From the NCBI RefSeq assembly GCF_010882175.1, contig NZ_WKLH01000003.1:558001-622000 (forward strand): 64,000 bases of DNA, read 5' to 3'. A model generated the notes under the pieces. It did not search any database. It was not told where the DNA came from and saw only the letters and a list, made by a program, of their open reading frames with translations. This document shows positions 1 through 64,000 of the stretch, piece by piece. Made by a program: the position numbers and the translations under genes. Position 1 is the stretch's first letter; the number at the start of each line of letters is the position of its first letter. Source of the stretch: Mangrovibacterium lignilyticum (GTDB lineage Bacteria; Bacteroidota; Bacteroidia; Bacteroidales; Prolixibacteraceae).

Positions 1-266
1 GAGGAGGATCGTATATGCGGTTGAATGAACTGTACCAATCCTTATTTGGGGAAAAGTTATCCGATCAACACAATGCCCTTGCTGATGCCGAAGCCACAAA
101 AGATTGCTTTTTTGAGTTGGTAAAGCGGGGGGAAGTTACCGATCAAACTATTGCCAAGCAGAAACGAATAACTGGCAGACGGTGGGAGCTGCCAATATGG
201 ATGGTCGTCCTGTTCTCCATTTTAATAGGTGGCGGATTATTCTATCTTTTGGTGTTTCTCATTTAA
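1..266 (+). CDS. DEDDh 3'-5' exonuclease, C-terminal fragment with membrane anchor (5' end outside window)
   Basis: The frame is open from base 3, so this is the 3' end of a gene that begins upstream; the first ATG at 15 is internal. The visible part matches the last exonuclease motif of the DnaQ/PolIII-epsilon family: a KL.ELY.-like helix (RLNELYQSLFG) followed by the ExoIII segment HNALADAEATKDCF, whose His and Asp are the catalytic and metal-binding residues. After a short basic linker the protein ends in one hydrophobic helix (WMVVLFSILIGGGLFYLLVF), so it is probably tail-anchored, which is unusual for a polymerase subunit. DnaQ-like exonucleases of this kind are often encoded next to cNMP/CBS/DUF294 proteins, and one follows 60 bp downstream. 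The substrate cannot be determined from this fragment. Confidence 0.8.
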   Translation, partial: GGSYMRLNELYQSLFGEKLSDQHNALADAEATKDCFFELVKRGEVTDQTIAKQKRITGRRWELPIWMVVLFSILIGGGLFYLLVFLI

Positions 267-326
267 GAACGACATCGCTTTACTAACACTTACTGAACTT
301 CACCTAAGCTCCAATTAAGAGCAGGA

Positions 327-2219
327 ATGGAAAACCAAATAGCATTTTTGAGGACAGTTAGTCCCTTTGATTTATTACCCGAAACAGTTTTGGGTGACGT
401 TACCCGAATGATGGAGCGGAAAGAGCTTGGCCCCGGGACAACAGTTTACACGCAGGATCATTCGGATGTGACAAGTATCGACGTGATCGTTGAAGGTCAG
501 TACGATGCTTGTTTCTACGATTCGGAGAAGGTGTTGAAGCTGCAGGAACATTACGATCCCGGATCTATTTACGGTGCGAGTTCGGCATTGCTGAATAAGA
601 AGAAGTCAATCCGGACGGTAGTTGCAAAAACAGCCACTGTAGTTTTAAGTTTAGACAAAGAGGAGTTCAAAGCTTTATGTCGAAGCTATGACGATTTTTT
701 TCATCATTTTACAGAGCAGTTTGGCCAAAAAATGATGAACGATGAGTATGCTCATTTTGTCAAACGGAACAGTACGCGCGAAGGAAACTTCATTGATGCG
801 GACTTGATCTTTACACGCCGGCTGAGTACAATTTTTCCCCGGCAATTGGTCACCTGTCCGCCGGAAACCCCGGTTCATGAAGTCGCTGCCACGATGGTCG
901 AAAAGCAGTTGAACTGCATGTTTGTTGAAGATGAAGGAGAGATTAAGGGAATCATCACCAAAGATATTCTAATAAAAAAAGTGTTGGCTGCCGGTAAGCC
1001 AGGATCGGTTCCGGTGCGGAAGGTAGCTCGTAAAAAGTTCGTAACCATCCATAAAGACGCGTTGCTTTACGAGGCTTTACTGGCAATTTTCCAAAGCAAA
1101 CTTGAATTTGTAATGGTTACCGATGGTGAACGAAATCTGGGTTATATCAGCCGATATCGTTTGCTCACAGAGCATGCCCAATCTCCCTTGGTGTTTATTC
1201 AGTCGGTCAAACTGTCGAATACCGTTGACGAACTGAAGGATAAATGGCAAAAAGTCCCGGCACTTATTTCGAAGTTGTTGGAACGTGGTGTGAATGCTGA
1301 AATTGTCAACAGAATTGTGACAACAATCAACGATGAGATTTTGCTGCAGGTCATTGAAGGCGTCAAAAATGAAATGCCTCCGGCTCCGGCTCGTTACGCG
1401 TTTATGGTAATGGGAAGTGAAGGACGGCAGGAACAGACTTTGGTTACTGATCAGGATAATGCGATTATTTACGAAGATAAAGCGAATGAGCATCGGGAAG
1501 AAGTGCGCGAATACTTCCTCGACTTTGCGAACCGGATTTCAACCAATCTGAACGAAATTGGATTTAGTTATTGCGATGGCGGTTTCATGGCCAAAAATCC
1601 GAAATGGACCCACTCGCTATCGCACTGGAAGGGCAATTACGACCAATGGATCAATGAATCGATACCGGATACAGTGATTAAATTTTCCACTTTTTTTGAC
1701 TGTCGCTTTGTGTATGGCGAGAAGAAGCTCTTCAACGAATTGAAAGAATATATGGTGGAATGCCTGGGGAAATCAACCTCGAAATTCTTATACAGTCTGG
1801 CCTCAAACGCACTCCACTTCGAGCCACAGCTGACTTTATTTAATTCCATTCGTACGTTTTCGCGCGACGAGCGAAAGGTATTCGACATTAAGAAAAGCAT
1901 GACTCCTATTGTTGATTTGGTTCGGATGCTTGCGCTGAAGAACAGGGTAATTGAAACGAATACCGGTAGGCGAATGCAGAAACTGCAGGAAGGGAATTTT
2001 CTGACCGACAAGCAATATAAAGAATTAATGCACGCCTATTATTATTTGATGGGGATGCGGCTGAAACAACAGACCAATCATATTCTGCATGAGTTTATTG
2101 AACCGAGTAATTTAGTAGAACCACAGAATCTGACGAAGGTTGAACAGATGACCTTGCGCGAGATTTTCAAATTCATCAAAGACTTCCAGACTACAATTAA
2201 AATGGAGTTTAAAGTGTAA
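327..2219 (+). CDS. cNMP-binding / CBS / DUF294 putative nucleotidyltransferase
   Basis: A soluble 630-residue regulatory protein. The N-terminus (about 15-120) is a cyclic-nucleotide-binding-like beta barrel (GSIYGASSALL). A CBS pair follows at about 165-285. The central domain is a DUF294 nucleotidyltransferase fold with MGSEGRQEQ at 362-370 and the metal-binding DQDNA at 375-379, and the rest is the helical DUF294 C-terminal (substrate-binding) domain. The family resembles the GlnD nucleotidyltransferase domain, but its target is not established. The CBS and cNMP-like domains suggest control by a nucleotide ligand. It lies just after the exonuclease, a common pairing that suggests the two work together. 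Start is the ATG at 327. Domain assignment is firm; function is inferred. Confidence 0.88.
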   Translation: MENQIAFLRTVSPFDLLPETVLGDVTRMMERKELGPGTTVYTQDHSDVTSIDVIVEGQYDACFYDSEKVLKLQEHYDPGSIYGASSALLNKKKSIRTVVAKTATVVLSLDKEEFKALCRSYDDFFHHFTEQFGQKMMNDEYAHFVKRNSTREGNFIDADLIFTRRLSTIFPRQLVTCPPETPVHEVAATMVEKQLNCMFVEDEGEIKGIITKDILIKKVLAAGKPGSVPVRKVARKKFVTIHKDALLYEALLAIFQSKLEFVMVTDGERNLGYISRYRLLTEHAQSPLVFIQSVKLSNTVDELKDKWQKVPALISKLLERGVNAEIVNRIVTTINDEILLQVIEGVKNEMPPAPARYAFMVMGSEGRQEQTLVTDQDNAIIYEDKANEHREEVREYFLDFANRISTNLNEIGFSYCDGGFMAKNPKWTHSLSHWKGNYDQWINESIPDTVIKFSTFFDCRFVYGEKKLFNELKEYMVECLGKSTSKFLYSLASNALHFEPQLTLFNSIRTFSRDERKVFDIKKSMTPIVDLVRMLALKNRVIETNTGRRMQKLQEGNFLTDKQYKELMHAYYYLMGMRLKQQTNHILHEFIEPSNLVEPQNLTKVEQMTLREIFKFIKDFQTTIKMEFKV

Positions 2220-2274
2220 TCGACTTGCTCTGTGATTTGTATTCAAGAAGAATATTCGATTAACTTTGAAGCCT

Positions 2275-2691
2275 ATGGACAGTTGGCAACAAAATATTCC
2301 GGACCTAAGCAGTGAATTTGTATTTCAAACGTCGAGGAGCAGCGGCCCCGGAGGCCAAAATGTGAACAAAGTGAATTCGCGGGTGGAACTTCGTTTTGAC
2401 GTCATAAATTCGGCTCTGCTACACGAGGAACAGAAAGCAATTATCTGCCGGAAACTTGCGAGTCGACTGACAACGGAAGGCGTGCTGCTTTTGGCAAGTC
2501 AGGAAAATCGCTCGCAACTGCGAAATAAGGAACTGGTGATTGCACGCTTTTATGAGTTGCTGGCTCATGCATTGAAACCACAGAAGAATAGGCGAGCAAC
2601 GAGGCCAACCAAAGGTTCTGTTGAACGTCGAATTCAGTCCAAAAAAATCAGGGCGGAACGCAAATCATCAAGGGGGAAAATAGACTTTTAA
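2275..2691 (+). CDS. arfB: Alternative ribosome-rescue factor ArfB (YaeJ-type peptidyl-tRNA hydrolase)
   Basis: A 138-residue stand-alone class I release-factor catalytic domain. It carries the GGQ tripeptide at residues 26-28 (SSGPGGQNVNKVNS), which hydrolyses peptidyl-tRNA, and a lysine/arginine-rich tail (RRIQSKKIRAERKSSRGK). In ArfB the tail enters the empty mRNA channel of stalled ribosomes. There is no codon-recognition domain, which separates it from PrfA at 54235. An upstream TTG at 2266 keeps the frame open, but the ATG at 2275 fits the usual N-terminus better. The next gene starts 4 bp after the stop. Confidence 0.9.
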   Translation: MDSWQQNIPDLSSEFVFQTSRSSGPGGQNVNKVNSRVELRFDVINSALLHEEQKAIICRKLASRLTTEGVLLLASQENRSQLRNKELVIARFYELLAHALKPQKNRRATRPTKGSVERRIQSKKIRAERKSSRGKIDF

Positions 2692-2695
2692 TCGG

Positions 2696-3337
2696 ATGAA
2701 ATTCAAACAAAAAATAACAGTTATGCTTCTGAGTGTTCTTTGTTTTTCTTGTGCTAGTCAGGAGAAACCTCTACAGTTGCAATCGGGCGACCTGCTTTTT
2801 CAGGGCGTGAGTTCAACCAAGCTTTCAGAGGCTATTGATAAGGTTACCCAGACAGATTCAGCGACCCACTTCTCGCATGTCGGGCTGCTTGAAATTGAAA
2901 AAGACGGCGTCGCGTTTGTATTGCATGCGGACTCAGAAGGGGGGACTTGCCGCCTTCCTTTGACTGATTTTCTCAAGCCTGAAGGAGATTCCATTCAGAC
3001 TGTTGCTTACCGATTAAAACAACCTTGGCAGAATACCATTCCGGCTGCAATCGCCGTTGCAAAGGAAATGCTGGGGAAACCCTATAACTTCAGCTATGTA
3101 TTGTCCGATTCGACGCATTATTGTTCGGAATTTATTTACAGAGCGTTTGAACAGGATTCCGTTTTCAGGCTGAACCCAATGACCTTCAAGGATCCTGTAA
3201 CGGGTGATTTTTTCCCGACATGGGTTGACTATTATCAGAGGCAAGGCATTGAGATTCCGGAGGGGGAGCTGGGGTGTAATCCGAATGGCATGGCAGCATC
3301 CGACAAACTGGAATGTTTGGGGATAGTCGAAGACTAG
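2696..3337 (+). CDS. YiiX/YebB-like permuted papain-fold lipoprotein
   Basis: A 213-residue protein with a lipoprotein signal peptide (LCFSCAS, lipidated Cys19). The body has the order typical of permuted NlpC/P60-like hydrolases: a GDLLFQG strand, then His61 in THFSHVGLL, then Cys143 in HYCSEFIYRAF. In this family (YiiX/YaeF, peptidase C92-like) the His precedes the Cys. Members are thought to cleave amide or ester bonds in cell-envelope peptides or lipids, but the substrate is not known here. It lies 4 bp after arfB and is probably co-transcribed, though no functional link is obvious. Confidence 0.82.
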   Translation: MKFKQKITVMLLSVLCFSCASQEKPLQLQSGDLLFQGVSSTKLSEAIDKVTQTDSATHFSHVGLLEIEKDGVAFVLHADSEGGTCRLPLTDFLKPEGDSIQTVAYRLKQPWQNTIPAAIAVAKEMLGKPYNFSYVLSDSTHYCSEFIYRAFEQDSVFRLNPMTFKDPVTGDFFPTWVDYYQRQGIEIPEGELGCNPNGMAASDKLECLGIVED

Positions 3338-3450
3338 GTCCGACTTCTCAAATGCACTATTTTTTATACGAATATTTCCTCTGTTTTAAATCTTGATCAG
3401 CTATTCAGTTGAATGGCAATGCTCCTCCTGGATTTTATAACTTGGGTGAA

Positions 3451-4116
3451 ATGAAGTCAATTTTTTTTATCCCATTCGTTTTAGTCGGTTTTTCAGCCCT
3501 TTCAAATGATCCGATTCCAGTCGATTCATTCAACAAAAACAACGTCTCAAAATATTTGGAAGGAGTAGATACGACAGTCTATAAAATCCCGGATGAATTT
3601 CGGGAGCAAGCTTATGTTGCTTTGTCGTATTACCCGGAGCTAAAAGGCAAAAAGCTAAAATTCAAATTTAAGAACCAGAAGACGACCATGTCCTGCATCC
3701 CAAGATGGGATTTTTTGTTTCGGAAAAAGGCAAACCGGACTTACGTTATCCGAATTGACAATAAACTAAAAAACAACGAAGGAGTATTGTTAGCTGATGT
3801 GCCTTTCAATGCGCAAATTGGTGTGATTGGGCATGAGTTGGGGCATGTGATCGACTACGAAGGGAAAAGTATTTGGGGATTGATTGGAACAGGATTTGGG
3901 TACTTATTCCCGGCTTACCGCCATCAACTGGAAAACCAGATTGATGAGATTACCATTCATCGGGGATTAGGAAATCAATTGGCAGCTTTTGCCGACTATG
4001 TTTTTCACGAATCGCAAGCCAACGAGAAATATTTGCAGTATAAACGCAAATATTACTACCAAGCCGAGCAGATCCACAGCTTGATGATTGGTGCGGGAAC
4101 TGTAGTCATGCCTTAA
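3451..4116 (+). CDS. Small secreted HExxH metalloprotease-like protein
   Basis: About 221 residues. The frame is open from a TTG at 3409, but the ATG at 3451 begins a clear signal peptide (MKSIFFIPFVLVGFSALS), so I choose that start. The key feature is GHELGHVIDYE, an HExxH zincin motif at His128-Glu129-His132, with acidic residues downstream (QIDEITIHRG, FHESQANE) that could supply the third zinc ligand. I do not recognise a named family. The lack of a lipobox suggests a periplasmic or secreted enzyme. The gene is convergent with the histidine kinase, 30 bp apart. Confidence 0.7.
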   Translation: MKSIFFIPFVLVGFSALSNDPIPVDSFNKNNVSKYLEGVDTTVYKIPDEFREQAYVALSYYPELKGKKLKFKFKNQKTTMSCIPRWDFLFRKKANRTYVIRIDNKLKNNEGVLLADVPFNAQIGVIGHELGHVIDYEGKSIWGLIGTGFGYLFPAYRHQLENQIDEITIHRGLGNQLAAFADYVFHESQANEKYLQYKRKYYYQAEQIHSLMIGAGTVVMP

Positions 4117-4146
4117 ATTTTTAGGGCAATTGTTCTTTGGTGAATC

Positions 4147-7100
4147 TTATTCAACATCGATGTAGCGTGGAATCTCGATGTAGAAGGTTGTTCCTTCGTT
4201 GAGTTCGGAATCAAACCAGATTTTACCGTTTGACGATTCCACAATTTTTTTCACAATGGCCAGACCGAGCCCCATACCACTTGTTTTAGTCGTAAAATTG
4301 GGTTGAAAAAGCTGCTGCCTGATGTCTTCCGAAATTCCGCTTCCATTATCTTTCACCGCGATGGTTGCATGCGTGTCGGTGCAATTTAAGCGTACAACGA
4401 CCAGCCCTTTTTTCCCCGAAGGGATTGATTGCATTGCGTTTTTAATCAAATTAATAACTGCCCGCGATATTTGTTCTTTGTCGGCATAAATGGCAACTTC
4501 ATTTTGGGTACACGAAGCAAATTCAACTTTCATTTGTTTCGACGACTCAAAAAGATTAACAACCTGCTTCAGACGATCAACAAGGTTGAAGACATCATTT
4601 TGAGCATTCGGCATCTTGGCAAAATTCGAAAACTCAGTTGCAATATTCGAGAGGTTATCAATCTGTTCAATCAGCGTAGCGGTCACACGCTTGAAGATCT
4701 CGTCGTATTGATCGCTATCACTTTCTTTCGCCCGTTGCAGGTGTTGAATATGCAGTTTCATCGGCGTGAGTGGGTTTTTAATCTCATGGGCGATTTGCTT
4801 CGCCATCTCGCGCCAGGCCATCTCACGCTGTGTTCGGGCAAGCATGTCGGCACTGTCGGCCAGTTCTTCCACTTTACGATTGTATTCACGCACTAAAGCG
4901 CCAATTTCATCATCGGCATTGTAGCTGATTTGTTCATTCTGCTTGTCAAGCTGCATCCCTTTCAGGCGCTCCCGAATCAGGGTCAATGGGCGGGTGATCT
5001 GGTTAGCCAGTAAAAGTGCCACAACTACACTAATAAAAAAGAGCAACACATACAGGTTGATGAAGGCAACAATGAAGGTCGTTACTTCCTGACGCAGCTC
5101 ATCGCCACGGGTGAAATAAGGCAGGTTGATAAAGCCCAGGTATTCTCCGCGGTTGTTAATAATCGGTTCGTAGATAGACAGAAACGAAAGGTTGCCGATC
5201 TTCTCCGGTTGAATGATGCTGATCTGGTAATTCTCGGTTAACTCATAGAAAGCTTGCGCATTCATTCGGGTCGAAATAATGCCCCGGTTGAAAACCTCCG
5301 GTCTTGACGAAGCAATTAATTCACCATTAAAACTGTAGATATTAATATCTGTTCTGAAGATATTAGAGAGCTCACCCAGATCTTGCCAGAGCCAGTCCAG
5401 AATGTCAGGCGTAAACGCGTCGACATCTTTTAGGCGAAGGTTGATTTCTTCGGCGATCGATTTCATTTTCTCGTTCAGGTCAAACTGGTGCTTGTTTTCG
5501 TACTCGCGCAGGTTGTAATAAATTGTTCCCGAGGCAACCAGCAAAAGCGAAAAGAGGACGATCGCAATAATTGAAACCTGAATGCGGAATTTCAGGTCGT
5601 AAACAAGCGCCTGTGTCCGGTAGTTGGCATTGCCGATGAAAACAATCAGCAAAATAAAAACGAAGTAGAAAACAAACAGGTACGGAAAGGAAATAAGATA
5701 GGCAACAAACTTGAACGATTTGGTGCTCACAATGATGTAGTTGTCATTCCCGAGGCTATAAATCAAATGGTCGTAACCGTCCCAGCTTTTTTCGGTTAGT
5801 CCCCGTTCTCTACTTCCAATGTCGTAGGTACTGATATAATAATTGTATTGGTAGTCGCCACTCAGGTAGACCAGCTCATTTTTATAATATTTGGCGTAGG
5901 AAAAATAGCGATAGCGAGTTGGCTCCTGCAGCGATTTGTCCAGTAAAAGTTCCGGGAATCCGACCCCCTCAGGTAACAGTTTCGACTTTAATTCGATGAA
6001 AACCGATTGTCCCAACGGATTGGACACGAGCGGGTAGGTGAATCGCCCGAAATAGGAGATTCTACCGTTCATATTGTCCATGTAGTAAAAGCTGGTGCCC
6101 GGAATTTCAGTTCCCGATTCTTCAATCATTTGCTCGAAGAAAGGGTAGCAAGGTACCAGCTGGTTGTCGGGTTGGACAAACAGGCTGTCGCCTCCGTCGC
6201 AAACGGTCACCCAACTGTCGTATTTTCGAAAATAACCGCCGAAATAGTTCCGGTTGATATAGTCCTCTACGCGCTCGTATTCTTTGGCTTCCAATAGTGC
6301 CGGTATAATCGAATCGACACTGATTTGCTGTTGCATCTCTTTTAAGAAAACTTCAGCGGCGGGGTCGTGCTCGGAGTAAAGTGTAATGGCCATCAACTTT
6401 TGGACCTGTAAGCGCCTGGCATTATTATTCGACTGGATGATGACGAGCGAAAAGAACGTGTACAAGGATACAAAATAGATGATGAAGGACAGGGAAACCC
6501 GCTTTAGTTGTGTTTTCTGTAAAACGAATACCGATAAATTGGTTACCAGGTATAGCGTAAACATAAACAGGTTGGTGTTTTTGAAAAAGAAACACAAGGG
6601 GACCATCACCGCAATCGACGAAATGTGAATCAAAAAGAACATGCGGCGACGGATAAATCGATCGGCAGTTTCAACAACTTTCAGGTTGATAATGAAGGCG
6701 GAAAAGAAAAGTAAAGCGATGATGACATAGCCAATAATGCTATACATATTAATGTCGTCAATCCGGTTGAGTTGAAACGAAAAACTGGAATTTCGGATCA
6801 GGTTCTGGATCAGAAAATTGATCGTCAGATAAAACGTCATGATAAAGCTGAATGCTAAAATCAACTCGTAGGGCTTTTTCTGCTTGCTGAGCACAAAGTC
6901 CTTGGAGAAATTGAAGCTCCAGAAAAAGATAAAAACAGTGAGCAACAGTAAATCACCCAGTGATGGAAGCCAGTAGGAATAGGCGTAAAGCGAAGGGCCG
7001 AATAGTTCAAAAAACATGCAAAATCCGGGAGCATGAAAAAGTATTCTGATCCAGTAGAGGGCGAATAAAACCATTCCCAGAATGAGCACCCGGAGGATGA

Positions 7101-7809
7101 AATGTTCGTGTTGATGACGTTTAAAGACTATCCGGGCGAAAATTAAAAACATCAAAAGGGCCAGACCATAAAATACAGACGGCCAGATCAAGGTCGATTT
7201 TCGGATAAAGTTGGCGTTTCCGGGAACGAGTGAAAACAGGAAGTTCCCATTTTTGTCGTGAACCGGGAGGCCAACCGATGTTTTGATTGTCTTTATGAAG
7301 TAATCATCGGGTACGTCAAAATCGTCATCAAACTTATTTTGAATGAATTCATTTTCGAGTGCGTAATTGTCCTTTAAGTGGATTAAGCCATAAATGGTGT
7401 ATGGCGCACATTCCCTTTTTTCAATATAAAAAATTCCGTTCGGAAGGTAAACCAGGTTTGTGTTGTGGTCCTCTGCAAAGATGCCTGAAAACGCAAAGTG
7501 ATTTCCAGTCCAAAAAACTAACTCTCTTTGATTGGTGACCAAAAAGCCAAGTCCTTGTTCCTGATAGGTCGGGAACAGATCGTTGAAGTTGTTTTGGAAA
7601 TTCCCGTCAAAATCGGGCGACTCAATGGTTTCACTGATTCCATCGAGGTACTGTTGCAGTTTTGCCTGTTTTTCCTGGAAAACTTTCTCAAATTTCCGTT
7701 CAAGTGTTGTTTCATGATCTTTCTGAAAAGCAATGCTTTCGGTTAAAATGCCCATTGAAATCAGGACAAGAGATAACAGTAAAAAAGCATAGTGTTTCAG
7801 AATCTTCAT
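4147..7809 (-). CDS. Giant NtrY-like membrane sensor histidine kinase
   Basis: 1220 residues, about 1.6 times a typical NtrY. Order: TM helix (6-27); an extracytoplasmic domain to about 205; a polytopic block of roughly eight helices (about 210-455); a second extracytoplasmic stretch (about 465-690); further helices; a third sensor-like loop (about 780-920); a TM helix and HAMP (LANQITRPLTLIRERLKGM). The kinase core has the H-box AHEIKNPLTPMKLH with phospho-acceptor His1008, the N-box NLIKNAMQSI, DNGSGISED and GMGLGLAIVKKIVE, so it looks active. The H-box sequence is typical of the NtrY group. No response regulator is encoded nearby. It starts 9 bp after rlmH and probably shares its transcript. 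Confidence 0.9.
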   Translation of the reverse strand: MKILKHYAFLLLSLVLISMGILTESIAFQKDHETTLERKFEKVFQEKQAKLQQYLDGISETIESPDFDGNFQNNFNDLFPTYQEQGLGFLVTNQRELVFWTGNHFAFSGIFAEDHNTNLVYLPNGIFYIEKRECAPYTIYGLIHLKDNYALENEFIQNKFDDDFDVPDDYFIKTIKTSVGLPVHDKNGNFLFSLVPGNANFIRKSTLIWPSVFYGLALLMFLIFARIVFKRHQHEHFILRVLILGMVLFALYWIRILFHAPGFCMFFELFGPSLYAYSYWLPSLGDLLLLTVFIFFWSFNFSKDFVLSKQKKPYELILAFSFIMTFYLTINFLIQNLIRNSSFSFQLNRIDDINMYSIIGYVIIALLFFSAFIINLKVVETADRFIRRRMFFLIHISSIAVMVPLCFFFKNTNLFMFTLYLVTNLSVFVLQKTQLKRVSLSFIIYFVSLYTFFSLVIIQSNNNARRLQVQKLMAITLYSEHDPAAEVFLKEMQQQISVDSIIPALLEAKEYERVEDYINRNYFGGYFRKYDSWVTVCDGGDSLFVQPDNQLVPCYPFFEQMIEESGTEIPGTSFYYMDNMNGRISYFGRFTYPLVSNPLGQSVFIELKSKLLPEGVGFPELLLDKSLQEPTRYRYFSYAKYYKNELVYLSGDYQYNYYISTYDIGSRERGLTEKSWDGYDHLIYSLGNDNYIIVSTKSFKFVAYLISFPYLFVFYFVFILLIVFIGNANYRTQALVYDLKFRIQVSIIAIVLFSLLLVASGTIYYNLREYENKHQFDLNEKMKSIAEEINLRLKDVDAFTPDILDWLWQDLGELSNIFRTDINIYSFNGELIASSRPEVFNRGIISTRMNAQAFYELTENYQISIIQPEKIGNLSFLSIYEPIINNRGEYLGFINLPYFTRGDELRQEVTTFIVAFINLYVLLFFISVVVALLLANQITRPLTLIRERLKGMQLDKQNEQISYNADDEIGALVREYNRKVEELADSADMLARTQREMAWREMAKQIAHEIKNPLTPMKLHIQHLQRAKESDSDQYDEIFKRVTATLIEQIDNLSNIATEFSNFAKMPNAQNDVFNLVDRLKQVVNLFESSKQMKVEFASCTQNEVAIYADKEQISRAVINLIKNAMQSIPSGKKGLVVVRLNCTDTHATIAVKDNGSGISEDIRQQLFQPNFTTKTSGMGLGLAIVKKIVESSNGKIWFDSELNEGTTFYIEIPRYIDVE

Positions 7810-7818
7810 AATGGCGCT

Positions 7819-8292
7819 TTATTCGTGATGATAGGGTTCACCTTTCAGGATGGTTAGTGCCCGGTAGAGCTGCTCACAAAAAATGAGCCGAACCATTTGG
7901 TGGGAGAAGGTCATCCGCGACAGACTGATTTTCCCATTAGCTGCTTGGTACACTTTGGCCGAAAATCCGTAGGGGCCACCAATACAGAAAATGAGATTTT
8001 TAATGCCACCAAGCATCTTCTTTTCCAGGAATCCCGCAAAATCAACCGATCGGAATTCATTTCCACGTTCATCCAGCAAAATTAATTCGTCACCTGCTTT
8101 TAGCTGGGCTAAGATTAATTCTCCTTCTTTTTCTTTTTGCTGTTCTTCCGACAGGCTTTTCGTGTTTTTTATATCCGGAATGATTTGATATTCAAAAGGT
8201 AGATAGTGTGGTATGCGGTTTTGAAACAGTTCAAGCCCTTCCTGTAAATATTTTTTATCGGTTTTACCAATAACCACCAGCTTAATCTTCAT
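7819..8292 (-). CDS. rlmH: 23S rRNA (pseudouridine-1915-N3)-methyltransferase RlmH
   Basis: 157 residues, the normal length for this SPOUT-class enzyme, which methylates pseudouridine 1915 in helix 69 of 23S rRNA on assembled ribosomes. Visible signatures are the start MKIKLVVIGKTDKKYL, the central LILLDERGNEFRS, the SAM-knot loop IFCIGGPYGFS, and the C-terminal LSRMTFSHQMVRLIFCEQLYRA followed by GEPYHHE. The ATG at 8292 is preceded by a good Bacteroidota promoter. The histidine kinase follows 9 bp after the stop. Confidence 0.97.
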   Translation of the reverse strand: MKIKLVVIGKTDKKYLQEGLELFQNRIPHYLPFEYQIIPDIKNTKSLSEEQQKEKEGELILAQLKAGDELILLDERGNEFRSVDFAGFLEKKMLGGIKNLIFCIGGPYGFSAKVYQAANGKISLSRMTFSHQMVRLIFCEQLYRALTILKGEPYHHE

Positions 8293-8338
8293 AGGGTGTT
8301 CGCGTTGGAAAATTGTTAACTTTACAAGGTTATATGTC

Positions 8339-8370
8339 CAAAATTAGTATTTTTCGGCTATTTGGTACAA
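8339..8370 (-). promoter_or_regulatory. Promoter for rlmH-histidine kinase transcript
   Basis: On the minus strand a TTG at 8370-8368 and TAATTTTG at 8346-8339 are separated by 21 bp. This matches the Bacteroidota primary-sigma consensus (TTTG, 19-21 bp, TAnnTTTG) and lies about 47 bp before the rlmH start codon. Confidence 0.6.
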
Positions 8371-8503
8371 TTTATGTTTCTACTGCGTGGTATTATCACG
8401 GATGAAGCGATTCTAAGGGAGTTTATTCAATAGTGATGTTTGGCGATTATCTTGAATAATTTAAAGAAGCAACATCTGGTGATTAATTGTAATTAGAAAT
8501 TAA

Positions 8504-8896
8504 ATGAAACGGAATTTTATAAAAACGTTACTTGTTTCACTGGCTTTTGTATTAACAGGATATTTGGGAATGGCTCAAATTCCCGATGAGCTTATTTTAA
8601 GTTTTAAAACCGGAAATGCTTCAACATTGTCAAGCTACTTCAATCAGAATATTGAACTGTTTGTTGTCGATCAGGATGATGTGTACAGTCGGGCCCAGGC
8701 CCAGCAAATCGTGTCTAATTTTTTCAATCAGAATAAGGCAAGCGGATTTTCCATTATTCACCAAAGTGGAAAGGAAGATACGAAGTATGCTATTGGTAAA
8801 TTAACGACCAATAAGGGCGTTTACCGGGTTTCTTTTTTAGTAAAAAATGACAAGGGCAAACCTGTCATTCATCAATTGAGAATTGAAAAACAATAA
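8504..8896 (+). CDS. DUF4783 family exported protein
   Basis: 130 residues with a cleavable signal peptide (LLVSLAFVLTGYLGMAQ). The mature part resembles DUF4783, a small NTF2-like alpha/beta fold found in Bacteroidota: IPDELILSFKTGNASTLSSY, NIELFVVD, YSRAQAQQIVSNFF, and a C-terminal strand ending in LRIEKQ. No catalytic residues are known; a ligand-binding or scaffold role in the periplasm is inference. The stop is 2 bp from the start of the BrkB-family gene, so the pair is surely co-transcribed. Confidence 0.85.
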   Translation: MKRNFIKTLLVSLAFVLTGYLGMAQIPDELILSFKTGNASTLSSYFNQNIELFVVDQDDVYSRAQAQQIVSNFFNQNKASGFSIIHQSGKEDTKYAIGKLTTNKGVYRVSFLVKNDKGKPVIHQLRIEKQ

Positions 8897-8898
8897 GG

Positions 8899-9903
8899 AT
8901 GAACAACCGGTATCATCGGTTAAAGCGCTTTTTTCTGGGCTGGATGATTCGTGCAAGGAAGGTTACCCTTCCGGGGTTCGATAGAATTCCGTTGTACGAT
9001 GTGATGTTGTTTTTCTTTCGGAGTATTCAAAACGGAGCGATAACGACCCGTGCGTCGGCAGTTGCTTTTAGTTTCTTTTTGGCGGTCTTTCCGACGCTGA
9101 TTTTCCTGTTCACCATGATTCCATATGTGCCGATTAAAAATTTTCAGGAAGAGCTTTTTTTGTTGATCCAGGGAGTTTTACCGCCACATACTTTTCAAGC
9201 TGTTGACGAGACAATCAAGGAAGTATTGACACAGCCTCGTAGCGGTTTGCTGTCAATTGGTTTTTTCATGGGGCTTATTTTCTCGACTAACGGGCTGGTG
9301 TCGATGATGAATGCTTTTGATGCGTCGTTGCATATTTTCGAGAGTCGTCCCTGGTATATGCAGCGCCTGATGGCTATCGTATTGCTCATCATTTTGGCTT
9401 TTTTGCTGACGATTGCAGTCGGTTTGATAACCATCGGCCAAGTGATGATTAATTACCTCGATGCCAAAGATCTGTTGGGAAGTGATTTTACCTATTACCT
9501 GCTAACCTTCGGTAAATGGATTGTTATTATTGCCCTGTTTTTCTTTGCCTATTCCTTTTTGTTCTACCTGGCACCAGCCAAAAAGACCCGTTGGCGATTT
9601 ATCTCGGTTGGTGGCACCATGTCGACCATTCTGAGTTTGATAATTCTAGCCGGATTCAACTATTACATTACCCGCTTTAGCCAATACAATAAGCTTTACG
9701 GCTCAATTGGAGCTTTGCTGGTGGTGTTGTTGTTGTTGTATTTATTTTCCCTGGTACTGTTGTTTGGCTTCGAGTTGAATGCCAGTTTGAACGCTGCGCG
9801 CAGACAAGGTAAAAAGCGAATTGTTCGCCGTAGTAAAAAGAAAGGGAAAAGCCGATTGCGTTATCATTTAGGTTTGAAGAAGAGGAAGATACACGAATCG
9901 TGA
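8899..9903 (+). CDS. YihY/BrkB-family inner-membrane protein
   Basis: 334 residues with about six transmembrane helices. Family signatures: TTRASAVAFSFFLAVFPTLI near the first helix, the amphipathic loop with PPHTFQAVDETIKEVL, SFLFYLAPAKKTRWRFIS, and YNKLYGSIGALLVVLLLLYL near the end. The C-terminal tail is very basic (KKRIVRRSKKKGKSR), pointing to a cytoplasmic terminus. The family was once annotated as ribonuclease BN but is now regarded as a membrane protein of unclear, possibly transport, function. Its 3' end converges with a rhomboid gene, 17 bp apart. Confidence 0.9.
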   Translation: MNNRYHRLKRFFLGWMIRARKVTLPGFDRIPLYDVMLFFFRSIQNGAITTRASAVAFSFFLAVFPTLIFLFTMIPYVPIKNFQEELFLLIQGVLPPHTFQAVDETIKEVLTQPRSGLLSIGFFMGLIFSTNGLVSMMNAFDASLHIFESRPWYMQRLMAIVLLIILAFLLTIAVGLITIGQVMINYLDAKDLLGSDFTYYLLTFGKWIVIIALFFFAYSFLFYLAPAKKTRWRFISVGGTMSTILSLIILAGFNYYITRFSQYNKLYGSIGALLVVLLLLYLFSLVLLFGFELNASLNAARRQGKKRIVRRSKKKGKSRLRYHLGLKKRKIHES

Positions 9904-9920
9904 AATTCTTTTGATCGCCG

Positions 9921-10793
9921 CTATTTCCCCATTTTGAAGAGCAATTCTTTTTCTTCCTTTGTTAACGAATCATAGCCTGATTTACTGATTTTGTCCAACA
10001 CCCGGTTAATTTCTTCCTGTTTCACATTTTTCTTGCGGTTGTATTCAATATCCGGGTCGGATGATCCGCGGTAGCTAACCTTAACGTGTTGTTTGGGCTT
10101 TAATAGTTTTTCTCCGCCGGTAACTAATTTGCTAAATCCCGTTGTGATGTCTGTCCCTTTCCGAAGAAAAACAACGAAAATAAAACCCAGGAATGCTCCG
10201 CCTAAATGGGCCAGATTTCCACCCGCATTCGAGCCGGCAATACCAATGACATACAGCACAATGCTGAATAAAGCCAGGTGTTTCATCTTAATTTGCCCAA
10301 TAAACAGCAGATTTATTGGGTGATTAGGCGCATAGGTTGCGACAGCTGCAATAATGGCCAATACCGAGGCCGAAGCACCCAGCAAACGTGAAAACTGAAC
10401 AATGTCGCTAAAAGCCGGGAATAGGTTGTAGGCGAGCAAAAAGAAGACTCCTCCAGCCAAACCTCCCAAGATATAAATAGCCAATAATTTTTTCGGGTCG
10501 AAATAGGTCAGGAAAATCCGTCCCATCCAATACAACCAAAGGACATTGAAAAGTATATGCAGGAAATCGAAGTGCAGAAACATGTAAGTAAAAAGCGTCC
10601 ATGGCCTCGTCGCCAGTACGCTCACATCGGCCGGAAGTGCCAACCATGGGAGGATCGGAAGATCTTTGCCAAGCAAGAAGAAAACCACATTGATTAAACG
10701 GATCAGTACGAAAACGCCGATGTTCACATAAATCAATCTTGTGAGTACTGATCCCTTTCGAAACGATTCTTTTATTTCATCAGTAATGCTCAT
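9921..10793 (-). CDS. Rhomboid-family intramembrane serine protease with C-terminal DUF6576-like tail
   Basis: 290 residues with six or so membrane helices. Catalytic features are the nucleophile serine in LLGASASVLAI (a GxSx variant of the usual GxSG) and the histidine in NLAHLGGAFLGF. The loop-1 helix contains HFDFLHILFNVLWLYWMGR. After the last helix a soluble tail (about 225-290) ends in NRVLDKISKSGYDSLTKEEK, a short conserved helix pair seen in many Bacteroidota rhomboids. Substrates are unknown. It is the last gene of the mutL operon, 87 bp after the second rhomboid. Confidence 0.92.
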   Translation of the reverse strand: MSITDEIKESFRKGSVLTRLIYVNIGVFVLIRLINVVFFLLGKDLPILPWLALPADVSVLATRPWTLFTYMFLHFDFLHILFNVLWLYWMGRIFLTYFDPKKLLAIYILGGLAGGVFFLLAYNLFPAFSDIVQFSRLLGASASVLAIIAAVATYAPNHPINLLFIGQIKMKHLALFSIVLYVIGIAGSNAGGNLAHLGGAFLGFIFVVFLRKGTDITTGFSKLVTGGEKLLKPKQHVKVSYRGSSDPDIEYNRKKNVKQEEINRVLDKISKSGYDSLTKEEKELLFKMGK

Positions 10794-10880
10794 AATCCGC
10801 TAACTAAACTTTTTGTTCTCAATTTTACTCTTCTTATTCCTCAATCAGATCTTTTTCCAATATTCAGTAGGTTTGAAATC

Positions 10881-11627
10881 TTAATAAAAGTGGCTGCTGT
10901 TTTTATTCCAGTACTTAATCAACAAGTACCCAAATAACATTCCACCCAGGTGTGCAAAGTGCGCAACGTTGCTTCCCGGACGAGCTAATCCCAAGTATAA
11001 TTCAATTAAACCGTAACCGATAACAAAGTACTTGGCTTTGATTGGTATTGGTGGAAAAAGTAACATCAATTGCGTATTGGGGAAAAGCATTCCGAAGCCT
11101 AGCAGAACACCAAATACAGCACCGGATGCACCAACGGTCGGGACATTTAAAATCGCATTTAGCTGTCCCATTAACGGGTCGGTATAGTTTTTCCCTTGTT
11201 GCCATATTTCAACACCTTGTTGCATCACAAGGTCAATATTTGCCTGGCTCATTTGGGACGCGACAGATCTAAATTCGATATAATTAACGAAAGTATGCAA
11301 TGCCGCAGCACCCAGACCGGTTACAAAATAATAGATGAAAAATCGTTTCGGCCCCCAAACACTTTCCAATACACGGCCAAACATCCACAAGGCAAACATG
11401 TTGAAAGCTAAATGCATAACTCCACCGTGCATGAACAGGTGGGTCACTAATTGGTAGGGTTTAAAAGCCGGAGATCCGATGTAATGCAATCCCAGTATGG
11501 AGGTCAGATTAATGCCGCGCATTTGAAGGATATAGGTGGCCAGCAACATCAGTGCATTAATAATGATCAGGTTTTTTACTACTGGTGGTATGTTGGCAAA
11601 CGGGGATCGAATGTTGTTCATAGTCAA
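10881..11627 (-). CDS. Rhomboid-family intramembrane serine protease
   Basis: 248 residues, a compact six-helix rhomboid without a tail domain. The active-site serine lies in the canonical VGASGAVFGVLLGFG and the catalytic histidine in VAHFAHLGGMLFGYL. Loop 1 carries HLFMHGGVMHLAFNMFALWMFG, which matches the GlpG-type core. An insertion of about 40 residues (SVASQMSQANIDLVMQQGVE and onward) lies between helices 3 and 4. It sits between mutL and the other rhomboid in one minus-strand run. The two proteins are not close copies, so they are ancient paralogs rather than a recent duplication. Confidence 0.93.
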   Translation of the reverse strand: MTMNNIRSPFANIPPVVKNLIIINALMLLATYILQMRGINLTSILGLHYIGSPAFKPYQLVTHLFMHGGVMHLAFNMFALWMFGRVLESVWGPKRFFIYYFVTGLGAAALHTFVNYIEFRSVASQMSQANIDLVMQQGVEIWQQGKNYTDPLMGQLNAILNVPTVGASGAVFGVLLGFGMLFPNTQLMLLFPPIPIKAKYFVIGYGLIELYLGLARPGSNVAHFAHLGGMLFGYLLIKYWNKNSSHFY

Positions 11628-11700
11628 AATTTATGTGGATGTTACAAGAGCCTTGCCAAAAGCTTATTTCTTACAAAGAAAATGAATACAGGCCAAAATG

Positions 11701-13578
11701 TCACTTTAACAGTTTTTCAAATTGCTCGACTGGCATAATTGTTAACACTTGTTTCCCGGTTGGGGAAAAATTAGGTGTTGTACACGCAAACAACTGGTCA
11801 ATAAGTTGGTTCAACTCTTCAGTTTTCAAAACATGTCCGTATGAAATAGCCGAAGCGCCTGCCAGCGAAGCTGCAATCTGTTCTTTTGCTTTCAGCTGCA
11901 TATCAACGGCGGTATTTTTCAGGTCATCCAAAAGGCTTTCAATAATTTCCATTGGAGACAGGTTTTCGAGGATTCCCGGAATTCCGTTGATGACAAAGTT
12001 ATTGGCAGTGGGCTCTTTCACCTCAAAACCCAAAGCTCTCAAGTCACTCAGTACCGAGCGCAAAAGTTCTGCATCCGATGCTTCCAGTTCGAAGTTGTGC
12101 GGAAATAAAATTTGCTGGCTGGCTATTTGCTGGTTCGCCAACATGGCCATGAAGTTCTCGAAAAGAATGCGTTCGTGTGCCCGTTTCTGGTCAATTACCA
12201 TCAAGCCCGACTTAACCGGTGTGAGGATGTATTTATTTTTAAACTGAAAACATGTTCTCCCGGAGAAGAAATCAGCCTGATTGATTTGCAGATTTTCAGA
12301 TTCTTCTTCTTCTTGCTTAGCCGGAGGTTGAATGCTGGTTTCATGATTTGGGTTTTCGAAGTCACGGTAAAGCTTTTCCCAGTGTTGTACTTGTTCGTGC
12401 TTACTGCTTGAATGAGGATGAATCGGGCCACCTCCGCTACTACCGGGGATATTTCTCACTTCAACATTGAACGGGTTGTAGGACGGATCAACATGAATCC
12501 TTGGCATTTCGATACCTTCACTGCTTTTTGGGGCAATTGGAATATCAATGCTTCCCGCCTGATCGAAATCAATGGAAGGCATAACATTGAACTTGCCCAA
12601 AGCCTCCCGAACCGAGGCTTGAATAATCTGCCAAATAGCTGACTCGTTTTCGAACTTGATCTCCGTTTTTGTAGGATGAATATTGATGTCAATGCAATCC
12701 GGATCGACATCCAGGTACAGAAAATAGGATGGGTAACTTTCCGGAGCCAGAATTTTTTCGTAGGCCTGCATAATGGCGCGGTGGAAAAACGGGTGTTTCA
12801 TAAAGCGGTTGTTCACGAAGAAAAACTGCTCCCCGTAAGTTTTCCGGGCATACTTGGGTTGGCCGATAAATCCTTTGATTTTCACCAAACTTGTTTCGGT
12901 ATTGACCGGAACAAGGTTTTGGTTGATGGCTTTGCCAAAAATTGCGACAATTCGTTTCCGGGTATTGTCACCACTAGCCATTTCGTAAATGGTGTCGTGG
13001 TTATGAATCAATGAAATGCCAATCTCCGCATTGGCCATTGCAATGCGCTGAATTTCATTGATAATGTGCTTTAGTTCTGTTGAATTGGCTTTCAGGAATT
13101 TCCGGCGGGCGGGAACATTGAAAAACAAGTTCTTCACCAGGAAATTTGTTCCGTTGGCACTTTGGGTTGGCTCTTGTTTCAAAACTTTGGAACCGACAAT
13201 GTTGATGTAAGTTCCAACTTCAGCTTCGTGTTGTTTGGTATGTATTTCAACATCGGCAATGGCGGCAATCGAAGCGAGTGCTTCGCCACGAAATCCCATT
13301 GTCCGAATTGAAAACAAGTCGTTTGCTGACCGTATTTTTGAGGTTGCATGGCGTTCAAAAGCCATTCGGGCATCTGTTTCAGACATGCCACAGCCGTTGT
13401 CGCTCACTTGAATTAGTGTGCGGCCGGCATCTTTGATATTTATGGTTATTTGGGTTGCTCCGGCATCGATCGCATTTTCAACCAATTCTTTGACTACAGA
13501 CGCAGGTCGTTGGATTACTTCACCCGCTGCAATTTGGTTGGCTACCGCGTCGGGGAGCAGTTGAATAATATCAGGCAC
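11701..13578 (-). CDS. mutL: DNA mismatch repair protein MutL
   Basis: 625 residues. The N-terminal GHKL ATPase is intact (ELVENAIDAGATQITI, DNGCGMS, TMGFRGEALASI), followed by the transducer domain and a variable linker (about 340-440). The C-terminal dimerisation domain has DQKRAHERILFE from residue 463. There the His of the endonuclease motif DQHA(x)2E(x)4E is replaced by Lys465, and the usual CPHGRP near the C-terminus reads SPTGKQ. This suggests weakened or absent metal-dependent nicking, although it may be typical for the phylum. MutL couples MutS mismatch recognition to strand removal. It is the second gene of a four-gene operon. Confidence 0.96.
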   Translation of the reverse strand: MPDIIQLLPDAVANQIAAGEVIQRPASVVKELVENAIDAGATQITINIKDAGRTLIQVSDNGCGMSETDARMAFERHATSKIRSANDLFSIRTMGFRGEALASIAAIADVEIHTKQHEAEVGTYINIVGSKVLKQEPTQSANGTNFLVKNLFFNVPARRKFLKANSTELKHIINEIQRIAMANAEIGISLIHNHDTIYEMASGDNTRKRIVAIFGKAINQNLVPVNTETSLVKIKGFIGQPKYARKTYGEQFFFVNNRFMKHPFFHRAIMQAYEKILAPESYPSYFLYLDVDPDCIDINIHPTKTEIKFENESAIWQIIQASVREALGKFNVMPSIDFDQAGSIDIPIAPKSSEGIEMPRIHVDPSYNPFNVEVRNIPGSSGGGPIHPHSSSKHEQVQHWEKLYRDFENPNHETSIQPPAKQEEEESENLQINQADFFSGRTCFQFKNKYILTPVKSGLMVIDQKRAHERILFENFMAMLANQQIASQQILFPHNFELEASDAELLRSVLSDLRALGFEVKEPTANNFVINGIPGILENLSPMEIIESLLDDLKNTAVDMQLKAKEQIAASLAGASAISYGHVLKTEELNQLIDQLFACTTPNFSPTGKQVLTIMPVEQFEKLLK

Positions 13579-13587
13579 AGAGTTGCT

Positions 13588-13884
13588 TTAAAATTTTAAA
13601 ATCAGGTAAACAGCAAGCGACAGAATCAGAATAAAGAAAATCAGCCGTGTGTTCGACTTGCGACGCGATTCTTCCGCTGATTTTGAAAAACCGCCCATGG
13701 TATTACGAAATTGACCGCGGATATTAGCCCGGTGATTCGGATCCCATTCTTTTTTTTCATTCATTCCCAACTCAGCCTTAATGCGATCTTCCCGATCTTT
13801 CAGCTCCTCCTTTTCCTGGTCATAATACCGCGTGGTGATATTAAACCTTTTGGCCCTGGGTGTATGGAAAAACTTTCCAATCAT
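13588..13884 (-). CDS. Small conserved tail-anchored membrane protein upstream of mutL
   Basis: 98 residues from the ATG at 13884. The frame extends to 13938, but that would place the start upstream of a promoter -7 box at 13918-13911, so I choose 13884. The basic N-terminus MIGKFFHTPRAKRFNITTRY is followed by a charged helix (DQEKEELKDREDRIKAELG), a basic stretch around NHRANIRGQFRNTMGG and one C-terminal membrane helix (LIFFILILSLAVYLILKF). Function is unknown. The stop is 9 bp before mutL. Confidence 0.75.
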   Translation of the reverse strand: MIGKFFHTPRAKRFNITTRYYDQEKEELKDREDRIKAELGMNEKKEWDPNHRANIRGQFRNTMGGFSKSAEESRRKSNTRLIFFILILSLAVYLILKF

Positions 13885-13910
13885 AGTTTCTAGTTTATTA
13901 GAGTGACCCG

Positions 13911-13938
13911 CAAAAGTACAAAAATCACAACAGATCAA
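13911..13938 (-). promoter_or_regulatory. Promoter of the mutL-rhomboid operon
   Basis: Minus-strand TACTTTTG (13918-13911) is an exact match to the Bacteroidota -7 element TAnnTTTG. A TTG lies 17 bp further upstream (13938-13936), slightly closer than the usual 19-21 bp. The predicted start is about 20 bp before the ATG at 13884. Confidence 0.5.
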
Positions 13939-14003
13939 GAAGTCCTAATTGTTAAAGGATGTCAACTTTTTACCTGTTGTCCTTCAAATGGTTTTACGGG
14001 CAA

Positions 14004-14810
14004 TCAGTTATCTTCGTTCAGCCTGCCTCCACATTTCTTACAGTAGAGGGCGTCGTTGTCATGTTGGTCGTACAAACAGTGCGGACAAACCTGGGTGTTT
14101 GTATCACGGGAACCCCGTATGATCTCAGAGGTTACAATGCCTGTAGGGACGGCAATTATAGCGTATCCAACAATCATAACGAAGCTGGCCAGTAATTGTC
14201 CTGTCGGGGTTTCGGGAGATATATCGCCGTAGCCAACCGTTGTCATGGTTACAATAGCCCAGTAGATACTCGCTGGAATGCTTTTAAAACCGTGTTCTGG
14301 TCCTTCAATCAGATACATCAGTGTTCCAACAATAATGACTAGATTGACCACGAAAAAGAAGAAGACAAATATTTTTTCGCGACTAGACCAGAGTGCTTTG
14401 CCCAGGTTTTGACCGGCTTGCGTGAAACGACTGAGCTTTAAAATCCGAAACACCCGCAACAAACGAATTGCACGGATCACCATCAGGCTATGGCTGCCAA
14501 CGACGATTAGACTCAGGTAAGTCGGTAAAACAGCAAGCAAGTCGATAATACCATAGAAGCTGAGGATGTAAGTCCATGGTTTTCGAACAACTGCAATCCG
14601 TAAAATATACTCGATACTAAAAAAGATAGTGATGACCCATTCCAGTATGTGCAGGGTTTCACCGTATTGCTGATTAATACCGACAACACTTTCGAGCATA
14701 ACCAAAACGATGCTGGCTAAAATAATGAGTAAAAGCACTACGTCGAATGCTTTTCCGGCAGGTGTGTCGGCTTCAAAAATAATTTCGTAAAGTTTTTTTC
14801 TGAGACTCAT
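14004..14810 (-). CDS. Kv-type voltage-gated potassium channel with C-terminal zinc ribbon
   Basis: 268 residues. Six-TM ion-transport fold: S1 around 22-44, and an S4 with regularly spaced arginines (RAIRLLRVFRILKLSRF, about 115-132). The pore has the K+ selectivity filter TMTTVGYGDISP, then S6 (VMIVGYAIIAVPTGIVTSEI). After S6 a short cytoplasmic tail carries four cysteines in CPHCLYDQHDNDALYCKKC, a rubredoxin-like zinc ribbon of the kind seen in zinc-ribbon adaptor proteins. The family conducts K+ in response to membrane potential; the ribbon could tune gating or tetramer assembly (inference). The gene stands alone. Confidence 0.93.
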   Translation of the reverse strand: MSLRKKLYEIIFEADTPAGKAFDVVLLLIILASIVLVMLESVVGINQQYGETLHILEWVITIFFSIEYILRIAVVRKPWTYILSFYGIIDLLAVLPTYLSLIVVGSHSLMVIRAIRLLRVFRILKLSRFTQAGQNLGKALWSSREKIFVFFFFVVNLVIIVGTLMYLIEGPEHGFKSIPASIYWAIVTMTTVGYGDISPETPTGQLLASFVMIVGYAIIAVPTGIVTSEIIRGSRDTNTQVCPHCLYDQHDNDALYCKKCGGRLNEDN

Positions 14811-14960
14811 GGATAGATTGGATCGGGTTGAATGCTTAAAGATAAGAAATCAGCTCTAAAATTAGAGATCAGCAAAAAAGCTTCTTTTGGCGAAGGACTT
14901 GCTATTTATTGTTAATCGACGTAAATTTAAATAAACTGATTCAACCTAACTCCTAAACTC

Positions 14961-16499
14961 ATGATGATCAAAACTTTTGCTTCGGCCGTTCACGGGATTG
15001 ATGCGACTACTATTACGGTTGAGACCGACGTTTCTCAAGGGATCCGGTTTTCGCTTGTCGGGCTACCCGATAATGCCGTCAAGGAAAGCCAGCAACGCAT
15101 TGAAGCAGCTCTGCGCTTGAATAGTTACAAATGGCCACGTCAAAAAATTATTATCAACATGGCTCCTGCCGATTTGCGTAAGGAAGGATCATCGTACGAT
15201 TTACCGCTGGCCATTGCCGTCTTGGCTGCTTCAGAGCAAATATCTTCCGAAAAATTGGAAAAGTTTGTGTTGATGGGCGAATTGTCGCTGGATGGCACGC
15301 TCCAACCCATTAAAGGTGCCTTGCCAATCGCGATAAAAGCACGGGAAGAGGGTTTTGAAGGATTTATCCTGCCGGTGCAAAATGCGCGCGAAGCAGCAGT
15401 CGTTGATCAACTTAAGATTTATGGAGTTGAGAACATTACGCAGGTTGTCGATTTCTTCAATGAGGAAAGCGAACTGGAAGAGACGGTCGTCGATACCCGG
15501 GAGGAGTTTTACAAGATGTTGAATGCATCTGATGTTGATTTTTCGGATGTGAAAGGGCAGGAGAATGTTAAGCGGGCATTGGAGATTGCCGCTGCCGGTG
15601 GGCATAATGTGATCATGATTGGGCCTCCTGGTGCGGGGAAAACCATGTTGGCAAAACGGATACCAACCATTTTGCCGCCTTTCACGCTTCATGAGGCATT
15701 GGAGACAACCAAAATTCATTCGGTGGTTGGGCGAATAGACAAGGAGACTTCGCTAATGACTGAACGGCCATTTAGAAGCCCGCACCACACGATTTCAGAC
15801 GTTGCGCTTGTTGGTGGCGGCACTTATCCGCAGCCGGGGGAGATTTCATTGGCTCATAATGGAGTGTTATTTTTAGATGAGTTGCCGGAATTTAAGAGAA
15901 CGGTTTTGGAAGTCATGCGACAGCCTTTGGAAGATCGGAAGATAACCATTTCACGAGCGAAGTTTTCAGTGGAATATCCAGCCAGCCTGATGTTGGTCGC
16001 CTCAATGAATCCCTGCCCTTGTGGCTATTACAATCACCCAACCAAAGAATGTGTTTGCGGCCCCGGCATGGTTCCAAAGTATTTGAATAAAATTTCGGGT
16101 CCATTGTTGGACAGAATCGATATTCATCTGGAGGTAGTGCCCGTTCCGTTTAAAAAGTTGTCTGAACTTAATGAGACGGAAGGGAGTCAGGTTATTCGGG
16201 AGCGGGTTATTCATGCCCGTCAAATTCAATCAGAACGCTATAACGGAATGGACGGTATTTTTTGCAACGCGCAAATGTCGTCGCGCCAAATTCGGGACTA
16301 TGTGCACTTGGATTCAACCAGCAATACTTTGTTGAAAAATGCGATGGAGCGACTTGGCTTATCGGCTCGTGCTTACGATCGCATTTTACGGGTAGCCCGG
16401 ACCATAGCCGACCTGGAGAATTCCGAAACAGTCGAAAGCCCGCATATTTCCGAAGCAATTCAGTATCGCAGTCTTGACAGGGAGAGCTGGGGAAGTTAG
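14961..16499 (+). CDS. comM: YifB/ComM-family Mg-chelatase-like AAA+ ATPase
   Basis: 512 residues, the normal length. The N-terminal ChlI-like lon-protease-fold domain (1-180) begins VHGIDATTITVETDVS and contains LVGLPDNAVKESQQRI. The AAA+ core has Walker A GPPGAGKTMLAKR and Walker B VLFLDELPEF, with FRSPHHTISD between them. The zinc-like CPCGYYNHPTKECVC and a C-terminal helical domain (SARAYDRILRVARTIADLE) complete it. In naturally transformable bacteria ComM is a hexameric helicase that promotes branch migration during DNA uptake; many non-competent species also carry it. No competence genes are adjacent. Confidence 0.95.
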   Translation: MMIKTFASAVHGIDATTITVETDVSQGIRFSLVGLPDNAVKESQQRIEAALRLNSYKWPRQKIIINMAPADLRKEGSSYDLPLAIAVLAASEQISSEKLEKFVLMGELSLDGTLQPIKGALPIAIKAREEGFEGFILPVQNAREAAVVDQLKIYGVENITQVVDFFNEESELEETVVDTREEFYKMLNASDVDFSDVKGQENVKRALEIAAAGGHNVIMIGPPGAGKTMLAKRIPTILPPFTLHEALETTKIHSVVGRIDKETSLMTERPFRSPHHTISDVALVGGGTYPQPGEISLAHNGVLFLDELPEFKRTVLEVMRQPLEDRKITISRAKFSVEYPASLMLVASMNPCPCGYYNHPTKECVCGPGMVPKYLNKISGPLLDRIDIHLEVVPVPFKKLSELNETEGSQVIRERVIHARQIQSERYNGMDGIFCNAQMSSRQIRDYVHLDSTSNTLLKNAMERLGLSARAYDRILRVARTIADLENSETVESPHISEAIQYRSLDRESWGS

Positions 16500-16640
16500 T
16501 CGTTCAGTGCTATGTGAAAAGCAGCTGAGCGAGATTTCCAATTCGGTCTAATTTTTGATAGTAATTAGTTTACATCATTGTTAATATTTATATTTTAGTG
16601 CATCTAAAAAATAGTATCACCCAAGCCAAATAAAATTGCC

Positions 16641-19600
16641 ATGAATCGTATCATTCGCTATCCCCTTATTTTATCCATTTTTTTAATCTTATTTGCCTCT
16701 TGCGGCGAGAAAAAATCAAAGCAATCTGCGACGGTTGATAGTGGCTACACACAGTTTGTTCGGAGTTATACGAGCGGGGTTATTTCGTGCAAAGCTCCAA
16801 TTCTGGTCGAGTTTAATCAAGATCCATTACATCCGGAGCAGCCGGGTGTCGATGTATCAGGCGATTTAATCAGTCTTTCACCGAACGTGAAGGGGCGGGT
16901 TCAGTGGGTTGATGATCATACGCTGGCTTTCCTGCCCGATGAACGAATGAAATCGGATGCTGAATATACCGTGAATGTTGCTCTGAGCAAAGTGCTGGCG
17001 GTGCCCGAAAAATATAAGGCAATGCAATTTGTTGTGAAAACCATCAAGCAGTCTTTCAGTTTAAACAGTCTGGGTGTTAAGGCATATGATAATCAGAATC
17101 TTAAAATCCAATATTTGTCTGGTGTTGTGTACACGGCAGATTATGGCGATCAAAAAAGCATTGAATCAATTGTTCGGATTAAAAAGGACGGTCAGTCAAT
17201 ACCGGTAATTTGGGAGCATGATGCCGACGGAAAGAAACATACTTTTCGGGCGGATAGTCTGGTTAGAACAGCTAATGCTCAGAAGCTTTTGGTGAAGTGG
17301 GATGGTCAATCGATTGGAGATGATAAGCGAGGTGAAGAAGAAGTCGAATTGCCGGCTTTGGATGTTTTTAAAGTTGTGGACGTTCGGGTAATTCAGCAAC
17401 CCGAGCAATATCTGTTGGTGCGCTTTTCCGATCCGCTGTTGGCTAATCAGAATATGGAAGGACTGGTTACTATTGATAAGATTGACAAATTACGTTTCCA
17501 ACTCGAAAACAACGAACTGAAAGTATATTTGCCTTCGCGGTTGGCAGGCGATCATGAAGTCTATATTTCGGGAGGAATTCGCAATGCCTTAAACTTTAAG
17601 TTGAAGGAGTCGACCAGCATGCAAATACGGTTCGAAGATTTGAACCCTGCTGTTCGCCTTGTTGGCAAGGGAACGATCGTGCCGTCATCGAATGAGTTAA
17701 TTTTTCCTTTTGAAGCTGTCAATCTGAAAGCCGTTGATCTTCGTATTATTAAGATTTTCACCAATAATATCCACCAGTTTTTTCAGCAAAATAATTACGG
17801 CGAGAATTCGGAACTTAAACAGGTTGGGCGGTTGGTTTACCAACAACGAATTGATTTGAATGTTGCATCGTTCGCCGAACTGAAAAACTGGAGTACCTAT
17901 CATGTTGATCTGACCAAACTCATCCAGATTGAACAGGGAGCCATCTACCGGGTGCAGTTGCGTTTCAATAAAGATTATTCGCTATATGGCTTGGAACAAA
18001 TGTCTGAAGCTACACAGGTTTCGCCGGTTGACCAGTGGAAGGCGGAGCAGGAGCAGAATGAGGAGATGGCAGAGTGGGATCAACCGGGATGGTACTCGGA
18101 TTATTATTACCCGGATGGCTATGAATGGCGCGAACGCGAAAATCCGGATCACGTTTCATATTTCAATTCGCGTCGGTTTGTTGCCCGAAATCTGTTTGCG
18201 ACCAACTTGGCAGTGATTGCTAAGAGTGGATCAAATGAAACGATGAACTTCGCAGTGACCAACTTGAAAACGACTGAGCCGGAATCCGGCGTTACGCTCA
18301 AGATATACAACTTTCAGAAGCAGCTGATGGAGACGCTGACAACTGGCGCGAATGGTTTGGCTAAAGTAAAATTGAAAAACAAGCCCTTCTTGTTGGTCGC
18401 CGAGAGAAACGGACAGTTTGCCTATCTGCGACTGGATGATGGTTCTTCGTTGTCGCTCAGTAATTTCGATGTGACCGGAAGTGTGGTTCAGAAAGGAATT
18501 AAAGGCTATGTATATGGTGAACGGGGTGTTTGGCGTCCCGGTGATCAGATTTTTCTCACCTTCATTTTAGAAGATAAACAAAATAATTTGCCGGATAGTC
18601 ACCCGGTCATTTTTGAGCTGATCAACCCCAAAGGACAAACAATTAGCCGGCAGGTGAAAACCTCCGGCACCAGCGGGTTCTATTGTTTTACCACAGCAAC
18701 CGAACCTGAAGCGCCCACGGGTAACTGGACTGCTGTGTTGAAAGTTGGTGGACAAAGCTTCCGGCAGCGCATCAAGGTGGAAACGGTAAAACCCAATCGT
18801 CTGAAAATTGATTTAAAATTTGAAGCCGATCCTCTTTGTATTAATCAGGAAAATGCAATCGGTAGCCTGAAAACGGTTTGGTTGCATGGAGGGACGGCTA
18901 AGAATCTGAAAGCGCAGATTTCGCTCAGTTTCTCGAGAGCCAAGACAACTTTCAAAGGCCTATTCAACTATGTTTTTGACGACCCGGCAAAGAATTTTTA
19001 TGCCGAGGAACAACCAATTTTTGATGGTAACGTGGACGAAAAAGGGGTTGCTGCTATTCGGTTCAAATTACCTCAAATGACATCCGCGCCGGGGATGCTT
19101 AATGCACATTTCAATACCCGGGTTTATGAGGAAACCGGCGATTTCAGTATCGACGTGCAAACGGTTCCTTATGCACCTTACGCATCGTTTGTGGGCGTTA
19201 AACTTCCGGCTTCCGATTCTAATTGGTACAAAACCGACACCTCATATCCACTCGATATTGTAACGGTCGACCAAAAAGGGAATAAAATTGATCGAAAAGG
19301 TCTGGAAGTGACCGTCTATAAGGTGGATTGGCATTGGTGGTGGGATTCGGGAGAAGACAATCTGGCCCGCTACGTTAATAATTCCTACAAAAAGCCGGTG
19401 ATGCGGACCGTGGTCAATACCGTGAATGGGGTAGCCAATCTTTCGCTTAAAATCAAATACTCCGATTGGGATGATGATGGGCGCTATCTCATCCATGTGA
19501 AAGATCCTGAAAGCGGACACAGCACTGGCCTTACTGCCTATTTCTCGAAATGGGGATATTGGGCTGCCGATGGCATGCAGGGAGCAGCGACCATGTTATC

Positions 19601-22202
19601 TTTTAAAACCGATAAGGAAAAATATAACGTGGGTGAAAAAGTGACAGTCACCATTCCTTCGGGTAAAAACGGCAAAGCACTGGTGAGCATTGAAAACGGC
19701 TCGGATGTGCTGGATTTGTTTTGGGTGGATACAAAAGAAAAGAATACCAATTTCACCTTCGATACTAAGTCGGAAATGGCGCCTAATGTGTTCGTTCATA
19801 TTTCGCTCATTCAGCCGCATGCACAAACGGAGAATGATGCACCAATTCGTTTGTATGGCGTTGTTCCTGTTCTGGTTGAAGACCCGAACACGCACTTGTC
19901 GCCTGAGATTAGCATGGCGGATGAGCTGGCTCCTGAAAAAGAGTACGAGGTAAAAGTGTCGGAAAAGGAAGGCAAAAAGATGACTTACACTTTAGCGGTA
20001 GTTGACGAGGGGTTGTTGGACTTGACACGTTTTAAAACACCTGAGCCATGGCCGGCATTTTATGCCCGCGAAGCGTTGGGGGTGAAAACCTGGGACTTTT
20101 ACGACGATGTGATTGGGGCCTATGGCGCCCGTTTGGAACGCGCTTTTGCCGTTGGTGGGGATGAAAATCTGGCGGCTGCAAAACGGAAAAAAGTAAACCG
20201 ATTCAAACCGGTTGTTTCATTTATTGGTCCCTTCACGCTTGAGAAAGGAAAAACAAACAGCCATAATCTGCAAATGCCCAATTATGTTGGTGCTGTTCGG
20301 GTGATGGTTGTTGCCGGCGAAAACGGAGCGTACGGGAACACGGAGAAATCAGTGAAAGTACTGAAGCCGCTCATGTTGTTGGCAACGCTTCCGCGCGTAC
20401 TTGGGCCGGGCGAAGAGGTAAAATTACCCGTTAACGTGTTTGCCATGAAACCGGAGGTGAAGAATGTAAAAGTCAGTATTCAAACAAACGAACTATTGAC
20501 GCCCGTTGACGGAAGTACACAGCAGGTTCAGTTTACGGAGGTGGGTGATCAAATTGCCGGATTTAAATTGAAGGTAGCCGAAAAAACCGGAGTGGGAAAA
20601 GTTATTGTAACCGCCGAAAGCGCTAGTTTCAAAGCGAGCTATGAGATCGAAATTGAAGTGCGGCCCTCAAATCCACGCGTGGTAAATCTGCAGGAAAAAG
20701 TGGTTGAGCCGGGGAAAAACTGGGATGTAGCGGTTGCCGCACCGGGAATGGAAGGAACCAACAGTGCCCGGCTGGAACTATCAACGATGCCGCCGATTGA
20801 CTTAAGTCGTCGACTGAACTTCCTGATTAGCTATCCACATGGTTGCATTGAACAGGTGACCTCGGGCGTTTTTCCACAACTGATGCTCAATCGACTGACG
20901 ACCGTTTCGGACGAGCAGAAGCAGAGTATCGAAAGTAATATTCGCGAAGCGCTGAATAAGTATACCCGCTTTCATACCTCCGACGGTGGCTTTGGTTATT
21001 GGCCGGGAAATCGTTATTCGTCGGAATGGGGAACAAACTATGCCGGTCATTTTATGCTGAAGGCTGAAGAGGCTGGTTATAGTCTTCCTTTTGGCATGAA
21101 GGACAAATGGCTGAACTACCAAAAAAATGCGGCCCGCAACTGGCAACGATCCGACAGAGCTTATCAACGCTCGGAGCTCATTCAGGCTTATCGTTTGTAC
21201 ACGTTGGCTTTGGCACAATCGCCCGATTTTGGTGCGATGAACCGTTTGCGCGAAGAAAATAATCTGGATCAGTTGGCGCAATGGCGATTGGCAGCTGCCT
21301 ACGCGGTAGCTGGTCAGCCCGAAGTCGCGAAGAAAATAGTCCGAAATTTAAGTAAAAGCATCAAGCCCTTCCGGGAACTTTCGTATACTTTTGGATCTGA
21401 TGTTCGTGACAAAGCGATGATTTTGGAAACATTGGTGCTGTTGAATAACCAGACTGAGGCGTTCCCATTAGTCACCGAGCTTTCAGAGGAACTATCGTCC
21501 GATGAATGGATGAGCACGCAAACGACTGCTTATGCGTTACTGGCTATCTCCGAATTTGCAGGAGAGGGTAAGCTGGAGGATAATCCACTAAAAGCGGAGG
21601 TTGCTTATAATGGAGAAGCTGCTCAATCAGTTTCATCCACCACTCCTGTTTGGCAAGGCGAAGTAAGTTTAACGAATAATAAAACAGCCAGGGTGACGGT
21701 TGAAAACCAAACCGAGAAAGTGATGTATGGCAGGATAACGACCGATGGTATTCCGGTTGCCGGCGATACAACTTCAACCCAAAGCAACCTATATATGAAT
21801 GTGCGTTACACTGACATGCAAGGGCAAGGGCTCGATCCGGCAAAGCTGATTCAAGGAACTGATTTTGTGGCAGAGGTTAGCATTCAAAATCCGGGACAGC
21901 GGGGTGTTTATAAAGAAATGGCGCTGACCTCGATTTTTCCTTCAGGTTGGGAGATCATCAACAGCCGGCTGAATGACGTTGACAGTCTTTTGAAAAGTGA
22001 TGCCTTCGACTACCAGAATATTCGCGACGACCGGGTATTGACCTATTTTGAGTTGAATCCAAATGAAAAGAAAACGTTCCGCATCCTGTTGAATGCGGCT
22101 TATGAAGGGCGATTCTATCTGCCTTCTGTTCAGTGTGAAGCGATGTACGATAACCGTATTAACTCCCGCAAACCCGGTAAGTGGGTCGAGGTGGTGAAGT
22201 AG
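16641..22202 (+). CDS. Bacterial alpha-2-macroglobulin lipoprotein (YfhM/MagD-like) with thioester
   Basis: 1853 residues, the largest gene in the window. A lipoprotein signal ends LFASC with Cys21, so the protein is membrane-tethered. Repeated MG beta-sandwich domains fill the first two-thirds, with MG2-like GYVYGERGVWRPGDQI. The A2M core follows (LAVVDEGLLDLTRF). The thioester motif CIEQ starts at Cys1402 in SYPHGCIEQVTSG, then the alpha-alpha barrel (DGGFGYWPGNRYSSEWGTNY). A2M proteins trap proteases in the periplasm. The gene is followed 63 bp later by penicillin-binding protein 1C, the classic partner, which points to defence or repair of the wall after protease attack. Confidence 0.95.
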   Translation: MNRIIRYPLILSIFLILFASCGEKKSKQSATVDSGYTQFVRSYTSGVISCKAPILVEFNQDPLHPEQPGVDVSGDLISLSPNVKGRVQWVDDHTLAFLPDERMKSDAEYTVNVALSKVLAVPEKYKAMQFVVKTIKQSFSLNSLGVKAYDNQNLKIQYLSGVVYTADYGDQKSIESIVRIKKDGQSIPVIWEHDADGKKHTFRADSLVRTANAQKLLVKWDGQSIGDDKRGEEEVELPALDVFKVVDVRVIQQPEQYLLVRFSDPLLANQNMEGLVTIDKIDKLRFQLENNELKVYLPSRLAGDHEVYISGGIRNALNFKLKESTSMQIRFEDLNPAVRLVGKGTIVPSSNELIFPFEAVNLKAVDLRIIKIFTNNIHQFFQQNNYGENSELKQVGRLVYQQRIDLNVASFAELKNWSTYHVDLTKLIQIEQGAIYRVQLRFNKDYSLYGLEQMSEATQVSPVDQWKAEQEQNEEMAEWDQPGWYSDYYYPDGYEWRERENPDHVSYFNSRRFVARNLFATNLAVIAKSGSNETMNFAVTNLKTTEPESGVTLKIYNFQKQLMETLTTGANGLAKVKLKNKPFLLVAERNGQFAYLRLDDGSSLSLSNFDVTGSVVQKGIKGYVYGERGVWRPGDQIFLTFILEDKQNNLPDSHPVIFELINPKGQTISRQVKTSGTSGFYCFTTATEPEAPTGNWTAVLKVGGQSFRQRIKVETVKPNRLKIDLKFEADPLCINQENAIGSLKTVWLHGGTAKNLKAQISLSFSRAKTTFKGLFNYVFDDPAKNFYAEEQPIFDGNVDEKGVAAIRFKLPQMTSAPGMLNAHFNTRVYEETGDFSIDVQTVPYAPYASFVGVKLPASDSNWYKTDTSYPLDIVTVDQKGNKIDRKGLEVTVYKVDWHWWWDSGEDNLARYVNNSYKKPVMRTVVNTVNGVANLSLKIKYSDWDDDGRYLIHVKDPESGHSTGLTAYFSKWGYWAADGMQGAATMLSFKTDKEKYNVGEKVTVTIPSGKNGKALVSIENGSDVLDLFWVDTKEKNTNFTFDTKSEMAPNVFVHISLIQPHAQTENDAPIRLYGVVPVLVEDPNTHLSPEISMADELAPEKEYEVKVSEKEGKKMTYTLAVVDEGLLDLTRFKTPEPWPAFYAREALGVKTWDFYDDVIGAYGARLERAFAVGGDENLAAAKRKKVNRFKPVVSFIGPFTLEKGKTNSHNLQMPNYVGAVRVMVVAGENGAYGNTEKSVKVLKPLMLLATLPRVLGPGEEVKLPVNVFAMKPEVKNVKVSIQTNELLTPVDGSTQQVQFTEVGDQIAGFKLKVAEKTGVGKVIVTAESASFKASYEIEIEVRPSNPRVVNLQEKVVEPGKNWDVAVAAPGMEGTNSARLELSTMPPIDLSRRLNFLISYPHGCIEQVTSGVFPQLMLNRLTTVSDEQKQSIESNIREALNKYTRFHTSDGGFGYWPGNRYSSEWGTNYAGHFMLKAEEAGYSLPFGMKDKWLNYQKNAARNWQRSDRAYQRSELIQAYRLYTLALAQSPDFGAMNRLREENNLDQLAQWRLAAAYAVAGQPEVAKKIVRNLSKSIKPFRELSYTFGSDVRDKAMILETLVLLNNQTEAFPLVTELSEELSSDEWMSTQTTAYALLAISEFAGEGKLEDNPLKAEVAYNGEAAQSVSSTTPVWQGEVSLTNNKTARVTVENQTEKVMYGRITTDGIPVAGDTTSTQSNLYMNVRYTDMQGQGLDPAKLIQGTDFVAEVSIQNPGQRGVYKEMALTSIFPSGWEIINSRLNDVDSLLKSDAFDYQNIRDDRVLTYFELNPNEKKTFRILLNAAYEGRFYLPSVQCEAMYDNRINSRKPGKWVEVVK

Positions 22203-22265
22203 CCAGCAAGAGGAATAGCGATTCTGTAACAACTTTAGAAAGTCGTATTATTGAGATTTAGCTTG

Positions 22266-24635
22266 ATGAATAAAGTGCTGGAAAAGATAAAACCAAAACA
22301 CTGGTTTGGTGCTGTCATTTTGATGGCAGTTTCTCTGTTTTGGTGGGTCAGTTTGCCGTCATCTTTATTTTCTGACCCAACATCAACCGTGATCGAAAGC
22401 CGGGATGGCGAACTTTTAGGTGCCCACATTGCCGCTGACGGGCAGTGGCGGTTCCCGGAGGTTGAGGCCGTCCCTGGAAAATATAAGACCTGTGTGTTAG
22501 CTTTCGAGGATCGGCGGTTTTATTATCACCCTGGTTTCAACCCGGTCTCATTAGTCCGGGCGTTGGTGCAAAATGTACTGCATGGGCATGTGGTGAGCGG
22601 CGGTAGTACCATCACCATGCAGTTGATGCGGCTTTCCCGAAAAGGCAAAGCTCGTACGATTTGGCAAAAACTAATCGAGCTGATGTTGGCGGTTCGGGCC
22701 GAGCTTTCCTATTCAAAAGAAGAATTGCTGAAATTGTATGTCTCGAATGCGCCGTTTGGGGGCAATGTGGTTGGTTTGGATGCTGCTTCGTGGCGCTACT
22801 TTGGACGGCGGGCTGAAGATCTCTCCTGGGCCGAATCGGCTACTTTGGCTGTTTTGCCCAATGCGCCATCACTGATTTATCCGGGTAAACAAAATGAGCT
22901 TTTGCTGCAAAAACGAAACCGGCTGCTGAATCTTTTGTACAAGCGTGGGAAACTGGATGAAACGACACTAAACCTGGCTAAGTTGGAGCCGCTGCCTCAG
23001 CATGTCTATGCGATTCCCCAAGCTGCACCGCATTTGCTCAATCGGATTCTGAAAGAACACGAAGGTGACCGGATTCAGACGACAATTGATCGCTCGCTGC
23101 AGCGTCATGTAAACGAATTGGTGAGGCAGCATTTGGTGAGTCTGAAAGCAAATGAAATTCATAATGCCGCCGTGTTGGTTATGAATGTGGACCGGGGGGA
23201 AGTGTTAGCTTATGTCGGTAATTCGCCCGACCGGGGAAAAGGGCAGCATGGCGAGCAAGTGGATGTAATTGCGGCGGAGCGAAGTTCGGGGAGCATCCTG
23301 AAGCCCTTTTTGTATGCCGCGATGCAGGATGACGGCCTAATTTTGCCGTACACGCTAATCCCGGATATTCCAACCCAGATTGGCGGCTTCAGTCCGCAAA
23401 ATTTCAACCTGCAATTCGAGGGCGCAGTTCCGGCGGCCATGGCCTTGTCCAAATCACTCAATATTCCGGCCGTGCGCATGTTGCGCGATTTTGGCGTCGA
23501 TCGGTTTTATACGGTGTTAAAAAAGCTTCATTTTTCCAGCATAGATCAACCGGCCAGTCACTACGGGTTGTCACTTATTTTGGGTGGGGGGGAAGTGAAG
23601 TTGTGGGATCTGGCCGGCGCTTATTCTTCCCTGGCCCGTTTACTCTTGCATTATGAAGAGTACGATGGGGCTGCCTTCCAAAACGATTTTCGCCTGCCGA
23701 GCTATCAAGCTAAAACGTACTCGAAAGAAGAAGTGTTGGACACACCAATCTCAGCTGGCTCAGCATGGCTGGTTTTCGATGCTTTGCTGAAAGTAAACCG
23801 GCCCGACGAAGAGTCGGGTTGGGAGTCGTTTGCTTCTACCCGGCAAGTGGCCTGGAAAACAGGAACCAGTTTTGGTTTTCGCGATGGCTGGGCTGTTGGT
23901 GTAGACCGGAATTACCTGGTTGCTGTGTGGTGTGGTAACGCCGATGGTGAAGGTCGTCCCGGGCTGACAGGTACCTCTGCTGCAGCTCCGCTGATGTTTG
24001 ATGTTTTTAACTTGCTTCCGTCCGGGAAATGGTTTACGCAGCCGGTTGATCAGATGGCGCAAATTCCGGTTTGTCATCTGAGTGGTTACCGGCCGGGGAG
24101 TTATTGCGATCAGGTCGATTCGGTTTGGATAATGCAAAAAGGATTGAATACCAAAGCTTGTCCGTTTCACCGTTTGGTGCATCTCGATCCTTCCGGTCGT
24201 TGGCAGGCTACGACCAACTGTTTTTTTGCCGATGAATTACTGCACCAATCCTGGTTTGTATTGCCTCCGGTTATGGAATGGTATTACAAGCGGCGCAACC
24301 CGTTTTACAAATCGTTACCACCTTTTATGCCGGGATGTTCAACTGAAATACAAGCCGTGATGGAAATGATTTATCCGCAAGAGAGTAATCAGGTTTTTGT
24401 GCCCGTTCAGCTGGATGGAAAACCGGGGCAAGTGATTCTCGAAGTGGCGCATTCGTCACCCAATGCTACGATCTACTGGCATTTGGATAACACATATTTG
24501 GGGCAAACGGGTGGAAAGCATCAATTGCCGATTAGTCCTGAAGAGGGAGAGCATCTTTTAAGTTTAGTGGATGATCAGGGAAATACGCTGAGTAAGAAAA
24601 TTACGGTTGTTAAAAAAAGAATAAAATTGCAGTAA
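22266..24635 (+). CDS. pbpC: Penicillin-binding protein 1C (bifunctional glycosyltransferase/transpeptidase)
   Basis: About 789 residues from the ATG at 22266; an in-frame TTG at 22251 would add five residues. An N-terminal signal anchor is followed by the GT51 domain (Glu81 in FEDRRFYYHPGF, and SGGSTITMQLMRLSRKGKAR). The transpeptidase has Ser343 in SSGSILKPF, the SLN triad in SKSLNIPAV and KTGTSFGFRDGWAVG. A C-terminal BiPBP_C-like sandwich domain is at about 700-789 (NATIYWHLDNTYLGQT). PBP1C polymerises glycan and is a minor class A PBP. It pairs with the upstream alpha-2-macroglobulin, as in E. coli. Confidence 0.96.
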   Translation: MNKVLEKIKPKHWFGAVILMAVSLFWWVSLPSSLFSDPTSTVIESRDGELLGAHIAADGQWRFPEVEAVPGKYKTCVLAFEDRRFYYHPGFNPVSLVRALVQNVLHGHVVSGGSTITMQLMRLSRKGKARTIWQKLIELMLAVRAELSYSKEELLKLYVSNAPFGGNVVGLDAASWRYFGRRAEDLSWAESATLAVLPNAPSLIYPGKQNELLLQKRNRLLNLLYKRGKLDETTLNLAKLEPLPQHVYAIPQAAPHLLNRILKEHEGDRIQTTIDRSLQRHVNELVRQHLVSLKANEIHNAAVLVMNVDRGEVLAYVGNSPDRGKGQHGEQVDVIAAERSSGSILKPFLYAAMQDDGLILPYTLIPDIPTQIGGFSPQNFNLQFEGAVPAAMALSKSLNIPAVRMLRDFGVDRFYTVLKKLHFSSIDQPASHYGLSLILGGGEVKLWDLAGAYSSLARLLLHYEEYDGAAFQNDFRLPSYQAKTYSKEEVLDTPISAGSAWLVFDALLKVNRPDEESGWESFASTRQVAWKTGTSFGFRDGWAVGVDRNYLVAVWCGNADGEGRPGLTGTSAAAPLMFDVFNLLPSGKWFTQPVDQMAQIPVCHLSGYRPGSYCDQVDSVWIMQKGLNTKACPFHRLVHLDPSGRWQATTNCFFADELLHQSWFVLPPVMEWYYKRRNPFYKSLPPFMPGCSTEIQAVMEMIYPQESNQVFVPVQLDGKPGQVILEVAHSSPNATIYWHLDNTYLGQTGGKHQLPISPEEGEHLLSLVDDQGNTLSKKITVVKKRIKLQ

Positions 24636-24676
24636 GAATTGAACCATTGTGCTTTGCTTGAGGTTTGAGTCTTGTA

Positions 24677-24692
24677 GCTTGAAATTTCAAGC
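24677..24692. repeat. Perfect 16-bp palindrome in pbpC-ppa intergenic gap
   Basis: GCTTGAAATTTCAAGC is fully self-complementary and lies 42 bp after the pbpC stop. There is no following T-run, so it is not a typical terminator; it may be a protein-binding site or chance. Confidence 0.35.
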
Positions 24693-24825
24693 GGGTATTC
24701 GTTCAATTTGGCTTGCAAAACAGTTGACAGAACGGTATCTTTTCAAAAATTTATTGAATTCGTGTGGCTCACAACAACTTTTTACAATTGGCAGGGTTAC
24801 ACATTTAAGTTGTAAATAAAAAGAT

Positions 24826-25491
24826 ATGGTTGATAGATTGTCTGATCCTATCGGGCGGTTGATGGGACTTCGTTATAAGTCGCATCCCTGGCATGGTGTC
24901 TCAATTGGCCCAGGAGCCCCCGAAAAGTTAGTTGCTTTTATTGAAGTAGTGCCAACTGATACTGTAAAGTATGAAATAGACAAAGACAGTGGCTATTTGC
25001 GTCTCGATCGTCCCCAAAAATATTCCAATGTTGTTCCGGCTCTTTATGGGTTTATTCCGCAAACATTTTGTGGCGACTCAGTTGGTCAATATTGTATGGA
25101 TAAAACTGGTAAAACCGGTATTCGTGGTGATGGCGACCCTATCGATATTTGTGTGCTTACGGAAAAAGATATCACACATGGGGATATTCTGGTGCATGCA
25201 CGTCCGATTGGTGGTTTCCGGATGATTGACGGGAACGAGGCTGATGATAAAATTATCGCCGTTTTAAATAACGACGTGGTCTATGAAGGTTACAAAGATG
25301 TGAGCGATCTGCCGGCAGTTGTTGTCGAGCGATTAAAGCATTACTTTTTAACCTACAAAGATATGCCCGGAAAAGATAAGGATACCGAAATTACCCATCT
25401 GTACGGGGCAAATGAAGCTTATACGGTCATTAGGAAATCGATGGATGACTATCAAAAAAGATTCGACAACTTAGGTAAGTTGCTCTATTAA
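24826..25491 (+). CDS. ppa: Family I inorganic pyrophosphatase
   Basis: 221 residues. Hydrolyses pyrophosphate to phosphate, pulling biosynthetic reactions forward in the cytoplasm. Family I signatures: KYEIDKDSGYLRLDR, the core YGFIPQTFCGD, and the metal-binding GDGDPIDICVLTE with three aspartates. A conserved lysine-rich segment (KDMPGKDKDTEI) follows. It is about 40 residues longer than the E. coli enzyme because of an N-terminal extension and an insertion in the middle, as in eukaryote-like and Bacteroidota forms. Monocistronic, ending at a strong hairpin. Confidence 0.95.
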   Translation: MVDRLSDPIGRLMGLRYKSHPWHGVSIGPGAPEKLVAFIEVVPTDTVKYEIDKDSGYLRLDRPQKYSNVVPALYGFIPQTFCGDSVGQYCMDKTGKTGIRGDGDPIDICVLTEKDITHGDILVHARPIGGFRMIDGNEADDKIIAVLNNDVVYEGYKDVSDLPAVVVERLKHYFLTYKDMPGKDKDTEITHLYGANEAYTVIRKSMDDYQKRFDNLGKLLY

Positions 25492-25492
25492 T

Positions 25493-25531
25493 AAAATACG
25501 AAAGGCCGGATCAACCGGCCTTTCGTATTTT
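25493..25531. terminator. Strong bidirectional terminator between ppa and the 25.5-kb lipoprotein gene
   Basis: A perfect 17-bp inverted repeat with a 5-nt loop (arms 25493-25509 and 25515-25531; core AAAGGCCGG...CCGGCCTTT). Its A- and T-rich ends make it usable in both directions between two convergent genes. Confidence 0.9.
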
Positions 25532-25556
25532 ATATGGAGATATTTATTTTCGAAGC

Positions 25557-26438
25557 TCAATTACTCGCATTTGCATTGTTGTTTTTTATTGTGCGCTTGC
25601 GATCAAGGTTGATTTCCTTGCTGTCGTTGTTTTTTGTGATAGTAGCCTTGTTGTCGCAAGTGCCATCGCCATAGTCGAGTGTGAAAACTAATTCACCGTT
25701 GGTCTGGATATCGATCTGGCCACTTACAAAATAACTGCAGTCCAGCTTGGCAGTTAGTGGATCAACTATCGTTTTTGAATAGGTCATCCCCTCGGATGTT
25801 GTATCGGTAATTGAACCTGTTATCTGCAGAATGTTGTCATCCGAGACATCGGGCGTATCAAAGCCTGCAATAAACGATCTTGTTTTTTCCTGAACGCGTT
25901 TAATCCAAAATCCATCGGACCATGTAAAGGTCAAATCGGAACTCGCAGAGAAACCGTAAACCCCGTTTTGACCTCCCTGAAAGGTGATAACCAGCGTGCC
26001 GCTGACCTGAATGTCGTCAATCACGAAATTTTCAAAAGTTATTGTTTGGGTGGCACCTTCGTCCATCCAAGAGCTAGTTTTATAAATGTAAACGATGCCG
26101 CTGATGTCATGTTCGCGTTTCCCCTTGCAGCCATCCTGATAGTCTATCGTTACGGTTTGTGGAAACCGGGCCTCCGTTTCGCGGCCGACTGATATGGTCG
26201 GACAAATAGGTTTGGCTTTGGTAATCAGTCCGTCCAGTATTTCTGAACTGGCAGAAATCACATCAATATTCACCTCAATCGCCTCTGTGAGCATATCAAT
26301 CTCACTTTCGGTATAAGCTAATTGAAAACTTTCTTCTGTAATTTGAGGGAGGTTTTCTTCATCCTCTTCTCGTTGGATGTCTTTATGACATGATGCAAGA
26401 CTTAAAGCCAACAAAACCAACAGGTAGATCTTTTTCAT
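25557..26438 (-). CDS. Hypothetical lipoprotein
   Basis: 293 residues with a lipobox LASC (Cys17) followed by an acidic stretch (QREEDEENLPQI), a pattern seen in exported Bacteroidota lipoproteins. The mature part is rich in short beta strands with T/S/G and D residues (TVTIDYQDGCKGKREHDISG, ITFENFVIDDIQVSGTLVIT). It has the look of repeated beta-sheet blocks, and the paired motifs DYQDGCKGK and DYGDGTCDNK may be an internal repeat. No catalytic motif was recognised and function is unknown. Its promoter lies in the 299-bp gap before folA; the neighbours give no clue. Confidence 0.75.
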   Translation of the reverse strand: MKKIYLLVLLALSLASCHKDIQREEDEENLPQITEESFQLAYTESEIDMLTEAIEVNIDVISASSEILDGLITKAKPICPTISVGRETEARFPQTVTIDYQDGCKGKREHDISGIVYIYKTSSWMDEGATQTITFENFVIDDIQVSGTLVITFQGGQNGVYGFSASSDLTFTWSDGFWIKRVQEKTRSFIAGFDTPDVSDDNILQITGSITDTTSEGMTYSKTIVDPLTAKLDCSYFVSGQIDIQTNGELVFTLDYGDGTCDNKATITKNNDSKEINLDRKRTIKNNNANASN

Positions 26439-26737
26439 GTTTTGTGTTTATCGAATTTTCAATTTCAATAGCAAGTAACGACTATTTTTTTGTTTAGTTA
26501 CATTGTTGTTTTATATTTTTAAGCAGTTTTATATCAAGTTGATGGTCTTTCGATTGATTGAGGTGGTTTTGTAAAGTTTGGAGAGTGTGCAGAATTGTTC
26601 AACCACTGCGAAGTGAACTTATTTTCAGAACGAAACAAAGCGGGAGCTTCTTTTTAGAGCAACAATGATTTTTCCGGAAGTCTTAGTTCGTCCGGAAATT
26701 TAAGGATAGTGAATTACAGGCAGTCTCTCTATTTGGC
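26439..26737. other. Intergenic region between lipoprotein and folA, with a hairpin
   Basis: AT-rich, no convincing ORF. It should hold the minus-strand promoter of the lipoprotein gene. A perfect 8-bp inverted repeat with a 12-nt loop (TTTCCGGA at 26671-26678, TCCGGAAA at 26691-26698) lies about 40 bp downstream of the folA stop. It may stabilise or end the thyA-folA transcript, although no T-run follows it. Confidence 0.45.
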
Positions 26738-27232
26738 TTATTTGCGAATCAAGTTAATGTACGAATACTTGAAGTTGTTTTTTTCGTCTTGTAAGTCTTC
26801 CCGGGATTCTTCATCCCAGTCTTTTTCATTGAGCACCCTTAAAAAGGTATCAGCCTCGAAATCGCGATGTACTTTAGTGAGGTATATTTTCGCGCAGATG
26901 GGGTAAAATTGTTCGTAAATAGTACCACCGCCAATGACAAAAGCTTCAGCTTCATCCTTTACTTTTTCAAGTGCTGCTTCGATTGAGTTTACAGTTTCAC
27001 AGCCTTCGAATTGGATGTTCGGATCACTTGTAATAACAATGTGTCGGCGGTTAGGTAGCGGCCATTTGGGAAGCGAAAGCAGTGTCTTCCGTCCCATGAT
27101 GATCGCGTGTCCGCTTGTAATGTTTTTGAACCGTTTCAGATCTCCCGGAAGATGAAAAAGCAGATCGTTGTTTTTACCGATCGCTCCATTTTGCGCCATG
27201 GCAACGATCATGGAAATATTTTGATGGATCAT
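26738..27232 (-). CDS. folA: Dihydrofolate reductase
   Basis: 164 residues. Reduces dihydrofolate to tetrahydrofolate with NADPH. Signatures: ISMIVAMAQNGAIGKNNDLLFHLPGDLKRFK (Trp of the usual LPW loop is replaced by His), the NADPH loop IIMGRKTLLSLPKWPLPNRR and FVIGGGTIYEQF. The acidic residue after LPG is the expected Asp. It follows thyA by 50 bp on the same strand, the standard folate-thymidylate pairing in which ThyA makes the dihydrofolate that FolA recycles. Confidence 0.95.
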   Translation of the reverse strand: MIHQNISMIVAMAQNGAIGKNNDLLFHLPGDLKRFKNITSGHAIIMGRKTLLSLPKWPLPNRRHIVITSDPNIQFEGCETVNSIEAALEKVKDEAEAFVIGGGTIYEQFYPICAKIYLTKVHRDFEADTFLRVLNEKDWDEESREDLQDEKNNFKYSYINLIRK

Positions 27233-27248
27233 AGTGATTAAGCATTGG

Positions 27249-27275
27249 AAAGGGCTTCACCAATGTGAAACCCTT
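27249..27275. other. Hairpin in the thyA-folA intergenic gap
   Basis: AAAGGG-C-TTCAC and GTGAA-A-CCCTTT arms around a CAAT loop form an 11-bp stem with one mismatch. There is no T-run, so it more likely affects mRNA processing or folA translation than termination. Confidence 0.35.
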
Positions 27276-27282
27276 TGAATAT

Positions 27283-28077
27283 TTATACTGAAACTTTTCC
27301 CGGAATATGGGGGTGCGCTTCGTAGTTGATCAATTCAAAATCTTCAAACTTAAAGTCGAAGATAGATTTTACTTCCGGGTTGATTTTCATTTGCGGAAGA
27401 GATTTGGGGTCTCGCGTCAATTGAAGTTTCACTTGTTCCAGGTGGTTTTGGTAGATATGTACATCCCCGCCGGTCCACACAAAATCACCGGGTTTTAGTC
27501 CGCAAACCTGGGCCATCATCAAAGTCAGCAAGGCGTAGGATGCAACATTGAAAGGAACGCCCAGAAACACGTCGCAACTGCGTTGGTACAATTGGCATGA
27601 TAGTTTTCCGTCGGCTACATAAAATTGGAAAAGCAGGTGGCAGGGTGGAAGCGCCATTTGGTCAACTTCGCCGACGTTCCAGGCACTCACAATATGGCGT
27701 CTCGAATTCGGGTTGTTTTTCAGCGAATTAACAACGTACGATATCTGGTCAATATGGCGACCATCCGGAGTTGGCCACGACCGCCATTGGTATCCGTAAA
27801 CATGGCCTAAATCGCCGTTTTCGTCTGCCCATTCGTTCCAGATACGTACGCCATTGTCGGTGAGATATTTAATATTGGTATCTCCCGCCAAAAACCACAG
27901 CAATTCGTGAATGATTGATTTGAGGTGCAGTTTTTTGGTCGTAAGGACCGGGAATCCTTCTTCCAGGTTAAAACGCATTTGATGACCAAAAACACTGATT
28001 GTCCCCGTTCCTGTACGGTCGCTTTTTTCAGTTCCGTTTTTTAGGACATGATCCAGTAAATCAAGATATTGCTTCAT
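27283..28077 (-). CDS. thyA: Thymidylate synthase
   Basis: 264 residues, the same length as E. coli ThyA. Converts dUMP to dTMP using methylene-tetrahydrofolate. Signatures: [17 protein letters not shown], the catalytic cysteine in [13 protein letters not shown], the dUMP-binding [20 protein letters not shown], and the C-terminal HIPGKVSV. It is upstream of folA in a two-gene operon. Confidence 0.98.
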
Positions 28078-28195
28078 GGTGAATGTGTGATTTCAACGAA
28101 TATTAAGATGCCTTTTTCGAGTGGGCAAGATACATTTTTTAGCTGAAGGAGTAAAGTCCCTTTTGCAATCTGGAGCTAAATATATGGACACAAAA

Positions 28196-28222
28196 GAAGC
28201 GCGTAGGTTGATTACGCGCTTC
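28196..28222 (-). terminator. Terminator of the sugar-binding lipoprotein gene
   Basis: A perfect 10-bp stem (GAAGCGCGTA / TACGCGCTTC, 7-nt loop) lies 26 bp past the minus-strand stop codon and is followed on that strand by TTTTG. It also insulates thyA. Confidence 0.75.
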
Positions 28223-28247
28223 ACCAAAGGGTTCTAGGGAAATCGTA

Positions 28248-29243
28248 TTATTCAAATATCTCCTGTTCTGCAACAAACCCTTCAGAAAGAACTGTCATCC
28301 GAATGTTCTGCTTATTCACCACCTGTCCGTCAAGCAGAATAGCCGGAACAAGTCGGTGCCCGTTGTTAACGGTGAAACTCATGTTGTCGGATGGCTTTTT
28401 ACCTTTTGCCATTTTAATCGCTGCATCAGCAGCATTGTAGGCGAGTGATTCAATTGGTTTATATACGGTGATAGTCTGTGTGCCGAGAAGAATATTCCGA
28501 ATGGCGCCAATATCTGCATCTTGCCCTGCAACCAATACTTTCCCAGCCAGGTCTTTTTCCTGTAATGCCTTAATGGCACCACCGGCAAGGGCATCATTTC
28601 CGGCAATTATGGCATCGACTGTTTCTCCTTTGTCCAGAATTCCTTTTACCATGTCATAACCGTCTTCCTCATCCCAATGGTCGACAAATTTGCTGCCAAC
28701 AATCCGAATATCGCCTTTGTCGACTAGCGGTTGAAGGACATTCATCCATCCCAGGTATAGTTGATAAGAGTTGTTATCGGATGTAGGTCCGCCAATTAGC
28801 ACATAGTTTCCGCTTGGGCTGACTGTTGTCAGAAAATTGGCCTGATCCTCGCCAACCTTGATATTGTCGGTAGAGACATAGAAGTCGATGTCGCAGTCCC
28901 GTATTAAACGGTCGTAAGAGATGACTGGTATATGTCTGTTATTCGCCATTTTTACAATTCCTGCAGCAACAACCATATCTACAGGAATAATGACTAAAAC
29001 ATCAACATCGTTGTTGATTAGCTCCAACGCTTGTTGAAACTGAACATCAGGATCTGAATCAGCTATTTTTACAATAACTGTCCCTTTGTTTTCTTCCACT
29101 TTCTCGACGAAAGCGTCGCGGTCTTTTACCCAGCGTTCCCTGGCAATTGTATCCATCAGTAAACCGATTTCAGGTTTTTGTTTACAACCGGCAAGAAGCA
29201 AGAAGACCAGAAGGATCTGAAATACAAATGAGATTTGCTTCAT
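28248..29243 (-). CDS. XylF-like periplasmic sugar-binding lipoprotein (orphan)
   Basis: 331 residues. Lipobox LLAGC (Cys20) followed by a type I periplasmic-binding-protein fold close to D-xylose-binding protein: GLLMDTIARERWVKDRDAF, VLVIIPVDMVVAAGIV, ISYDRLIRDCDIDFYVS, and AIIAGNDALAGGAIKAL, which is the usual hinge-and-pocket segment. It is probably tethered to the inner membrane and binds a pentose or related sugar. No ABC permease or ATPase lies beside it, so it may serve a distant transporter or act as a sensor subunit. It is monocistronic with its own terminator. Confidence 0.88.
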   Translation of the reverse strand: MKQISFVFQILLVFLLLAGCKQKPEIGLLMDTIARERWVKDRDAFVEKVEENKGTVIVKIADSDPDVQFQQALELINNDVDVLVIIPVDMVVAAGIVKMANNRHIPVISYDRLIRDCDIDFYVSTDNIKVGEDQANFLTTVSPSGNYVLIGGPTSDNNSYQLYLGWMNVLQPLVDKGDIRIVGSKFVDHWDEEDGYDMVKGILDKGETVDAIIAGNDALAGGAIKALQEKDLAGKVLVAGQDADIGAIRNILLGTQTITVYKPIESLAYNAADAAIKMAKGKKPSDNMSFTVNNGHRLVPAILLDGQVVNKQNIRMTVLSEGFVAEQEIFE

Positions 29244-29452
29244 AACGGAGAGATTTTGATTAATACTACTTTCCGATACGAAGTATAAAACAAATATGTT
29301 AAGACTTTAAAAACATCATAATTCTTGTAACCTCTTTGAAAAAGGTATATTGGATGTTGAATCGCCTGTCAGGCTAGCAGTTCAGGATTGCGGATAAATT
29401 TGATTTGCGAAGTGAATAATGGATTATCAATATGATACTTTATAATATCCTG

Positions 29453-30955
29453 CTAGCCCAAAATCATCCCGACAATCGTTGCCGACATGAGCGAAGCCAG
29501 TGTTCCTGCAAGTAAAGCATACATGCCGAATTTCGATAAGATGACCCGTTTGCCGGGAGCCAGCGCCCCAATTCCACCAATCTGAATCCCAATGGAAGCG
29601 AAGTTGGCAAAACCACATAGAATGTAGGTGGCCATGATTATTGATTTTTGATCGAAGAATGCACCTGCTGATTTTAAGTCCGACAGGCTGATGTATCCAA
29701 TAAATTCAGTCAGAATGAGTTTTTCACCCAACAATCGTCCTACAAGCATAATGTCCTGTTGGCAAATTCCAATCAACCACATGACCGGGGCAAACAAGTA
29801 TCCCAACAGAAATTGAAGGGATAATTCGGTAAATCGGCCATCGGTTCCATTGGCGATCATTTCATTGAGTCCGGAAAGTGAGCCCACAAATCCGAAAATA
29901 TAATTGACCATGGCAATTAAGGCCAAAAAAGCTAAAAGCATACCGGCTACATTAACTGCCAGTTTTAGTCCTTCACTGGTTCCGTTGGTGATCGCATCGA
30001 GCACGTTGCTGCCGATTTTATCTTTGCTGACTTCGACATCCTGGTTGACTTTTTCGGTGTTTGGAACGAGAATTTTTGAGAAAATAACTGCTGCTGGTGC
30101 TGCCATAACTGATGCTGTGAGTAGATGCTTGGCAAACTCCAGGCGCAACACCGGGTCATTACCGCCCAGCATGCCGATGTAGGCCGCCAAAACGCCACCA
30201 GCTAAAGTTGCCATTCCTCCGGTCATAACCAGCATGATTTCAGAGTTATTCATTTTCGACAAATAAGCTTTAATCATCAATGGCGATTCGGTTTGCCCTA
30301 GAAAAATGTTTCCGGCAACCGACAGTGATTCGGCACCCGACAACTTTAATAATCGGGTAAACACCCATGCCAATGCCCAAACCACCCGTTGAATGATTCC
30401 CCAGTAAAAAAGAAGACTGGTTAAGGCCGAAAAGAAAACGATGGTTGGAAGAATTTGGAAGGCGAAAATCATTCCGAAGCTGGAGCTATCTGCTAAAGAA
30501 CCAAATAGGAATTCGCTCCCCACCTTGGTGAAGTCCAGAATTTTGACGAAAATCTTGCCAAAAAACTCAAACCCAAGCCGGATAAAAGGCACATATAAGA
30601 CTCCGATAGCGAGAATAATTTGAAAGGCCAGGCCAATCAGGACTGTTTTCCAGGGAATATTCCTGCGGTCCTTCGAGAACACCCAGCCGATGGCTATAAG
30701 AACCAACATCCCGATTAAGCCGCGTAATATCGTTATATAACTGAATGAATGCTTTCGTTCTTTAGACAGTAGGATGTTTGAAGTTGCCATCTTGGCTGGC
30801 GTTGGGCTAACTTCTGCTGTTTTTTCTTGAGCAGGACTTTGAAACACTTCATCAGCTGTGCTGATCGAATCTGATTGGGGTGTCGCATATGCGAATGTCG
30901 GAAACGAGCTGATTGATCCAATCAGCAAGATCAGCCATAGGGTGAGCTGTTTCAT
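29453..30955 (-). CDS. NupC/CNT-family concentrative nucleoside transporter
   Basis: 500 residues. An N-terminal signal-peptide-like helix and an acidic, Pro/Thr-rich linker (about 20-70) precede the transporter core, an extension common in Bacteroidota. The core (about 75-500) has the CNT signatures GWVFSKDRRNIPWK, GMIFAFQILPTIVFFSAL, SVAGNIFLGQTESPLMIK (nucleoside- and ion-binding region) and CGFANFASIGIQIGGIG. It moves nucleosides into the cytoplasm with Na+ or H+. It is 11 bp downstream of the bifunctional nuclease gene, which could make sense as a nucleic-acid breakdown and uptake pair (inference). Confidence 0.94.
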   Translation of the reverse strand: MKQLTLWLILLIGSISSFPTFAYATPQSDSISTADEVFQSPAQEKTAEVSPTPAKMATSNILLSKERKHSFSYITILRGLIGMLVLIAIGWVFSKDRRNIPWKTVLIGLAFQIILAIGVLYVPFIRLGFEFFGKIFVKILDFTKVGSEFLFGSLADSSSFGMIFAFQILPTIVFFSALTSLLFYWGIIQRVVWALAWVFTRLLKLSGAESLSVAGNIFLGQTESPLMIKAYLSKMNNSEIMLVMTGGMATLAGGVLAAYIGMLGGNDPVLRLEFAKHLLTASVMAAPAAVIFSKILVPNTEKVNQDVEVSKDKIGSNVLDAITNGTSEGLKLAVNVAGMLLAFLALIAMVNYIFGFVGSLSGLNEMIANGTDGRFTELSLQFLLGYLFAPVMWLIGICQQDIMLVGRLLGEKLILTEFIGYISLSDLKSAGAFFDQKSIIMATYILCGFANFASIGIQIGGIGALAPGKRVILSKFGMYALLAGTLASLMSATIVGMILG

Positions 30956-30966
30956 ATGTCAGCAAA

Positions 30967-31560
30967 TTATTTTTTTCGTCGGTTAATTTCATCCCTGATT
31001 CGGGAGGCCCGTTCGTAGTCTTCGTTGTTGATCGATTCATTCATCATGTCGGTCAGCTCGTTAACGGTATAACGTTCGAATTCAGACTCCGATTTGCTGC
31101 TACTGGTCGTGGCAATGTCACGGCCAAATTCGACTTCAGAAGGGCTTTCAGGATCTAAGATAATCCCTGCTTTTCGCAAAATTTCTTCTGTTGTATAAAT
31201 TGGACATTTAAAACGAAGTGCCAAAGCGACAGCATCTGATGTTCTGGAGTCAATCCGGATTTCCTGAGTTCCCATTTCACAAACCAGTTCCGAAAAGAAA
31301 ATACCTTCTTCCAGTTTGTAAATGATAACTTCGGAGATGTTGATATCGAAAGCAACAGCAATATTTTTAAATAAGTCGTGCGTTAACGGCCTTGGAGGTT
31401 TTAAACCTTCCAGCTGAATAGCAATAGCCTGGGCTTCAACCGGCCCTATAATAATCGGGATTCTTCGGTCACCGGTTTCTTCAGCCAATACTAAAGCGTA
31501 GGCCCCGGATTGTGTTTGACTGACAGACAAACCTAGAATGTTTAAACGAATTTTATGCAT
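30967..31560 (-). CDS. Bifunctional nuclease (DUF151) family protein with UVR motif
   Basis: 197 residues. The N-terminal DUF151 domain (1-130) contains RRIPIIIGPVEAQAIAIQLEG, RPLTHDLFKNIAVAF and RTSDAVALALRFKCPIYTTEEIL, the signatures of the bifunctional (RNase and DNase) family described in plants and found across bacteria. A linker is followed by a C-terminal UvrB/UvrC-like helical hairpin (LTDMMNESINNEDYERASRI). The enzyme activity in bacteria is not settled. It is the first gene of a two-gene minus-strand operon with the nucleoside transporter. Confidence 0.92.
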   Translation of the reverse strand: MHKIRLNILGLSVSQTQSGAYALVLAEETGDRRIPIIIGPVEAQAIAIQLEGLKPPRPLTHDLFKNIAVAFDINISEVIIYKLEEGIFFSELVCEMGTQEIRIDSRTSDAVALALRFKCPIYTTEEILRKAGIILDPESPSEVEFGRDIATTSSSKSESEFERYTVNELTDMMNESINNEDYERASRIRDEINRRKK

Positions 31561-31591
31561 AAAATATCAAGCCTCGGAGGAATGTATGCAA

Positions 31592-31599
31592 CAAATATA
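31592..31599 (-). promoter_or_regulatory. -7 element for the bifunctional nuclease operon
   Basis: Minus-strand TATATTTG fits TAnnTTTG and lies 31 bp before the start codon at 31560. An upstream TTTG is 23 bp away, a little far. Confidence 0.4.
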
Positions 31600-31807
31600 A
31601 CAATTGTTTCAGGTATTGAAACCAAAAGCCTGGTATAATTGCTGTTGTTGAATAGCCTTCAACTTCATCATTCCGTTTTCTGAAATCTACGTATATTCGC
31701 GGTGATTTGTTAATCGACGATAGTTCAATTGATTGCAGCAGAGGGTGATTGCCGTTCTTTTTCGGAATGAAAAAATACGTTTGTTTGTTGAAAAATATTT
31801 GTAATCC

Positions 31808-31838
31808 TTTGGTTGTCATCAAAAAATATCTACTTTTG
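31808..31838 (+). promoter_or_regulatory. Promoter of rplU-rpmA
   Basis: TTTG (31808-31811), 19-bp spacer, TACTTTTG (31831-31838): both boxes and the spacing match the Bacteroidota primary-sigma consensus exactly. It leaves a leader of about 80 nt before rplU. Confidence 0.8.
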
Positions 31839-31925
31839 CAGTCCGAAAGTTTCGAGTAGGCTTGAAAAGTGGATTGTTATTTGTAATTGATCCCGCCTTC
31901 CGGACAAAATTATTAAACGTTCAGT

Positions 31926-32237
31926 ATGTACGCTATTGTAGAGATTGCAGGACAACAGTTTCGTGTTGAAAAAGACAAAAAATTGTTCGTTCATCGCCTT
32001 GAAACAGCAGAAGGCGAAAGTGTAGAATTTGAGAAAGTTCTTTTGACAGACAACGACGGTACTATCGCTATCGGAACTCCGGTTGTAGAAGGTGCTAAAG
32101 TTAAAGCAAAAGTATTGGAACACCTGAAAGGTGAAAAAGTGATCATTTTCAAAAAGAAACGTCGTAAAGGCTACAAAAAGAAAAATGGTCACCGTCAGTA
32201 CTTGACTCAGATTCAGATTGAAGAAATTATTGGATAA
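31926..32237 (+). CDS. rplU: Ribosomal protein bL21
   Basis: 103 residues. It begins [17 protein letters not shown] and ends with the 23S rRNA-binding [20 protein letters not shown], both characteristic of bL21. A structural protein of the large subunit that contacts bL20 and 23S rRNA. Followed 21 bp later by rpmA, the conserved order. Confidence 0.99.
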
Positions 32238-32258
32238 CCCGAAAAACAATTATTAACC

Positions 32259-32531
32259 ATGGCTCATAAAAAAGGTGTCGGTAGTTCGAAAAACGGACGC
32301 GAATCGGAAAGTAAACGACTTGGCGTAAAAATCTACGGCGGTCAGGTTTGCAAAGCTGGGAACATTTTAGTTCGTCAGCGCGGAACATCTCATCATCCTG
32401 GTAATAATGTCGGTATCGGAAAAGATCATACATTATTTGCCCTTATTGATGGTACTGTTGTTTTTAGAAAGAAAAGAGACAACAAATCGTATGTGTCTGT
32501 TGAACCCGTTGTGGAATTGGCAGTCAACTAA
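32259..32531 (+). CDS. rpmA: Ribosomal protein bL27
   Basis: 90 residues. Begins [24 protein letters not shown]; the flexible N-terminal tail reaches the peptidyl-transferase centre. There is no cleavable pre-sequence of the Firmicutes type. [20 protein letters not shown] is the family core. Co-transcribed with rplU and followed by a terminator hairpin. Confidence 0.99.
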
Positions 32532-32556
32532 GACGATTTTAATCATACGTATTGAG

Positions 32557-32592
32557 AATCTCCTGTCTTGTTTGAGGCAGGAGATTTTTATT
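32557..32592 (+). terminator. rpmA terminator overlapping the serS promoter
   Basis: AATCTCCTG (32557-32565) pairs with CAGGAGATT (32578-32586), 12-nt loop, then TTTATTTT. The loop and right arm overlap the -33 box and spacer of the serS promoter. Confidence 0.7.
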
Positions 32593-32603
32593 TTATACAT
32601 TTG
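32571..32603 (+). promoter_or_regulatory. Promoter of serS
   Basis: TTTG (32571-32574), 21-bp spacer, TACATTTG (32596-32603), an exact consensus match. The leader before serS is about 55 nt. The -33 box lies in the loop of the rpmA terminator. Confidence 0.7.
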
Positions 32604-32663
32604 CCAAGCAAAAATTAGAATACAAAAATCATAACAGGTCAGCGACCGTAATATCTGTGCCTT

Positions 32664-33938
32664 ATGCTCAATTTACGTTTTATCCAGGAAAACCCGGAAT
32701 TGGTTATTGAAAAACTGAAGAAGAAGAATTTTGACGCTTCTGAGATTGTCGGAGAAATCAGCGAACTATATAAAAAGAAAAATGAAATTCAGTCGAGCGC
32801 CGACCAGGTGAAGGCTGAAATGAATAAACTCTCGAAGGAAATCGGACAGTTATTTCGCGAGGGAAAACAAGCTGAGGCCAATGTGGCAAAAGAACGTACT
32901 TCCGTTTTAAAAGATAGCATCAAACAACTGGATGAAGATTTTGCGAAAATTGACGAGCAGGTTTTCGAGTTGCAGGTTCAACTACCCAATATACCGTGTG
33001 ATCTGGTTCCGGCAGGAAAGACCCCGGAGGATAATGAGATTGTAAAAACCGGTGGAGAAATGGTGGACTTGGGCGAAAACAAATTGCCTCACTGGGAATT
33101 GGCTTCAAAATACGACCTGATCGACTTTGAATTGGGTGTGAAACTGACCGGTGCTGGTTTTCCTGTTTATAAGGGAAAAGGATCGCGTTTACAGCGTGCT
33201 TTAATCAATTTCTTTTTAAATGAAGCGGTAGAAGCCGGTTACCTCGAAATTCAACCGCCATTGATGGTGAATGAAGACAGTGGCTTTGGTACCGGACAAT
33301 TGCCCGATAAAGAAGGACAAATGTACCATGTAACCGAGGATAACCTGTATCTGATTCCAACAGCTGAGGTTCCGGTTACCAACTTGTACCGCGATGTAAT
33401 TGTGGATGCAAAAGACTTACCAATTAAGAATACTGCTTACAGTGCTTGCTTTCGTCGCGAAGCCGGTTCGTACGGAAAAGATGTTCGCGGTTTGAACCGT
33501 CTGCATCAATTTGATAAAGTTGAGGTTGTGCAGGTTGCTCATCCGGATAAGAGTTACGCCATTTTGGATGAAATGGTTGCTCATGTTGAAGGTTTGGTTC
33601 AAAAGCTGGGATTGCCATACCGCATCTTGCGTTTGTGTGGTGGCGATATGAGTTTTACTTCAGCGTTGACTTACGACTTCGAAGTGTATTCTGCCGCTCA
33701 GGAAAAATGGTTGGAAGTGAGTTCGGTTTCAAACTTCGAATCGTTCCAGGCGAACCGTTTGAAATTGCGTTACCGCGACGAGCAAACCAAGAAGCCGGTT
33801 GTTGCGCACACCTTGAATGGAAGTGCGTTGGCGTTGCCGCGTATTGTGGCAGCCTTGCTTGAGAACAACCAGACTGCTGACGGTATTAAAGTACCTGAGG
33901 TTCTTGTTCCGTTCTGCGGTTTCGATACGATTAATTAG
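32664..33938 (+). CDS. serS: Seryl-tRNA synthetase
   Basis: 424 residues. Charges tRNA-Ser and tRNA-Sec with serine. The N-terminal long antiparallel coiled coil (about 25-110, KKKNEIQSSADQVKAEMNKL) grips the tRNA variable arm. The class II core has motif 2 (SACFRREAGSYGKDVRGLNRLHQFDKVE) and motif 3 (HTLNGSALALPRIVAALLENNQ). Length and order are standard. It has its own promoter and terminator. Confidence 0.98.
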   Translation: MLNLRFIQENPELVIEKLKKKNFDASEIVGEISELYKKKNEIQSSADQVKAEMNKLSKEIGQLFREGKQAEANVAKERTSVLKDSIKQLDEDFAKIDEQVFELQVQLPNIPCDLVPAGKTPEDNEIVKTGGEMVDLGENKLPHWELASKYDLIDFELGVKLTGAGFPVYKGKGSRLQRALINFFLNEAVEAGYLEIQPPLMVNEDSGFGTGQLPDKEGQMYHVTEDNLYLIPTAEVPVTNLYRDVIVDAKDLPIKNTAYSACFRREAGSYGKDVRGLNRLHQFDKVEVVQVAHPDKSYAILDEMVAHVEGLVQKLGLPYRILRLCGGDMSFTSALTYDFEVYSAAQEKWLEVSSVSNFESFQANRLKLRYRDEQTKKPVVAHTLNGSALALPRIVAALLENNQTADGIKVPEVLVPFCGFDTIN

Positions 33939-33967
33939 ACAGAGTACGTTATACTATATAATATAGA

Positions 33968-33995
33968 GGCTGTCCATTGGGGCAGCCTTTTTTGT
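33968..33995 (+). terminator. serS terminator
   Basis: GGCTGTCC (33968-33975) pairs with GGGCAGCC (33980-33987), one G-T pair, 4-nt loop, followed by TTTTTTG. Confidence 0.85.
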
Positions 33996-34009
33996 TTTTC
34001 GTGAGCCAG

Positions 34010-34320
34010 AAGTCGGAATATGCTGGCCGGGGCTCTGGTTTCACAAAAGAAGTTTGTATACGGTATTTTCGCTGGCTGGGTTTTGCTCCGGTTGTCAGCT
34101 GTGGTTATTTCGGAGAGTCGGTTTTGTTCCCGATGGCAGTTCGTGGTTTACCCGATGGTAGTTTTACTTCATGCGTCAGCCTTGTTCGTGCCGGAGGGGC
34201 GATTTCACTCCGAATGCCAGCGGTGGTCCTACCCGAGGGTAGTTTTTCGCTTCAGTTGTCAACTTTTGTCATACCCGAGCGTAGTTTGCGTTCCAAACGG
34301 CGGTAGTGGTCGCACCGAAG
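34010..34320. repeat. Degenerate ~41-bp tandem repeat array
   Basis: About seven imperfect direct repeats fill the gap between the serS terminator and the FKBP stop codon. The clearest units run 34131-34170, 34171-34211, 34212-34252 and 34253-34294, with weaker ones on each side. The shared core is TACCCGAGGGTAG followed by TTTT and CTTCC; it is a short palindrome (TACCC-GA-GGGTA) that starts at about 34150, 34190, 34231 and 34273. Unit lengths of 40, 41, 41 and 42 bp break the reading frame, so the array is not a coding repeat even though two frames stay open across it. Function unknown; protein-binding array or decayed repeat are both possible. Confidence 0.65.
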
Positions 34321-34752
34321 CTAAAGGATCTCTACTAATCGGATATCAAACGCCAACACCGCATAGGGAGGAATCTTATTCGACGTTCCTTTGCGTCCCC
34401 AGGCCAGGTCGGCAGGCACCCAAAATTTATAGCGACTACCCACACTCATGAGTTGCATTCCTTCCTGTAAGCCCTCAATCATTTCATTTAAGGCCACCTG
34501 GTCGGGCTTGTTTTGGCGGTAAGTATCCTCCAGTATTTTCCCGTCCAGTAATTGCGCTCGTTGATGCATCAGCACCGTTGAATATTCATCTGGTTTTGGA
34601 CCATTGGTTTCTTCAACGACTAAATATTGCAGTCCGCTGCCGGTTTCAATCACACCTTCCTTTTGTCGGTTCTGAGCCAAAAAGTCGTCGCCCATTTTTC
34701 GGTGATGGCCGGCTGCTCCTTTACTTTTCTTTTTTGATTCCCGTTGTGCCAA
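34321..34752 (-). CDS. FKBP-type peptidyl-prolyl cis-trans isomerase
   Basis: 143 residues, no signal peptide, so probably cytoplasmic. A basic N-terminal segment (MAQRESKKKSKGAAGHHRK) and a short helix (DDFLAQNRQKEGV) precede an FKBP domain: TGSGLQYLVVEE, LLDGKILEDTY, VALNEMIEGLQEGMQLMSVG, and IPPYAVLAFDIRLVEIL. These match the active-site strands and the loop that carries the conserved Pro-Tyr. The GLQYLV start is typical of FkpA/Mip-like isomerases. It is monocistronic, and the stop codon abuts the tandem-repeat array. Confidence 0.93.
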   Translation of the reverse strand: MAQRESKKKSKGAAGHHRKMGDDFLAQNRQKEGVIETGSGLQYLVVEETNGPKPDEYSTVLMHQRAQLLDGKILEDTYRQNKPDQVALNEMIEGLQEGMQLMSVGSRYKFWVPADLAWGRKGTSNKIPPYAVLAFDIRLVEIL

Positions 34753-35178
34753 TTTGATAGTTAATTAAGGTTGACGAAACAAAAATATCTAATTCAGGCT
34801 AGAATAGAAAGCAAATGTATCGGTCTTAATGAATTGGAGAGCGAAGTGCTTCTAACTGGCTCAACGAGCGGATTTGAGCTGAATTTTGTACGCAGTCGAT
34901 AACAGCGAACTTGATTGATTATGGGGTAATGGATGTGAAAAGTGTAAAAATATTTTCAACCTGACCTGTTAAAAACGTATCTGTTTTAGAATAAATTTAT
35001 AATTTTGGAGTCATCCCCCCTTGAGGATTGAGGCTGAAATAGAAACCAGATTTTAATATGAATTAATCATTAACTTTCTCCGAGAAGTTAGTATTTTATT
35101 TATAGATTTGCCAGTCTGTTCTATTTTTGATGTTAAATTTTAAGAAAAACATATCATTAACTTATAATTTGTAACACG
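34753..35178. other. Long leader/promoter region of GSII
   Basis: 426 bp, AT-rich, no ORF. It contains two -7-like boxes, TAATTTTG (35000-35007) and TAGATTTG (35103-35110), neither with a good -33 partner, and a C-run (CCCCCC near 35015-35020). It probably holds the regulated promoter of the glutamine synthetase gene; I see no recognisable nitrogen-regulator site. Confidence 0.4.
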
Positions 35179-36198
35179 ATGAAAACAAAATTGGAGTATA
35201 TCTGGCTCGATGGATACAAGCCAACCCAAAGCTTAAGAGCAAAAACAAGAATAGCAAATAATTTCAGCGGTAAATTGGAAGACTGTCCTGTTTGGTCTTT
35301 TGATGGTTCTTCTACAGAACAAGCTGAAGGTGGAAGCTCTGACTTGTTATTGAAGCCAGTTGCTATTTACCCGGATCCTGCTCGCAAGAATGCTTATTTA
35401 GTAATGACTGAAGTCTTGTTGCCGGACGGAACTCCACACGTATCAAACGGTCGTGCTACAATCACTGAAGAAGACGAAGATTTCTGGTTTGGTTTCGAGC
35501 AAGAATATTTCCTGATGGATGCAGAAACTAACAAACCCCTTGGTTTCCCTGTAAACGGTTATCCAGCTCCACAAGGACCTTACTATTGTGGTGTAGGTGC
35601 TAAATTCATGTTTGGTCGCGAAATCGTTGAAGAACACTTCGACCTTTGCCTGGAAGCAGGTTTGAATGTTGAAGGTATCAACGCTGAGGTAGCAACCGGA
35701 CAGTGGGAATTCCAAATTTTCGCTAAAGGTGCGCACAATGCAGGTGATGAAATCTGGGTTGCTCGCTATTTGTTGGAAAGAACTTGTGAAAAATATGGTG
35801 TTTGGGTAGACTGGCATCCGAAACCACTTGGCAAATTTGCTGACTGGAACGGTTCTGGTATGCACGCAAACTTCTCAAATGGTTTGTTGAGAACTTGTGG
35901 TGACAAAAAAGTATTTGATGCTGTTTGCGAAGAATTCGGAAAACACATCGAAGAGCATATCGCAGTTTACGGAGCTGATAACGATCAACGTTTGACTGGT
36001 CTTCACGAAACTGCATCAATCACTGATTTTAGCTATGGTGTTTCTGACCGTGGATGTTCATTGCGTATCCCTGTTGGAACTGTAGAAGATGGCTGGAAAG
36101 GTCGTATTGAAGACCGTCGTCCTGCTTCAAATGGTGACCCATACAAAATTGCTGCTGTTATCATCAAAACAACGCATAAAGCAATTGCAAAAATGTAA
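35179..36198 (+). CDS. Glutamine synthetase, type II (eukaryote-like, beta-grasp)
   Basis: 339 residues, short as expected for GSII (about 340-370) against 450-470 for GSI. Makes glutamine from glutamate, ammonia and ATP. Signatures: EYIWLDGYKPTQSLRAKTR, WSFDGSSTEQAEGGSSDLLL, FGFEQEYFLMD (metal ligands), EGINAEVATGQWEFQI, WNGSGMHANFS and GVSDRGCSLRIPVGT. GSII is decameric and is not adenylylated. It has a long leader and a strong terminator, so it is monocistronic. Two more GS-fold genes lie within 8 kb. Confidence 0.95.
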   Translation: MKTKLEYIWLDGYKPTQSLRAKTRIANNFSGKLEDCPVWSFDGSSTEQAEGGSSDLLLKPVAIYPDPARKNAYLVMTEVLLPDGTPHVSNGRATITEEDEDFWFGFEQEYFLMDAETNKPLGFPVNGYPAPQGPYYCGVGAKFMFGREIVEEHFDLCLEAGLNVEGINAEVATGQWEFQIFAKGAHNAGDEIWVARYLLERTCEKYGVWVDWHPKPLGKFADWNGSGMHANFSNGLLRTCGDKKVFDAVCEEFGKHIEEHIAVYGADNDQRLTGLHETASITDFSYGVSDRGCSLRIPVGTVEDGWKGRIEDRRPASNGDPYKIAAVIIKTTHKAIAKM

Positions 36199-36221
36199 TC
36201 AAGATAATCGATTATATATGG

Positions 36222-36251
36222 AAAGCTACTCTGAAAAGAGTAGCTTTTTTT
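36222..36251 (+). terminator. GSII terminator
   Basis: AAAGCTACTCT (36222-36232) and AGAGTAGCTTT (36237-36247) form an 11-bp stem with a GAAA tetraloop, running into a T-tract. Confidence 0.9.
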
Positions 36252-36311
36252 ATGCTTATTCACTTCGTTTTGTAACGTTTTGATGTTTATTTTTACCGAA
36301 ATTTTTGCGCC

Positions 36312-37433
36312 ATGACAAACATAAAATTCCCGGTTAAAAAAGAGCTCTTTCTCGAAACAACACACTCGCCGGCTTTGGTCGATATTGTTGGACCAGAATT
36401 GGTGAACGAAGTTGTTGATTTTTGCTTCATCGCGAATCCCTATTATCCAACTCCTGCGATGATGGACGAATTGTTGGCTAAGATTCCGGAGATTATTAAA
36501 GCATATCCATCGAGTAATCCGCGTTTAGCCCGGGAACAACTTGCAGCAGTATTAAAAATTGATCCGCAACACCTCATTTTAGGTAATGGAGCAACCGAAC
36601 TGATCACATTGATTGAGCAGGAATTGATTGACGATATTGCCATTCCAATTCCGACATTCAGCGAATACCTTGAAAAACTTCGGGATGCCGACTCGGCTCG
36701 TTTGTACCAGTTGCCAGCTGATAGAGACTACCAGCTTAATCTGAGTGATTTTGCCGATTGGATTGACGAACAGTCCATTTCTTCGGCTTTAATTATAAAT
36801 CCGGGGAATCCTACCGGGCAGTTTATTCATTTGGTTGAATTGAAAGCTTTCCTGAAGCGGATGGGCCACTTGAAAGTTATTCTGCTGGATGAGTCTTTCA
36901 TTGACTTTAGCGGTATTGATCAACCTTCGTTAATGCCATTTTTGGATGAATATCCAAATGTAATTGTTGTGCGCAGTATGAGTAAACATTGTGGTGTTCC
37001 CGGTCTTCGACTGGGGTATTGCTGTACGTCGAACAACGAGTTCAATTCCGTTTTAAAAGCGTTGTTGCCTGTGTGGAATATTAACACAATCGCCGAGTAT
37101 TTTCTGTTGATGTTGCCTAAAACCGACCGGGAATATCAGCAGTCAGTAACCCAGGTTGTGAAGGATGTAAGATTGCTTTACTCCAAATTGAAAAAACTTA
37201 ACGGCTATAAGATTTATCCTACCGGAAGTAATTTCATTCTGGTCAGAATTAATTTCGGCATTTCTGCGCTAGAGCTTCAAATGCGCTTGTTGGAAGAATA
37301 TGGACTTTATGTACGTGATTGCTCCAACAAAGAAGGGCTTGATAAGTATCACATTCGTGTGGCATCGCAAAGGGAAGCCAATGACGATCGGTTAGTTCAG
37401 GCATTGCAGGAAATCAGTCAGGATTTCCTGTAA
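36312..37433 (+). CDS. Class I/II PLP enzyme, HisC/CobD-like aminotransferase or decarboxylase
   Basis: 373 residues, fold type I. Signatures: LILGNGATELI (phosphate cup), NPGNPTGQF, ILLDESFIDFSG, the Schiff-base lysine in VRSMSKHCGVPGLRLGY, and a C-terminal HIRVASQREANDDRLVQAL. It is closest in appearance to histidinol-phosphate aminotransferase and to threonine-phosphate decarboxylase CobD. There is no his or cob operon here. Some HisC-like enzymes in Campylobacter capsule loci decarboxylate phosphoserine to ethanolamine phosphate, so a decarboxylase role is plausible. It converges on the HAD-kinase-ligase operon with a 13-bp gap. Substrate unknown. Confidence 0.85.
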   Translation: MTNIKFPVKKELFLETTHSPALVDIVGPELVNEVVDFCFIANPYYPTPAMMDELLAKIPEIIKAYPSSNPRLAREQLAAVLKIDPQHLILGNGATELITLIEQELIDDIAIPIPTFSEYLEKLRDADSARLYQLPADRDYQLNLSDFADWIDEQSISSALIINPGNPTGQFIHLVELKAFLKRMGHLKVILLDESFIDFSGIDQPSLMPFLDEYPNVIVVRSMSKHCGVPGLRLGYCCTSNNEFNSVLKALLPVWNINTIAEYFLLMLPKTDREYQQSVTQVVKDVRLLYSKLKKLNGYKIYPTGSNFILVRINFGISALELQMRLLEEYGLYVRDCSNKEGLDKYHIRVASQREANDDRLVQALQEISQDFL

Positions 37434-37445
37434 TGTCGATTACAG
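37428..37445. terminator. Hairpin in the convergent gap
   Basis: CTGTAAT (37428-37434) and ATTACAG (37439-37445) form a perfect 7-bp stem with a GTCG loop. It includes the stop codon of the PLP enzyme and ends 2 bp before the HAD stop. No T-run; a weak bidirectional terminator at best. Confidence 0.4.
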
Positions 37446-37446
37446 A

Positions 37447-38295
37447 TTAGGGAATAATAGCCGAATCGCAGATGTAGTTTGGAATAATTCCGGAACTTGA
37501 AATGCGCACTTTAGCCATCTCGGGTAAAGTATTCCCGGATAGTACAAGGGCGGTATCCATTCCAAATTTGTTTCCGCCAATGATATCTGTATAAAGGGTA
37601 TCGCCGACCATCAGTATGTCATTTCTTTTCATGGGTTTGACTTCACAAGCTCTTTCGTAGGCAAACATAAACATTTGGGCATCCGGTTTGCCGAACCGGA
37701 TAAATTTTTTCCCTAATACCTCTTCAACCAAATCTGAAATACCACCAATCGCCACGGCAACATCGTTATGGCTAACTGGGTAATGAATATCCGTATTGGC
37801 GACAACTACCGGCATGTTTTTTTTTCGAAGTAGGTTGATCACTTTGTTGATGTCCTGATTCCAATCGAAGCCTTCATCGTCCAGGAATACGAGACATTTG
37901 ACATGGTCGATATCATTCAGGTCGATGTCGCGAATCGGGAGCGTATCTAACCCTGCTGTCTCAATGTAGTGTGCCGAGTCTCCCGTTCCCAAGTATGCTA
38001 CCGTTCCGTTTTTAATTTTAAGGGACAGCCAGTCGTGGGCCAACATCCCGGAAGAAATGATTTTATCCGGAGTAATGCTTTTTATGCCTCTTCGGATATA
38101 ACCATCGGCCAATCCCTCCGGTCCTCTCGAGCTATCGTTGGTAACCACAAAATAGTTGATGCCATGTTCGTCCAAAAAATCAAAAGTCCGTTCAATGCCC
38201 GGTATAATTCCCTTGTGGTTTTTTAAAACACCAAAGGCATCGAAGAAAATTGTTTTGTATTTGAGAGCAACAGTTTTGAAATCTTTCGTTTTCAT
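37447..38295 (-). CDS. HAD class IIA protein with altered DxD motif
   Basis: 282 residues of the NagD-like class IIA HAD superfamily. Motif I reads FFDAFGVL: nucleophile Asp19 is present, but the second Asp (+2), the general acid/base of phosphatases, is Phe21. Motif II is FVVTNDSSRGPEG. The class IIA cap lies between, and motif IV ILMVGDTLYTDIIGGNKFGMD is intact. A missing +2 Asp is seen in some class IIA members and in haloacid dehalogenases, so the reaction may not be simple phosphate hydrolysis. It starts 2 bp after the kinase stop, indicating translational coupling. Last gene of a three-gene operon. Confidence 0.85.
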   Translation of the reverse strand: MKTKDFKTVALKYKTIFFDAFGVLKNHKGIIPGIERTFDFLDEHGINYFVVTNDSSRGPEGLADGYIRRGIKSITPDKIISSGMLAHDWLSLKIKNGTVAYLGTGDSAHYIETAGLDTLPIRDIDLNDIDHVKCLVFLDDEGFDWNQDINKVINLLRKKNMPVVVANTDIHYPVSHNDVAVAIGGISDLVEEVLGKKFIRFGKPDAQMFMFAYERACEVKPMKRNDILMVGDTLYTDIIGGNKFGMDTALVLSGNTLPEMAKVRISSSGIIPNYICDSAIIP

Positions 38296-38297
38296 AA

Positions 38298-39341
38298 TCA
38301 GAGTTTTAATGCACGTAATAGCTTTTCGGCCTGGAAGTTGGTGTCAATTGTGCGGAAGTAGACGTCGTAAGCTTCCTTTTGTAATTTCCGGGCATAAGTT
38401 GGCTGAAAGAAATAGGGCCCGTCTTTAATGACGTAATTCAAAATAAAGAAGCGGTAACATTCCTGAATCAATCTGATTTCGGGTTCTGTTAGCGGATATA
38501 TTTTATGGTATTCTTTTAGAAATAGAATGAAACGTTCTTCCATCAACGGATCGATGACGTAGCTGAAAACGGTCCGGTCTCCGACATCAGAACAGACCCT
38601 GCTAAAGAAGTAAAAATCCATCACCCGGCTCGACATCCGGAACCAGTCGTAATCCCATCTGGAATAGAATTTTCCATCGGCTGTCACTGAAAAATTTCCA
38701 ATGTTCCAATCAACAAAAACCGGAATAATATCAATTTCGGTCATGTAGTTATAGTGATCGGCATTATTAAGGAAAGTATCACACTGGCGTAAAATCAGGT
38801 CCTTTTGTTCTTGCGTCGCACAAAATTTCTGTTCCCGGATAGTCTTCATTAATTGGTGAATGTCGGTCACCACACTTTTAGATGCGATGGGCAACTGGCT
38901 GCTAATATTGTAGCAGGCTTTATGAAAACGAGCCAGTTCGCGTCCCGATTTTTTGACGTGCTTCTCTTCAAGTCGCCGTGGTAGTTTATTCTTGACTTTA
39001 ATGGGATTGTAAAAAACGACCCAGGCCCAATGATCCTGCGAGTAGTAGCGGTAAATGTAAAGATCGTTTCGTTTGACCAATGATTGCGCCAGGAAGGTTT
39101 CGTAGGGGATTTCCAGGTTGTTGGCCAGGTTGTTTATAATGATATGATCTTCTTTGAAATGTTCAAATTTCCCGTAGTCCGATAGTTTGGCGAAAACCGG
39201 TTGTCGGTTGTAAAATGAAATTTTATAAACTGAGTTCGTCGAAACATGAGCACTTACATCAAAAATACCTTTGATTTCATGTCTGTCGTCAAACTCCTTC
39301 CAGGCTTGCCTGATGATATGATAATTATCTAATTTTTCCAT
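38298..39341 (-). CDS. APH/choline-kinase-like phosphotransferase
   Basis: About 347 residues from the ATG at 39341. The frame runs back to 39449 and overlaps the upstream gene by 59 bp, but those residues do not look conserved. Protein-kinase-like fold of the aminoglycoside/choline kinase type: VYKISFYNRQPVFAKLSDYG supplies the ATP-binding lysine region, FVDWNIGNFSV is the catalytic loop (Asp and Asn in the usual HxDxxxxN spacing, with His replaced by Phe), and RWDYDWFRMSSRVMDFYFF is the Mg-binding DxD region. It would phosphorylate a hydroxyl on a small molecule. It lies between the GS-like ligase and the HAD protein. Substrate unknown. Confidence 0.82.
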   Translation of the reverse strand: MEKLDNYHIIRQAWKEFDDRHEIKGIFDVSAHVSTNSVYKISFYNRQPVFAKLSDYGKFEHFKEDHIIINNLANNLEIPYETFLAQSLVKRNDLYIYRYYSQDHWAWVVFYNPIKVKNKLPRRLEEKHVKKSGRELARFHKACYNISSQLPIASKSVVTDIHQLMKTIREQKFCATQEQKDLILRQCDTFLNNADHYNYMTEIDIIPVFVDWNIGNFSVTADGKFYSRWDYDWFRMSSRVMDFYFFSRVCSDVGDRTVFSYVIDPLMEERFILFLKEYHKIYPLTEPEIRLIQECYRFFILNYVIKDGPYFFQPTYARKLQKEAYDVYFRTIDTNFQAEKLLRALKL

Positions 39342-39390
39342 TTTGGTTGTAATAATCTTGCCTTTCGTGAAAAGCTTTTTCCATTTTTTT

Positions 39391-40743
39391 TTAAATGATC
39401 TCGAAATAGCGCTTGAGCTCCCAATCGGTAACCGCTTTCGCAAATTCACGGCATTCCCATTCTCTGGTTTTAGTGAAATGATTGGTGAAAGCTTCTCCTA
39501 AAATTTCGTTCGCTAACGTCGATTGTGCCATTTGTTTCGTGGCTTCCATGAGGTTCGAAGGGAGCTTGACTGCATCTTGTTTGGCGTATGCATTACCAAC
39601 AATGGCCGGGCTTTCCAGCTTCAACCCTTTTTTTATACCGTATAAACCTGAAGCCAGCGAAGCAGCCATGGCCAGATACGGATTCATGTCCGATCCGGGC
39701 ACACGCATCTCAAGGCGTGTTGATTTTTCGTCTCCATTCAGTACCCGAACGGCAGTTGTCCGGTTGTCGTAACCCCAGGTCACTGTCGTGGGTGCCCATG
39801 CTCCGTCGCGGAGTCGCTTAAAACTGTTAATTGTCGGCGCGTACATTGGCAATACTTCAGGCAAACAATATAGCTGTCCGGCCAGATAGCTTTCCATAAG
39901 GGGACTCATCGGTTTCGTGGGATTTCCTGAATAAAAAAGGTTTTTACTTTGGTCAGCATTCCATATGCTTTGATGAATGTGGCCGCTGCAACCGGGAAGG
40001 TCTTCGTTCCATTTGGCCATAAATGTGGACACAATGCCGTGACGGTAAGCAATTTCTTTGACCGCCGTTTTAAATAAAGTCGCTTTGTCGGCGGCTTTCA
40101 AAATTTCATCGTACCGAATGGCCGATTCGTAAACTCCCGGCCCGGTTTCGGTGTGTAATGATTCCAACGGAATATCGAACTGAAACAGTAAATCAAACAG
40201 TTCGTTGAAAAATTCTTTGTAAAGTGAAGGCCGAAGTTGCGAGTAGCCAAACATCCCCGGCGTTAAAGACTGCAATTTCTGAAAAGAAGAAGCGGCCAGT
40301 TCGTTTGGGGTTCCCAGAAAATTGAACCATTCAAATTCCTGAGCAAAAATTGCTTTATATCCCAGGTCTGTTGCCTGTCGCCGAATTTGCTTCAATAAGG
40401 TTCTTGGACAGGCCGAATTATTTTCGTCGTTTTCAAAATCTCCCAGAAAATATGGAATGTTATTATCCCAAGGGACATTCCGAAAGGTATTGAGGTCGAT
40501 ATTTGCTTTTTTATCGGGGTAGCCGGTATGCCAGCCGGTAATCTCTACATTGTCGTAGCATCTGTCGCTTGAATCCCATCCAAAAACGACATCGCAAAAG
40601 CCGGCCTGCTTCTCCGTGATTTCGATAAATTTGTCCAGAAGCAAGGTTTTCGATCGCAAGATTCCGTCAATGTCACAGATCGCAAATTTGATCTTTTTGT
40701 GTCCCGCCTCTTCCAATTTTTTCACTATCTCGAGTATTCCCAT
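39391..40743 (-). CDS. Glutamine-synthetase-fold ligase (GSI/PuuA-like)
   Basis: 450 residues. N-terminal beta-grasp with KFAICDIDGILRSKTLLLD, like the DxxGxxRGK start of gamma-glutamyl-polyamine or -ethanolamide synthetases rather than GlnA. The catalytic core is complete: AQEFEWFNF (metal ExE), TETGPGVYESAIRYDE, GCSGHIHQSIW, NRTTAVRVL, and RLEMRVPGSDMNPYLAMAAS. It should therefore activate glutamate (or a related acid) with ATP and couple it to an amine. It is the first gene of an operon with the kinase (49-bp gap) and the HAD protein. This arrangement suggests a dedicated pathway, not ammonia assimilation. Confidence 0.85.
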   Translation of the reverse strand: MGILEIVKKLEEAGHKKIKFAICDIDGILRSKTLLLDKFIEITEKQAGFCDVVFGWDSSDRCYDNVEITGWHTGYPDKKANIDLNTFRNVPWDNNIPYFLGDFENDENNSACPRTLLKQIRRQATDLGYKAIFAQEFEWFNFLGTPNELAASSFQKLQSLTPGMFGYSQLRPSLYKEFFNELFDLLFQFDIPLESLHTETGPGVYESAIRYDEILKAADKATLFKTAVKEIAYRHGIVSTFMAKWNEDLPGCSGHIHQSIWNADQSKNLFYSGNPTKPMSPLMESYLAGQLYCLPEVLPMYAPTINSFKRLRDGAWAPTTVTWGYDNRTTAVRVLNGDEKSTRLEMRVPGSDMNPYLAMAASLASGLYGIKKGLKLESPAIVGNAYAKQDAVKLPSNLMEATKQMAQSTLANEILGEAFTNHFTKTREWECREFAKAVTDWELKRYFEII

Positions 40744-41186
40744 TTGCAGCTGTTATTTCATCTTCATAATACGAAGATATTAAATTAAGCATAACGGTTA
40801 ATTATTAAAAAAATGTTAGAGGAAATATTGCCGATAGCACGGTTTTATTCGCATTTCCTGGTATTTGTGTTAGTCTGTTGCGATTTTCTGAGGCTGGTTT
40901 GCTGAATACTTAGCTTGTGTTTTATGGAAATATGGAAGCTTTTCTTCGACAGGGGTCGTTTTAATGGGGGATGGATGACAAAAAGATAGATCTTTGGACT
41001 GAAATGTCTATTGAAGTACAATGGATCACTAAAAAAACATTATTTTTGCGAAGCGAAATTTTTGCGGGATTATTTCGCATTTGTTTGACATTGACGGTAG
41101 TTTCTTGTTTCATTTTTGATAACTGAGATACAAGTTTCTGCCGGATATTGTTTGATATTGTAAAACCTTAACTATTCAGAACTAAT
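40744..41186. other. Divergent control region between GS-like ligase operon and GSIII
   Basis: 443 bp with no credible ORF. Minus-strand TATCTTCG near 40780-40773 is a one-mismatch -7 box and overlaps an inverted repeat (ATCTTC 40760-40765, GAAGAT 40773-40778) that could be an operator. Plus-strand TATTTTTG (41041-41048) is a -7-like box about 140 bp before GSIII; its best upstream TTG is 27 bp away. Confidence 0.45.
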
Positions 41187-43376
41187 ATGGCTGTATTTAG
41201 ATTCAAAGCTCTGGACGAAGTTCTAGCGCGCCAACCGCTGCAGATTACTCGTGAGCACAACCTTACCTCGGATTATTTTGGCTACAAGGTCTTCGACCGG
41301 CCTAAAATGAAAAAGTATTTATCGAAAGAAGCTTATAAAGCAGTTTGCGATGCAGTAGATAATAGTGCTCCGATTGATCGGAAAATGGCCGATCAGGTGG
41401 CTCAGGGAATGAAAGCCTGGGCAACCGAAAACGGAGCAACACATTATACACATTGGTTTCATCCATTAACCGACGGAACAGCAGAAAAGCACGATGCTTT
41501 CATTGTGAATGTTGAAGATGGCGGAGTTGTCGAATCTTTCTCCGGAAAATTATTGGCTCAACAGGAACCGGATGCATCTTCGTTTCCAAGTGGTGGAATC
41601 CGTCAGACGTTCGAAGCACGCGGTTACACAGCATGGGATGCTTCGTCTCCTGCTTTTATTGTTGACGGAACATTGTGTATTCCTACCGTTTTTATTTCAT
41701 ACACCGGCGAAGCGCTGGACTATAAAACTCCTTTCCTTCGGGCATTGAATGCTGTTGACAAAGCGGCAACCGAAGTTTGTTTGTACTTTGATAAGACAGT
41801 TACTAAAGTTCAGGCGAATTTAGGATGGGAGCAGGAATATTTTTTAATTGACGAGGCACTTTATATGGCCCGGCCAGACTTGGTTTTGACCGGTCGGACA
41901 CTCATGGGACATGCTTCTTCGAAAGACCAGCAACTGGATGACCATTATTTCAGTTCTATTCCAACCCGGGTTTACCGGTTTATGGAAGACCTGGAAAATG
42001 AAGCTTACAAATTGGGCATTCCGGTGAAGACCCGTCACAACGAGGTTGCACCAAACCAGTTCGAAGTAGCTCCTATTTTTGAGGAAGCTAATCTGGCGAA
42101 TGATCACAACCAACTATTAATGGACATCATGAAGAAAATTGCCCGTCGGCATAAATTCATGGTTCTTTTCCACGAAAAGCCGTTTGCCGGGGTGAATGGT
42201 TCCGGAAAACACAATAACTGGTCGTTGATAACAGACAACGGTGTCAATCTTTATTCACCGGGAAAAAATCCGAAATCGAATCTGCAGTTCCTCACCTTTG
42301 TGGTGAATACACTAAAAGCTGTTTACGATAACCAGGATTTGCTGCGAGCCAGTATTCTAACAGCCGGGAATGCCCATCGTTTGGGCGCCAATGAAGCGCC
42401 GCCTTCAATTTTGTCGGTATTTTTGGGATCTGAGGTTAGTAAAATGCTCGATTTGATGGAGACCGCAGTAGTGGAGCGTAAAATGACACCGGACGAAAAA
42501 ACAGCTTTGAAGTTGAATATCGGACGAATTCCGGAAATCATTTTAGATACAACGGACAGGAATCGGACCTCACCTTTTGCCTTTACCGGTAACCGGTTCG
42601 AATACCGTGCTGTTGGCTCATCGGCTAACTGCGCTGCTTCAATGATTGCTTTGAACACTGCCATGGCAGCTCAGCTAACTAAATTTAAAAATGAGGTTGA
42701 CGGTCTGATTGAAAAAGGGGTGAAAAAGGATGAAGCTATTTTCCAGGTCATGAAACGGCTGATCATTGAAACCAAACCAATTCGTTTTGATGGCAATGGG
42801 TACAGCGAAGAGTGGGTTGAGGAAGCGGCCAGACGAGGACTGACCAACGTTAGCAGCGTACCTGAAGCGATCTCAGCATTTACCCGAAAAGAGTTTGTTG
42901 ATTTGTTCTCGTCGGTGAAAGTGTTGAATCAAAGTGAACTGGAAGGACGAGCTGAAGTGGAGTACGAAAAATACACCATGAAAGTACAAATCGAAGCGCG
43001 TGTACTGGGTGATTTGGCCATTAATCACATTGTTCCTACTGCAGTACAATACCAAACCACTCTGCTTACGAATGTGAAATATTTGAAAGATGTGTTCCCT
43101 GCAGATGAATTCGAAAAACTGGCAGAAGGACGTCTTGGTTTGATTCGCGAAGTAGGTACGCATATTTCGACCATCAAGGTGAAGGTGAAGGAAATGGTTG
43201 AAGCTCGCAAGGTGGCAAATGTAATTGAAAATGCTGCCGAGAAAGCGAAAGCGTACGAAACGACAGTTTTTCCCTATCTCGATGAGATCCGTTATCACAT
43301 TGATAAGTTGGAGCTGACCGTTGATAATGAACTTTGGCCTTTGCCGAAATACCGCGAATTATTATTTGTGAAATAA
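41187..43376 (+). CDS. glnN: Glutamine synthetase, type III
   Basis: 729 residues, the expected large GSIII form found in Bacteroidota and cyanobacteria. It begins with RFKALDEVLARQ and contains the GSIII-specific segments THYTHWFHPLTDGTAEKHDAF, FPSGGIRQTFEARGYTAWD, GWEQEYFLIDEALYMARPDL, VKTRHNEVAPNQFEVAPIFE, NGSGKHNNWSL and NRTSPFAFTGNRFEYRAVGS. Assimilates ammonia into glutamine as a dodecamer. It is the third GS-fold gene of this stretch and probably the main biosynthetic enzyme under nitrogen limitation (inference). Confidence 0.97.
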   Translation: MAVFRFKALDEVLARQPLQITREHNLTSDYFGYKVFDRPKMKKYLSKEAYKAVCDAVDNSAPIDRKMADQVAQGMKAWATENGATHYTHWFHPLTDGTAEKHDAFIVNVEDGGVVESFSGKLLAQQEPDASSFPSGGIRQTFEARGYTAWDASSPAFIVDGTLCIPTVFISYTGEALDYKTPFLRALNAVDKAATEVCLYFDKTVTKVQANLGWEQEYFLIDEALYMARPDLVLTGRTLMGHASSKDQQLDDHYFSSIPTRVYRFMEDLENEAYKLGIPVKTRHNEVAPNQFEVAPIFEEANLANDHNQLLMDIMKKIARRHKFMVLFHEKPFAGVNGSGKHNNWSLITDNGVNLYSPGKNPKSNLQFLTFVVNTLKAVYDNQDLLRASILTAGNAHRLGANEAPPSILSVFLGSEVSKMLDLMETAVVERKMTPDEKTALKLNIGRIPEIILDTTDRNRTSPFAFTGNRFEYRAVGSSANCAASMIALNTAMAAQLTKFKNEVDGLIEKGVKKDEAIFQVMKRLIIETKPIRFDGNGYSEEWVEEAARRGLTNVSSVPEAISAFTRKEFVDLFSSVKVLNQSELEGRAEVEYEKYTMKVQIEARVLGDLAINHIVPTAVQYQTTLLTNVKYLKDVFPADEFEKLAEGRLGLIREVGTHISTIKVKVKEMVEARKVANVIENAAEKAKAYETTVFPYLDEIRYHIDKLELTVDNELWPLPKYRELLFVK

Positions 43377-43401
43377 TCAGAATTCAATATAGACGAAAAA
43401 G

Positions 43402-43427
43402 ACCCCGCAATTTTGCGGGGTTTTTTG
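43402..43427 (+). terminator. glnN terminator
   Basis: ACCCCGCAA (43402-43410) and TTGCGGGGT (43413-43421), tight loop, then TTTTTG. Confidence 0.9.
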
Positions 43428-43542
43428 TTTTATCTGAAGTAATGCTGTCGGATCGAATTTTAATTTCCGAATTTTGTAATGATTCTGTTAAAGCTTACAC
43501 CAACAGGTTAAAGTTGTTTTTACCCCTAAAATTCTCTTGTAT

Positions 43543-45591
43543 ATGAAAACTTACACAATGTTCCTGTCTGCATTTATTGCCGTTCTGGCAATGGTGGCTT
43601 GCGTCCCAAATGCTCCCAAAACAGGCAATGGCCCGGATGCTTTGGCCGCGCATATCGATTCAACCATTAATCCGGGTGACGATTTTTTCCTATTTGCGAA
43701 CGGGAAATGGTTTAAAGAAAACCCAATCCCGGCAAGCGAGACGTATAACGGAATTTTTCAGATTATTCAGGATACCGTGAATGCTCAGGTTCGAAATATT
43801 TGTGAGTCGGCAGCCGGGTTGGAAAACGCAGAATCCGGAAGTGCCAAACAAAAAATTGGCGACGTTTTCAATACCGGAATGGATAGTCTGAGCTTAAATG
43901 CGGCAGGAATTGAACCTGTTCGTCAATACCTCGACCGGATTGATAAGGTGAGCGATTTTCAATCTTATTTCAAAGAAGCTGCTTTTGTGAATTTAACGGC
44001 GGCCTCACCGATGCTGGGTATTTATGTTGGTCAGGACGATAAAATCAGCAGTAAAAACGCAGTGAATATTTACCAGGGTGGATTGAGTTTACCGGACCGT
44101 GATTACTATTTTGCAACTGATGATCGGGCAAAGATGGTTCGTGCCGAGTTTGTGAATTACCTCGATAGCATGTTTACAATCATTGGGTACGATGCAGCCA
44201 AGGCATCTGCAGCAGCTCAAAGTGTCATGAAGTTGGAGACTGCTTTGGCGGAGGCTTCCCGCAAACGTGAAGACACTCGTGACCCGTTGAAAAACTATAC
44301 GAAGTTATCTTTTAAGCAATTGACAGAGATGACCGCCAATCTGGATTGGCCACTTTTTACCTCCGAACTCGGCTTCGGGGAAATTGACACCGTTATTGTT
44401 GGTCAGCCTGAATTCCTGACTGCGCTGGATGGTTACCTGAAAACTTACCCTTTGTCCGTTTGGAAAGATTACCTGAAATTGCATTTCCTGGATGGTGTTT
44501 CCAGCTATCTGGACGACCATACCTATATGACAGGTTTCAATTTTCACTCCAAAACCTTACGGGGCGTTGAGGAACCGCGACCACGTTGGAAACGGGTGGT
44601 GGGCACAACCAATAGTGTTCTTGGAGATTTGATCGGTCAGGTTTATGTGTCGGACTATTTGCCCAAAGGCACCAAGGAGAAATTGGAGGAAATAGGGAAT
44701 TCAATTAAAGTTGTTTATGCCGAGCGGATTAAGCAGCTGGATTGGATGACTGAGCAAACCAAAGAAAAAGCCTTGCACAAATTGAATGCAATGATCATGA
44801 AGGTTGGGTATCCTGATCAGTGGAAAGACTTGAGCTCTCTCCAAATCGATCGTTCATCGTATGTGCAAAACATGATGAACGCTTCGGAATGGTATACTCG
44901 TTATAATTATTCGAAATACGGAAAGCCTGTCGACCGCAAGGAATGGCAAATGCAGCCGCAAACCTACAATGCCTATTATAATCCGTCGAACAACGAAATT
45001 GTGGTTCCCGGGTGTAATATTATGGTTCCCGGTTATGAGCGCAAAATGGCTGACGATGCGATTTTGTATGCCATTATTGGCGGCTCAACTTTTGGACATG
45101 AGATGACCCACGGATTTGATGATCAGGGAAGCAAGTACGATGAAAAAGGTAATTTGAATAATTGGTGGACTTCTGAAGACAGCATTCGTTTTTACAGTAA
45201 GACGAAAATGATTGTGGAGCAGTTTGATGGTTATGTAGCTGTCGACAGTCTGCATATAAACGGGGAAATGACTCAAGGTGAAAATATAGCTGACCTGGGA
45301 GGCATCATGATGGGCTATCAGGCGTTTCAACAACGGCCTCAATATCAAAATAGCGAGCTTATTGCCGGATTGAATCCCGACCAGCGTTTCTTTTTGGGCT
45401 ATGCCATGGCTTGGATGCTGAACATGCGTCCCGAGGCCGTTGCGAACCAGATCCGAAGTGATGTGCATTCGCCCGCAAAATTTCGGATTATCGGTCCGTT
45501 AGCCGATATGGATGCCTTTTATAAAACATTCGATGTTAAAGAAGGTGATGCTATGTGGCGTCCCGATAGTCTTCGGGTAAAAATATGGTAG
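43543..45591 (+). CDS. M13-family zinc endopeptidase lipoprotein (PepO/neprilysin-like)
   Basis: About 682 residues from the ATG at 43543. A lipoprotein-like signal ends MVAC (Cys20). The N-terminal M13 domain starts HIDSTINPGDDFFLFANGKW. The catalytic HExxH is in GGSTFGHEMTHGFDDQGSKY, with the downstream Glu in GENIADLGGIMMGYQAF and the substrate-binding NAYYNPSNNEIVVPG; the C-terminal FRIIGPLADMDAFYKTFDV is typical. These enzymes cleave peptides shorter than about 40 residues, here probably in the periplasm. Monocistronic with its own terminator. Confidence 0.95.
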   Translation: MKTYTMFLSAFIAVLAMVACVPNAPKTGNGPDALAAHIDSTINPGDDFFLFANGKWFKENPIPASETYNGIFQIIQDTVNAQVRNICESAAGLENAESGSAKQKIGDVFNTGMDSLSLNAAGIEPVRQYLDRIDKVSDFQSYFKEAAFVNLTAASPMLGIYVGQDDKISSKNAVNIYQGGLSLPDRDYYFATDDRAKMVRAEFVNYLDSMFTIIGYDAAKASAAAQSVMKLETALAEASRKREDTRDPLKNYTKLSFKQLTEMTANLDWPLFTSELGFGEIDTVIVGQPEFLTALDGYLKTYPLSVWKDYLKLHFLDGVSSYLDDHTYMTGFNFHSKTLRGVEEPRPRWKRVVGTTNSVLGDLIGQVYVSDYLPKGTKEKLEEIGNSIKVVYAERIKQLDWMTEQTKEKALHKLNAMIMKVGYPDQWKDLSSLQIDRSSYVQNMMNASEWYTRYNYSKYGKPVDRKEWQMQPQTYNAYYNPSNNEIVVPGCNIMVPGYERKMADDAILYAIIGGSTFGHEMTHGFDDQGSKYDEKGNLNNWWTSEDSIRFYSKTKMIVEQFDGYVAVDSLHINGEMTQGENIADLGGIMMGYQAFQQRPQYQNSELIAGLNPDQRFFLGYAMAWMLNMRPEAVANQIRSDVHSPAKFRIIGPLADMDAFYKTFDVKEGDAMWRPDSLRVKIW

Positions 45592-45628
45592 AAGGTCTGT
45601 GACCTGATTTGGAACGAATAAGATAAGG

Positions 45629-45657
45629 AGCCCGGTTTTTTGCCGGGCTTTATTTTT
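45629..45657 (+). terminator. M13 peptidase terminator
   Basis: AGCCCGG (45629-45635) and CCGGGCT (45643-45649), 7-nt loop, then TTATTTTTT. Confidence 0.85.
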
Positions 45658-45780
45658 TGCATAAAACTTCTCATAGCCGATTCGGGAGAAAAAGCCACGC
45701 TTTGGATACTTTATTCCTGAAATTTGCGTTTCACCTAACGGATAAAAATATTTTCTTTAGAGTTTAATCAGCTGTTATTC

Positions 45781-47781
45781 ATGAAGCGAATTCTACTTGC
45801 CCGTTTTGTTCTCGTTGGTTTTATGTTGATTCTTGGCGCCTGCAGCTCACAAAAGATGTATCGCTCGGGAATGAGTTCCGTTGAAATGGGTGAGTATTAC
45901 CGTTCTGCTGAAAAATTCCGCAAAGCCTACCGTAAGGACAAAGATCCGCAGCATCGCATGGAGATGGCTTATCAAACGGCCGAAGCTTATCGCAAATTGG
46001 GCGATTTCGGACGGGCTGCTATTTGGTATAAAAATACGATCAGAAGAAACTACCCGGATAAAAAGGCCATTCTTTATTGTGCCGATTGTTTAAGAGCCTA
46101 TCAGAATTTAGAAGAAGCAGAAGTTTATTACCAGCAATACCTGGAGCTTTTTCCGGACGATCCGAAAGCATTGAGTGGCTTGGAAGCCTGTAAGTTTGTT
46201 CCTGAATGGGAGGCAAACCCAACCCGTTACATTGTGGCTCCAGTTCGGGAGTTAAGTTCCCGTTACAGCGACTATGCTCCTGTATTTGTAGCTGGAAAAG
46301 ATAATGAGGTGATCCTTTCGTCGATGCGGGAAAGTGAGATGAGCGGTAAACGGGAAAGCGCGATTACAGGGCAGCATTTTTCCGATTTGTTTCGTTCCGA
46401 ATTTCAACTGCAGAAGCAGAAATGGTCAGAGCCTGAGTTGATTGATGACAGTGGAATTATTAATACCGATGAAGATGAGGGTGCAGCTGCGATTTCTCCC
46501 AATGGCGATTTAATGGTGTTTACCCGCTGTCGTTTCGATAAAAGTAACGACATGGGGGCGAGCCTGTTTGCGGCACGCATGTCGCGAGGAAATTGGTCAG
46601 AGCCAATATTGCAGCCGCTTACTTCTGATAGTTTGATTGCCGCACACCCGGCTTTTTCGCCCGATGGAAATACTCTTTATTTTGTCTCGAACCTTCTTGG
46701 AGGCTATGGCGGAACCGATATTTGGATGGCTACCCGGGAGGGAAATTCATTTTCGAAGCCGGTAAATCTTGGATCTGAAATTAATACTCCCGGAAACGAA
46801 GTTTTCCCGTCCATGGATTGGGAAGGCAACCTGTACTTTTCGTCCGATTATCATCCCGGAATGGGCGGCCTTGATATTTTTAAAGCAACCAAAGATGAAG
46901 ATGGTAAATGGGCAATTGAGAACCTAAGAGTGCCAATCAACTCTTCGGGCGATGATTTTGGTATGAGTTTTATTCATGAAGAAGATCCTCACGGGCTGTT
47001 TGCTTCGAACCGCAAAGGGTCCCGCAGCGATGATATTTATTCCTTCTATCTGCCACCAAAGGTCTACCGCATCACCGGAGAAATTTATGACAAAGAAACC
47101 GGACGGCGTATTGACGGCGTACGGGTTCGCGTGATCGCCACCGACGGAACAAACCTGCGTATGCGTGCAAATGACGGAAAATTCCAGGTGAAATTGAATC
47201 CTGAAACAGAGTATGTTTTTGCGGCCTATCGCGATGGTTATCTAAACGATAAAGTTCGGGAAACAACAATTGGCCTAACTGACAGCAAGGATTTTCATGT
47301 CAATTTGTATCTCACGCCAACCGATTCGCCGATCAAAGTAGATAATATCAGTTATGCCTTTGGTGCTTATGAGCTGAACGAGGCATCCAAAAATTCATTG
47401 GATAGCGTGGTTCAGGTATTGGAACTCAACCCTACAATTACTATCGAGCTGATGTCGCACACCGACTATGTGGGCTCCGATCGGTTTAACTTCGATTTGT
47501 CGCAGAAGCGGGCACAGGCTGCTGTCGAATATCTGATCCAACAAGGAATCAATCCCGATCGCTTGGTGGCTAAAGGCTATGGCGAAACCTGGCCAAAGAA
47601 AGTGACCCGCGAGCTGGCCCGTCAATATGATTTCTTAAAACGGAATGATGAGCTGACCGAAGAATTCATTAATCGCCTGACTCCGGAACAACAGGAAATT
47701 GCCAAATCAATCAACCGGAGAACTGAGTTCCGTGTTCTTTCTACCGATTATCATGAAAAATATACACCGGAAACTAAATAG
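45781..47781 (+). CDS. PorE-like OmpA lipoprotein (TPR, PD40 propeller, CRD, OmpA)
   Basis: 666 residues. Lipobox LGAC (Cys21). Order: TPR-like repeats (about 30-140, GEYYRSAEKFRKAYRKDKDP); a WD40/PD40-type beta propeller (about 160-430, AHPAFSPDGNTLYFVSNLLG, SMDWEGNLYFSSDYHPG); a carboxypeptidase-regulatory-like sandwich (about 435-515); and a C-terminal OmpA peptidoglycan-binding domain (about 525-650, ELMSHTDYVGSDRFNFDLSQ, VAKGYGETWP). The same domain order occurs in PorE of the type IX secretion system, which anchors the machinery to peptidoglycan, but related paralogs exist, so I leave the symbol blank. No other T9SS gene is adjacent. Confidence 0.88.
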   Translation: MKRILLARFVLVGFMLILGACSSQKMYRSGMSSVEMGEYYRSAEKFRKAYRKDKDPQHRMEMAYQTAEAYRKLGDFGRAAIWYKNTIRRNYPDKKAILYCADCLRAYQNLEEAEVYYQQYLELFPDDPKALSGLEACKFVPEWEANPTRYIVAPVRELSSRYSDYAPVFVAGKDNEVILSSMRESEMSGKRESAITGQHFSDLFRSEFQLQKQKWSEPELIDDSGIINTDEDEGAAAISPNGDLMVFTRCRFDKSNDMGASLFAARMSRGNWSEPILQPLTSDSLIAAHPAFSPDGNTLYFVSNLLGGYGGTDIWMATREGNSFSKPVNLGSEINTPGNEVFPSMDWEGNLYFSSDYHPGMGGLDIFKATKDEDGKWAIENLRVPINSSGDDFGMSFIHEEDPHGLFASNRKGSRSDDIYSFYLPPKVYRITGEIYDKETGRRIDGVRVRVIATDGTNLRMRANDGKFQVKLNPETEYVFAAYRDGYLNDKVRETTIGLTDSKDFHVNLYLTPTDSPIKVDNISYAFGAYELNEASKNSLDSVVQVLELNPTITIELMSHTDYVGSDRFNFDLSQKRAQAAVEYLIQQGINPDRLVAKGYGETWPKKVTRELARQYDFLKRNDELTEEFINRLTPEQQEIAKSINRRTEFRVLSTDYHEKYTPETK

Positions 47782-47848
47782 TAAGTAATATTTTAAGGTG
47801 TTTGCTTACTAATCTCCCTTTGAAATCTGTTTTCTGCGTGAAAGCTCC

Positions 47849-47856
47849 TATTTTTG
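47849..47856 (+). promoter_or_regulatory. -7 element for ilvA
   Basis: TATTTTTG matches TAnnTTTG 52 bp before the ilvA start; the nearest TTTG is 26 bp upstream, longer than ideal. Confidence 0.35.
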
Positions 47857-47907
47857 CGGTTCACAGTCAGAAAACAATTATATCGTTAGCATTAATAACA
47901 GGAGATC

Positions 47908-49164
47908 ATGGCAGAAAAATATTTCCCCACTTTACAAGCTATCAATCGGGCTAAACTGACCATCAATGAGGTGTTGGTCGGAACACCCTTGGCGCAGAAT
48001 CTGAATCTATCAGAGCAGTTTCAGGCACGTGTCATGCTGAAGCGTGAAGATTTGCAATTGGTACGCTCGTATAAGATTCGGGGCGCATTCAATAAGATTA
48101 AAAGTTTGAGTCCGGAGCAGTTGAAGAACGGAATTGTTTGTGCAAGTGCCGGGAACCATGCACAAGGTGTGGCCTATTCAAGTTTTAAACTGGGAATCCA
48201 TGCCAAGATTTATATGCCTACAACAACGCCCAAGCAAAAGATTAAGCAGGCCCAAATGTTTGGTCGCGAGAATGTGGAGATCGTTCTGTTCGGCGATACC
48301 TACGATCAGGCTAGCGCTGAAGCGTTGAAAGACTGTGAGCAAAACGGTAAAACCTATATTCATCCTTTTGACGATCCGTTGATCATTGAAGGACAGGCAA
48401 CCGTTGCCCTGGAGATTATCCAGGATTCTATCTGTCAAATCGACTACCTTTTTGTTCCTATTGGCGGCGGTGGATTGATTGCCGGGGTGGGCAGTTATTT
48501 CAAACAAGTTAGTCCGAACACGAAGATAATTGGTGTGGAGCCGGCTGGTGCACCATCGATGTCTGAATCATTGAAGAAAGGCGAAGTGGTGAAGCTGGAA
48601 GACATTGACAAATTTGTGGACGGAGCAGCTGTACAACGTGTTGGTGATTTACCATTTGAAATTTGTAAAGACGTTATTGATGATGTGGTGCTGGTTCCTG
48701 AAGGGCGCGTTTGCACCAAAATTCTGGAACTGTACAACCGCGATGCAATTGTAGTTGAACCGGCCGGCGCGCTGTCGATTGCCGCTTTAGACTATTATGC
48801 CGACAAAATTAAAGGGAAGAATGTGGTCTGTATCGTGTCGGGAAGTAACAACGATATTACCAGGACTGAAGAAATTAAAGAGCGTTCGCTGTTATTCGAA
48901 GGGCTGAAACATTACTTTATTATCCGTTTTCCGCAACGGGCAGGAGCGCTGCGTGATTTCCTGGATAATGTTCTTGGGCCGAAAGACGACATCACTCATT
49001 TCGACTATTCAAAGAAAACAGCTCGCGAGAAAGGGCCAGCTTTTGTTGGAATAGAGCTGACTGATAAGAACGATTTTGATGGGTTGGTGCAACGAATGAC
49101 TGAGCATGGTTTTGTCTACCAATACGTCAACGATAAACCCGATCTGTTCCAGTATTTAATTTGA
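47908..49164 (+). CDS. ilvA: Threonine ammonia-lyase (threonine dehydratase)
   Basis: 418 residues. PLP fold type II: the lysine in LVRSYKIRGAFNKI, SAGNHAQGVAYSS, the glycine-rich PLP-phosphate loop PIGGGGLIAGVG, and CIVSGSNND near the end of the core. A single ACT-like regulatory domain (about 325-418, HYFIIRFPQRAGALRDFL) makes this the shorter Bacteroidota/Corynebacterium type rather than E. coli IlvA with two domains. It deaminates threonine to 2-oxobutanoate for isoleucine synthesis, and the ACT-like domain suggests feedback control by isoleucine. No ilv operon genes are adjacent. Confidence 0.94.
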   Translation: MAEKYFPTLQAINRAKLTINEVLVGTPLAQNLNLSEQFQARVMLKREDLQLVRSYKIRGAFNKIKSLSPEQLKNGIVCASAGNHAQGVAYSSFKLGIHAKIYMPTTTPKQKIKQAQMFGRENVEIVLFGDTYDQASAEALKDCEQNGKTYIHPFDDPLIIEGQATVALEIIQDSICQIDYLFVPIGGGGLIAGVGSYFKQVSPNTKIIGVEPAGAPSMSESLKKGEVVKLEDIDKFVDGAAVQRVGDLPFEICKDVIDDVVLVPEGRVCTKILELYNRDAIVVEPAGALSIAALDYYADKIKGKNVVCIVSGSNNDITRTEEIKERSLLFEGLKHYFIIRFPQRAGALRDFLDNVLGPKDDITHFDYSKKTAREKGPAFVGIELTDKNDFDGLVQRMTEHGFVYQYVNDKPDLFQYLI

Positions 49165-49189
49165 TTTTGAACGTTCGGATGGTGTGAGA

Positions 49190-51817
49190 TTATGGTTTCA
49201 CCACTTTGTTTAATACAGACGGTACGCTGAACAGGTCATAGTCGTTCGTGTAAATCAGGTATCTGTCGTGCCATTGAGGGCCAAATTTATCTTTGAATTC
49301 TTTTAAGCCTTTATAGTGCGCGAATGCCTGTAGCTTTTGGTAGGCGAAGCGGATCGATTTCTCCGGGAAGTTTTTTCCCTCTTCAATACCGGCCATGGCT
49401 GCAAATCCCAGATCGGCACTTTGGTATCCTTCGGCTTTGAGGTAGAAGAACATCTCGGCCATCAGGAATTCAATTAATCCGTTAGGGGTTCCTTTGGCAT
49501 TGCGAATGAGGTCGTAAGTTGCCTCGCCCGGTGTGTCGTCTGGAATGATGTTGGCAAAAGCCAGTATTTTTTCCTCCTTATTTTCGACCGTGATCAGTGT
49601 TTGATTTTTAAGTTCTTCCGGATCAAACAAGCCCTGTGAAAAGACCAGCTCGTGATAATTCTTTTCTTTTTGCCACTCGTTGGATACTGAGTGAATCTTC
49701 TGGATCAGTCCATCTTTGATTGGTGGCGTATAAACCTTCGAAACCAGCCCTAGTTCCTTTTGCTTGTTCGACGAGGTACGGATCGACTTCTTGTCTTTTC
49801 CCTCAATGGTGAATGTTTTCAGGTCGAGTATTGCTTCCTGACCGATTAGTAGTGATTTCTTTTTTAGTTTTTGGTACACTTGGAGGCTGCTTCCCGAAAC
49901 CCTGTAATAAAGGCTCTTCATGCCATTGGCCGCACAAAAGCTGTCGAATTCGCGAATTACTTTTTCCATTTTATGGATATTGGCACATACTGGATCTTCG
50001 AGCACAACGGCATAGTTCCCGGCAGTTCGGTAAGCCACAAAGGCTTCGCTGTCAGTGCTGAAGAACAGGCTTTTGTCGTAGTAGGTTTTAAAATAATCGA
50101 GTGATGAACGACCATGTTTTGCCACCAGATCACGGGCTGCTTCCATTTCGTATTCCTCGGCTTTTTGCTCAAAAAAGTAGGGGCGGATCATGGTGTACAG
50201 GAAGAACCCGATGGTAAGTCCGCCCGAAATATTAATTGAATAAAGAAATTTCTGTGCGAATTTGTCGGCAGGAACAAGCAGGTCGCTTTGGTAGAAAAAG
50301 AAATTCTGAATGGTATACTTAATGGATTGCCACAGGCTAAAATCGATGTTGAAGTGCCAGCGATCGAGGAAATAGAAACCGATGATGCCGTAAGTCAGAA
50401 CAGCGGCCACTGCAATCAGGGCAGCGTTGATACCAATATTCGCTAAATTGGGGTTGTTGCGGACAAAGTATTGTCGCCGGGTAAGGAACAATGCAACAAC
50501 GGTAAACAGGGCCAGCGATGCTTCTTCATAATCAATGGCTTTTGTCAGATGCCCGAAAATGGAAATTATCGCCAGACCAGTTGTTAAATACCACGCCATG
50601 CGGACTCCTCGTAAAAGGAAAGCTGATATCAGAAGCAGGAAAATGCCCACCATAAACACGGCGTAGTTCGATAGGTCGATGGCGTACCAAGGGAGAAAAT
50701 CGTTTAGCAGCTTCAGCCGGGATTGTATGGCCGGGGTCAGTACCGAGGCAATATTGACCACCCCCAGGGAGAACGTGAGGACCACCGGTGCAACCCGCAG
50801 GAAAATATTGTTACGGACGAAAACGAAGCTAAAGGCTCCCACTGTCAGAAGTAGCCAAAATTCAAAGAAGCGGTAAAGGAAGGTAACTGAGATCGCCTCG
50901 AGTGTCGAAAATCCGTATCGTGTAAGGATAAAACTCAGCGAAAGTTCAATCGCTCCGAGCCCCCTCAGGAAAGGAGAAACCAACAAAAACATCACCGACA
51001 CAATGTAACCAATAATCGCACCCTCAACTGCCAGCGGGTACCCAAGTGACCGCATGGCAATTAGCAAATGAGCTATGCCAACAAACTCGATGACAATCGA
51101 TATGAGAATCGATTGGATGAAATGCTTGCGGTCTAGACGGATATCTTTAATCTCGGCATATTGCGCTTCAAATGACGGATGGATTTTTACAATCAGCTGA
51201 TAAAACCGCCCCTCCAACGCAATCGATCGTACTGCCCAAACACAAAGTGCAATCAGCAGTATCAGGCTAATAAAAATGTATATTTCTTTGGATGAAAGCG
51301 AGTCCTTCAACAGGGCGTAACCCAGTGCCGGAATGGCCACCAGTACAATTGATACAATGCCTACAAAAGCGTAGATCGACGAGGCCACGTGTATTTTTGA
51401 TTTTGAAACCTGTTGTACTTCAATGTTTCGTGTGAAAAAGGCCAGCGATGAAATGCCGCCTGCAGGTAAAAATACACTGATGAAATTGCGTTTTACAAAC
51501 AGTAACATAGCGCTGCTTAGGGTAATCCGTTCACCAACCGAGCGAAAGCTGAATTGGTACATCAGTCCTTGAACGAAAATGAAGAAGCCGGTTAGGGACA
51601 TCCCAATTAGCACCCAGACAAACGAAGCGTTACGCAATGTGTTATTCACTTCCGATAGCTCGGTTTGCTCGTGTTTTATAAAATAGAAAGCCAGCGCGAG
51701 AAACAAAAAGGCGAGGATGCCCTGCAAGATCATTTTCCGATTTTCACGAATCAGGCTAACGGGCAAAAATTTTAATCGGATGTTACGTTTTGTTTTTGAA
51801 GATGCAGAAGGATGCAT
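49190..51817 (-). CDS. MprF-like aminoacyl-lipid flippase/synthase
   Basis: 875 residues. The N-terminal half is a polytopic membrane domain of the lysylphosphatidylglycerol flippase type (about 25-570, FLPAGGISSLAFFTRNIEV, PFLRGLGAIELSLSFILTRYG). The C-terminal cytoplasmic half (about 575-860) is the DUF2156 GNAT-like aminoacyl transferase: AKHGRSSLDYFKTYYDKSLF, NYAVVLEDPVCA, PNGLIEFLMAEMFFYLKAEG, ADLGFAAMAGIEEG. MprF moves an amino acid from aminoacyl-tRNA to a lipid headgroup and flips it, lowering surface charge. Phosphatidylglycerol is not a main lipid in many Bacteroidota, so the acceptor here is uncertain. It converges on ilvA, 25 bp apart. Confidence 0.9.
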   Translation of the reverse strand: MHPSASSKTKRNIRLKFLPVSLIRENRKMILQGILAFLFLALAFYFIKHEQTELSEVNNTLRNASFVWVLIGMSLTGFFIFVQGLMYQFSFRSVGERITLSSAMLLFVKRNFISVFLPAGGISSLAFFTRNIEVQQVSKSKIHVASSIYAFVGIVSIVLVAIPALGYALLKDSLSSKEIYIFISLILLIALCVWAVRSIALEGRFYQLIVKIHPSFEAQYAEIKDIRLDRKHFIQSILISIVIEFVGIAHLLIAMRSLGYPLAVEGAIIGYIVSVMFLLVSPFLRGLGAIELSLSFILTRYGFSTLEAISVTFLYRFFEFWLLLTVGAFSFVFVRNNIFLRVAPVVLTFSLGVVNIASVLTPAIQSRLKLLNDFLPWYAIDLSNYAVFMVGIFLLLISAFLLRGVRMAWYLTTGLAIISIFGHLTKAIDYEEASLALFTVVALFLTRRQYFVRNNPNLANIGINAALIAVAAVLTYGIIGFYFLDRWHFNIDFSLWQSIKYTIQNFFFYQSDLLVPADKFAQKFLYSINISGGLTIGFFLYTMIRPYFFEQKAEEYEMEAARDLVAKHGRSSLDYFKTYYDKSLFFSTDSEAFVAYRTAGNYAVVLEDPVCANIHKMEKVIREFDSFCAANGMKSLYYRVSGSSLQVYQKLKKKSLLIGQEAILDLKTFTIEGKDKKSIRTSSNKQKELGLVSKVYTPPIKDGLIQKIHSVSNEWQKEKNYHELVFSQGLFDPEELKNQTLITVENKEEKILAFANIIPDDTPGEATYDLIRNAKGTPNGLIEFLMAEMFFYLKAEGYQSADLGFAAMAGIEEGKNFPEKSIRFAYQKLQAFAHYKGLKEFKDKFGPQWHDRYLIYTNDYDLFSVPSVLNKVVKP

Positions 51818-51911
51818 AGGCTCTCGATTCGGTTATCGAAAGTAAATTTACAGACTTATCCGTTAGTTGGCGGATACTTGCGAAAAAAATGTAGACAGTG
51901 AAGTGCTTTAT

Positions 51912-52727
51912 TTAGCTGCCGTACTCTCTTTCTGAAAAGTCAGCACCGGTCTCTTTCTGATCAACCATTTCCAGCTCTTCAGTAACAGCTTGTGTCAGTT
52001 GGCTTATTTGCTGTTCTGTTTTTTCTAACATTCTAAGGGAATAGTTTTTCCAGTCGGTCGTGTGTTTTAGCAAATGCCCGAAATTCGCCATCGCTTCAGT
52101 CTGCGTCGCAAAGCGGATAAAATCACACAATAGGATTCCGTTGTTGATTTCGGCCTCCGATTCAACTTCATACGAGTTGATTATTTGCTGAAAATTTTCG
52201 GTCTCGGCTTTGAATTTATTCAGTTCTTTTTTTGCGTCCGGATGTTTGATCAAGCTATTCCAACTAGTCCAGGCTAAAGCCTCCGCAATACCCTGTTTGG
52301 CTTTTTTAATGATTTTCTCGTAGCGGATTGCTGCTGCCAATAACTCGGACAGAGGCTGATATTCAGCTTGAATTTTGCGGTAGTTATGAGAATTCCCAGA
52401 TAAGTAGTCGGTGACAGTTCTGTTTAATTGGTCTGCTTCAATTTTTAGTTGCCCCTTAATTTCTTCCAGTCGGATTTTGGTTTCACGAATTGATCTTTTT
52501 TGCTCAAGGGCTTGTTTCGTCAAGCTTCTGTTTCCTCCTAGAAATCCGCCCAAATACATTTCTCTCCAACTCATTTGTTTCCGAAGTTCGAGAAAAGATG
52601 TTTCCGCAAGTGTCGATTTCTCTTTCAACCGATTTTCTTCAGTTTTAAGTTTTTGAATATTGCGGCGGATTTCATTGGTTGAAAATGCCAATGTTTCGAC
52701 TTGCTGTTTGTTCAGGTCCTTCGTCAC
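51912..52727 (-). CDS. Hypothetical coiled-coil protein
   Basis: 271 residues with a GTG start (MTKDLNKQQVETLAFSTNEI). The first 110 residues are a strongly predicted coiled coil with heptad-like leucines and glutamates (KLKTEENRLKEKSTLAETSF, KRSIRETKIRLEEIKGQLK). It carries the motif SWREMYLGGFLGGNRSLTKQ in a loop at about 54-73. The rest is helical, ending in a second coiled segment (TEQQISQLTQAVTEELEMVD). There are no membrane helices and no signal peptide. I do not recognise the family. It stands alone between mprF and purM. Confidence 0.65.
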   Translation of the reverse strand: MTKDLNKQQVETLAFSTNEIRRNIQKLKTEENRLKEKSTLAETSFLELRKQMSWREMYLGGFLGGNRSLTKQALEQKRSIRETKIRLEEIKGQLKIEADQLNRTVTDYLSGNSHNYRKIQAEYQPLSELLAAAIRYEKIIKKAKQGIAEALAWTSWNSLIKHPDAKKELNKFKAETENFQQIINSYEVESEAEINNGILLCDFIRFATQTEAMANFGHLLKHTTDWKNYSLRMLEKTEQQISQLTQAVTEELEMVDQKETGADFSEREYGS

Positions 52728-52943
52728 TGTAATTCTGAGTTAAATATGATCAGGTAATGTTTCGGCTCAAGTAATGAAAGTAATGGTTTTTTCTATATTT
52801 GGTTAACCAAATATGTGTATTTGGAGCGAATTTAAGCTTCCTGAAAATTCAGAAGAAGTGTTGGTTGTTTCATTTCCGCCTTGTTTTAGTTGGAGGCCCC
52901 AATTGAAAGTTTACCCTCAATCATTTAAGTCCTGGAAATTAGC

Positions 52944-52974
52944 TCTGTTTATTTCCCTAAAAATATTAACTTTG
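52944..52974 (+). promoter_or_regulatory. Promoter of purM
   Basis: TCTG (52944-52947), 19-bp spacer, TAACTTTG (52967-52974). The -7 box is exact, the -33 has one mismatch. Leader of about 20 nt. Confidence 0.55.
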
Positions 52975-52999
52975 TGCCCCGAAATCAGAATCCAATTTT

Positions 53000-54166
53000 A
53001 TGAGCGACAGCAGGTATATGGCACGGGGCGTTTCGGCTTCGAAGGAGGATGTGCACAATGCCATCAAAAACATCGATAAAGGATTGTTCCCCAGAGCATT
53101 TTGCAAGATTATTCCCGATGTGCTGGGCGGTGACCCGGATTGGTGCAACATTATGCACGCCGATGGCGCCGGAACCAAATCATCATTGGCCTATATGTAC
53201 TGGAAAGAAACCGGCGATATTTCGGTGTGGAAAGGTATTGCTCAGGATGCACTGATTATGAATATCGACGATCTGCTGTGCGTTGGTGCGGTTGATAACA
53301 TTCTATTGTCATCTACCATTGGGCGTAACAAAAATAAAATCCCGGGTGACGTGATTGCCGCCATCATTAACGGCACCGATGAGTTGTGCCGCGAGCTTCA
53401 GGAAATGGGGGTTGGTGTTTTCCCAACTGGTGGAGAAACGGCTGATGTGGGCGACTTGGTGCGTACCATCATCGTTGACTCAACCGTAACATGCCGGATG
53501 AAGCGCTCGGATGTGATTGCTGCTGATAACATTCAGGCTGGCGATGTGATCGTTGGTTTGGCGTCGTTTGGACAAGCAACTTACGAAAGAGAATACAACG
53601 GCGGTATGGGTAGTAATGGATTGACTTCTGCTCGTCATGATGTTTTTGCCAACTATTTGGCGGAAAAATATCCGGAAAGTTACGATGCCGAAGTACCGGC
53701 TGATTTGGTTTATTCAGGCTCAAAAAAGCTGACCGATGCGATTGAAGGATTGGGAATTGATGCCGGGAAGCTGGTTTTGTCATCCACACGTACTTATGCG
53801 CCGGTAATTAAGAAAATATTGGACGAACATCGTTCCGAGATTCACGGAATGATTCACTGCTCAGGCGGGGCGCAAACCAAAGTGCTGCACTTTGTTGATG
53901 GTGTTCATGTCATCAAAGACAATATGTTCCCGGTTCCACCGCTATTCAAATTGATTCAGGAAGAATCGAAAACCGAATGGCCCGAGATGTACAAAGTGTT
54001 CAACATGGGACACCGCATGGAGATCTATGTGAAGCCTGAATTGGCTGATGCGATTATGGCGATTTCAAAATCATTTAATATCGATGCTCAGATTGTTGGT
54101 CGGGTAGAAGCCTATGAAGGCAAAAAGCTAACCATCAATTCTGAATTCGGAACGTTTGAATATTAG
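53000..54166 (+). CDS. purM: AIR synthase (phosphoribosylformylglycinamidine cyclo-ligase)
   Basis: 388 residues, about 40 longer than E. coli PurM, as is usual in Bacteroidota. ATP-dependent ring closure making aminoimidazole ribotide, step 5 of purine synthesis. Signatures: HADGAGTKSSLAYMYW, DALIMNIDDLLCVGA, VFPTGGETADVGDLV, VGLASFGQATYEREYN, GMIHCSGGAQTKVLHF and VFNMGHRMEIYV. The substrate-binding glycine-rich loops are intact. It is followed 68 bp later by prfA and then pyrF, perhaps one transcript. Confidence 0.94.
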   Translation: MSDSRYMARGVSASKEDVHNAIKNIDKGLFPRAFCKIIPDVLGGDPDWCNIMHADGAGTKSSLAYMYWKETGDISVWKGIAQDALIMNIDDLLCVGAVDNILLSSTIGRNKNKIPGDVIAAIINGTDELCRELQEMGVGVFPTGGETADVGDLVRTIIVDSTVTCRMKRSDVIAADNIQAGDVIVGLASFGQATYEREYNGGMGSNGLTSARHDVFANYLAEKYPESYDAEVPADLVYSGSKKLTDAIEGLGIDAGKLVLSSTRTYAPVIKKILDEHRSEIHGMIHCSGGAQTKVLHFVDGVHVIKDNMFPVPPLFKLIQEESKTEWPEMYKVFNMGHRMEIYVKPELADAIMAISKSFNIDAQIVGRVEAYEGKKLTINSEFGTFEY

Positions 54167-54234
54167 CGCCTTTCGCGAATAAATAGGGACGTTGGATTTT
54201 GAGATTTTTTAACTTGTAAATAGGAACACATTAT

Positions 54235-55320
54235 ATGGCAGATTATTCATTATTAGAAAGATTCGAGAGCATTCAGTACCGCTTTGACGAGGTAGGGCAG
54301 CAAATTACCGACCCGGCTGTGATGAGCGATATGAAGCGTTACGTGAAGCTGAATCAGGAATACCGCCGGTTGGAGTCTTTGGTTCAAGCTTTCAAAGACT
54401 ATAAAAACCTGATCGACAATATTGAATCGGGTAAGCAGATGCTGGCCGAGGAGAGTGATCCGGATATTCGGGAAATGGCTAAAGAGGAAATTGAGCAAAG
54501 TGAAGAGGCGATTCCTGAAAAGGAAAAGGAAATCAAATTGTTGCTGGTTCCTGCAGATCCTGAAGATGGCAAAAATGCCATTTTGGAAATTCGTGCCGGT
54601 ACCGGTGGAGACGAAGCCAGTATTTTTGCCGGCGATTTGTTCCGTATGTATTCAAAATACTGCGAAAGGAAAGGCTGGCGTCTGGAAGTAACAACGGTGA
54701 ACGAAGGTACTTCCGGTGGATACAAGGAGATTGTAGCTACCGTTACAGGTGAAGGTGTTTACGGAATTATGAAATACGAATCGGGAGTGCACCGCGTACA
54801 ACGGGTTCCGCAGACAGAAACACAGGGCCGTGTGCATACGTCGGCAGCATCGGTTGCTGTTTTGCCTGAAGCAGAAGAGTTTGACATTGAATTGCGAACC
54901 GAAGATATACGTCGTGATGAGTTTTGTTCGTCAGGCCCAGGCGGTCAGTCGGTCAACACGACTTACTCAGCCATTCGTTTGACCCACATTCCAACTGGTA
55001 TTGTGGTACAGTGTCAGGATCAAAAGTCGAAGTTGAAGAACCTCGACAAAGCGATGATTGAATTGCGCTCGCGTATTTATAATATGGAGCACCAGAAATA
55101 TTTGGACGAGATTGCATCGAAACGGAAAACGATGGTTTCTACCGGTGACCGTTCAGCAAAAATACGGACTTACAACTGGCCGCAAGGACGTGTAACTGAT
55201 CACCGGATCAACCTCACGCTTTATAACCTGCAAGCGATCATCAACGGCGACATCGATGAAATTATCGAGAAACTGCAGTTGGAAGAAAACGCAGAAAGAT
55301 TGAAAGAGGCTGAAATTTAA
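54235..55320 (+). CDS. prfA: Peptide chain release factor 1
   Basis: 361 residues. The GGQ motif is in [20 protein letters not shown], and the PxT-type codon-recognition segment is in [18 protein letters not shown]. It terminates translation at UAA and UAG by peptidyl-tRNA hydrolysis. Length and N-terminal helical domain are standard; unlike RF2 there is no programmed frameshift. It ends directly before the pyrF leader. Confidence 0.98.
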
Positions 55321-55380
55321 TTGGTAATTCCAAAGTGGTCGGGGCAACTTTTAGTTGCCTGTTCACTAAAAAATAGAACA

Positions 55381-56214
55381 ATGAACAAAGAACAACTTTT
55401 CGAACAAATCAAAGCAAAACGCAGCTTTTTGTGTATTGGTTTGGACACTGATATTTTGAAAATTCCGGCTCATCTGAAAGATACATCAGATCCGATTTTC
55501 GCCTTCAACAAAGAAATTATTGATGCTACGCAGGATTTGTGTGTGGCTTACAAACCCAATTTGGCTTTTTACGAAAGTTTGGGCGTTATCGGTTGGACTG
55601 CGCTCGAGAAAACTGTGAATTATATTCGCGAGAAATACCCCGAGCAATTTATCATTGCCGATGCAAAACGCGGTGACATTGGTAATACATCAAACTTGTA
55701 TGCCCGTGCTTTTTTCGATCATATGGATTTCGATGCGGTGACTGTTGCTCCTTACATGGGTGAGGATTCAGTAAAACCTTTCATGACCTATTTGGATCGT
55801 TGGGTGATTTTGCTGGCACTGACATCAAATAAAGGGGCTTTTGATTTCCAGTTTTTGAAAGATGAAGCCAGTGGCGATCAGTTGTACGAAAGTGTGTTGA
55901 AAACCTCGCAGAAATGGGGAACAACCGATAGTATGATGTACGTTGTTGGTGCAACAAAAGCCGAGAGTCTGGAAGGTATTCGCGCTATTGTGCCGGATCA
56001 TTTCTTGCTGGTACCTGGTGTTGGTGCACAAGGAGGTAGTTTGGAAGAAGTGGCTAAATACGGAATGAACGATCAATGTGGTTTGTTGGTGAATTCGTCA
56101 CGCGCCATTATTTATGCGTCAAACGAGGAAGATTTTGCAGAAAAGGCTCGCGAGTCAGCCATGAATGTCCAAGTGGACATGGAAGAATTGTTGTTAGAAG
56201 CTGACCTCTTATAG
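55381..56214 (+). CDS. pyrF: Orotidine 5'-phosphate decarboxylase
   Basis: About 277 residues, starting at the ATG at 55381; the frame is open from 55321, but the upstream 20 codons are non-conserved leader. Type 2 (longer) Pyr[26 protein letters not shown], the catalytic [19 protein letters not shown] (Asp-Lys-x-x-Asp), and [12 protein letters not shown] for phosphate binding. Decarboxylates OMP to UMP, the last step of pyrimidine synthesis. It sits 60 bp after prfA. Confidence 0.96.
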
Positions 56215-56290
56215 AAGCTTAAAAATAGTTGAACGATTATTATTTTTCCAGGTCGTCGACCTTAAATGTTTATAATCAATCATAATCATG

Positions 56291-56322
56291 CCCGGAGTTC
56301 TTTGTTGAGCTTCGGGTTTTTT
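56291..56322 (+). terminator. pyrF terminator
   Basis: CCCGGAG (56291-56297) and CTTCGGG (56310-56316) form a 7-bp stem with one G-T pair, then TTTTTT. It ends just before the convergent VTT-domain gene. Confidence 0.75.
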
Positions 56323-56325
56323 GTT

Positions 56326-56853
56326 TCAGAAAAAAAGGATCGACATCAACAGATATTTGACCACCAGTCCCATTAAGCTGTAAAAAACGGCTTGCCTTAA
56401 AGGATGTTTTAACATGCCGGCTGCAAGCAAAATAATGGGTGAGGAAAGTGGTAGCAGGTTGAACAGGAAAATGGCAATATTGCCGTATCGTCGGATTTCG
56501 TCTTCCGCTTTTTCGTAACGTCGGCGGCCAACCAGCTTGTCAATAAAGCGCGTGCTCAACGAGCGGCCGATATAATAGTCCACCAGTTGTGCTCCAATTC
56601 CCGTCGATATTGCGACGACATTCAAAAGGAAAATACCTAAGTGTGCATGCAGGTAATAAATAAACGCCAATTCCACCGGCATCACCAGGAAAAAGAGGTA
56701 GCCCGAAAAATTGATAATAGCAAAAGAAATAAGACTTACTTTTGTGACCCCGTAAATCTCGCGCCCAATAGTTGCCGAGGCGATGGTAATGGCGATTGCT
56801 GCACAGAATACAACAACAATAATACGTTTAATATGGACTTTCCCAACATTCAC
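56326..56853 (-). CDS. VTT-domain (DedA/YqaA-like) membrane protein
   Basis: 175 residues, about five hydrophobic segments. The VTT (SNARE-associated) core shows as VMPVELAFIYYLHAHLGIFL, GIGAQLVDYYIGRSLSTRFI and YGNIAIFLFNLLPLSSPIILLAAGM, the last two containing the conserved reentrant-loop residues. The DedA superfamily includes lipid-headgroup (undecaprenyl phosphate, phosphatidylethanolamine) flippases; this short form is closest to the YqaA-like group and its lipid is unknown. Monocistronic, convergent with pyrF. Confidence 0.85.
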   Translation of the reverse strand: MNVGKVHIKRIIVVVFCAAIAITIASATIGREIYGVTKVSLISFAIINFSGYLFFLVMPVELAFIYYLHAHLGIFLLNVVAISTGIGAQLVDYYIGRSLSTRFIDKLVGRRRYEKAEDEIRRYGNIAIFLFNLLPLSSPIILLAAGMLKHPLRQAVFYSLMGLVVKYLLMSILFF

Positions 56854-56952
56854 AGTTTTGGCTTTTAGGTTCTATATTAAAGTTACCAGCTTTTCGGCAA
56901 AATACCAGCTTTTTCGCCTGTGTTTTATTCGGTGTTGACTTAAAGAATGTGA

Positions 56953-57834
56953 TTAATTTACCCGTCTTGTTCCCGCGAAATTTTCGCGATATTCACTGGG
57001 GGTGCTGTCTTTGTATTTTTTGAAGATGCGATTGAAGTTCGCTTGGTTGTTAAATCCGCAAAACCAGGCTATTTCCGAAATGCTGTGTTTGTTCTCGATA
57101 AGCAGGCGGCTGGCAAATCCGATGCGGGTATCGTTCAGGAACTCTACAAAAGACTTACCGGTACGTTGTTTCATGAAACGGCCAAAGGTCACTTCAGTCA
57201 TATTTACCAGTCCGGCAACTTCCGACACTTTTATTTTGTGCATGTAATTTTGCTGCACGTAAAGCAATACGGTTTTTATTTTTTCGCTGTTGTAAAAATC
57301 TTCATCCTGATCGTTCAGTGAACTAAGAATCAGTTGGTCAGGAGAGTTTCCTAATTCATGAAGGAGTTCTATTAATTCAATAAGCGAATGAAATCCATCC
57401 AATGACGCCATGCGTTCGATCATTGGCTGTACTTTTTGTATTGTTCCCGCGGAAAATGCGACTCCGGCTTTAGCCCTTTCGAGTAGCTTTTGAATGGGGA
57501 GCATGATATTGCGATTTAGTAAATCGGCCTGAAGTAAATCGCGGTGAAACTGGATGGTTACTTCATGGATCGCATCAGAGGTACATTCGCCTTGTTGCCA
57601 GCCATGTTGGAGGTTGGGCCCTGTCAGCACCAGTTCCAGCTCGTTTATTTGACTCAGGTGATTGCCAACAATGCGGGTAGCTTTTGGCGCTCTGGAGATG
57701 TAATTCAACTCATACTCGGGGTGAAAGTGTACCGGAAAGTCAAATTTTTGCTTCATGCGGTCAAAGACCAGCAAGCAGTCGTTCGTTGATAATGGGGTGA
57801 TTTCGCGATGTATCTGCGGATTTGTGATTGACAT
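56953..57834 (-). CDS. AraC-family transcriptional regulator
   Basis: 293 residues. An N-terminal cupin-like sensor (about 15-150: DFPVHFHPEYELNYI, LVLTGPNLQHGWQQGE) precedes a C-terminal double helix-turn-helix (about 188-288: KIKVSEVAGLVNMTEVTFGR, SISEIAWFCGFNNQANFNRI, FKKYKDSTPSEYR). Cupin-type AraC proteins usually sense a carbohydrate. No target operon is adjacent on either side. The ATG is only 7 bp downstream of a perfect -7 box, so the transcript may be leaderless. Confidence 0.92.
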   Translation of the reverse strand: MSITNPQIHREITPLSTNDCLLVFDRMKQKFDFPVHFHPEYELNYISRAPKATRIVGNHLSQINELELVLTGPNLQHGWQQGECTSDAIHEVTIQFHRDLLQADLLNRNIMLPIQKLLERAKAGVAFSAGTIQKVQPMIERMASLDGFHSLIELIELLHELGNSPDQLILSSLNDQDEDFYNSEKIKTVLLYVQQNYMHKIKVSEVAGLVNMTEVTFGRFMKQRTGKSFVEFLNDTRIGFASRLLIENKHSISEIAWFCGFNNQANFNRIFKKYKDSTPSEYRENFAGTRRVN

Positions 57835-57841
57835 GCTGTTG

Positions 57842-57849
57842 CAAAAGTA
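57842..57849 (-). promoter_or_regulatory. -7 element of the AraC regulator gene
   Basis: Minus-strand TACTTTTG with 7 bp to the ATG at 57834. The transcription start expected about 6-7 bp downstream coincides with the start codon. No clear TTTG -33 box. Confidence 0.45.
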
Positions 57850-58062
57850 TTGAATAATGATAAAATAGTATTCTTTGATTTCAAAGTTAAGATCTATTTT
57901 TGAGTTGTTGTAATGCTTGATAGATGAAGTTTTTGGATAGATCTGTTTTGTGATGTTCCAATAATTAGTTTATGGTAGTGTATTATAATGATTAGATTGT
58001 ACTGCCGATTAAGGCCTATAAACCCAATTTACCTATTGCATTAACACAATAAGAATTTGTGT

Positions 58063-58097
58063 AAGCCTGCGTCACCCAACACACGCAGGCTTTTTTT
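58063..58097 (+). terminator. Orphan Rho-independent terminator
   Basis: AAGCCTGCGT (58063-58072) pairs with ACGCAGGCTT (58083-58092), perfect 10-bp stem, 10-nt loop, then TTTTT. No plus-strand protein gene lies upstream in this gap. Confidence 0.8.
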
Positions 58098-58185
58098 ATT
58101 GGAACTGTTCTGTAACTACTTCAGAGGCACTTGATTTTGATGTCGTATTTGTCTAACTTTAGTTAAATAGATTGAAACAGAACCA

Positions 58186-59487
58186 ATGAATGAATTTTTC
58201 CTTCAATTTTTGTGGAAACATCGCCTTTTTGACTCCGATTCACTTATCACCAGTTCAGGACTTCCAATACAGGTTTTGTCTCCGGGCTTTCAAAATTCAG
58301 ATGCGGGGCCCGATTTTTTCAATGCGCGTTTGAAGATTGGTGACACCACCTGGGCAGGCAATGTCGAGATTCATCTGCGCGCGAGCGATTGGAAGAAACA
58401 CAAGCACGAGCAAGATGCCGCCTATGATAATGTGATTCTACATGTCGTTAAGGAAGATGATGAATTGATTCGAAATTCGAAAGGCGAGTCTGTAGAGTGT
58501 ACTTGTTTGTCGTATCCGGAAGAGTTGGAATCTAACTACGAGAATTTGCTTCGGTCGAACAGTTGGATCCCATGTGCCAAATCAATTCATCGGGTTCCGC
58601 CAATTACATTACAAATTTGGTATCATGCTTTAATGGTTGAGCGTTTGGAGCAGAAAACCGGCGAAATCGTGATGCGTTTGGAGCAAAATAAAAACGATTG
58701 GAATGAAACGTTTTACCAATTTCTGGCGCGCAATTTTGGATTCAAAACAAATTCGCTTCCGTTTGAATTACTCGCCAAGGCATTACCATTATCGGTTTTG
58801 GCAAAGCATAAAAATGACTTGTTTCAATTAGAAGCTTTGCTTTTCGGAACGTCAGGTTTGTTGAATGAGGAATTGGTGGGGGATGATTATTTTATTGCGC
58901 TGCGTCGGGAGTTTTCCTTCTTGTATAAAAAGTATAAGCTGAAACCACTTGAAGGTCACTTGTGGAAGTTTCTGCGTTTGCGGCCGGTCAATTTTCCAAC
59001 TGTTCGAATTGCGCAGTTTGCACAGTTGATTCATCAATCTTCAGCCTTATTCTCCCACTTAATTGAAATGGGAAAGCTCGCTGACATCAAGCAATTGTTT
59101 CAGTTGGAAGCTTCGGATTACTGGCAAACACATTATAAGTTCAATAAAGAGTCTAAAAAGCAGCTGAAGCATTTGGGCGATTCATCATTTCATAATTTGG
59201 TTATCAATACCCTCGTTCCTTTCTTGTTCGTTTACGGCGACTATCATCAAAAGCAAAATTTGAAAGATTTGGCGTTAGCTTATATGGAGCAGATTCCCGC
59301 TGAGCAGAATTCAATTTTGACAAACTGGGGTGAACTCGGCATTTCGGCACGTTCCGCATTCGATAGTCAGGCGCTCATTCAATTGAAGAATTCGTACTGC
59401 AATGCCAAAAAATGTTTAAATTGCCCTGTAGGAATGAAGTTAATCAATCAAAGCAGCCAGGATAAACATGAGTCAGTCGTCGAATAA
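58186..59487 (+). CDS. DUF2851 family protein
   Basis: 433 residues. Matches DUF2851, a family widespread in Bacteroidota: NEFFLQFLWKHRLFDSDSLI, PGFQNSDAGPDFFNARLKIG, WAGNVEIHLRASDWKKHKHE and AYDNVILHVVKEDD in the N-terminal half, then a helical C-terminal half ending with a CNAKKCLNCPVG cysteine cluster that could bind metal. The DAGPDF and EIHL segments look like a nuclease-type beta-sheet core (inference). No signal peptide. It overlaps the next gene by 20 bp, so the two are translationally coupled. Confidence 0.87.
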   Translation: MNEFFLQFLWKHRLFDSDSLITSSGLPIQVLSPGFQNSDAGPDFFNARLKIGDTTWAGNVEIHLRASDWKKHKHEQDAAYDNVILHVVKEDDELIRNSKGESVECTCLSYPEELESNYENLLRSNSWIPCAKSIHRVPPITLQIWYHALMVERLEQKTGEIVMRLEQNKNDWNETFYQFLARNFGFKTNSLPFELLAKALPLSVLAKHKNDLFQLEALLFGTSGLLNEELVGDDYFIALRREFSFLYKKYKLKPLEGHLWKFLRLRPVNFPTVRIAQFAQLIHQSSALFSHLIEMGKLADIKQLFQLEASDYWQTHYKFNKESKKQLKHLGDSSFHNLVINTLVPFLFVYGDYHQKQNLKDLALAYMEQIPAEQNSILTNWGELGISARSAFDSQALIQLKNSYCNAKKCLNCPVGMKLINQSSQDKHESVVE

Positions 59488-60502
59488 ATTTCAGGATGTA
59501 TCCAACCGGACGCTTCGTGTTGGTATTCTGCTGTTGTTTTCCATGTTGACAATTGGAACAACGGCGTACATGTACCTGGAGGATTATTCCCTGATCGATG
59601 CTTTTTTTATGACCATTATAACGATCTCGACGGTTGGCTTTAGCGAAGTTCATCCGTTGAGCGATTTGGGCAAAATATTTACTTCGGCGTTGATTATTAC
59701 CAGTTTGGGGAGTTTGGCCTATGTTGGATCCAACTTGGCTCGTTTTGTATTCGACGGCGAATTAGTTAATTATTTAAAAACATATCGGGTGGATAAGAAG
59801 ATTCAAAAACTGAAAGACCATGTCATCATTATTGGCTTTGGTCGGAACGGCGAACAGGTTGCCATGGAGCTTCGCGATCACGGGCTCGATTTTGTAATTG
59901 TAGACAAACGAGACAATGTGATTGGCCGGATTCGGGAAGACGAAGAATTACTTTACATTAAAGGTGATGCGACTCATGAAGACGTGTTGAAGCAAGCAGG
60001 TGTCGATTACGCAAAGGCACTGATTGCCACCACTCCGAATGATGCCGACAATGTATTTGTCGCTTTGACGGCCAGAAGTATGAATCCCAGTCTGAAGATT
60101 GTGAGCCGGGCTTCTGAAATGGAATCTGTCTCGAAGCTAAAACGGGCCGGTGTTACCAATGTTATCATGCCCGAACGTATTGGAGGCCAGCGCATGGCTA
60201 AACTGATTACCCAACCTGATGTTGTTGAGTTTCTGGAATATATTCTGCTCCAGCATAGTAAGGATGTAAGTCTGGAAGAGATCAGTTGTACGAATATGGC
60301 TGATTGCTTTGTTAATCACTCCATTTTGGAATTAAAAACGAAAGACCTTTCAGGGATTAATATTGTTGGGATTAAGATTAGTGGTGCCAAGTATATTTTT
60401 AATCCCTCATCTGAATTGACATTGAGTCGGGGGGACCAGTTATTTGTGTTGGGTTCGCCGGAGCAGATAAAGGAGTTTCGGCATTTGCTCGAAAGAGGAT
60501 AA
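59468..60502 (+). CDS. Two-TM potassium channel with RCK (TrkA-N/TrkA-C) domains
   Basis: 344 residues. Two membrane helices flank a pore whose filter reads ITISTVGFSEVHPLS, with Ser in the place of the third filter glycine of TVGFGE. A TrkA-N (RCK) domain (about 115-235) has the Rossmann VIIIGFGRNGEQVAMELRDH and acidic IVDKRDN. TrkA-C follows (about 260-344, GINIVGIKISGAKYIFNPSS). It is likely a ligand- or nucleotide-gated K+ channel. It overlaps DUF2851, a pairing that may reflect a shared regulatory role. Confidence 0.92.
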   Translation: MSQSSNKFQDVSNRTLRVGILLLFSMLTIGTTAYMYLEDYSLIDAFFMTIITISTVGFSEVHPLSDLGKIFTSALIITSLGSLAYVGSNLARFVFDGELVNYLKTYRVDKKIQKLKDHVIIIGFGRNGEQVAMELRDHGLDFVIVDKRDNVIGRIREDEELLYIKGDATHEDVLKQAGVDYAKALIATTPNDADNVFVALTARSMNPSLKIVSRASEMESVSKLKRAGVTNVIMPERIGGQRMAKLITQPDVVEFLEYILLQHSKDVSLEEISCTNMADCFVNHSILELKTKDLSGINIVGIKISGAKYIFNPSSELTLSRGDQLFVLGSPEQIKEFRHLLERG

Positions 60503-60599
60503 TCGGTTACATTTACAGCCTTGAGATACCGGCTTGTGCGTTGGTTAAACCAGCTACGACCGGTAATCGCCCATTAACTAAGACCGCTAAACGAACTAC

Positions 60600-61181
60600 A
60601 TGGGAGCAAACGAAAAAGAAATCTTTCGTAAGATGTGCCGTGGTGATGAAGGTGCTTTTGAATATTTTTTCAAGAAGTATTATCATCGTTTGTACAGCTA
60701 TTCACTAGAAATTCTGAAAGATGGTCTTGCCGCAGAAGAAATCGTAGAGGAGCTCTACACCTCAATTTGGGAGAAGCGCAGCCAGATTGAACTTCAAAGC
60801 TCACCCGGAGCTTATTTGTTTAAGACAGCTTACAATCATTGTTTGAACCAAATCAAGCATAAAAAGGTAGAAGACAAATACTACAGTTATTTTAAAAATC
60901 AACTCGCTATCGCCGATCTCGAAATCGCAAACAATAGCTACCCCTTGTCGACCTTAATAGAAAGAGAATTTGAGGCGAGTTTGGAGAAGTCGATCGAAAA
61001 ACTTCCCGATCAATGTCAGCAGATTTTCCGCATGAGCCGTTTAGAGGGCAGAAAAAATCAGGAGATTGCTGAAAAATTGAAAATTTCTGTCAATACGGTT
61101 AAGACTCAATTGCAGAGGGCTTTAGCTCGGGTCCGAAAGGATCTTAAGCATTATTTCGTTGTTTTATTTTTCAGAACGTAA
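60600..61181 (+). CDS. ECF-type RNA polymerase sigma factor (Bacteroidota family)
   Basis: 193 residues. Region 2: GDEGAFEYFFKKYYHRLYSY with AAEEIVEELYTSIWEKRSQI. Region 4: LPDQCQQIFRMSRLEGRKNQEIAEKLKISVNTVKTQLQRALARVRK, a typical DNA-binding helix-turn-helix. It directs transcription of the downstream receptor locus when the FecR-type anti-sigma is switched. It lies 65 bp before the fecR-like gene. Confidence 0.94.
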   Translation: MGANEKEIFRKMCRGDEGAFEYFFKKYYHRLYSYSLEILKDGLAAEEIVEELYTSIWEKRSQIELQSSPGAYLFKTAYNHCLNQIKHKKVEDKYYSYFKNQLAIADLEIANNSYPLSTLIEREFEASLEKSIEKLPDQCQQIFRMSRLEGRKNQEIAEKLKISVNTVKTQLQRALARVRKDLKHYFVVLFFRT

Positions 61182-61246
61182 GATTTTTGTCACCCCGATC
61201 GGCTCGTTAGTTGTCATATCCTACAAAACCACCTAACTAAGTTTTC

Positions 61247-62284
61247 ATGGAAGAGTTGATCTTAAAATATCTTCAGGGTGAAGCCTCTTACGAGGAAGGC
61301 CTCCGGGTGTTGGAATGGCTACAGGCTGACCCCGAAAATTTCAGATCATTTGAAGAGCTTAGAGATGCCTGGTTTGCTGCCGGAATCATTCGCAATATTC
61401 CCGAAATCAATGTTGAGCAGCAATACAACAAACTACATAATAAATTAAATCCGGCGCAGTCAAAAACGATTCGTGTCACTTTCAGTCGTTTACCAGAATG
61501 GCTCAAAATAGCAGCGGTTTTCGTTCTCGCGTTCTTGATGGGAGCCATGGCGATCAATCTCCGGAACAATCATGCGATCGGTTCTCCGTCACCTTATGTG
61601 CTTGAAGCTCCTTATGGTGCCAAAATTAAAATGGATCTGGGCGATGGGACACGTGTTTGGTTAAATGCGGGGAGTAAGCTGAGTTATTCGAACAGTTTTA
61701 ATTCAAATAACCGGAATGTTACACTGTCGGGCGAAGCTTATTTTCAAGTTGCGAAGAATAAGAAGCTGCCATTTATTGTTCAGGCAGGGCAAGTTAAGGT
61801 AAAAGCCGTTGGAACAGCATTCAATGTGAAGGCGTATGCTGATGAGGATAAACTGGAGGCGACCCTGGTAGAAGGGACGATTGAGTTGAGTCAAGGGGGT
61901 GATAAACAGATGCTAATGCCCAGGCAGATGATAACCATTGATCGCCCAAATGCGTTAACGGGAAAAATGAAGTATCAAATTGCCACTAACGTGAATACAG
62001 ATATCTATACCTCGTGGATAGGGAAAAGGTGGATTTTTGAACGTGAGAATATGCTTGATTTCGCTAAGAAATTGGAACGACGCTATGATGTTCGAATTTC
62101 AATTGAAGATGAGAGACTAACGACCTATAAAATCACAGGATCGATTGAACAACAAACCTTGGGGCAGTTACTCAGCGCCCTTCAACTAACAATACCTTTA
62201 AGCTATAAAATTCAGGATGACGAGGTTGTCCTGACTATTAATGAGAAGTTGAAACGGGAGTATGAACCTCTAATTAAAAAGTAA
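61247..62284 (+). CDS. FecR-family anti-sigma factor
   Basis: 345 residues. A cytoplasmic N-terminus (1-82, LILKYLQGEASYEEGLRVLEW) that holds the sigma factor, one membrane helix (about 88-107, IAAVFVLAFLMGAMAINL), a periplasmic FecR domain (about 118-220, TRVWLNAGSKLSYSNSF, VTLSGEAYFQVAKNKKLPF, VKAVGTAFNVKAY), and a DUF4974 C-terminal domain (about 270-345, TYKITGSIEQQTLGQLLSAL) that resembles an STN fold. It should receive the signal from the STN domain of the following receptor. Confidence 0.94.
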   Translation: MEELILKYLQGEASYEEGLRVLEWLQADPENFRSFEELRDAWFAAGIIRNIPEINVEQQYNKLHNKLNPAQSKTIRVTFSRLPEWLKIAAVFVLAFLMGAMAINLRNNHAIGSPSPYVLEAPYGAKIKMDLGDGTRVWLNAGSKLSYSNSFNSNNRNVTLSGEAYFQVAKNKKLPFIVQAGQVKVKAVGTAFNVKAYADEDKLEATLVEGTIELSQGGDKQMLMPRQMITIDRPNALTGKMKYQIATNVNTDIYTSWIGKRWIFERENMLDFAKKLERRYDVRISIEDERLTTYKITGSIEQQTLGQLLSALQLTIPLSYKIQDDEVVLTINEKLKREYEPLIKK

Positions 62285-62417
62285 TTGATCTATGAAATAA
62301 TCTAAAAAAAAATGGGAGATTGCTCTCCCATCAGTTAAAATTCTTAACCAAACCAGTTGAGGTGTTCTTGGCGGTTCCCCTCAAGCAAGTTGTTTAACTC
62401 ATTAACAATGCTAAATT
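62285..62417. other. fecR-susC intergenic region with hairpin
   Basis: 133 bp. TGGGAGA (62313-62319) and TCTCCCA (62324-62330) form a perfect 7-bp stem with a 4-nt loop, preceded by an A-run. It could mark the end of the regulator transcript or a processing site. The receptor promoter probably lies after it; no TAnnTTTG box is visible, as expected if the ECF factor is used. Confidence 0.45.
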
Positions 62418-64000
62418 ATGAAAAAAAATCTGGATTATTCCGGTTGGCTCTTTGCGTCCGGGATTAAAAAACTGTTCTTAATCATGAAACTAACGACGCT
62501 AATCATTTTCCTCTGTGTTTTTCATGTTAGTGCCACTACTTATTCGCAAGCAACGAAGTTTAAACTTCGTCTTTCAGAAAAAACAGTCAAGGATGTACTG
62601 ATAGAAATTGAAGAACAAAGTCAGTTCCATTTTCTTTACAACGACGAGTTTACCGACTTGAACAGAGTTGTGTCGGTAGATGCAGACAATGCGAATGTGG
62701 AAGAAGTTTTGGATCAAATATTTGCCAATTCGTCGATTACCTATAAAGTGATGGAAAATAACCTGATCGTTTTAACACCATCAGGAAACGAAATTCAGCT
62801 TCAACAGGTAACTGCTGTAAAGGGTCTTGTGAAAGACACCGATGGAGCTCCTCTACCGGGTGTTACTGTGGTTGAAAAAGGAACGACCAATGGAACAATT
62901 ACGGACTTTGATGGAAATTATTCGATTGAAGTTTCAGCCGGAGCGACCCTGGTCTTCAGTTTTGTTGGAATGCAGGTGCAGGAGATTGCTGTGGGCAGCC
63001 AATCTACAATCAATGTTGTCTTGGAAGAAGAGACATTAGGTATCGACGAGGTCGTAGTCGTCGGTTACGGTAGCCAAAAAAAGAGCGATATCATTAGTTC
63101 GATTGCAACTATGGATGCTGAGAAATTGAACGAACGTCCTGTTAATAAAGTCGATCAGGCTTTAATTGGTCAGATGGCGGGTGTACGTGTTAAACAAACC
63201 AGTGGTTTGCCGGGCCAAGGCTTTAGTATACAGGTTCGCGGTACCGGTTCAATTTCCGCCAATAACGAGCCTCTTTATGTTGTTGATGGATTCCCTATGG
63301 AAGTGTCTCCGCAATCAACAAGTGGTGGTTTCTCCAGTGGTAACCCATTGACTAACCTGAATCCGAATGATATTGAAACCATTCAGGTTTTGAAAGATGC
63401 TGCAGCGGCATCTATCTATGGATCCCGTGGTTCAAACGGTGTTGTGATCATCACGACTAAGAAAGGTAAGACCGGGAAACCTCAGATTTCATTCAATACG
63501 TATGTTGGTTGGAATGAAACAGCCAAAAAGTTGGACGTACTTTCTTCTGATGAGTGGGTTGAACGTCAGGTTGAACACATGAATTATTTCTGGGTGAAAG
63601 ACCATGCTTCTGATTTAGGTGCGACCTCTTCGCAAACAAATGCTGAACGCAGGTCGCTACTGGGGCTTGGCGCCGGTGAATACAATACGAAATATATGTG
63701 GGATGAGCGCTGGATGCAGGATGGTCACCCCGGGTTGGATTATGTAGACTGGCAAGACTTATTCTTCCGGAAAGGTTTGGTGCAAAGCTACCAGTTGTCA
63801 GCCAACGGAGGAAATGATATTGTGAAGTATTACGTTTCAGGAGACTATCTGGACCAGGAAGGCGTTGCAATTGGCGTGAATTACCGTCGCTACAGTGCTC
63901 GTGCCAATGTTGAAGTTAGCCCGAATAAGAACTTGAAATTTGGATTGAATTTATCACCTTCTTTCAGCGAACAGCAAGATCCGAATGTTGAGGGTAAAGA
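62418..64000 (+). CDS. SusC/RagA-type TonB-dependent receptor with STN domain (3' end outside window)
   Basis: The frame is open from the ATG at 62418 to the window end (527 codons, incomplete). A signal peptide (MKLTTLIIFLCVFHVSA) follows a 22-residue cytoplasmic leader. Then come an STN domain (about 46-118, LRLSEKTVKDVLIEIEEQSQ), a carboxypeptidase-like domain (134-200, VKGLVKDTDGAPLPGVTVVE), the TonB-box region DEVVVVGYGSQKKSDI from 210, and the plug (GQMAGVRVKQTSGLPGQGFS, IQVLKDAAAASIYGSRGSNG). It imports a glycan or peptide across the outer membrane with a SusD partner presumably just downstream. STN couples import to the FecR/ECF pair. Confidence 0.95.
   Translation, partial: MKKNLDYSGWLFASGIKKLFLIMKLTTLIIFLCVFHVSATTYSQATKFKLRLSEKTVKDVLIEIEEQSQFHFLYNDEFTDLNRVVSVDADNANVEEVLDQIFANSSITYKVMENNLIVLTPSGNEIQLQQVTAVKGLVKDTDGAPLPGVTVVEKGTTNGTITDFDGNYSIEVSAGATLVFSFVGMQVQEIAVGSQSTINVVLEEETLGIDEVVVVGYGSQKKSDIISSIATMDAEKLNERPVNKVDQALIGQMAGVRVKQTSGLPGQGFSIQVRGTGSISANNEPLYVVDGFPMEVSPQSTSGGFSSGNPLTNLNPNDIETIQVLKDAAAASIYGSRGSNGVVIITTKKGKTGKPQISFNTYVGWNETAKKLDVLSSDEWVERQVEHMNYFWVKDHASDLGATSSQTNAERRSLLGLGAGEYNTKYMWDERWMQDGHPGLDYVDWQDLFFRKGLVQSYQLSANGGNDIVKYYVSGDYLDQEGVAIGVNYRRYSARANVEVSPNKNLKFGLNLSPSFSEQQDPNVEGK

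Follow-up and report, generated by a model that had tools for sequence, protein, structure and literature searches.

Ligases of the glutamine synthetase (GS) fold that act on amines are the closest described counterparts of the locus analysed here. GlnA4 of Streptomyces coelicolor is a gamma-glutamylethanolamide synthetase, and dehydrogenase, aldehyde dehydrogenase and amidohydrolase steps are proposed to follow, according to the part of the report cited here (PMC6529630). The same part places Phe in GlnA4 (F331) and Trp in PauA7 (W296) at the position of GS Glu327, and has the Tyr179 position replaced in both enzymes (PMC6529630). At position 327, Glu is given for GlnA2 and Thr for GlnA3 in the excerpt of another study (PMC8998196). 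In the Campylobacter jejuni capsule, as the cited portion of a third report describes it, Cj1436 converts serine phosphate into ethanolamine phosphate, Cj1438C amidates glucuronate with ethanolamine phosphate, and Cj1435 takes the phosphate off after amidation (PMC12409886).

Here we have analysed a cassette inside a stretch of 64,000 nt of the Mangrovibacterium lignilyticum genome (the window) that encodes a GS-like ligase (GSL), a kinase (KIN), a HAD protein (HAD) and a PLP enzyme (PLP). No description of this cassette was found in the open literature searched, mostly by parts of the protein combination. Like GlnA4, GSL is a GS-fold ligase with an aromatic residue at the Glu327 site whose near relatives occur in an ethanolamine context; unlike the GlnA4 pathway, as far as the cited part of that report outlines it, the cassette supplies a kinase and a HAD protein in place of the proposed dehydrogenase, aldehyde dehydrogenase and amidohydrolase.

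Organization of the cassette

Three genes are arranged head to tail on the minus strand in the order GSL (39391..40743), KIN (38298..39341) and HAD (37447..38295), with 49 bp separating GSL from KIN and 2 bp separating KIN from HAD. PLP (36312..37433, plus strand) converges on HAD at a distance of 13 bp. On the flanks, profile matches confirmed two glutamine synthetase genes, both on the plus strand: GSII (35179..36198), which adjoins the module in several lineages, and GSIII (41187..43376), which is divergent from GSL and was found at 24 of the 30 loci L015-L044. An earlier note on this DNA had proposed this layout, and the ORF listing bore out the positions of all four ORFs, as well as the 2-bp spacing between KIN and HAD and the flanking synthetases. 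The most likely start of KIN is the ATG at 39341, because the listed GTG at 39449 overlaps GSL and homologues begin near the 39341 ATG. A promoter scan scored no higher than shuffled sequence.

GSL is unlikely to be an ordinary glutamine synthetase

GSL matched the Pfam model Gln-synt_C with an E of 1.2e-91, but reached neither the cut-off of TIGR00653 (GlnA type I; 205.8 bits, cut-off 429.15) nor that of NF045547 (gamma-glutamylputrescine synthetase; 174.1 bits, cut-off 650), a difference that also separates it from PuuA. Alignment mapping showed that positions E129, E131, E212, E220, H269, R321, R339 and R359, which in GS numbering we take to be the glutamate, ATP and metal residues, were invariant in 21 out of 21 cassette GSLs, in line with the catalytically complete GS-like ligase of the earlier note. 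By the same mapping, the ammonium-site residue Tyr179 was kept in all 21 sequences and Asp50 in 17 of them. The Glu327 position was occupied by Trp in 70 out of 70 cassette GSLs (W316 in the window). The sole ordinary GlnA of the set, the L041 'GSL' (31%), retains Glu at 327; this sequence was excluded from alignment A5 and from the count of 70, yet was present in alignment A4, while the GSL matches of G219 and G255 (340-350 bits) were dropped as paralogues.

Since Glu327 is replaced by Trp in every cassette copy counted, GSL is hardly an ordinary glutamine synthetase. The Glu327 position, the model score far below the GlnA cut-off and a tree in which GSL stood apart from the single ordinary GlnA included led us to reject this candidate, as far as sequence tells. 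The Glu327 criterion is not a strict discriminator, because the gamma-glutamylpolyamine synthetase GlnA2 has Glu there in the cited excerpt (PMC8998196). Compared with the described enzymes, as their sources are excerpted above, GSL differs from GlnA2 (Glu) and GlnA3 (Thr) by its Trp at 327, and from GlnA4 and PauA7 by its Tyr at the Tyr179 position. With PuuA, GlnA2 and GlnA3 it would share the use of the GS fold for amine gamma-glutamylation, and PuuD-like hydrolases are encoded in related operons.

KIN adopts a predicted APH fold and HAD lacks the second Asp

KIN of the window gave no NCBIfam match and none above cut-off in Pfam, where all that appeared was an unrelated model at 14.7 bits, a score expected by chance; the Pfam APH model matched 2 of 32 KIN members (best E 0.0089), the window protein not being one of them. 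Likewise, searching PDB with the KIN sequence and with a sequence profile returned no credible match. The predicted structure (pLDDT 89.2) has nevertheless the APH fold, and matched AmiN with Z 21.0 (304 residues, rmsd 3.6), with the aminopropanol kinase 6ef6 (Z 20.4; 12% identity across aligned residues), homoserine kinase (19.6), choline kinase (18.6) and LicA (18.1) among its neighbours. Sugar, antibiotic and amino-alcohol kinases tie in these lists, which settle no substrate and in which a missing family carries no weight. The motifs DWNxGN and SRWDYDW were present in 80 out of 80 KIN loci (the best 80 of 528 confirmed matches) and fit what we take to be the APH-kinase rule, a catalytic Asp-x4-Asn plus a metal Asp. 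On the basis of the model and these motifs KIN is a predicted APH-fold small-molecule kinase, as the earlier note had proposed, and it resembles 6ef6 and other APH-fold kinases in fold and catalytic motifs while diverging from 6ef6 in sequence.

HAD exceeded the cut-off of the HAD-IIA model TIGR01460 (126.3 bits, cut-off 100.15). The nucleophile Asp was found in 77 out of 77 sequences and all three later motifs (II to IV, as searched) in 76. In HAD phosphatases, the Asp two residues past the nucleophile is the general acid/base; this position was instead Phe in 71 and Tyr in 6 of the 77 sequences, the window protein reading D19-A-F21 where D-x-D is expected. The close homologue of solved structure, 2hx1, named solely as a predicted sugar phosphatase, likewise has Phe there. 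Because the second Asp is missing, HAD would be, by its sequence, something other than an ordinary phosphatase. A route that makes use of this loss can be drawn, in which gamma-glutamylethanolamide is phosphorylated, a HAD without general acid takes an unusual phosphate, for example P-N or an acyl phosphate, or performs an elimination leaving glutamine and acetaldehyde, and the amine nitrogen ends up in glutamine; we regard it as improbable.

KIN and HAD form a constant pair to which GSL is frequently linked

We determined the distribution of the cassette genes in 336 sampled Bacteroidota genomes, as raw genome counts that ignore relatedness. KIN and the HAD orthologue occurred in an identical set of 45 genomes, unlinked cases included, at HAD cut-offs of E 1e-50 (phylum sample) and 1e-40 (relatives), by which weaker HAD homologues are missed. 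A KIN hit in G260 that covered 49 residues at E 2.4e-4 was left out of the counts. GSL was found in 37 of these 45 genomes, and none was detected at E 1e-100 in the other 8. At the locus level, HAD directly followed KIN at 79 of 80 loci, the single miss being a contig end, and at 68 of 80 a GSL gene of the same strand preceded the pair by at most 1.5 kb; this locus set comprises the best 80 of 528 confirmed matches, so that close relatives are over-represented in it. The HAD gene of G002 is itself interrupted by a contig end. This degree of linkage makes it unreasonable to ascribe the adjacency of GSL, KIN and HAD to chance. The neighbourhood is thus conserved across Bacteroidota and beyond the source genome, although of the four-family co-occurrence suggested by the earlier note only KIN-HAD proved constant, GSL and PLP being partners that are missing in some lineages.

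The absence of GSL from some KIN-HAD genomes raises the question of whether KIN and HAD constitute a unit of their own, devoted to metabolite repair or to phosphorylating a metabolite or protein reversibly and linked to nitrogen assimilation, with GSL only co-regulated. The presence of HAD in all 45 KIN genomes, 8 of them without GSL, speaks for such a unit, and so do the loci where the pair adjoins GSII without GSL (GSII-KIN-HAD in G243, G211 and G159, and KIN-HAD-GSII in Desulfopila L041). The KIN-HAD pairing as a mere by-product of GSL synteny was rejected, as G026, G028 and G016 have both genes although these lie on different contigs. Against a separate unit, the order GSL-KIN-HAD is retained in the divergent G218 (46-51% identity) and on a Desulfobulbaceae contig (L042), and the GGACT and C26 genes considered below suggest gamma-glutamyl chemistry. 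We therefore hold a separate unit to be rather unlikely, while the KIN-HAD pair may still have a substrate independent of GSL because 8 of the 45 genomes have no GSL.

PLP is a rare partner with a second operon form

PLP, a fold-type-I enzyme, had CobD and HisC as its best models, in agreement with the HisC/CobD-like convergent enzyme of the earlier note, and stayed under both cut-offs (TIGR01140, CobD: 191.1 bits, cut-off 290.55; TIGR01141, HisC: 174.6 bits, cut-off 276.55). Missing the CobD cut-off says little, because the genome's likely housekeeping CobD, encoded elsewhere, also falls just under it with 284.4 bits. The same genome has a HisC of 347.5 bits, and with these better candidates present we rejected PLP as the enzyme filling either role there. 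Its best PDB match was 6oux (189 bits), named threonine phosphate decarboxylase-like, which we take to be of the phosphoserine decarboxylase type and with which PLP shares an N-terminal HSP motif.

PLP orthologues were rare: the phylum sample had one in 1 of 296 genomes, the order sample in 6 of 334. Elsewhere in the order we found a second operon form, GSII-PLP-C26 hydrolase-HAD; its PLP-C26 hydrolase-HAD part was present in 4 genomes outside the family, with GSII adjoining each time. This form speaks against PLP being a chance convergent neighbour. More generally, that the cassette genes are coincidental neighbours without a common pathway would fit the opposite strand of PLP and the failure to find a PLP orthologue in the congener G003, but is hard to reconcile with the co-occurrence and linkage counts and with the recurrence of this operon, and we consider it extremely improbable.

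PLP might also act as a phospho-lyase after phosphorylation of ethanolamine by KIN, so that amine breakdown would supply ammonia to GSII and GSIII. The glutamine synthetases on the flanks and the resemblance of the KIN fold to the microcompartment aminopropanol kinase 6ef6 are compatible with this idea. Against it, of the phylum sample's 36 KIN genomes 35 had no PLP orthologue of at least 580 bits, and no aldehyde-handling gene was recognised in the cassette loci inspected by eye. We give it little credence.

Close relatives of GSL adjoin ethanolamine permease genes

Five sampled genomes carried GSL but not KIN, and in all five GSL directly followed an ethanolamine permease gene. The same was true in G166, where GSL and KIN are on different contigs. 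All six permeases were above the TIGR00908 cut-off, and the six GSLs are relatives at 56-61% identity. At five of the six loci the next genes look like those for an iron alcohol dehydrogenase, a PuuD-like hydrolase and an aldehyde dehydrogenase (family-checked in L136, the hydrolase also in L138, and assigned elsewhere by order and resemblance), and the sixth (L163) stops at a contig end. In the tree, permease-linked GSLs formed one group beside or among cassette GSLs, and alignment of the 6 with 21 cassette GSLs revealed no position separating them at the criterion used. Ethanolamine is therefore our best guess, from sequence comparison, for the amine substrate of GSL. The window GSL itself lies outside any ethanolamine operon, and no ethanolamine permease match was obtained in its own genome.

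Permeases over the cut-off were more frequent in KIN-positive (7/36) than in KIN-negative genomes (6/260; Fisher p 2e-4, phylogeny ignored); as a marker of cassette genomes, the permease led nowhere. Three of the seven lay by EutBC, and two had a distantly related GSL paralogue beside them. One belonged to the permease-GSL operon of G166, and the last, in G230, adjoined none of these. In the first three genomes (G139, G254 and G289), the cassette is probably something other than the ethanolamine breakdown route, because EutB and EutC adjoin the permease there.

These relatives also bear on the order of the reactions. By analogy with C. jejuni, phosphoethanolamine could first be made by PLP from phosphoserine or by KIN from ethanolamine, GSL would join it to glutamate and HAD would then dephosphorylate the amide, the phosphate being a temporary handle. 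The C. jejuni proteins Cj1436, Cj1438C and Cj1435, as described in the cited excerpt, offer such a parallel, with a decarboxylase for serine phosphate, an amide ligase and a phosphatase, and with phosphate removed last (PMC12409886); this order would avoid a futile KIN/HAD cycle and account for two entry enzymes. However, the cassette GSL is indistinguishable from the permease-linked GSL, whose amine should come unphosphorylated. Besides, the likeness is one of description, the acceptor here would be glutamate and not the glucuronate of a polysaccharide, and the excerpt describes the capsule step without a GS-like ligase or a kinase (PMC12409886). Overall, we judge this order unlikely.

A tentative pathway for ethanolamine or a close amino alcohol

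Our proposal, which is tentative and drawn from sequence, is that the cassette takes ethanolamine, or an amino alcohol close to it, through gamma-glutamyl and phosphorylated forms in Bacteroidota. GSL would couple glutamate and the amine at the expense of ATP, yielding a product of the gamma-glutamyl-ethanolamide type. Oxidation of the free hydroxyl would probably follow in the permease-linked relatives, while in the window cassette KIN would probably phosphorylate this hydroxyl instead, and the phosphorylated product would be the substrate of HAD. Where present, PLP would probably provide a second entry by converting phosphoserine into phosphoethanolamine. All 34 loci with a GGACT-cluster gene (one cluster member was checked) have it at a distance of 10-530 bp from GSL, and a C26 hydrolase accompanies PLP and HAD in the second operon form; both point to gamma-glutamyl chemistry, and gamma-glutamyl cleavage of either type beside the module in some lineages would regain glutamate.

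The amino-alcohol pathway guessed at in the earlier note is independently supported because near relatives of GSL adjoin ethanolamine permeases, whereas its substrates and the order of its steps are what we infer. That earlier reading as a whole holds in part, with three corrections: KIN-HAD is the constant unit, HAD has no second Asp, and a second arrangement, with a C26 hydrolase, exists.

Taken together, these results suggest that a module of ligase, kinase, HAD and PLP genes recurs in Bacteroidota, with ethanolamine-like compounds as its probable substrates. KIN has no family match, yet its presence exactly tracks HAD in the genomes sampled, and tying this pair to a GlnA4/PauA7-like amine ligase provides concrete candidate substrates. 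It would stop such ligases being labelled glutamine synthetases and could reveal how many Bacteroidota process ethanolamine or related amino alcohols.

Organization and conservation of the cassette

The coordinates that the earlier note had given for a group of a GS-fold glutamate-amine ligase (GSL), an APH-fold kinase (KIN), a HAD-IIA protein (HAD) and a fold-type-I PLP enzyme (PLP) proved to be right. GSL (39391-40743, minus strand) is followed head-to-tail after 49 bp by KIN (38298-39341, minus strand), and KIN in the same manner after 2 bp by HAD (37447-38295, minus strand), the third gene of the series. PLP (36312-37433, plus strand) converges on them, its end lying 13 bp from that of HAD. 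Two plus-strand glutamine synthetase genes, GSII (35179-36198) and GSIII (41187-43376), flank the group and, with GSL and a distant fourth gene on another contig, make up the four Gln-synt_C genes of this genome.

A KIN alignment was scanned against named bacterial and archaeal genomes, and the best 80 of the 528 confirmed loci were used, a selection that is biased towards close relatives. The neighbourhood conservation that the earlier note had proposed to check was borne out among these best 80 of 528 loci. HAD lay behind KIN in 79, the sole exception being a contig end, with a median gap of 53 bp by tblastn ends; a GSL of more than 45% identity was present in 70, and GSL was found on the same strand at most 1.5 kb upstream in 68. 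Hosts within this set include Prolixibacteraceae, Mucilaginibacter, Dyadobacter, Fibrisoma, Sporocytophaga and others, and also Desulfopila (L041) and a Desulfobulbaceae MAG (L042). KIN of the latter two is 68% and 64% identical to Bacteroidota forms, and in one of them KIN-HAD sits beside a GSII 80% identical to the Bacteroidota form. This closeness of the sequences suggests that KIN-HAD moved between phyla.

A gene of one sequence cluster lay 10-530 bp from GSL in 34 of the best 80 of 528 loci (33 divergent; all within L045-L094), as exemplified by L087:8022-8435. The single cluster member checked in Pfam is a GGACT (gamma-glutamyl cyclotransferase).

Co-occurrence of KIN, HAD and GSL

We sampled 296 genomes of the phylum and 41 related genomes, with the M. 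lignilyticum genome as sole overlap. KIN was present in 36/296 phylum genomes (one 49-residue match left out), and a HAD orthologue at E 1e-50 was found in exactly those 36 and none besides; among the relatives, KIN occurred in 10/41 and HAD, at E 1e-40, in exactly those 10. In the union of the samples, all 45 KIN genomes and 0/291 others contained HAD. In three genomes (G026, G028 and G016) the two genes lie on separate contigs, yet both are present. GSL was found in 34/296 phylum genomes and 9/41 relatives (two weaker paralogues left out), that is, in 37 of the 45 KIN genomes plus five KIN-less ones. Fisher values for these co-occurrences are too small, because the counts ignore phylogeny. 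L125 and L126, loci from two genomes of the same order, have KIN apart from HAD; by eye, one of these KIN genes neighbours siroheme/sulfate-like genes and the other a FolD-like gene.

Permease-linked ligases and the candidate GSL substrate

The five genomes with GSL and no KIN (G073, G131, G190, G202 and G017) carry GSL right behind an ethanolamine permease gene, as does G166, whose KIN-HAD lies on another contig than its GSL; all six permeases exceed the TIGR00908 cut-off. Five of the six Bacteroidota permease-GSL loci (L133, L134, L135, L136, L138 and L163) continue with iron alcohol dehydrogenase-, PuuD-like hydrolase- and aldehyde dehydrogenase-like genes, which were checked in a family library for L136 (the hydrolase also for L138) and recognized elsewhere by order, appearance and hydrolase BLAST. 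A 699-residue frame opens with the hydrolase in L133, and the G017 contig stops behind GSL, L163 being the permease-GSL locus where the contig ends. These operons look like a GlnA4-type ethanolamine pathway.

In a maximum-likelihood tree, all permease-linked GSLs grouped together (93/97), either next to the cassette GSLs or within them; two outgroup GSL paralogues are also located in permease loci. No alignment position split cassette from permease-linked GSLs by the criterion used. On the basis of these permease-linked relatives and the lack of a separating position, ethanolamine or a close amino alcohol is the best inferred GSL substrate. A distant GSL paralogue (35-37% identity) was also seen in two KIN-positive genomes without cassette GSL (L148 and L149), next to SDR-like, ALDH-like and amidotransferase-like genes and an ethanolamine permease.

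The glutamate, ATP and metal residues of GSL were invariant in an alignment of 21 cassette copies. The Glu of the PGYEAP motif of GS, the counterpart of Glu327, is Trp in 70/70 cassette GSLs and is kept in the one ordinary GlnA of the set. This position is Phe331 in GlnA4 and Trp296 in PauA7 (PMC6529630), a likeness to the aromatic residue of GSL. Its value as a test is weakened by the gamma-glutamylpolyamine synthetase GlnA2, which keeps the Glu (PMC8998196), and by the retention in cassette GSLs of the ammonium-site residues Tyr179 (21/21) and Asp50 (17/21) by our mapping.

KIN, HAD and PLP

The window KIN gave no Pfam match over cut-off, no NCBIfam match and no credible match among PDB sequences. 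Its structure model, built from 32 sequences (mean pLDDT 89.2), matched AmiN (6sum; Z 21.0, rmsd 3.6, 304 residues), N-acetylhexosamine kinase (4ocj; Z 20.7, rmsd 4.2, 324 residues), aminopropanol kinase (6ef6; Z 20.4, rmsd 3.8, 293 residues), homoserine kinase (2ppq; Z 19.6, rmsd 4.2, 295 residues), choline kinase (3c5i; Z 18.6, rmsd 3.9, 297 residues) and LicA (4r78; Z 18.1, rmsd 3.6, 279 residues). Since the top matches are tied, the predicted fold says small-molecule kinase and nothing narrower.

HAD exceeds the HAD-IIA cut-off. Its close homologue 2hx1 (E 8.9e-108) bears the name of predicted sugar phosphatase. In HAD phosphatases, the position two residues after the nucleophile Asp holds the general acid/base; here it is Phe in 71/77 and Tyr in 6/77 sequences, and Phe also in 2hx1. 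HAD may therefore act on a substrate other than an ordinary alkyl phosphate.

PLP reaches neither the CobD nor the HisC cut-off. A stronger CobD candidate (284.4 bits, just below the 290.55 cut-off) lies at another place in the genome, as does a HisC that passes its own cut-off; their neighbours, by eye only, are cobalamin/siroheme-like and his-like genes, respectively. The solved structure nearest to PLP is 6oux (189 bits vs 125 for the runner-up), presumably the Sulfurospirillum enzyme tied to norcobamide. Orthologues of more than 45% identity occur in 15 of the best 80 of 528 KIN loci, and those of at least 580 bits in 4/41 relatives, 1/296 phylum genomes and 6/334 genomes of the order. Outside its own family, PLP sits in a second operon form, ordered GSII-PLP-C26 hydrolase-HAD in G028, G534 and G615; G449 has PLP-C26-HAD with GSII converging, G440 has PLP-C26 with no HAD within the 12.5 kb examined, and G026 has C26-HAD and no PLP. 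The C26 assignment comes from a family library for G028 and G026 and from 52-57% identity to the G028 copy for the others.

A putative pathway

Gamma-glutamylation of ethanolamine is already known; for the kinase-HAD pair and the cassette, searches of a collection of open-licence papers, one of them aimed at the full combination, gave no description. We propose that GSL would join a gamma-glutamyl group to ethanolamine or a close amino alcohol, that KIN would then phosphorylate the hydroxyl, and that the product would be the substrate of HAD; PLP, where present, would supply phosphoethanolamine. The closest described logic, by analogy, is that of the C. jejuni capsule, where ethanolamine phosphate comes from Cj1436, Cj1438C forms an amide with it and Cj1435 takes the phosphate off (PMC12409886). 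A main rival to our proposal is that order, with ethanolamine phosphate made first, then the amide, then phosphate removal. A simple role in ethanolamine catabolism is disfavoured, as EutB and EutC lie beside the permease in three KIN-positive genomes and the M. lignilyticum genome has no ethanolamine permease match.

GSII adjoins KIN-HAD without GSL in G243, G211, G159 and Desulfopila L041. Because GSL is absent from 8 of the 45 KIN-HAD genomes, the kinase-HAD pair may have a wider role than the one with GSL.
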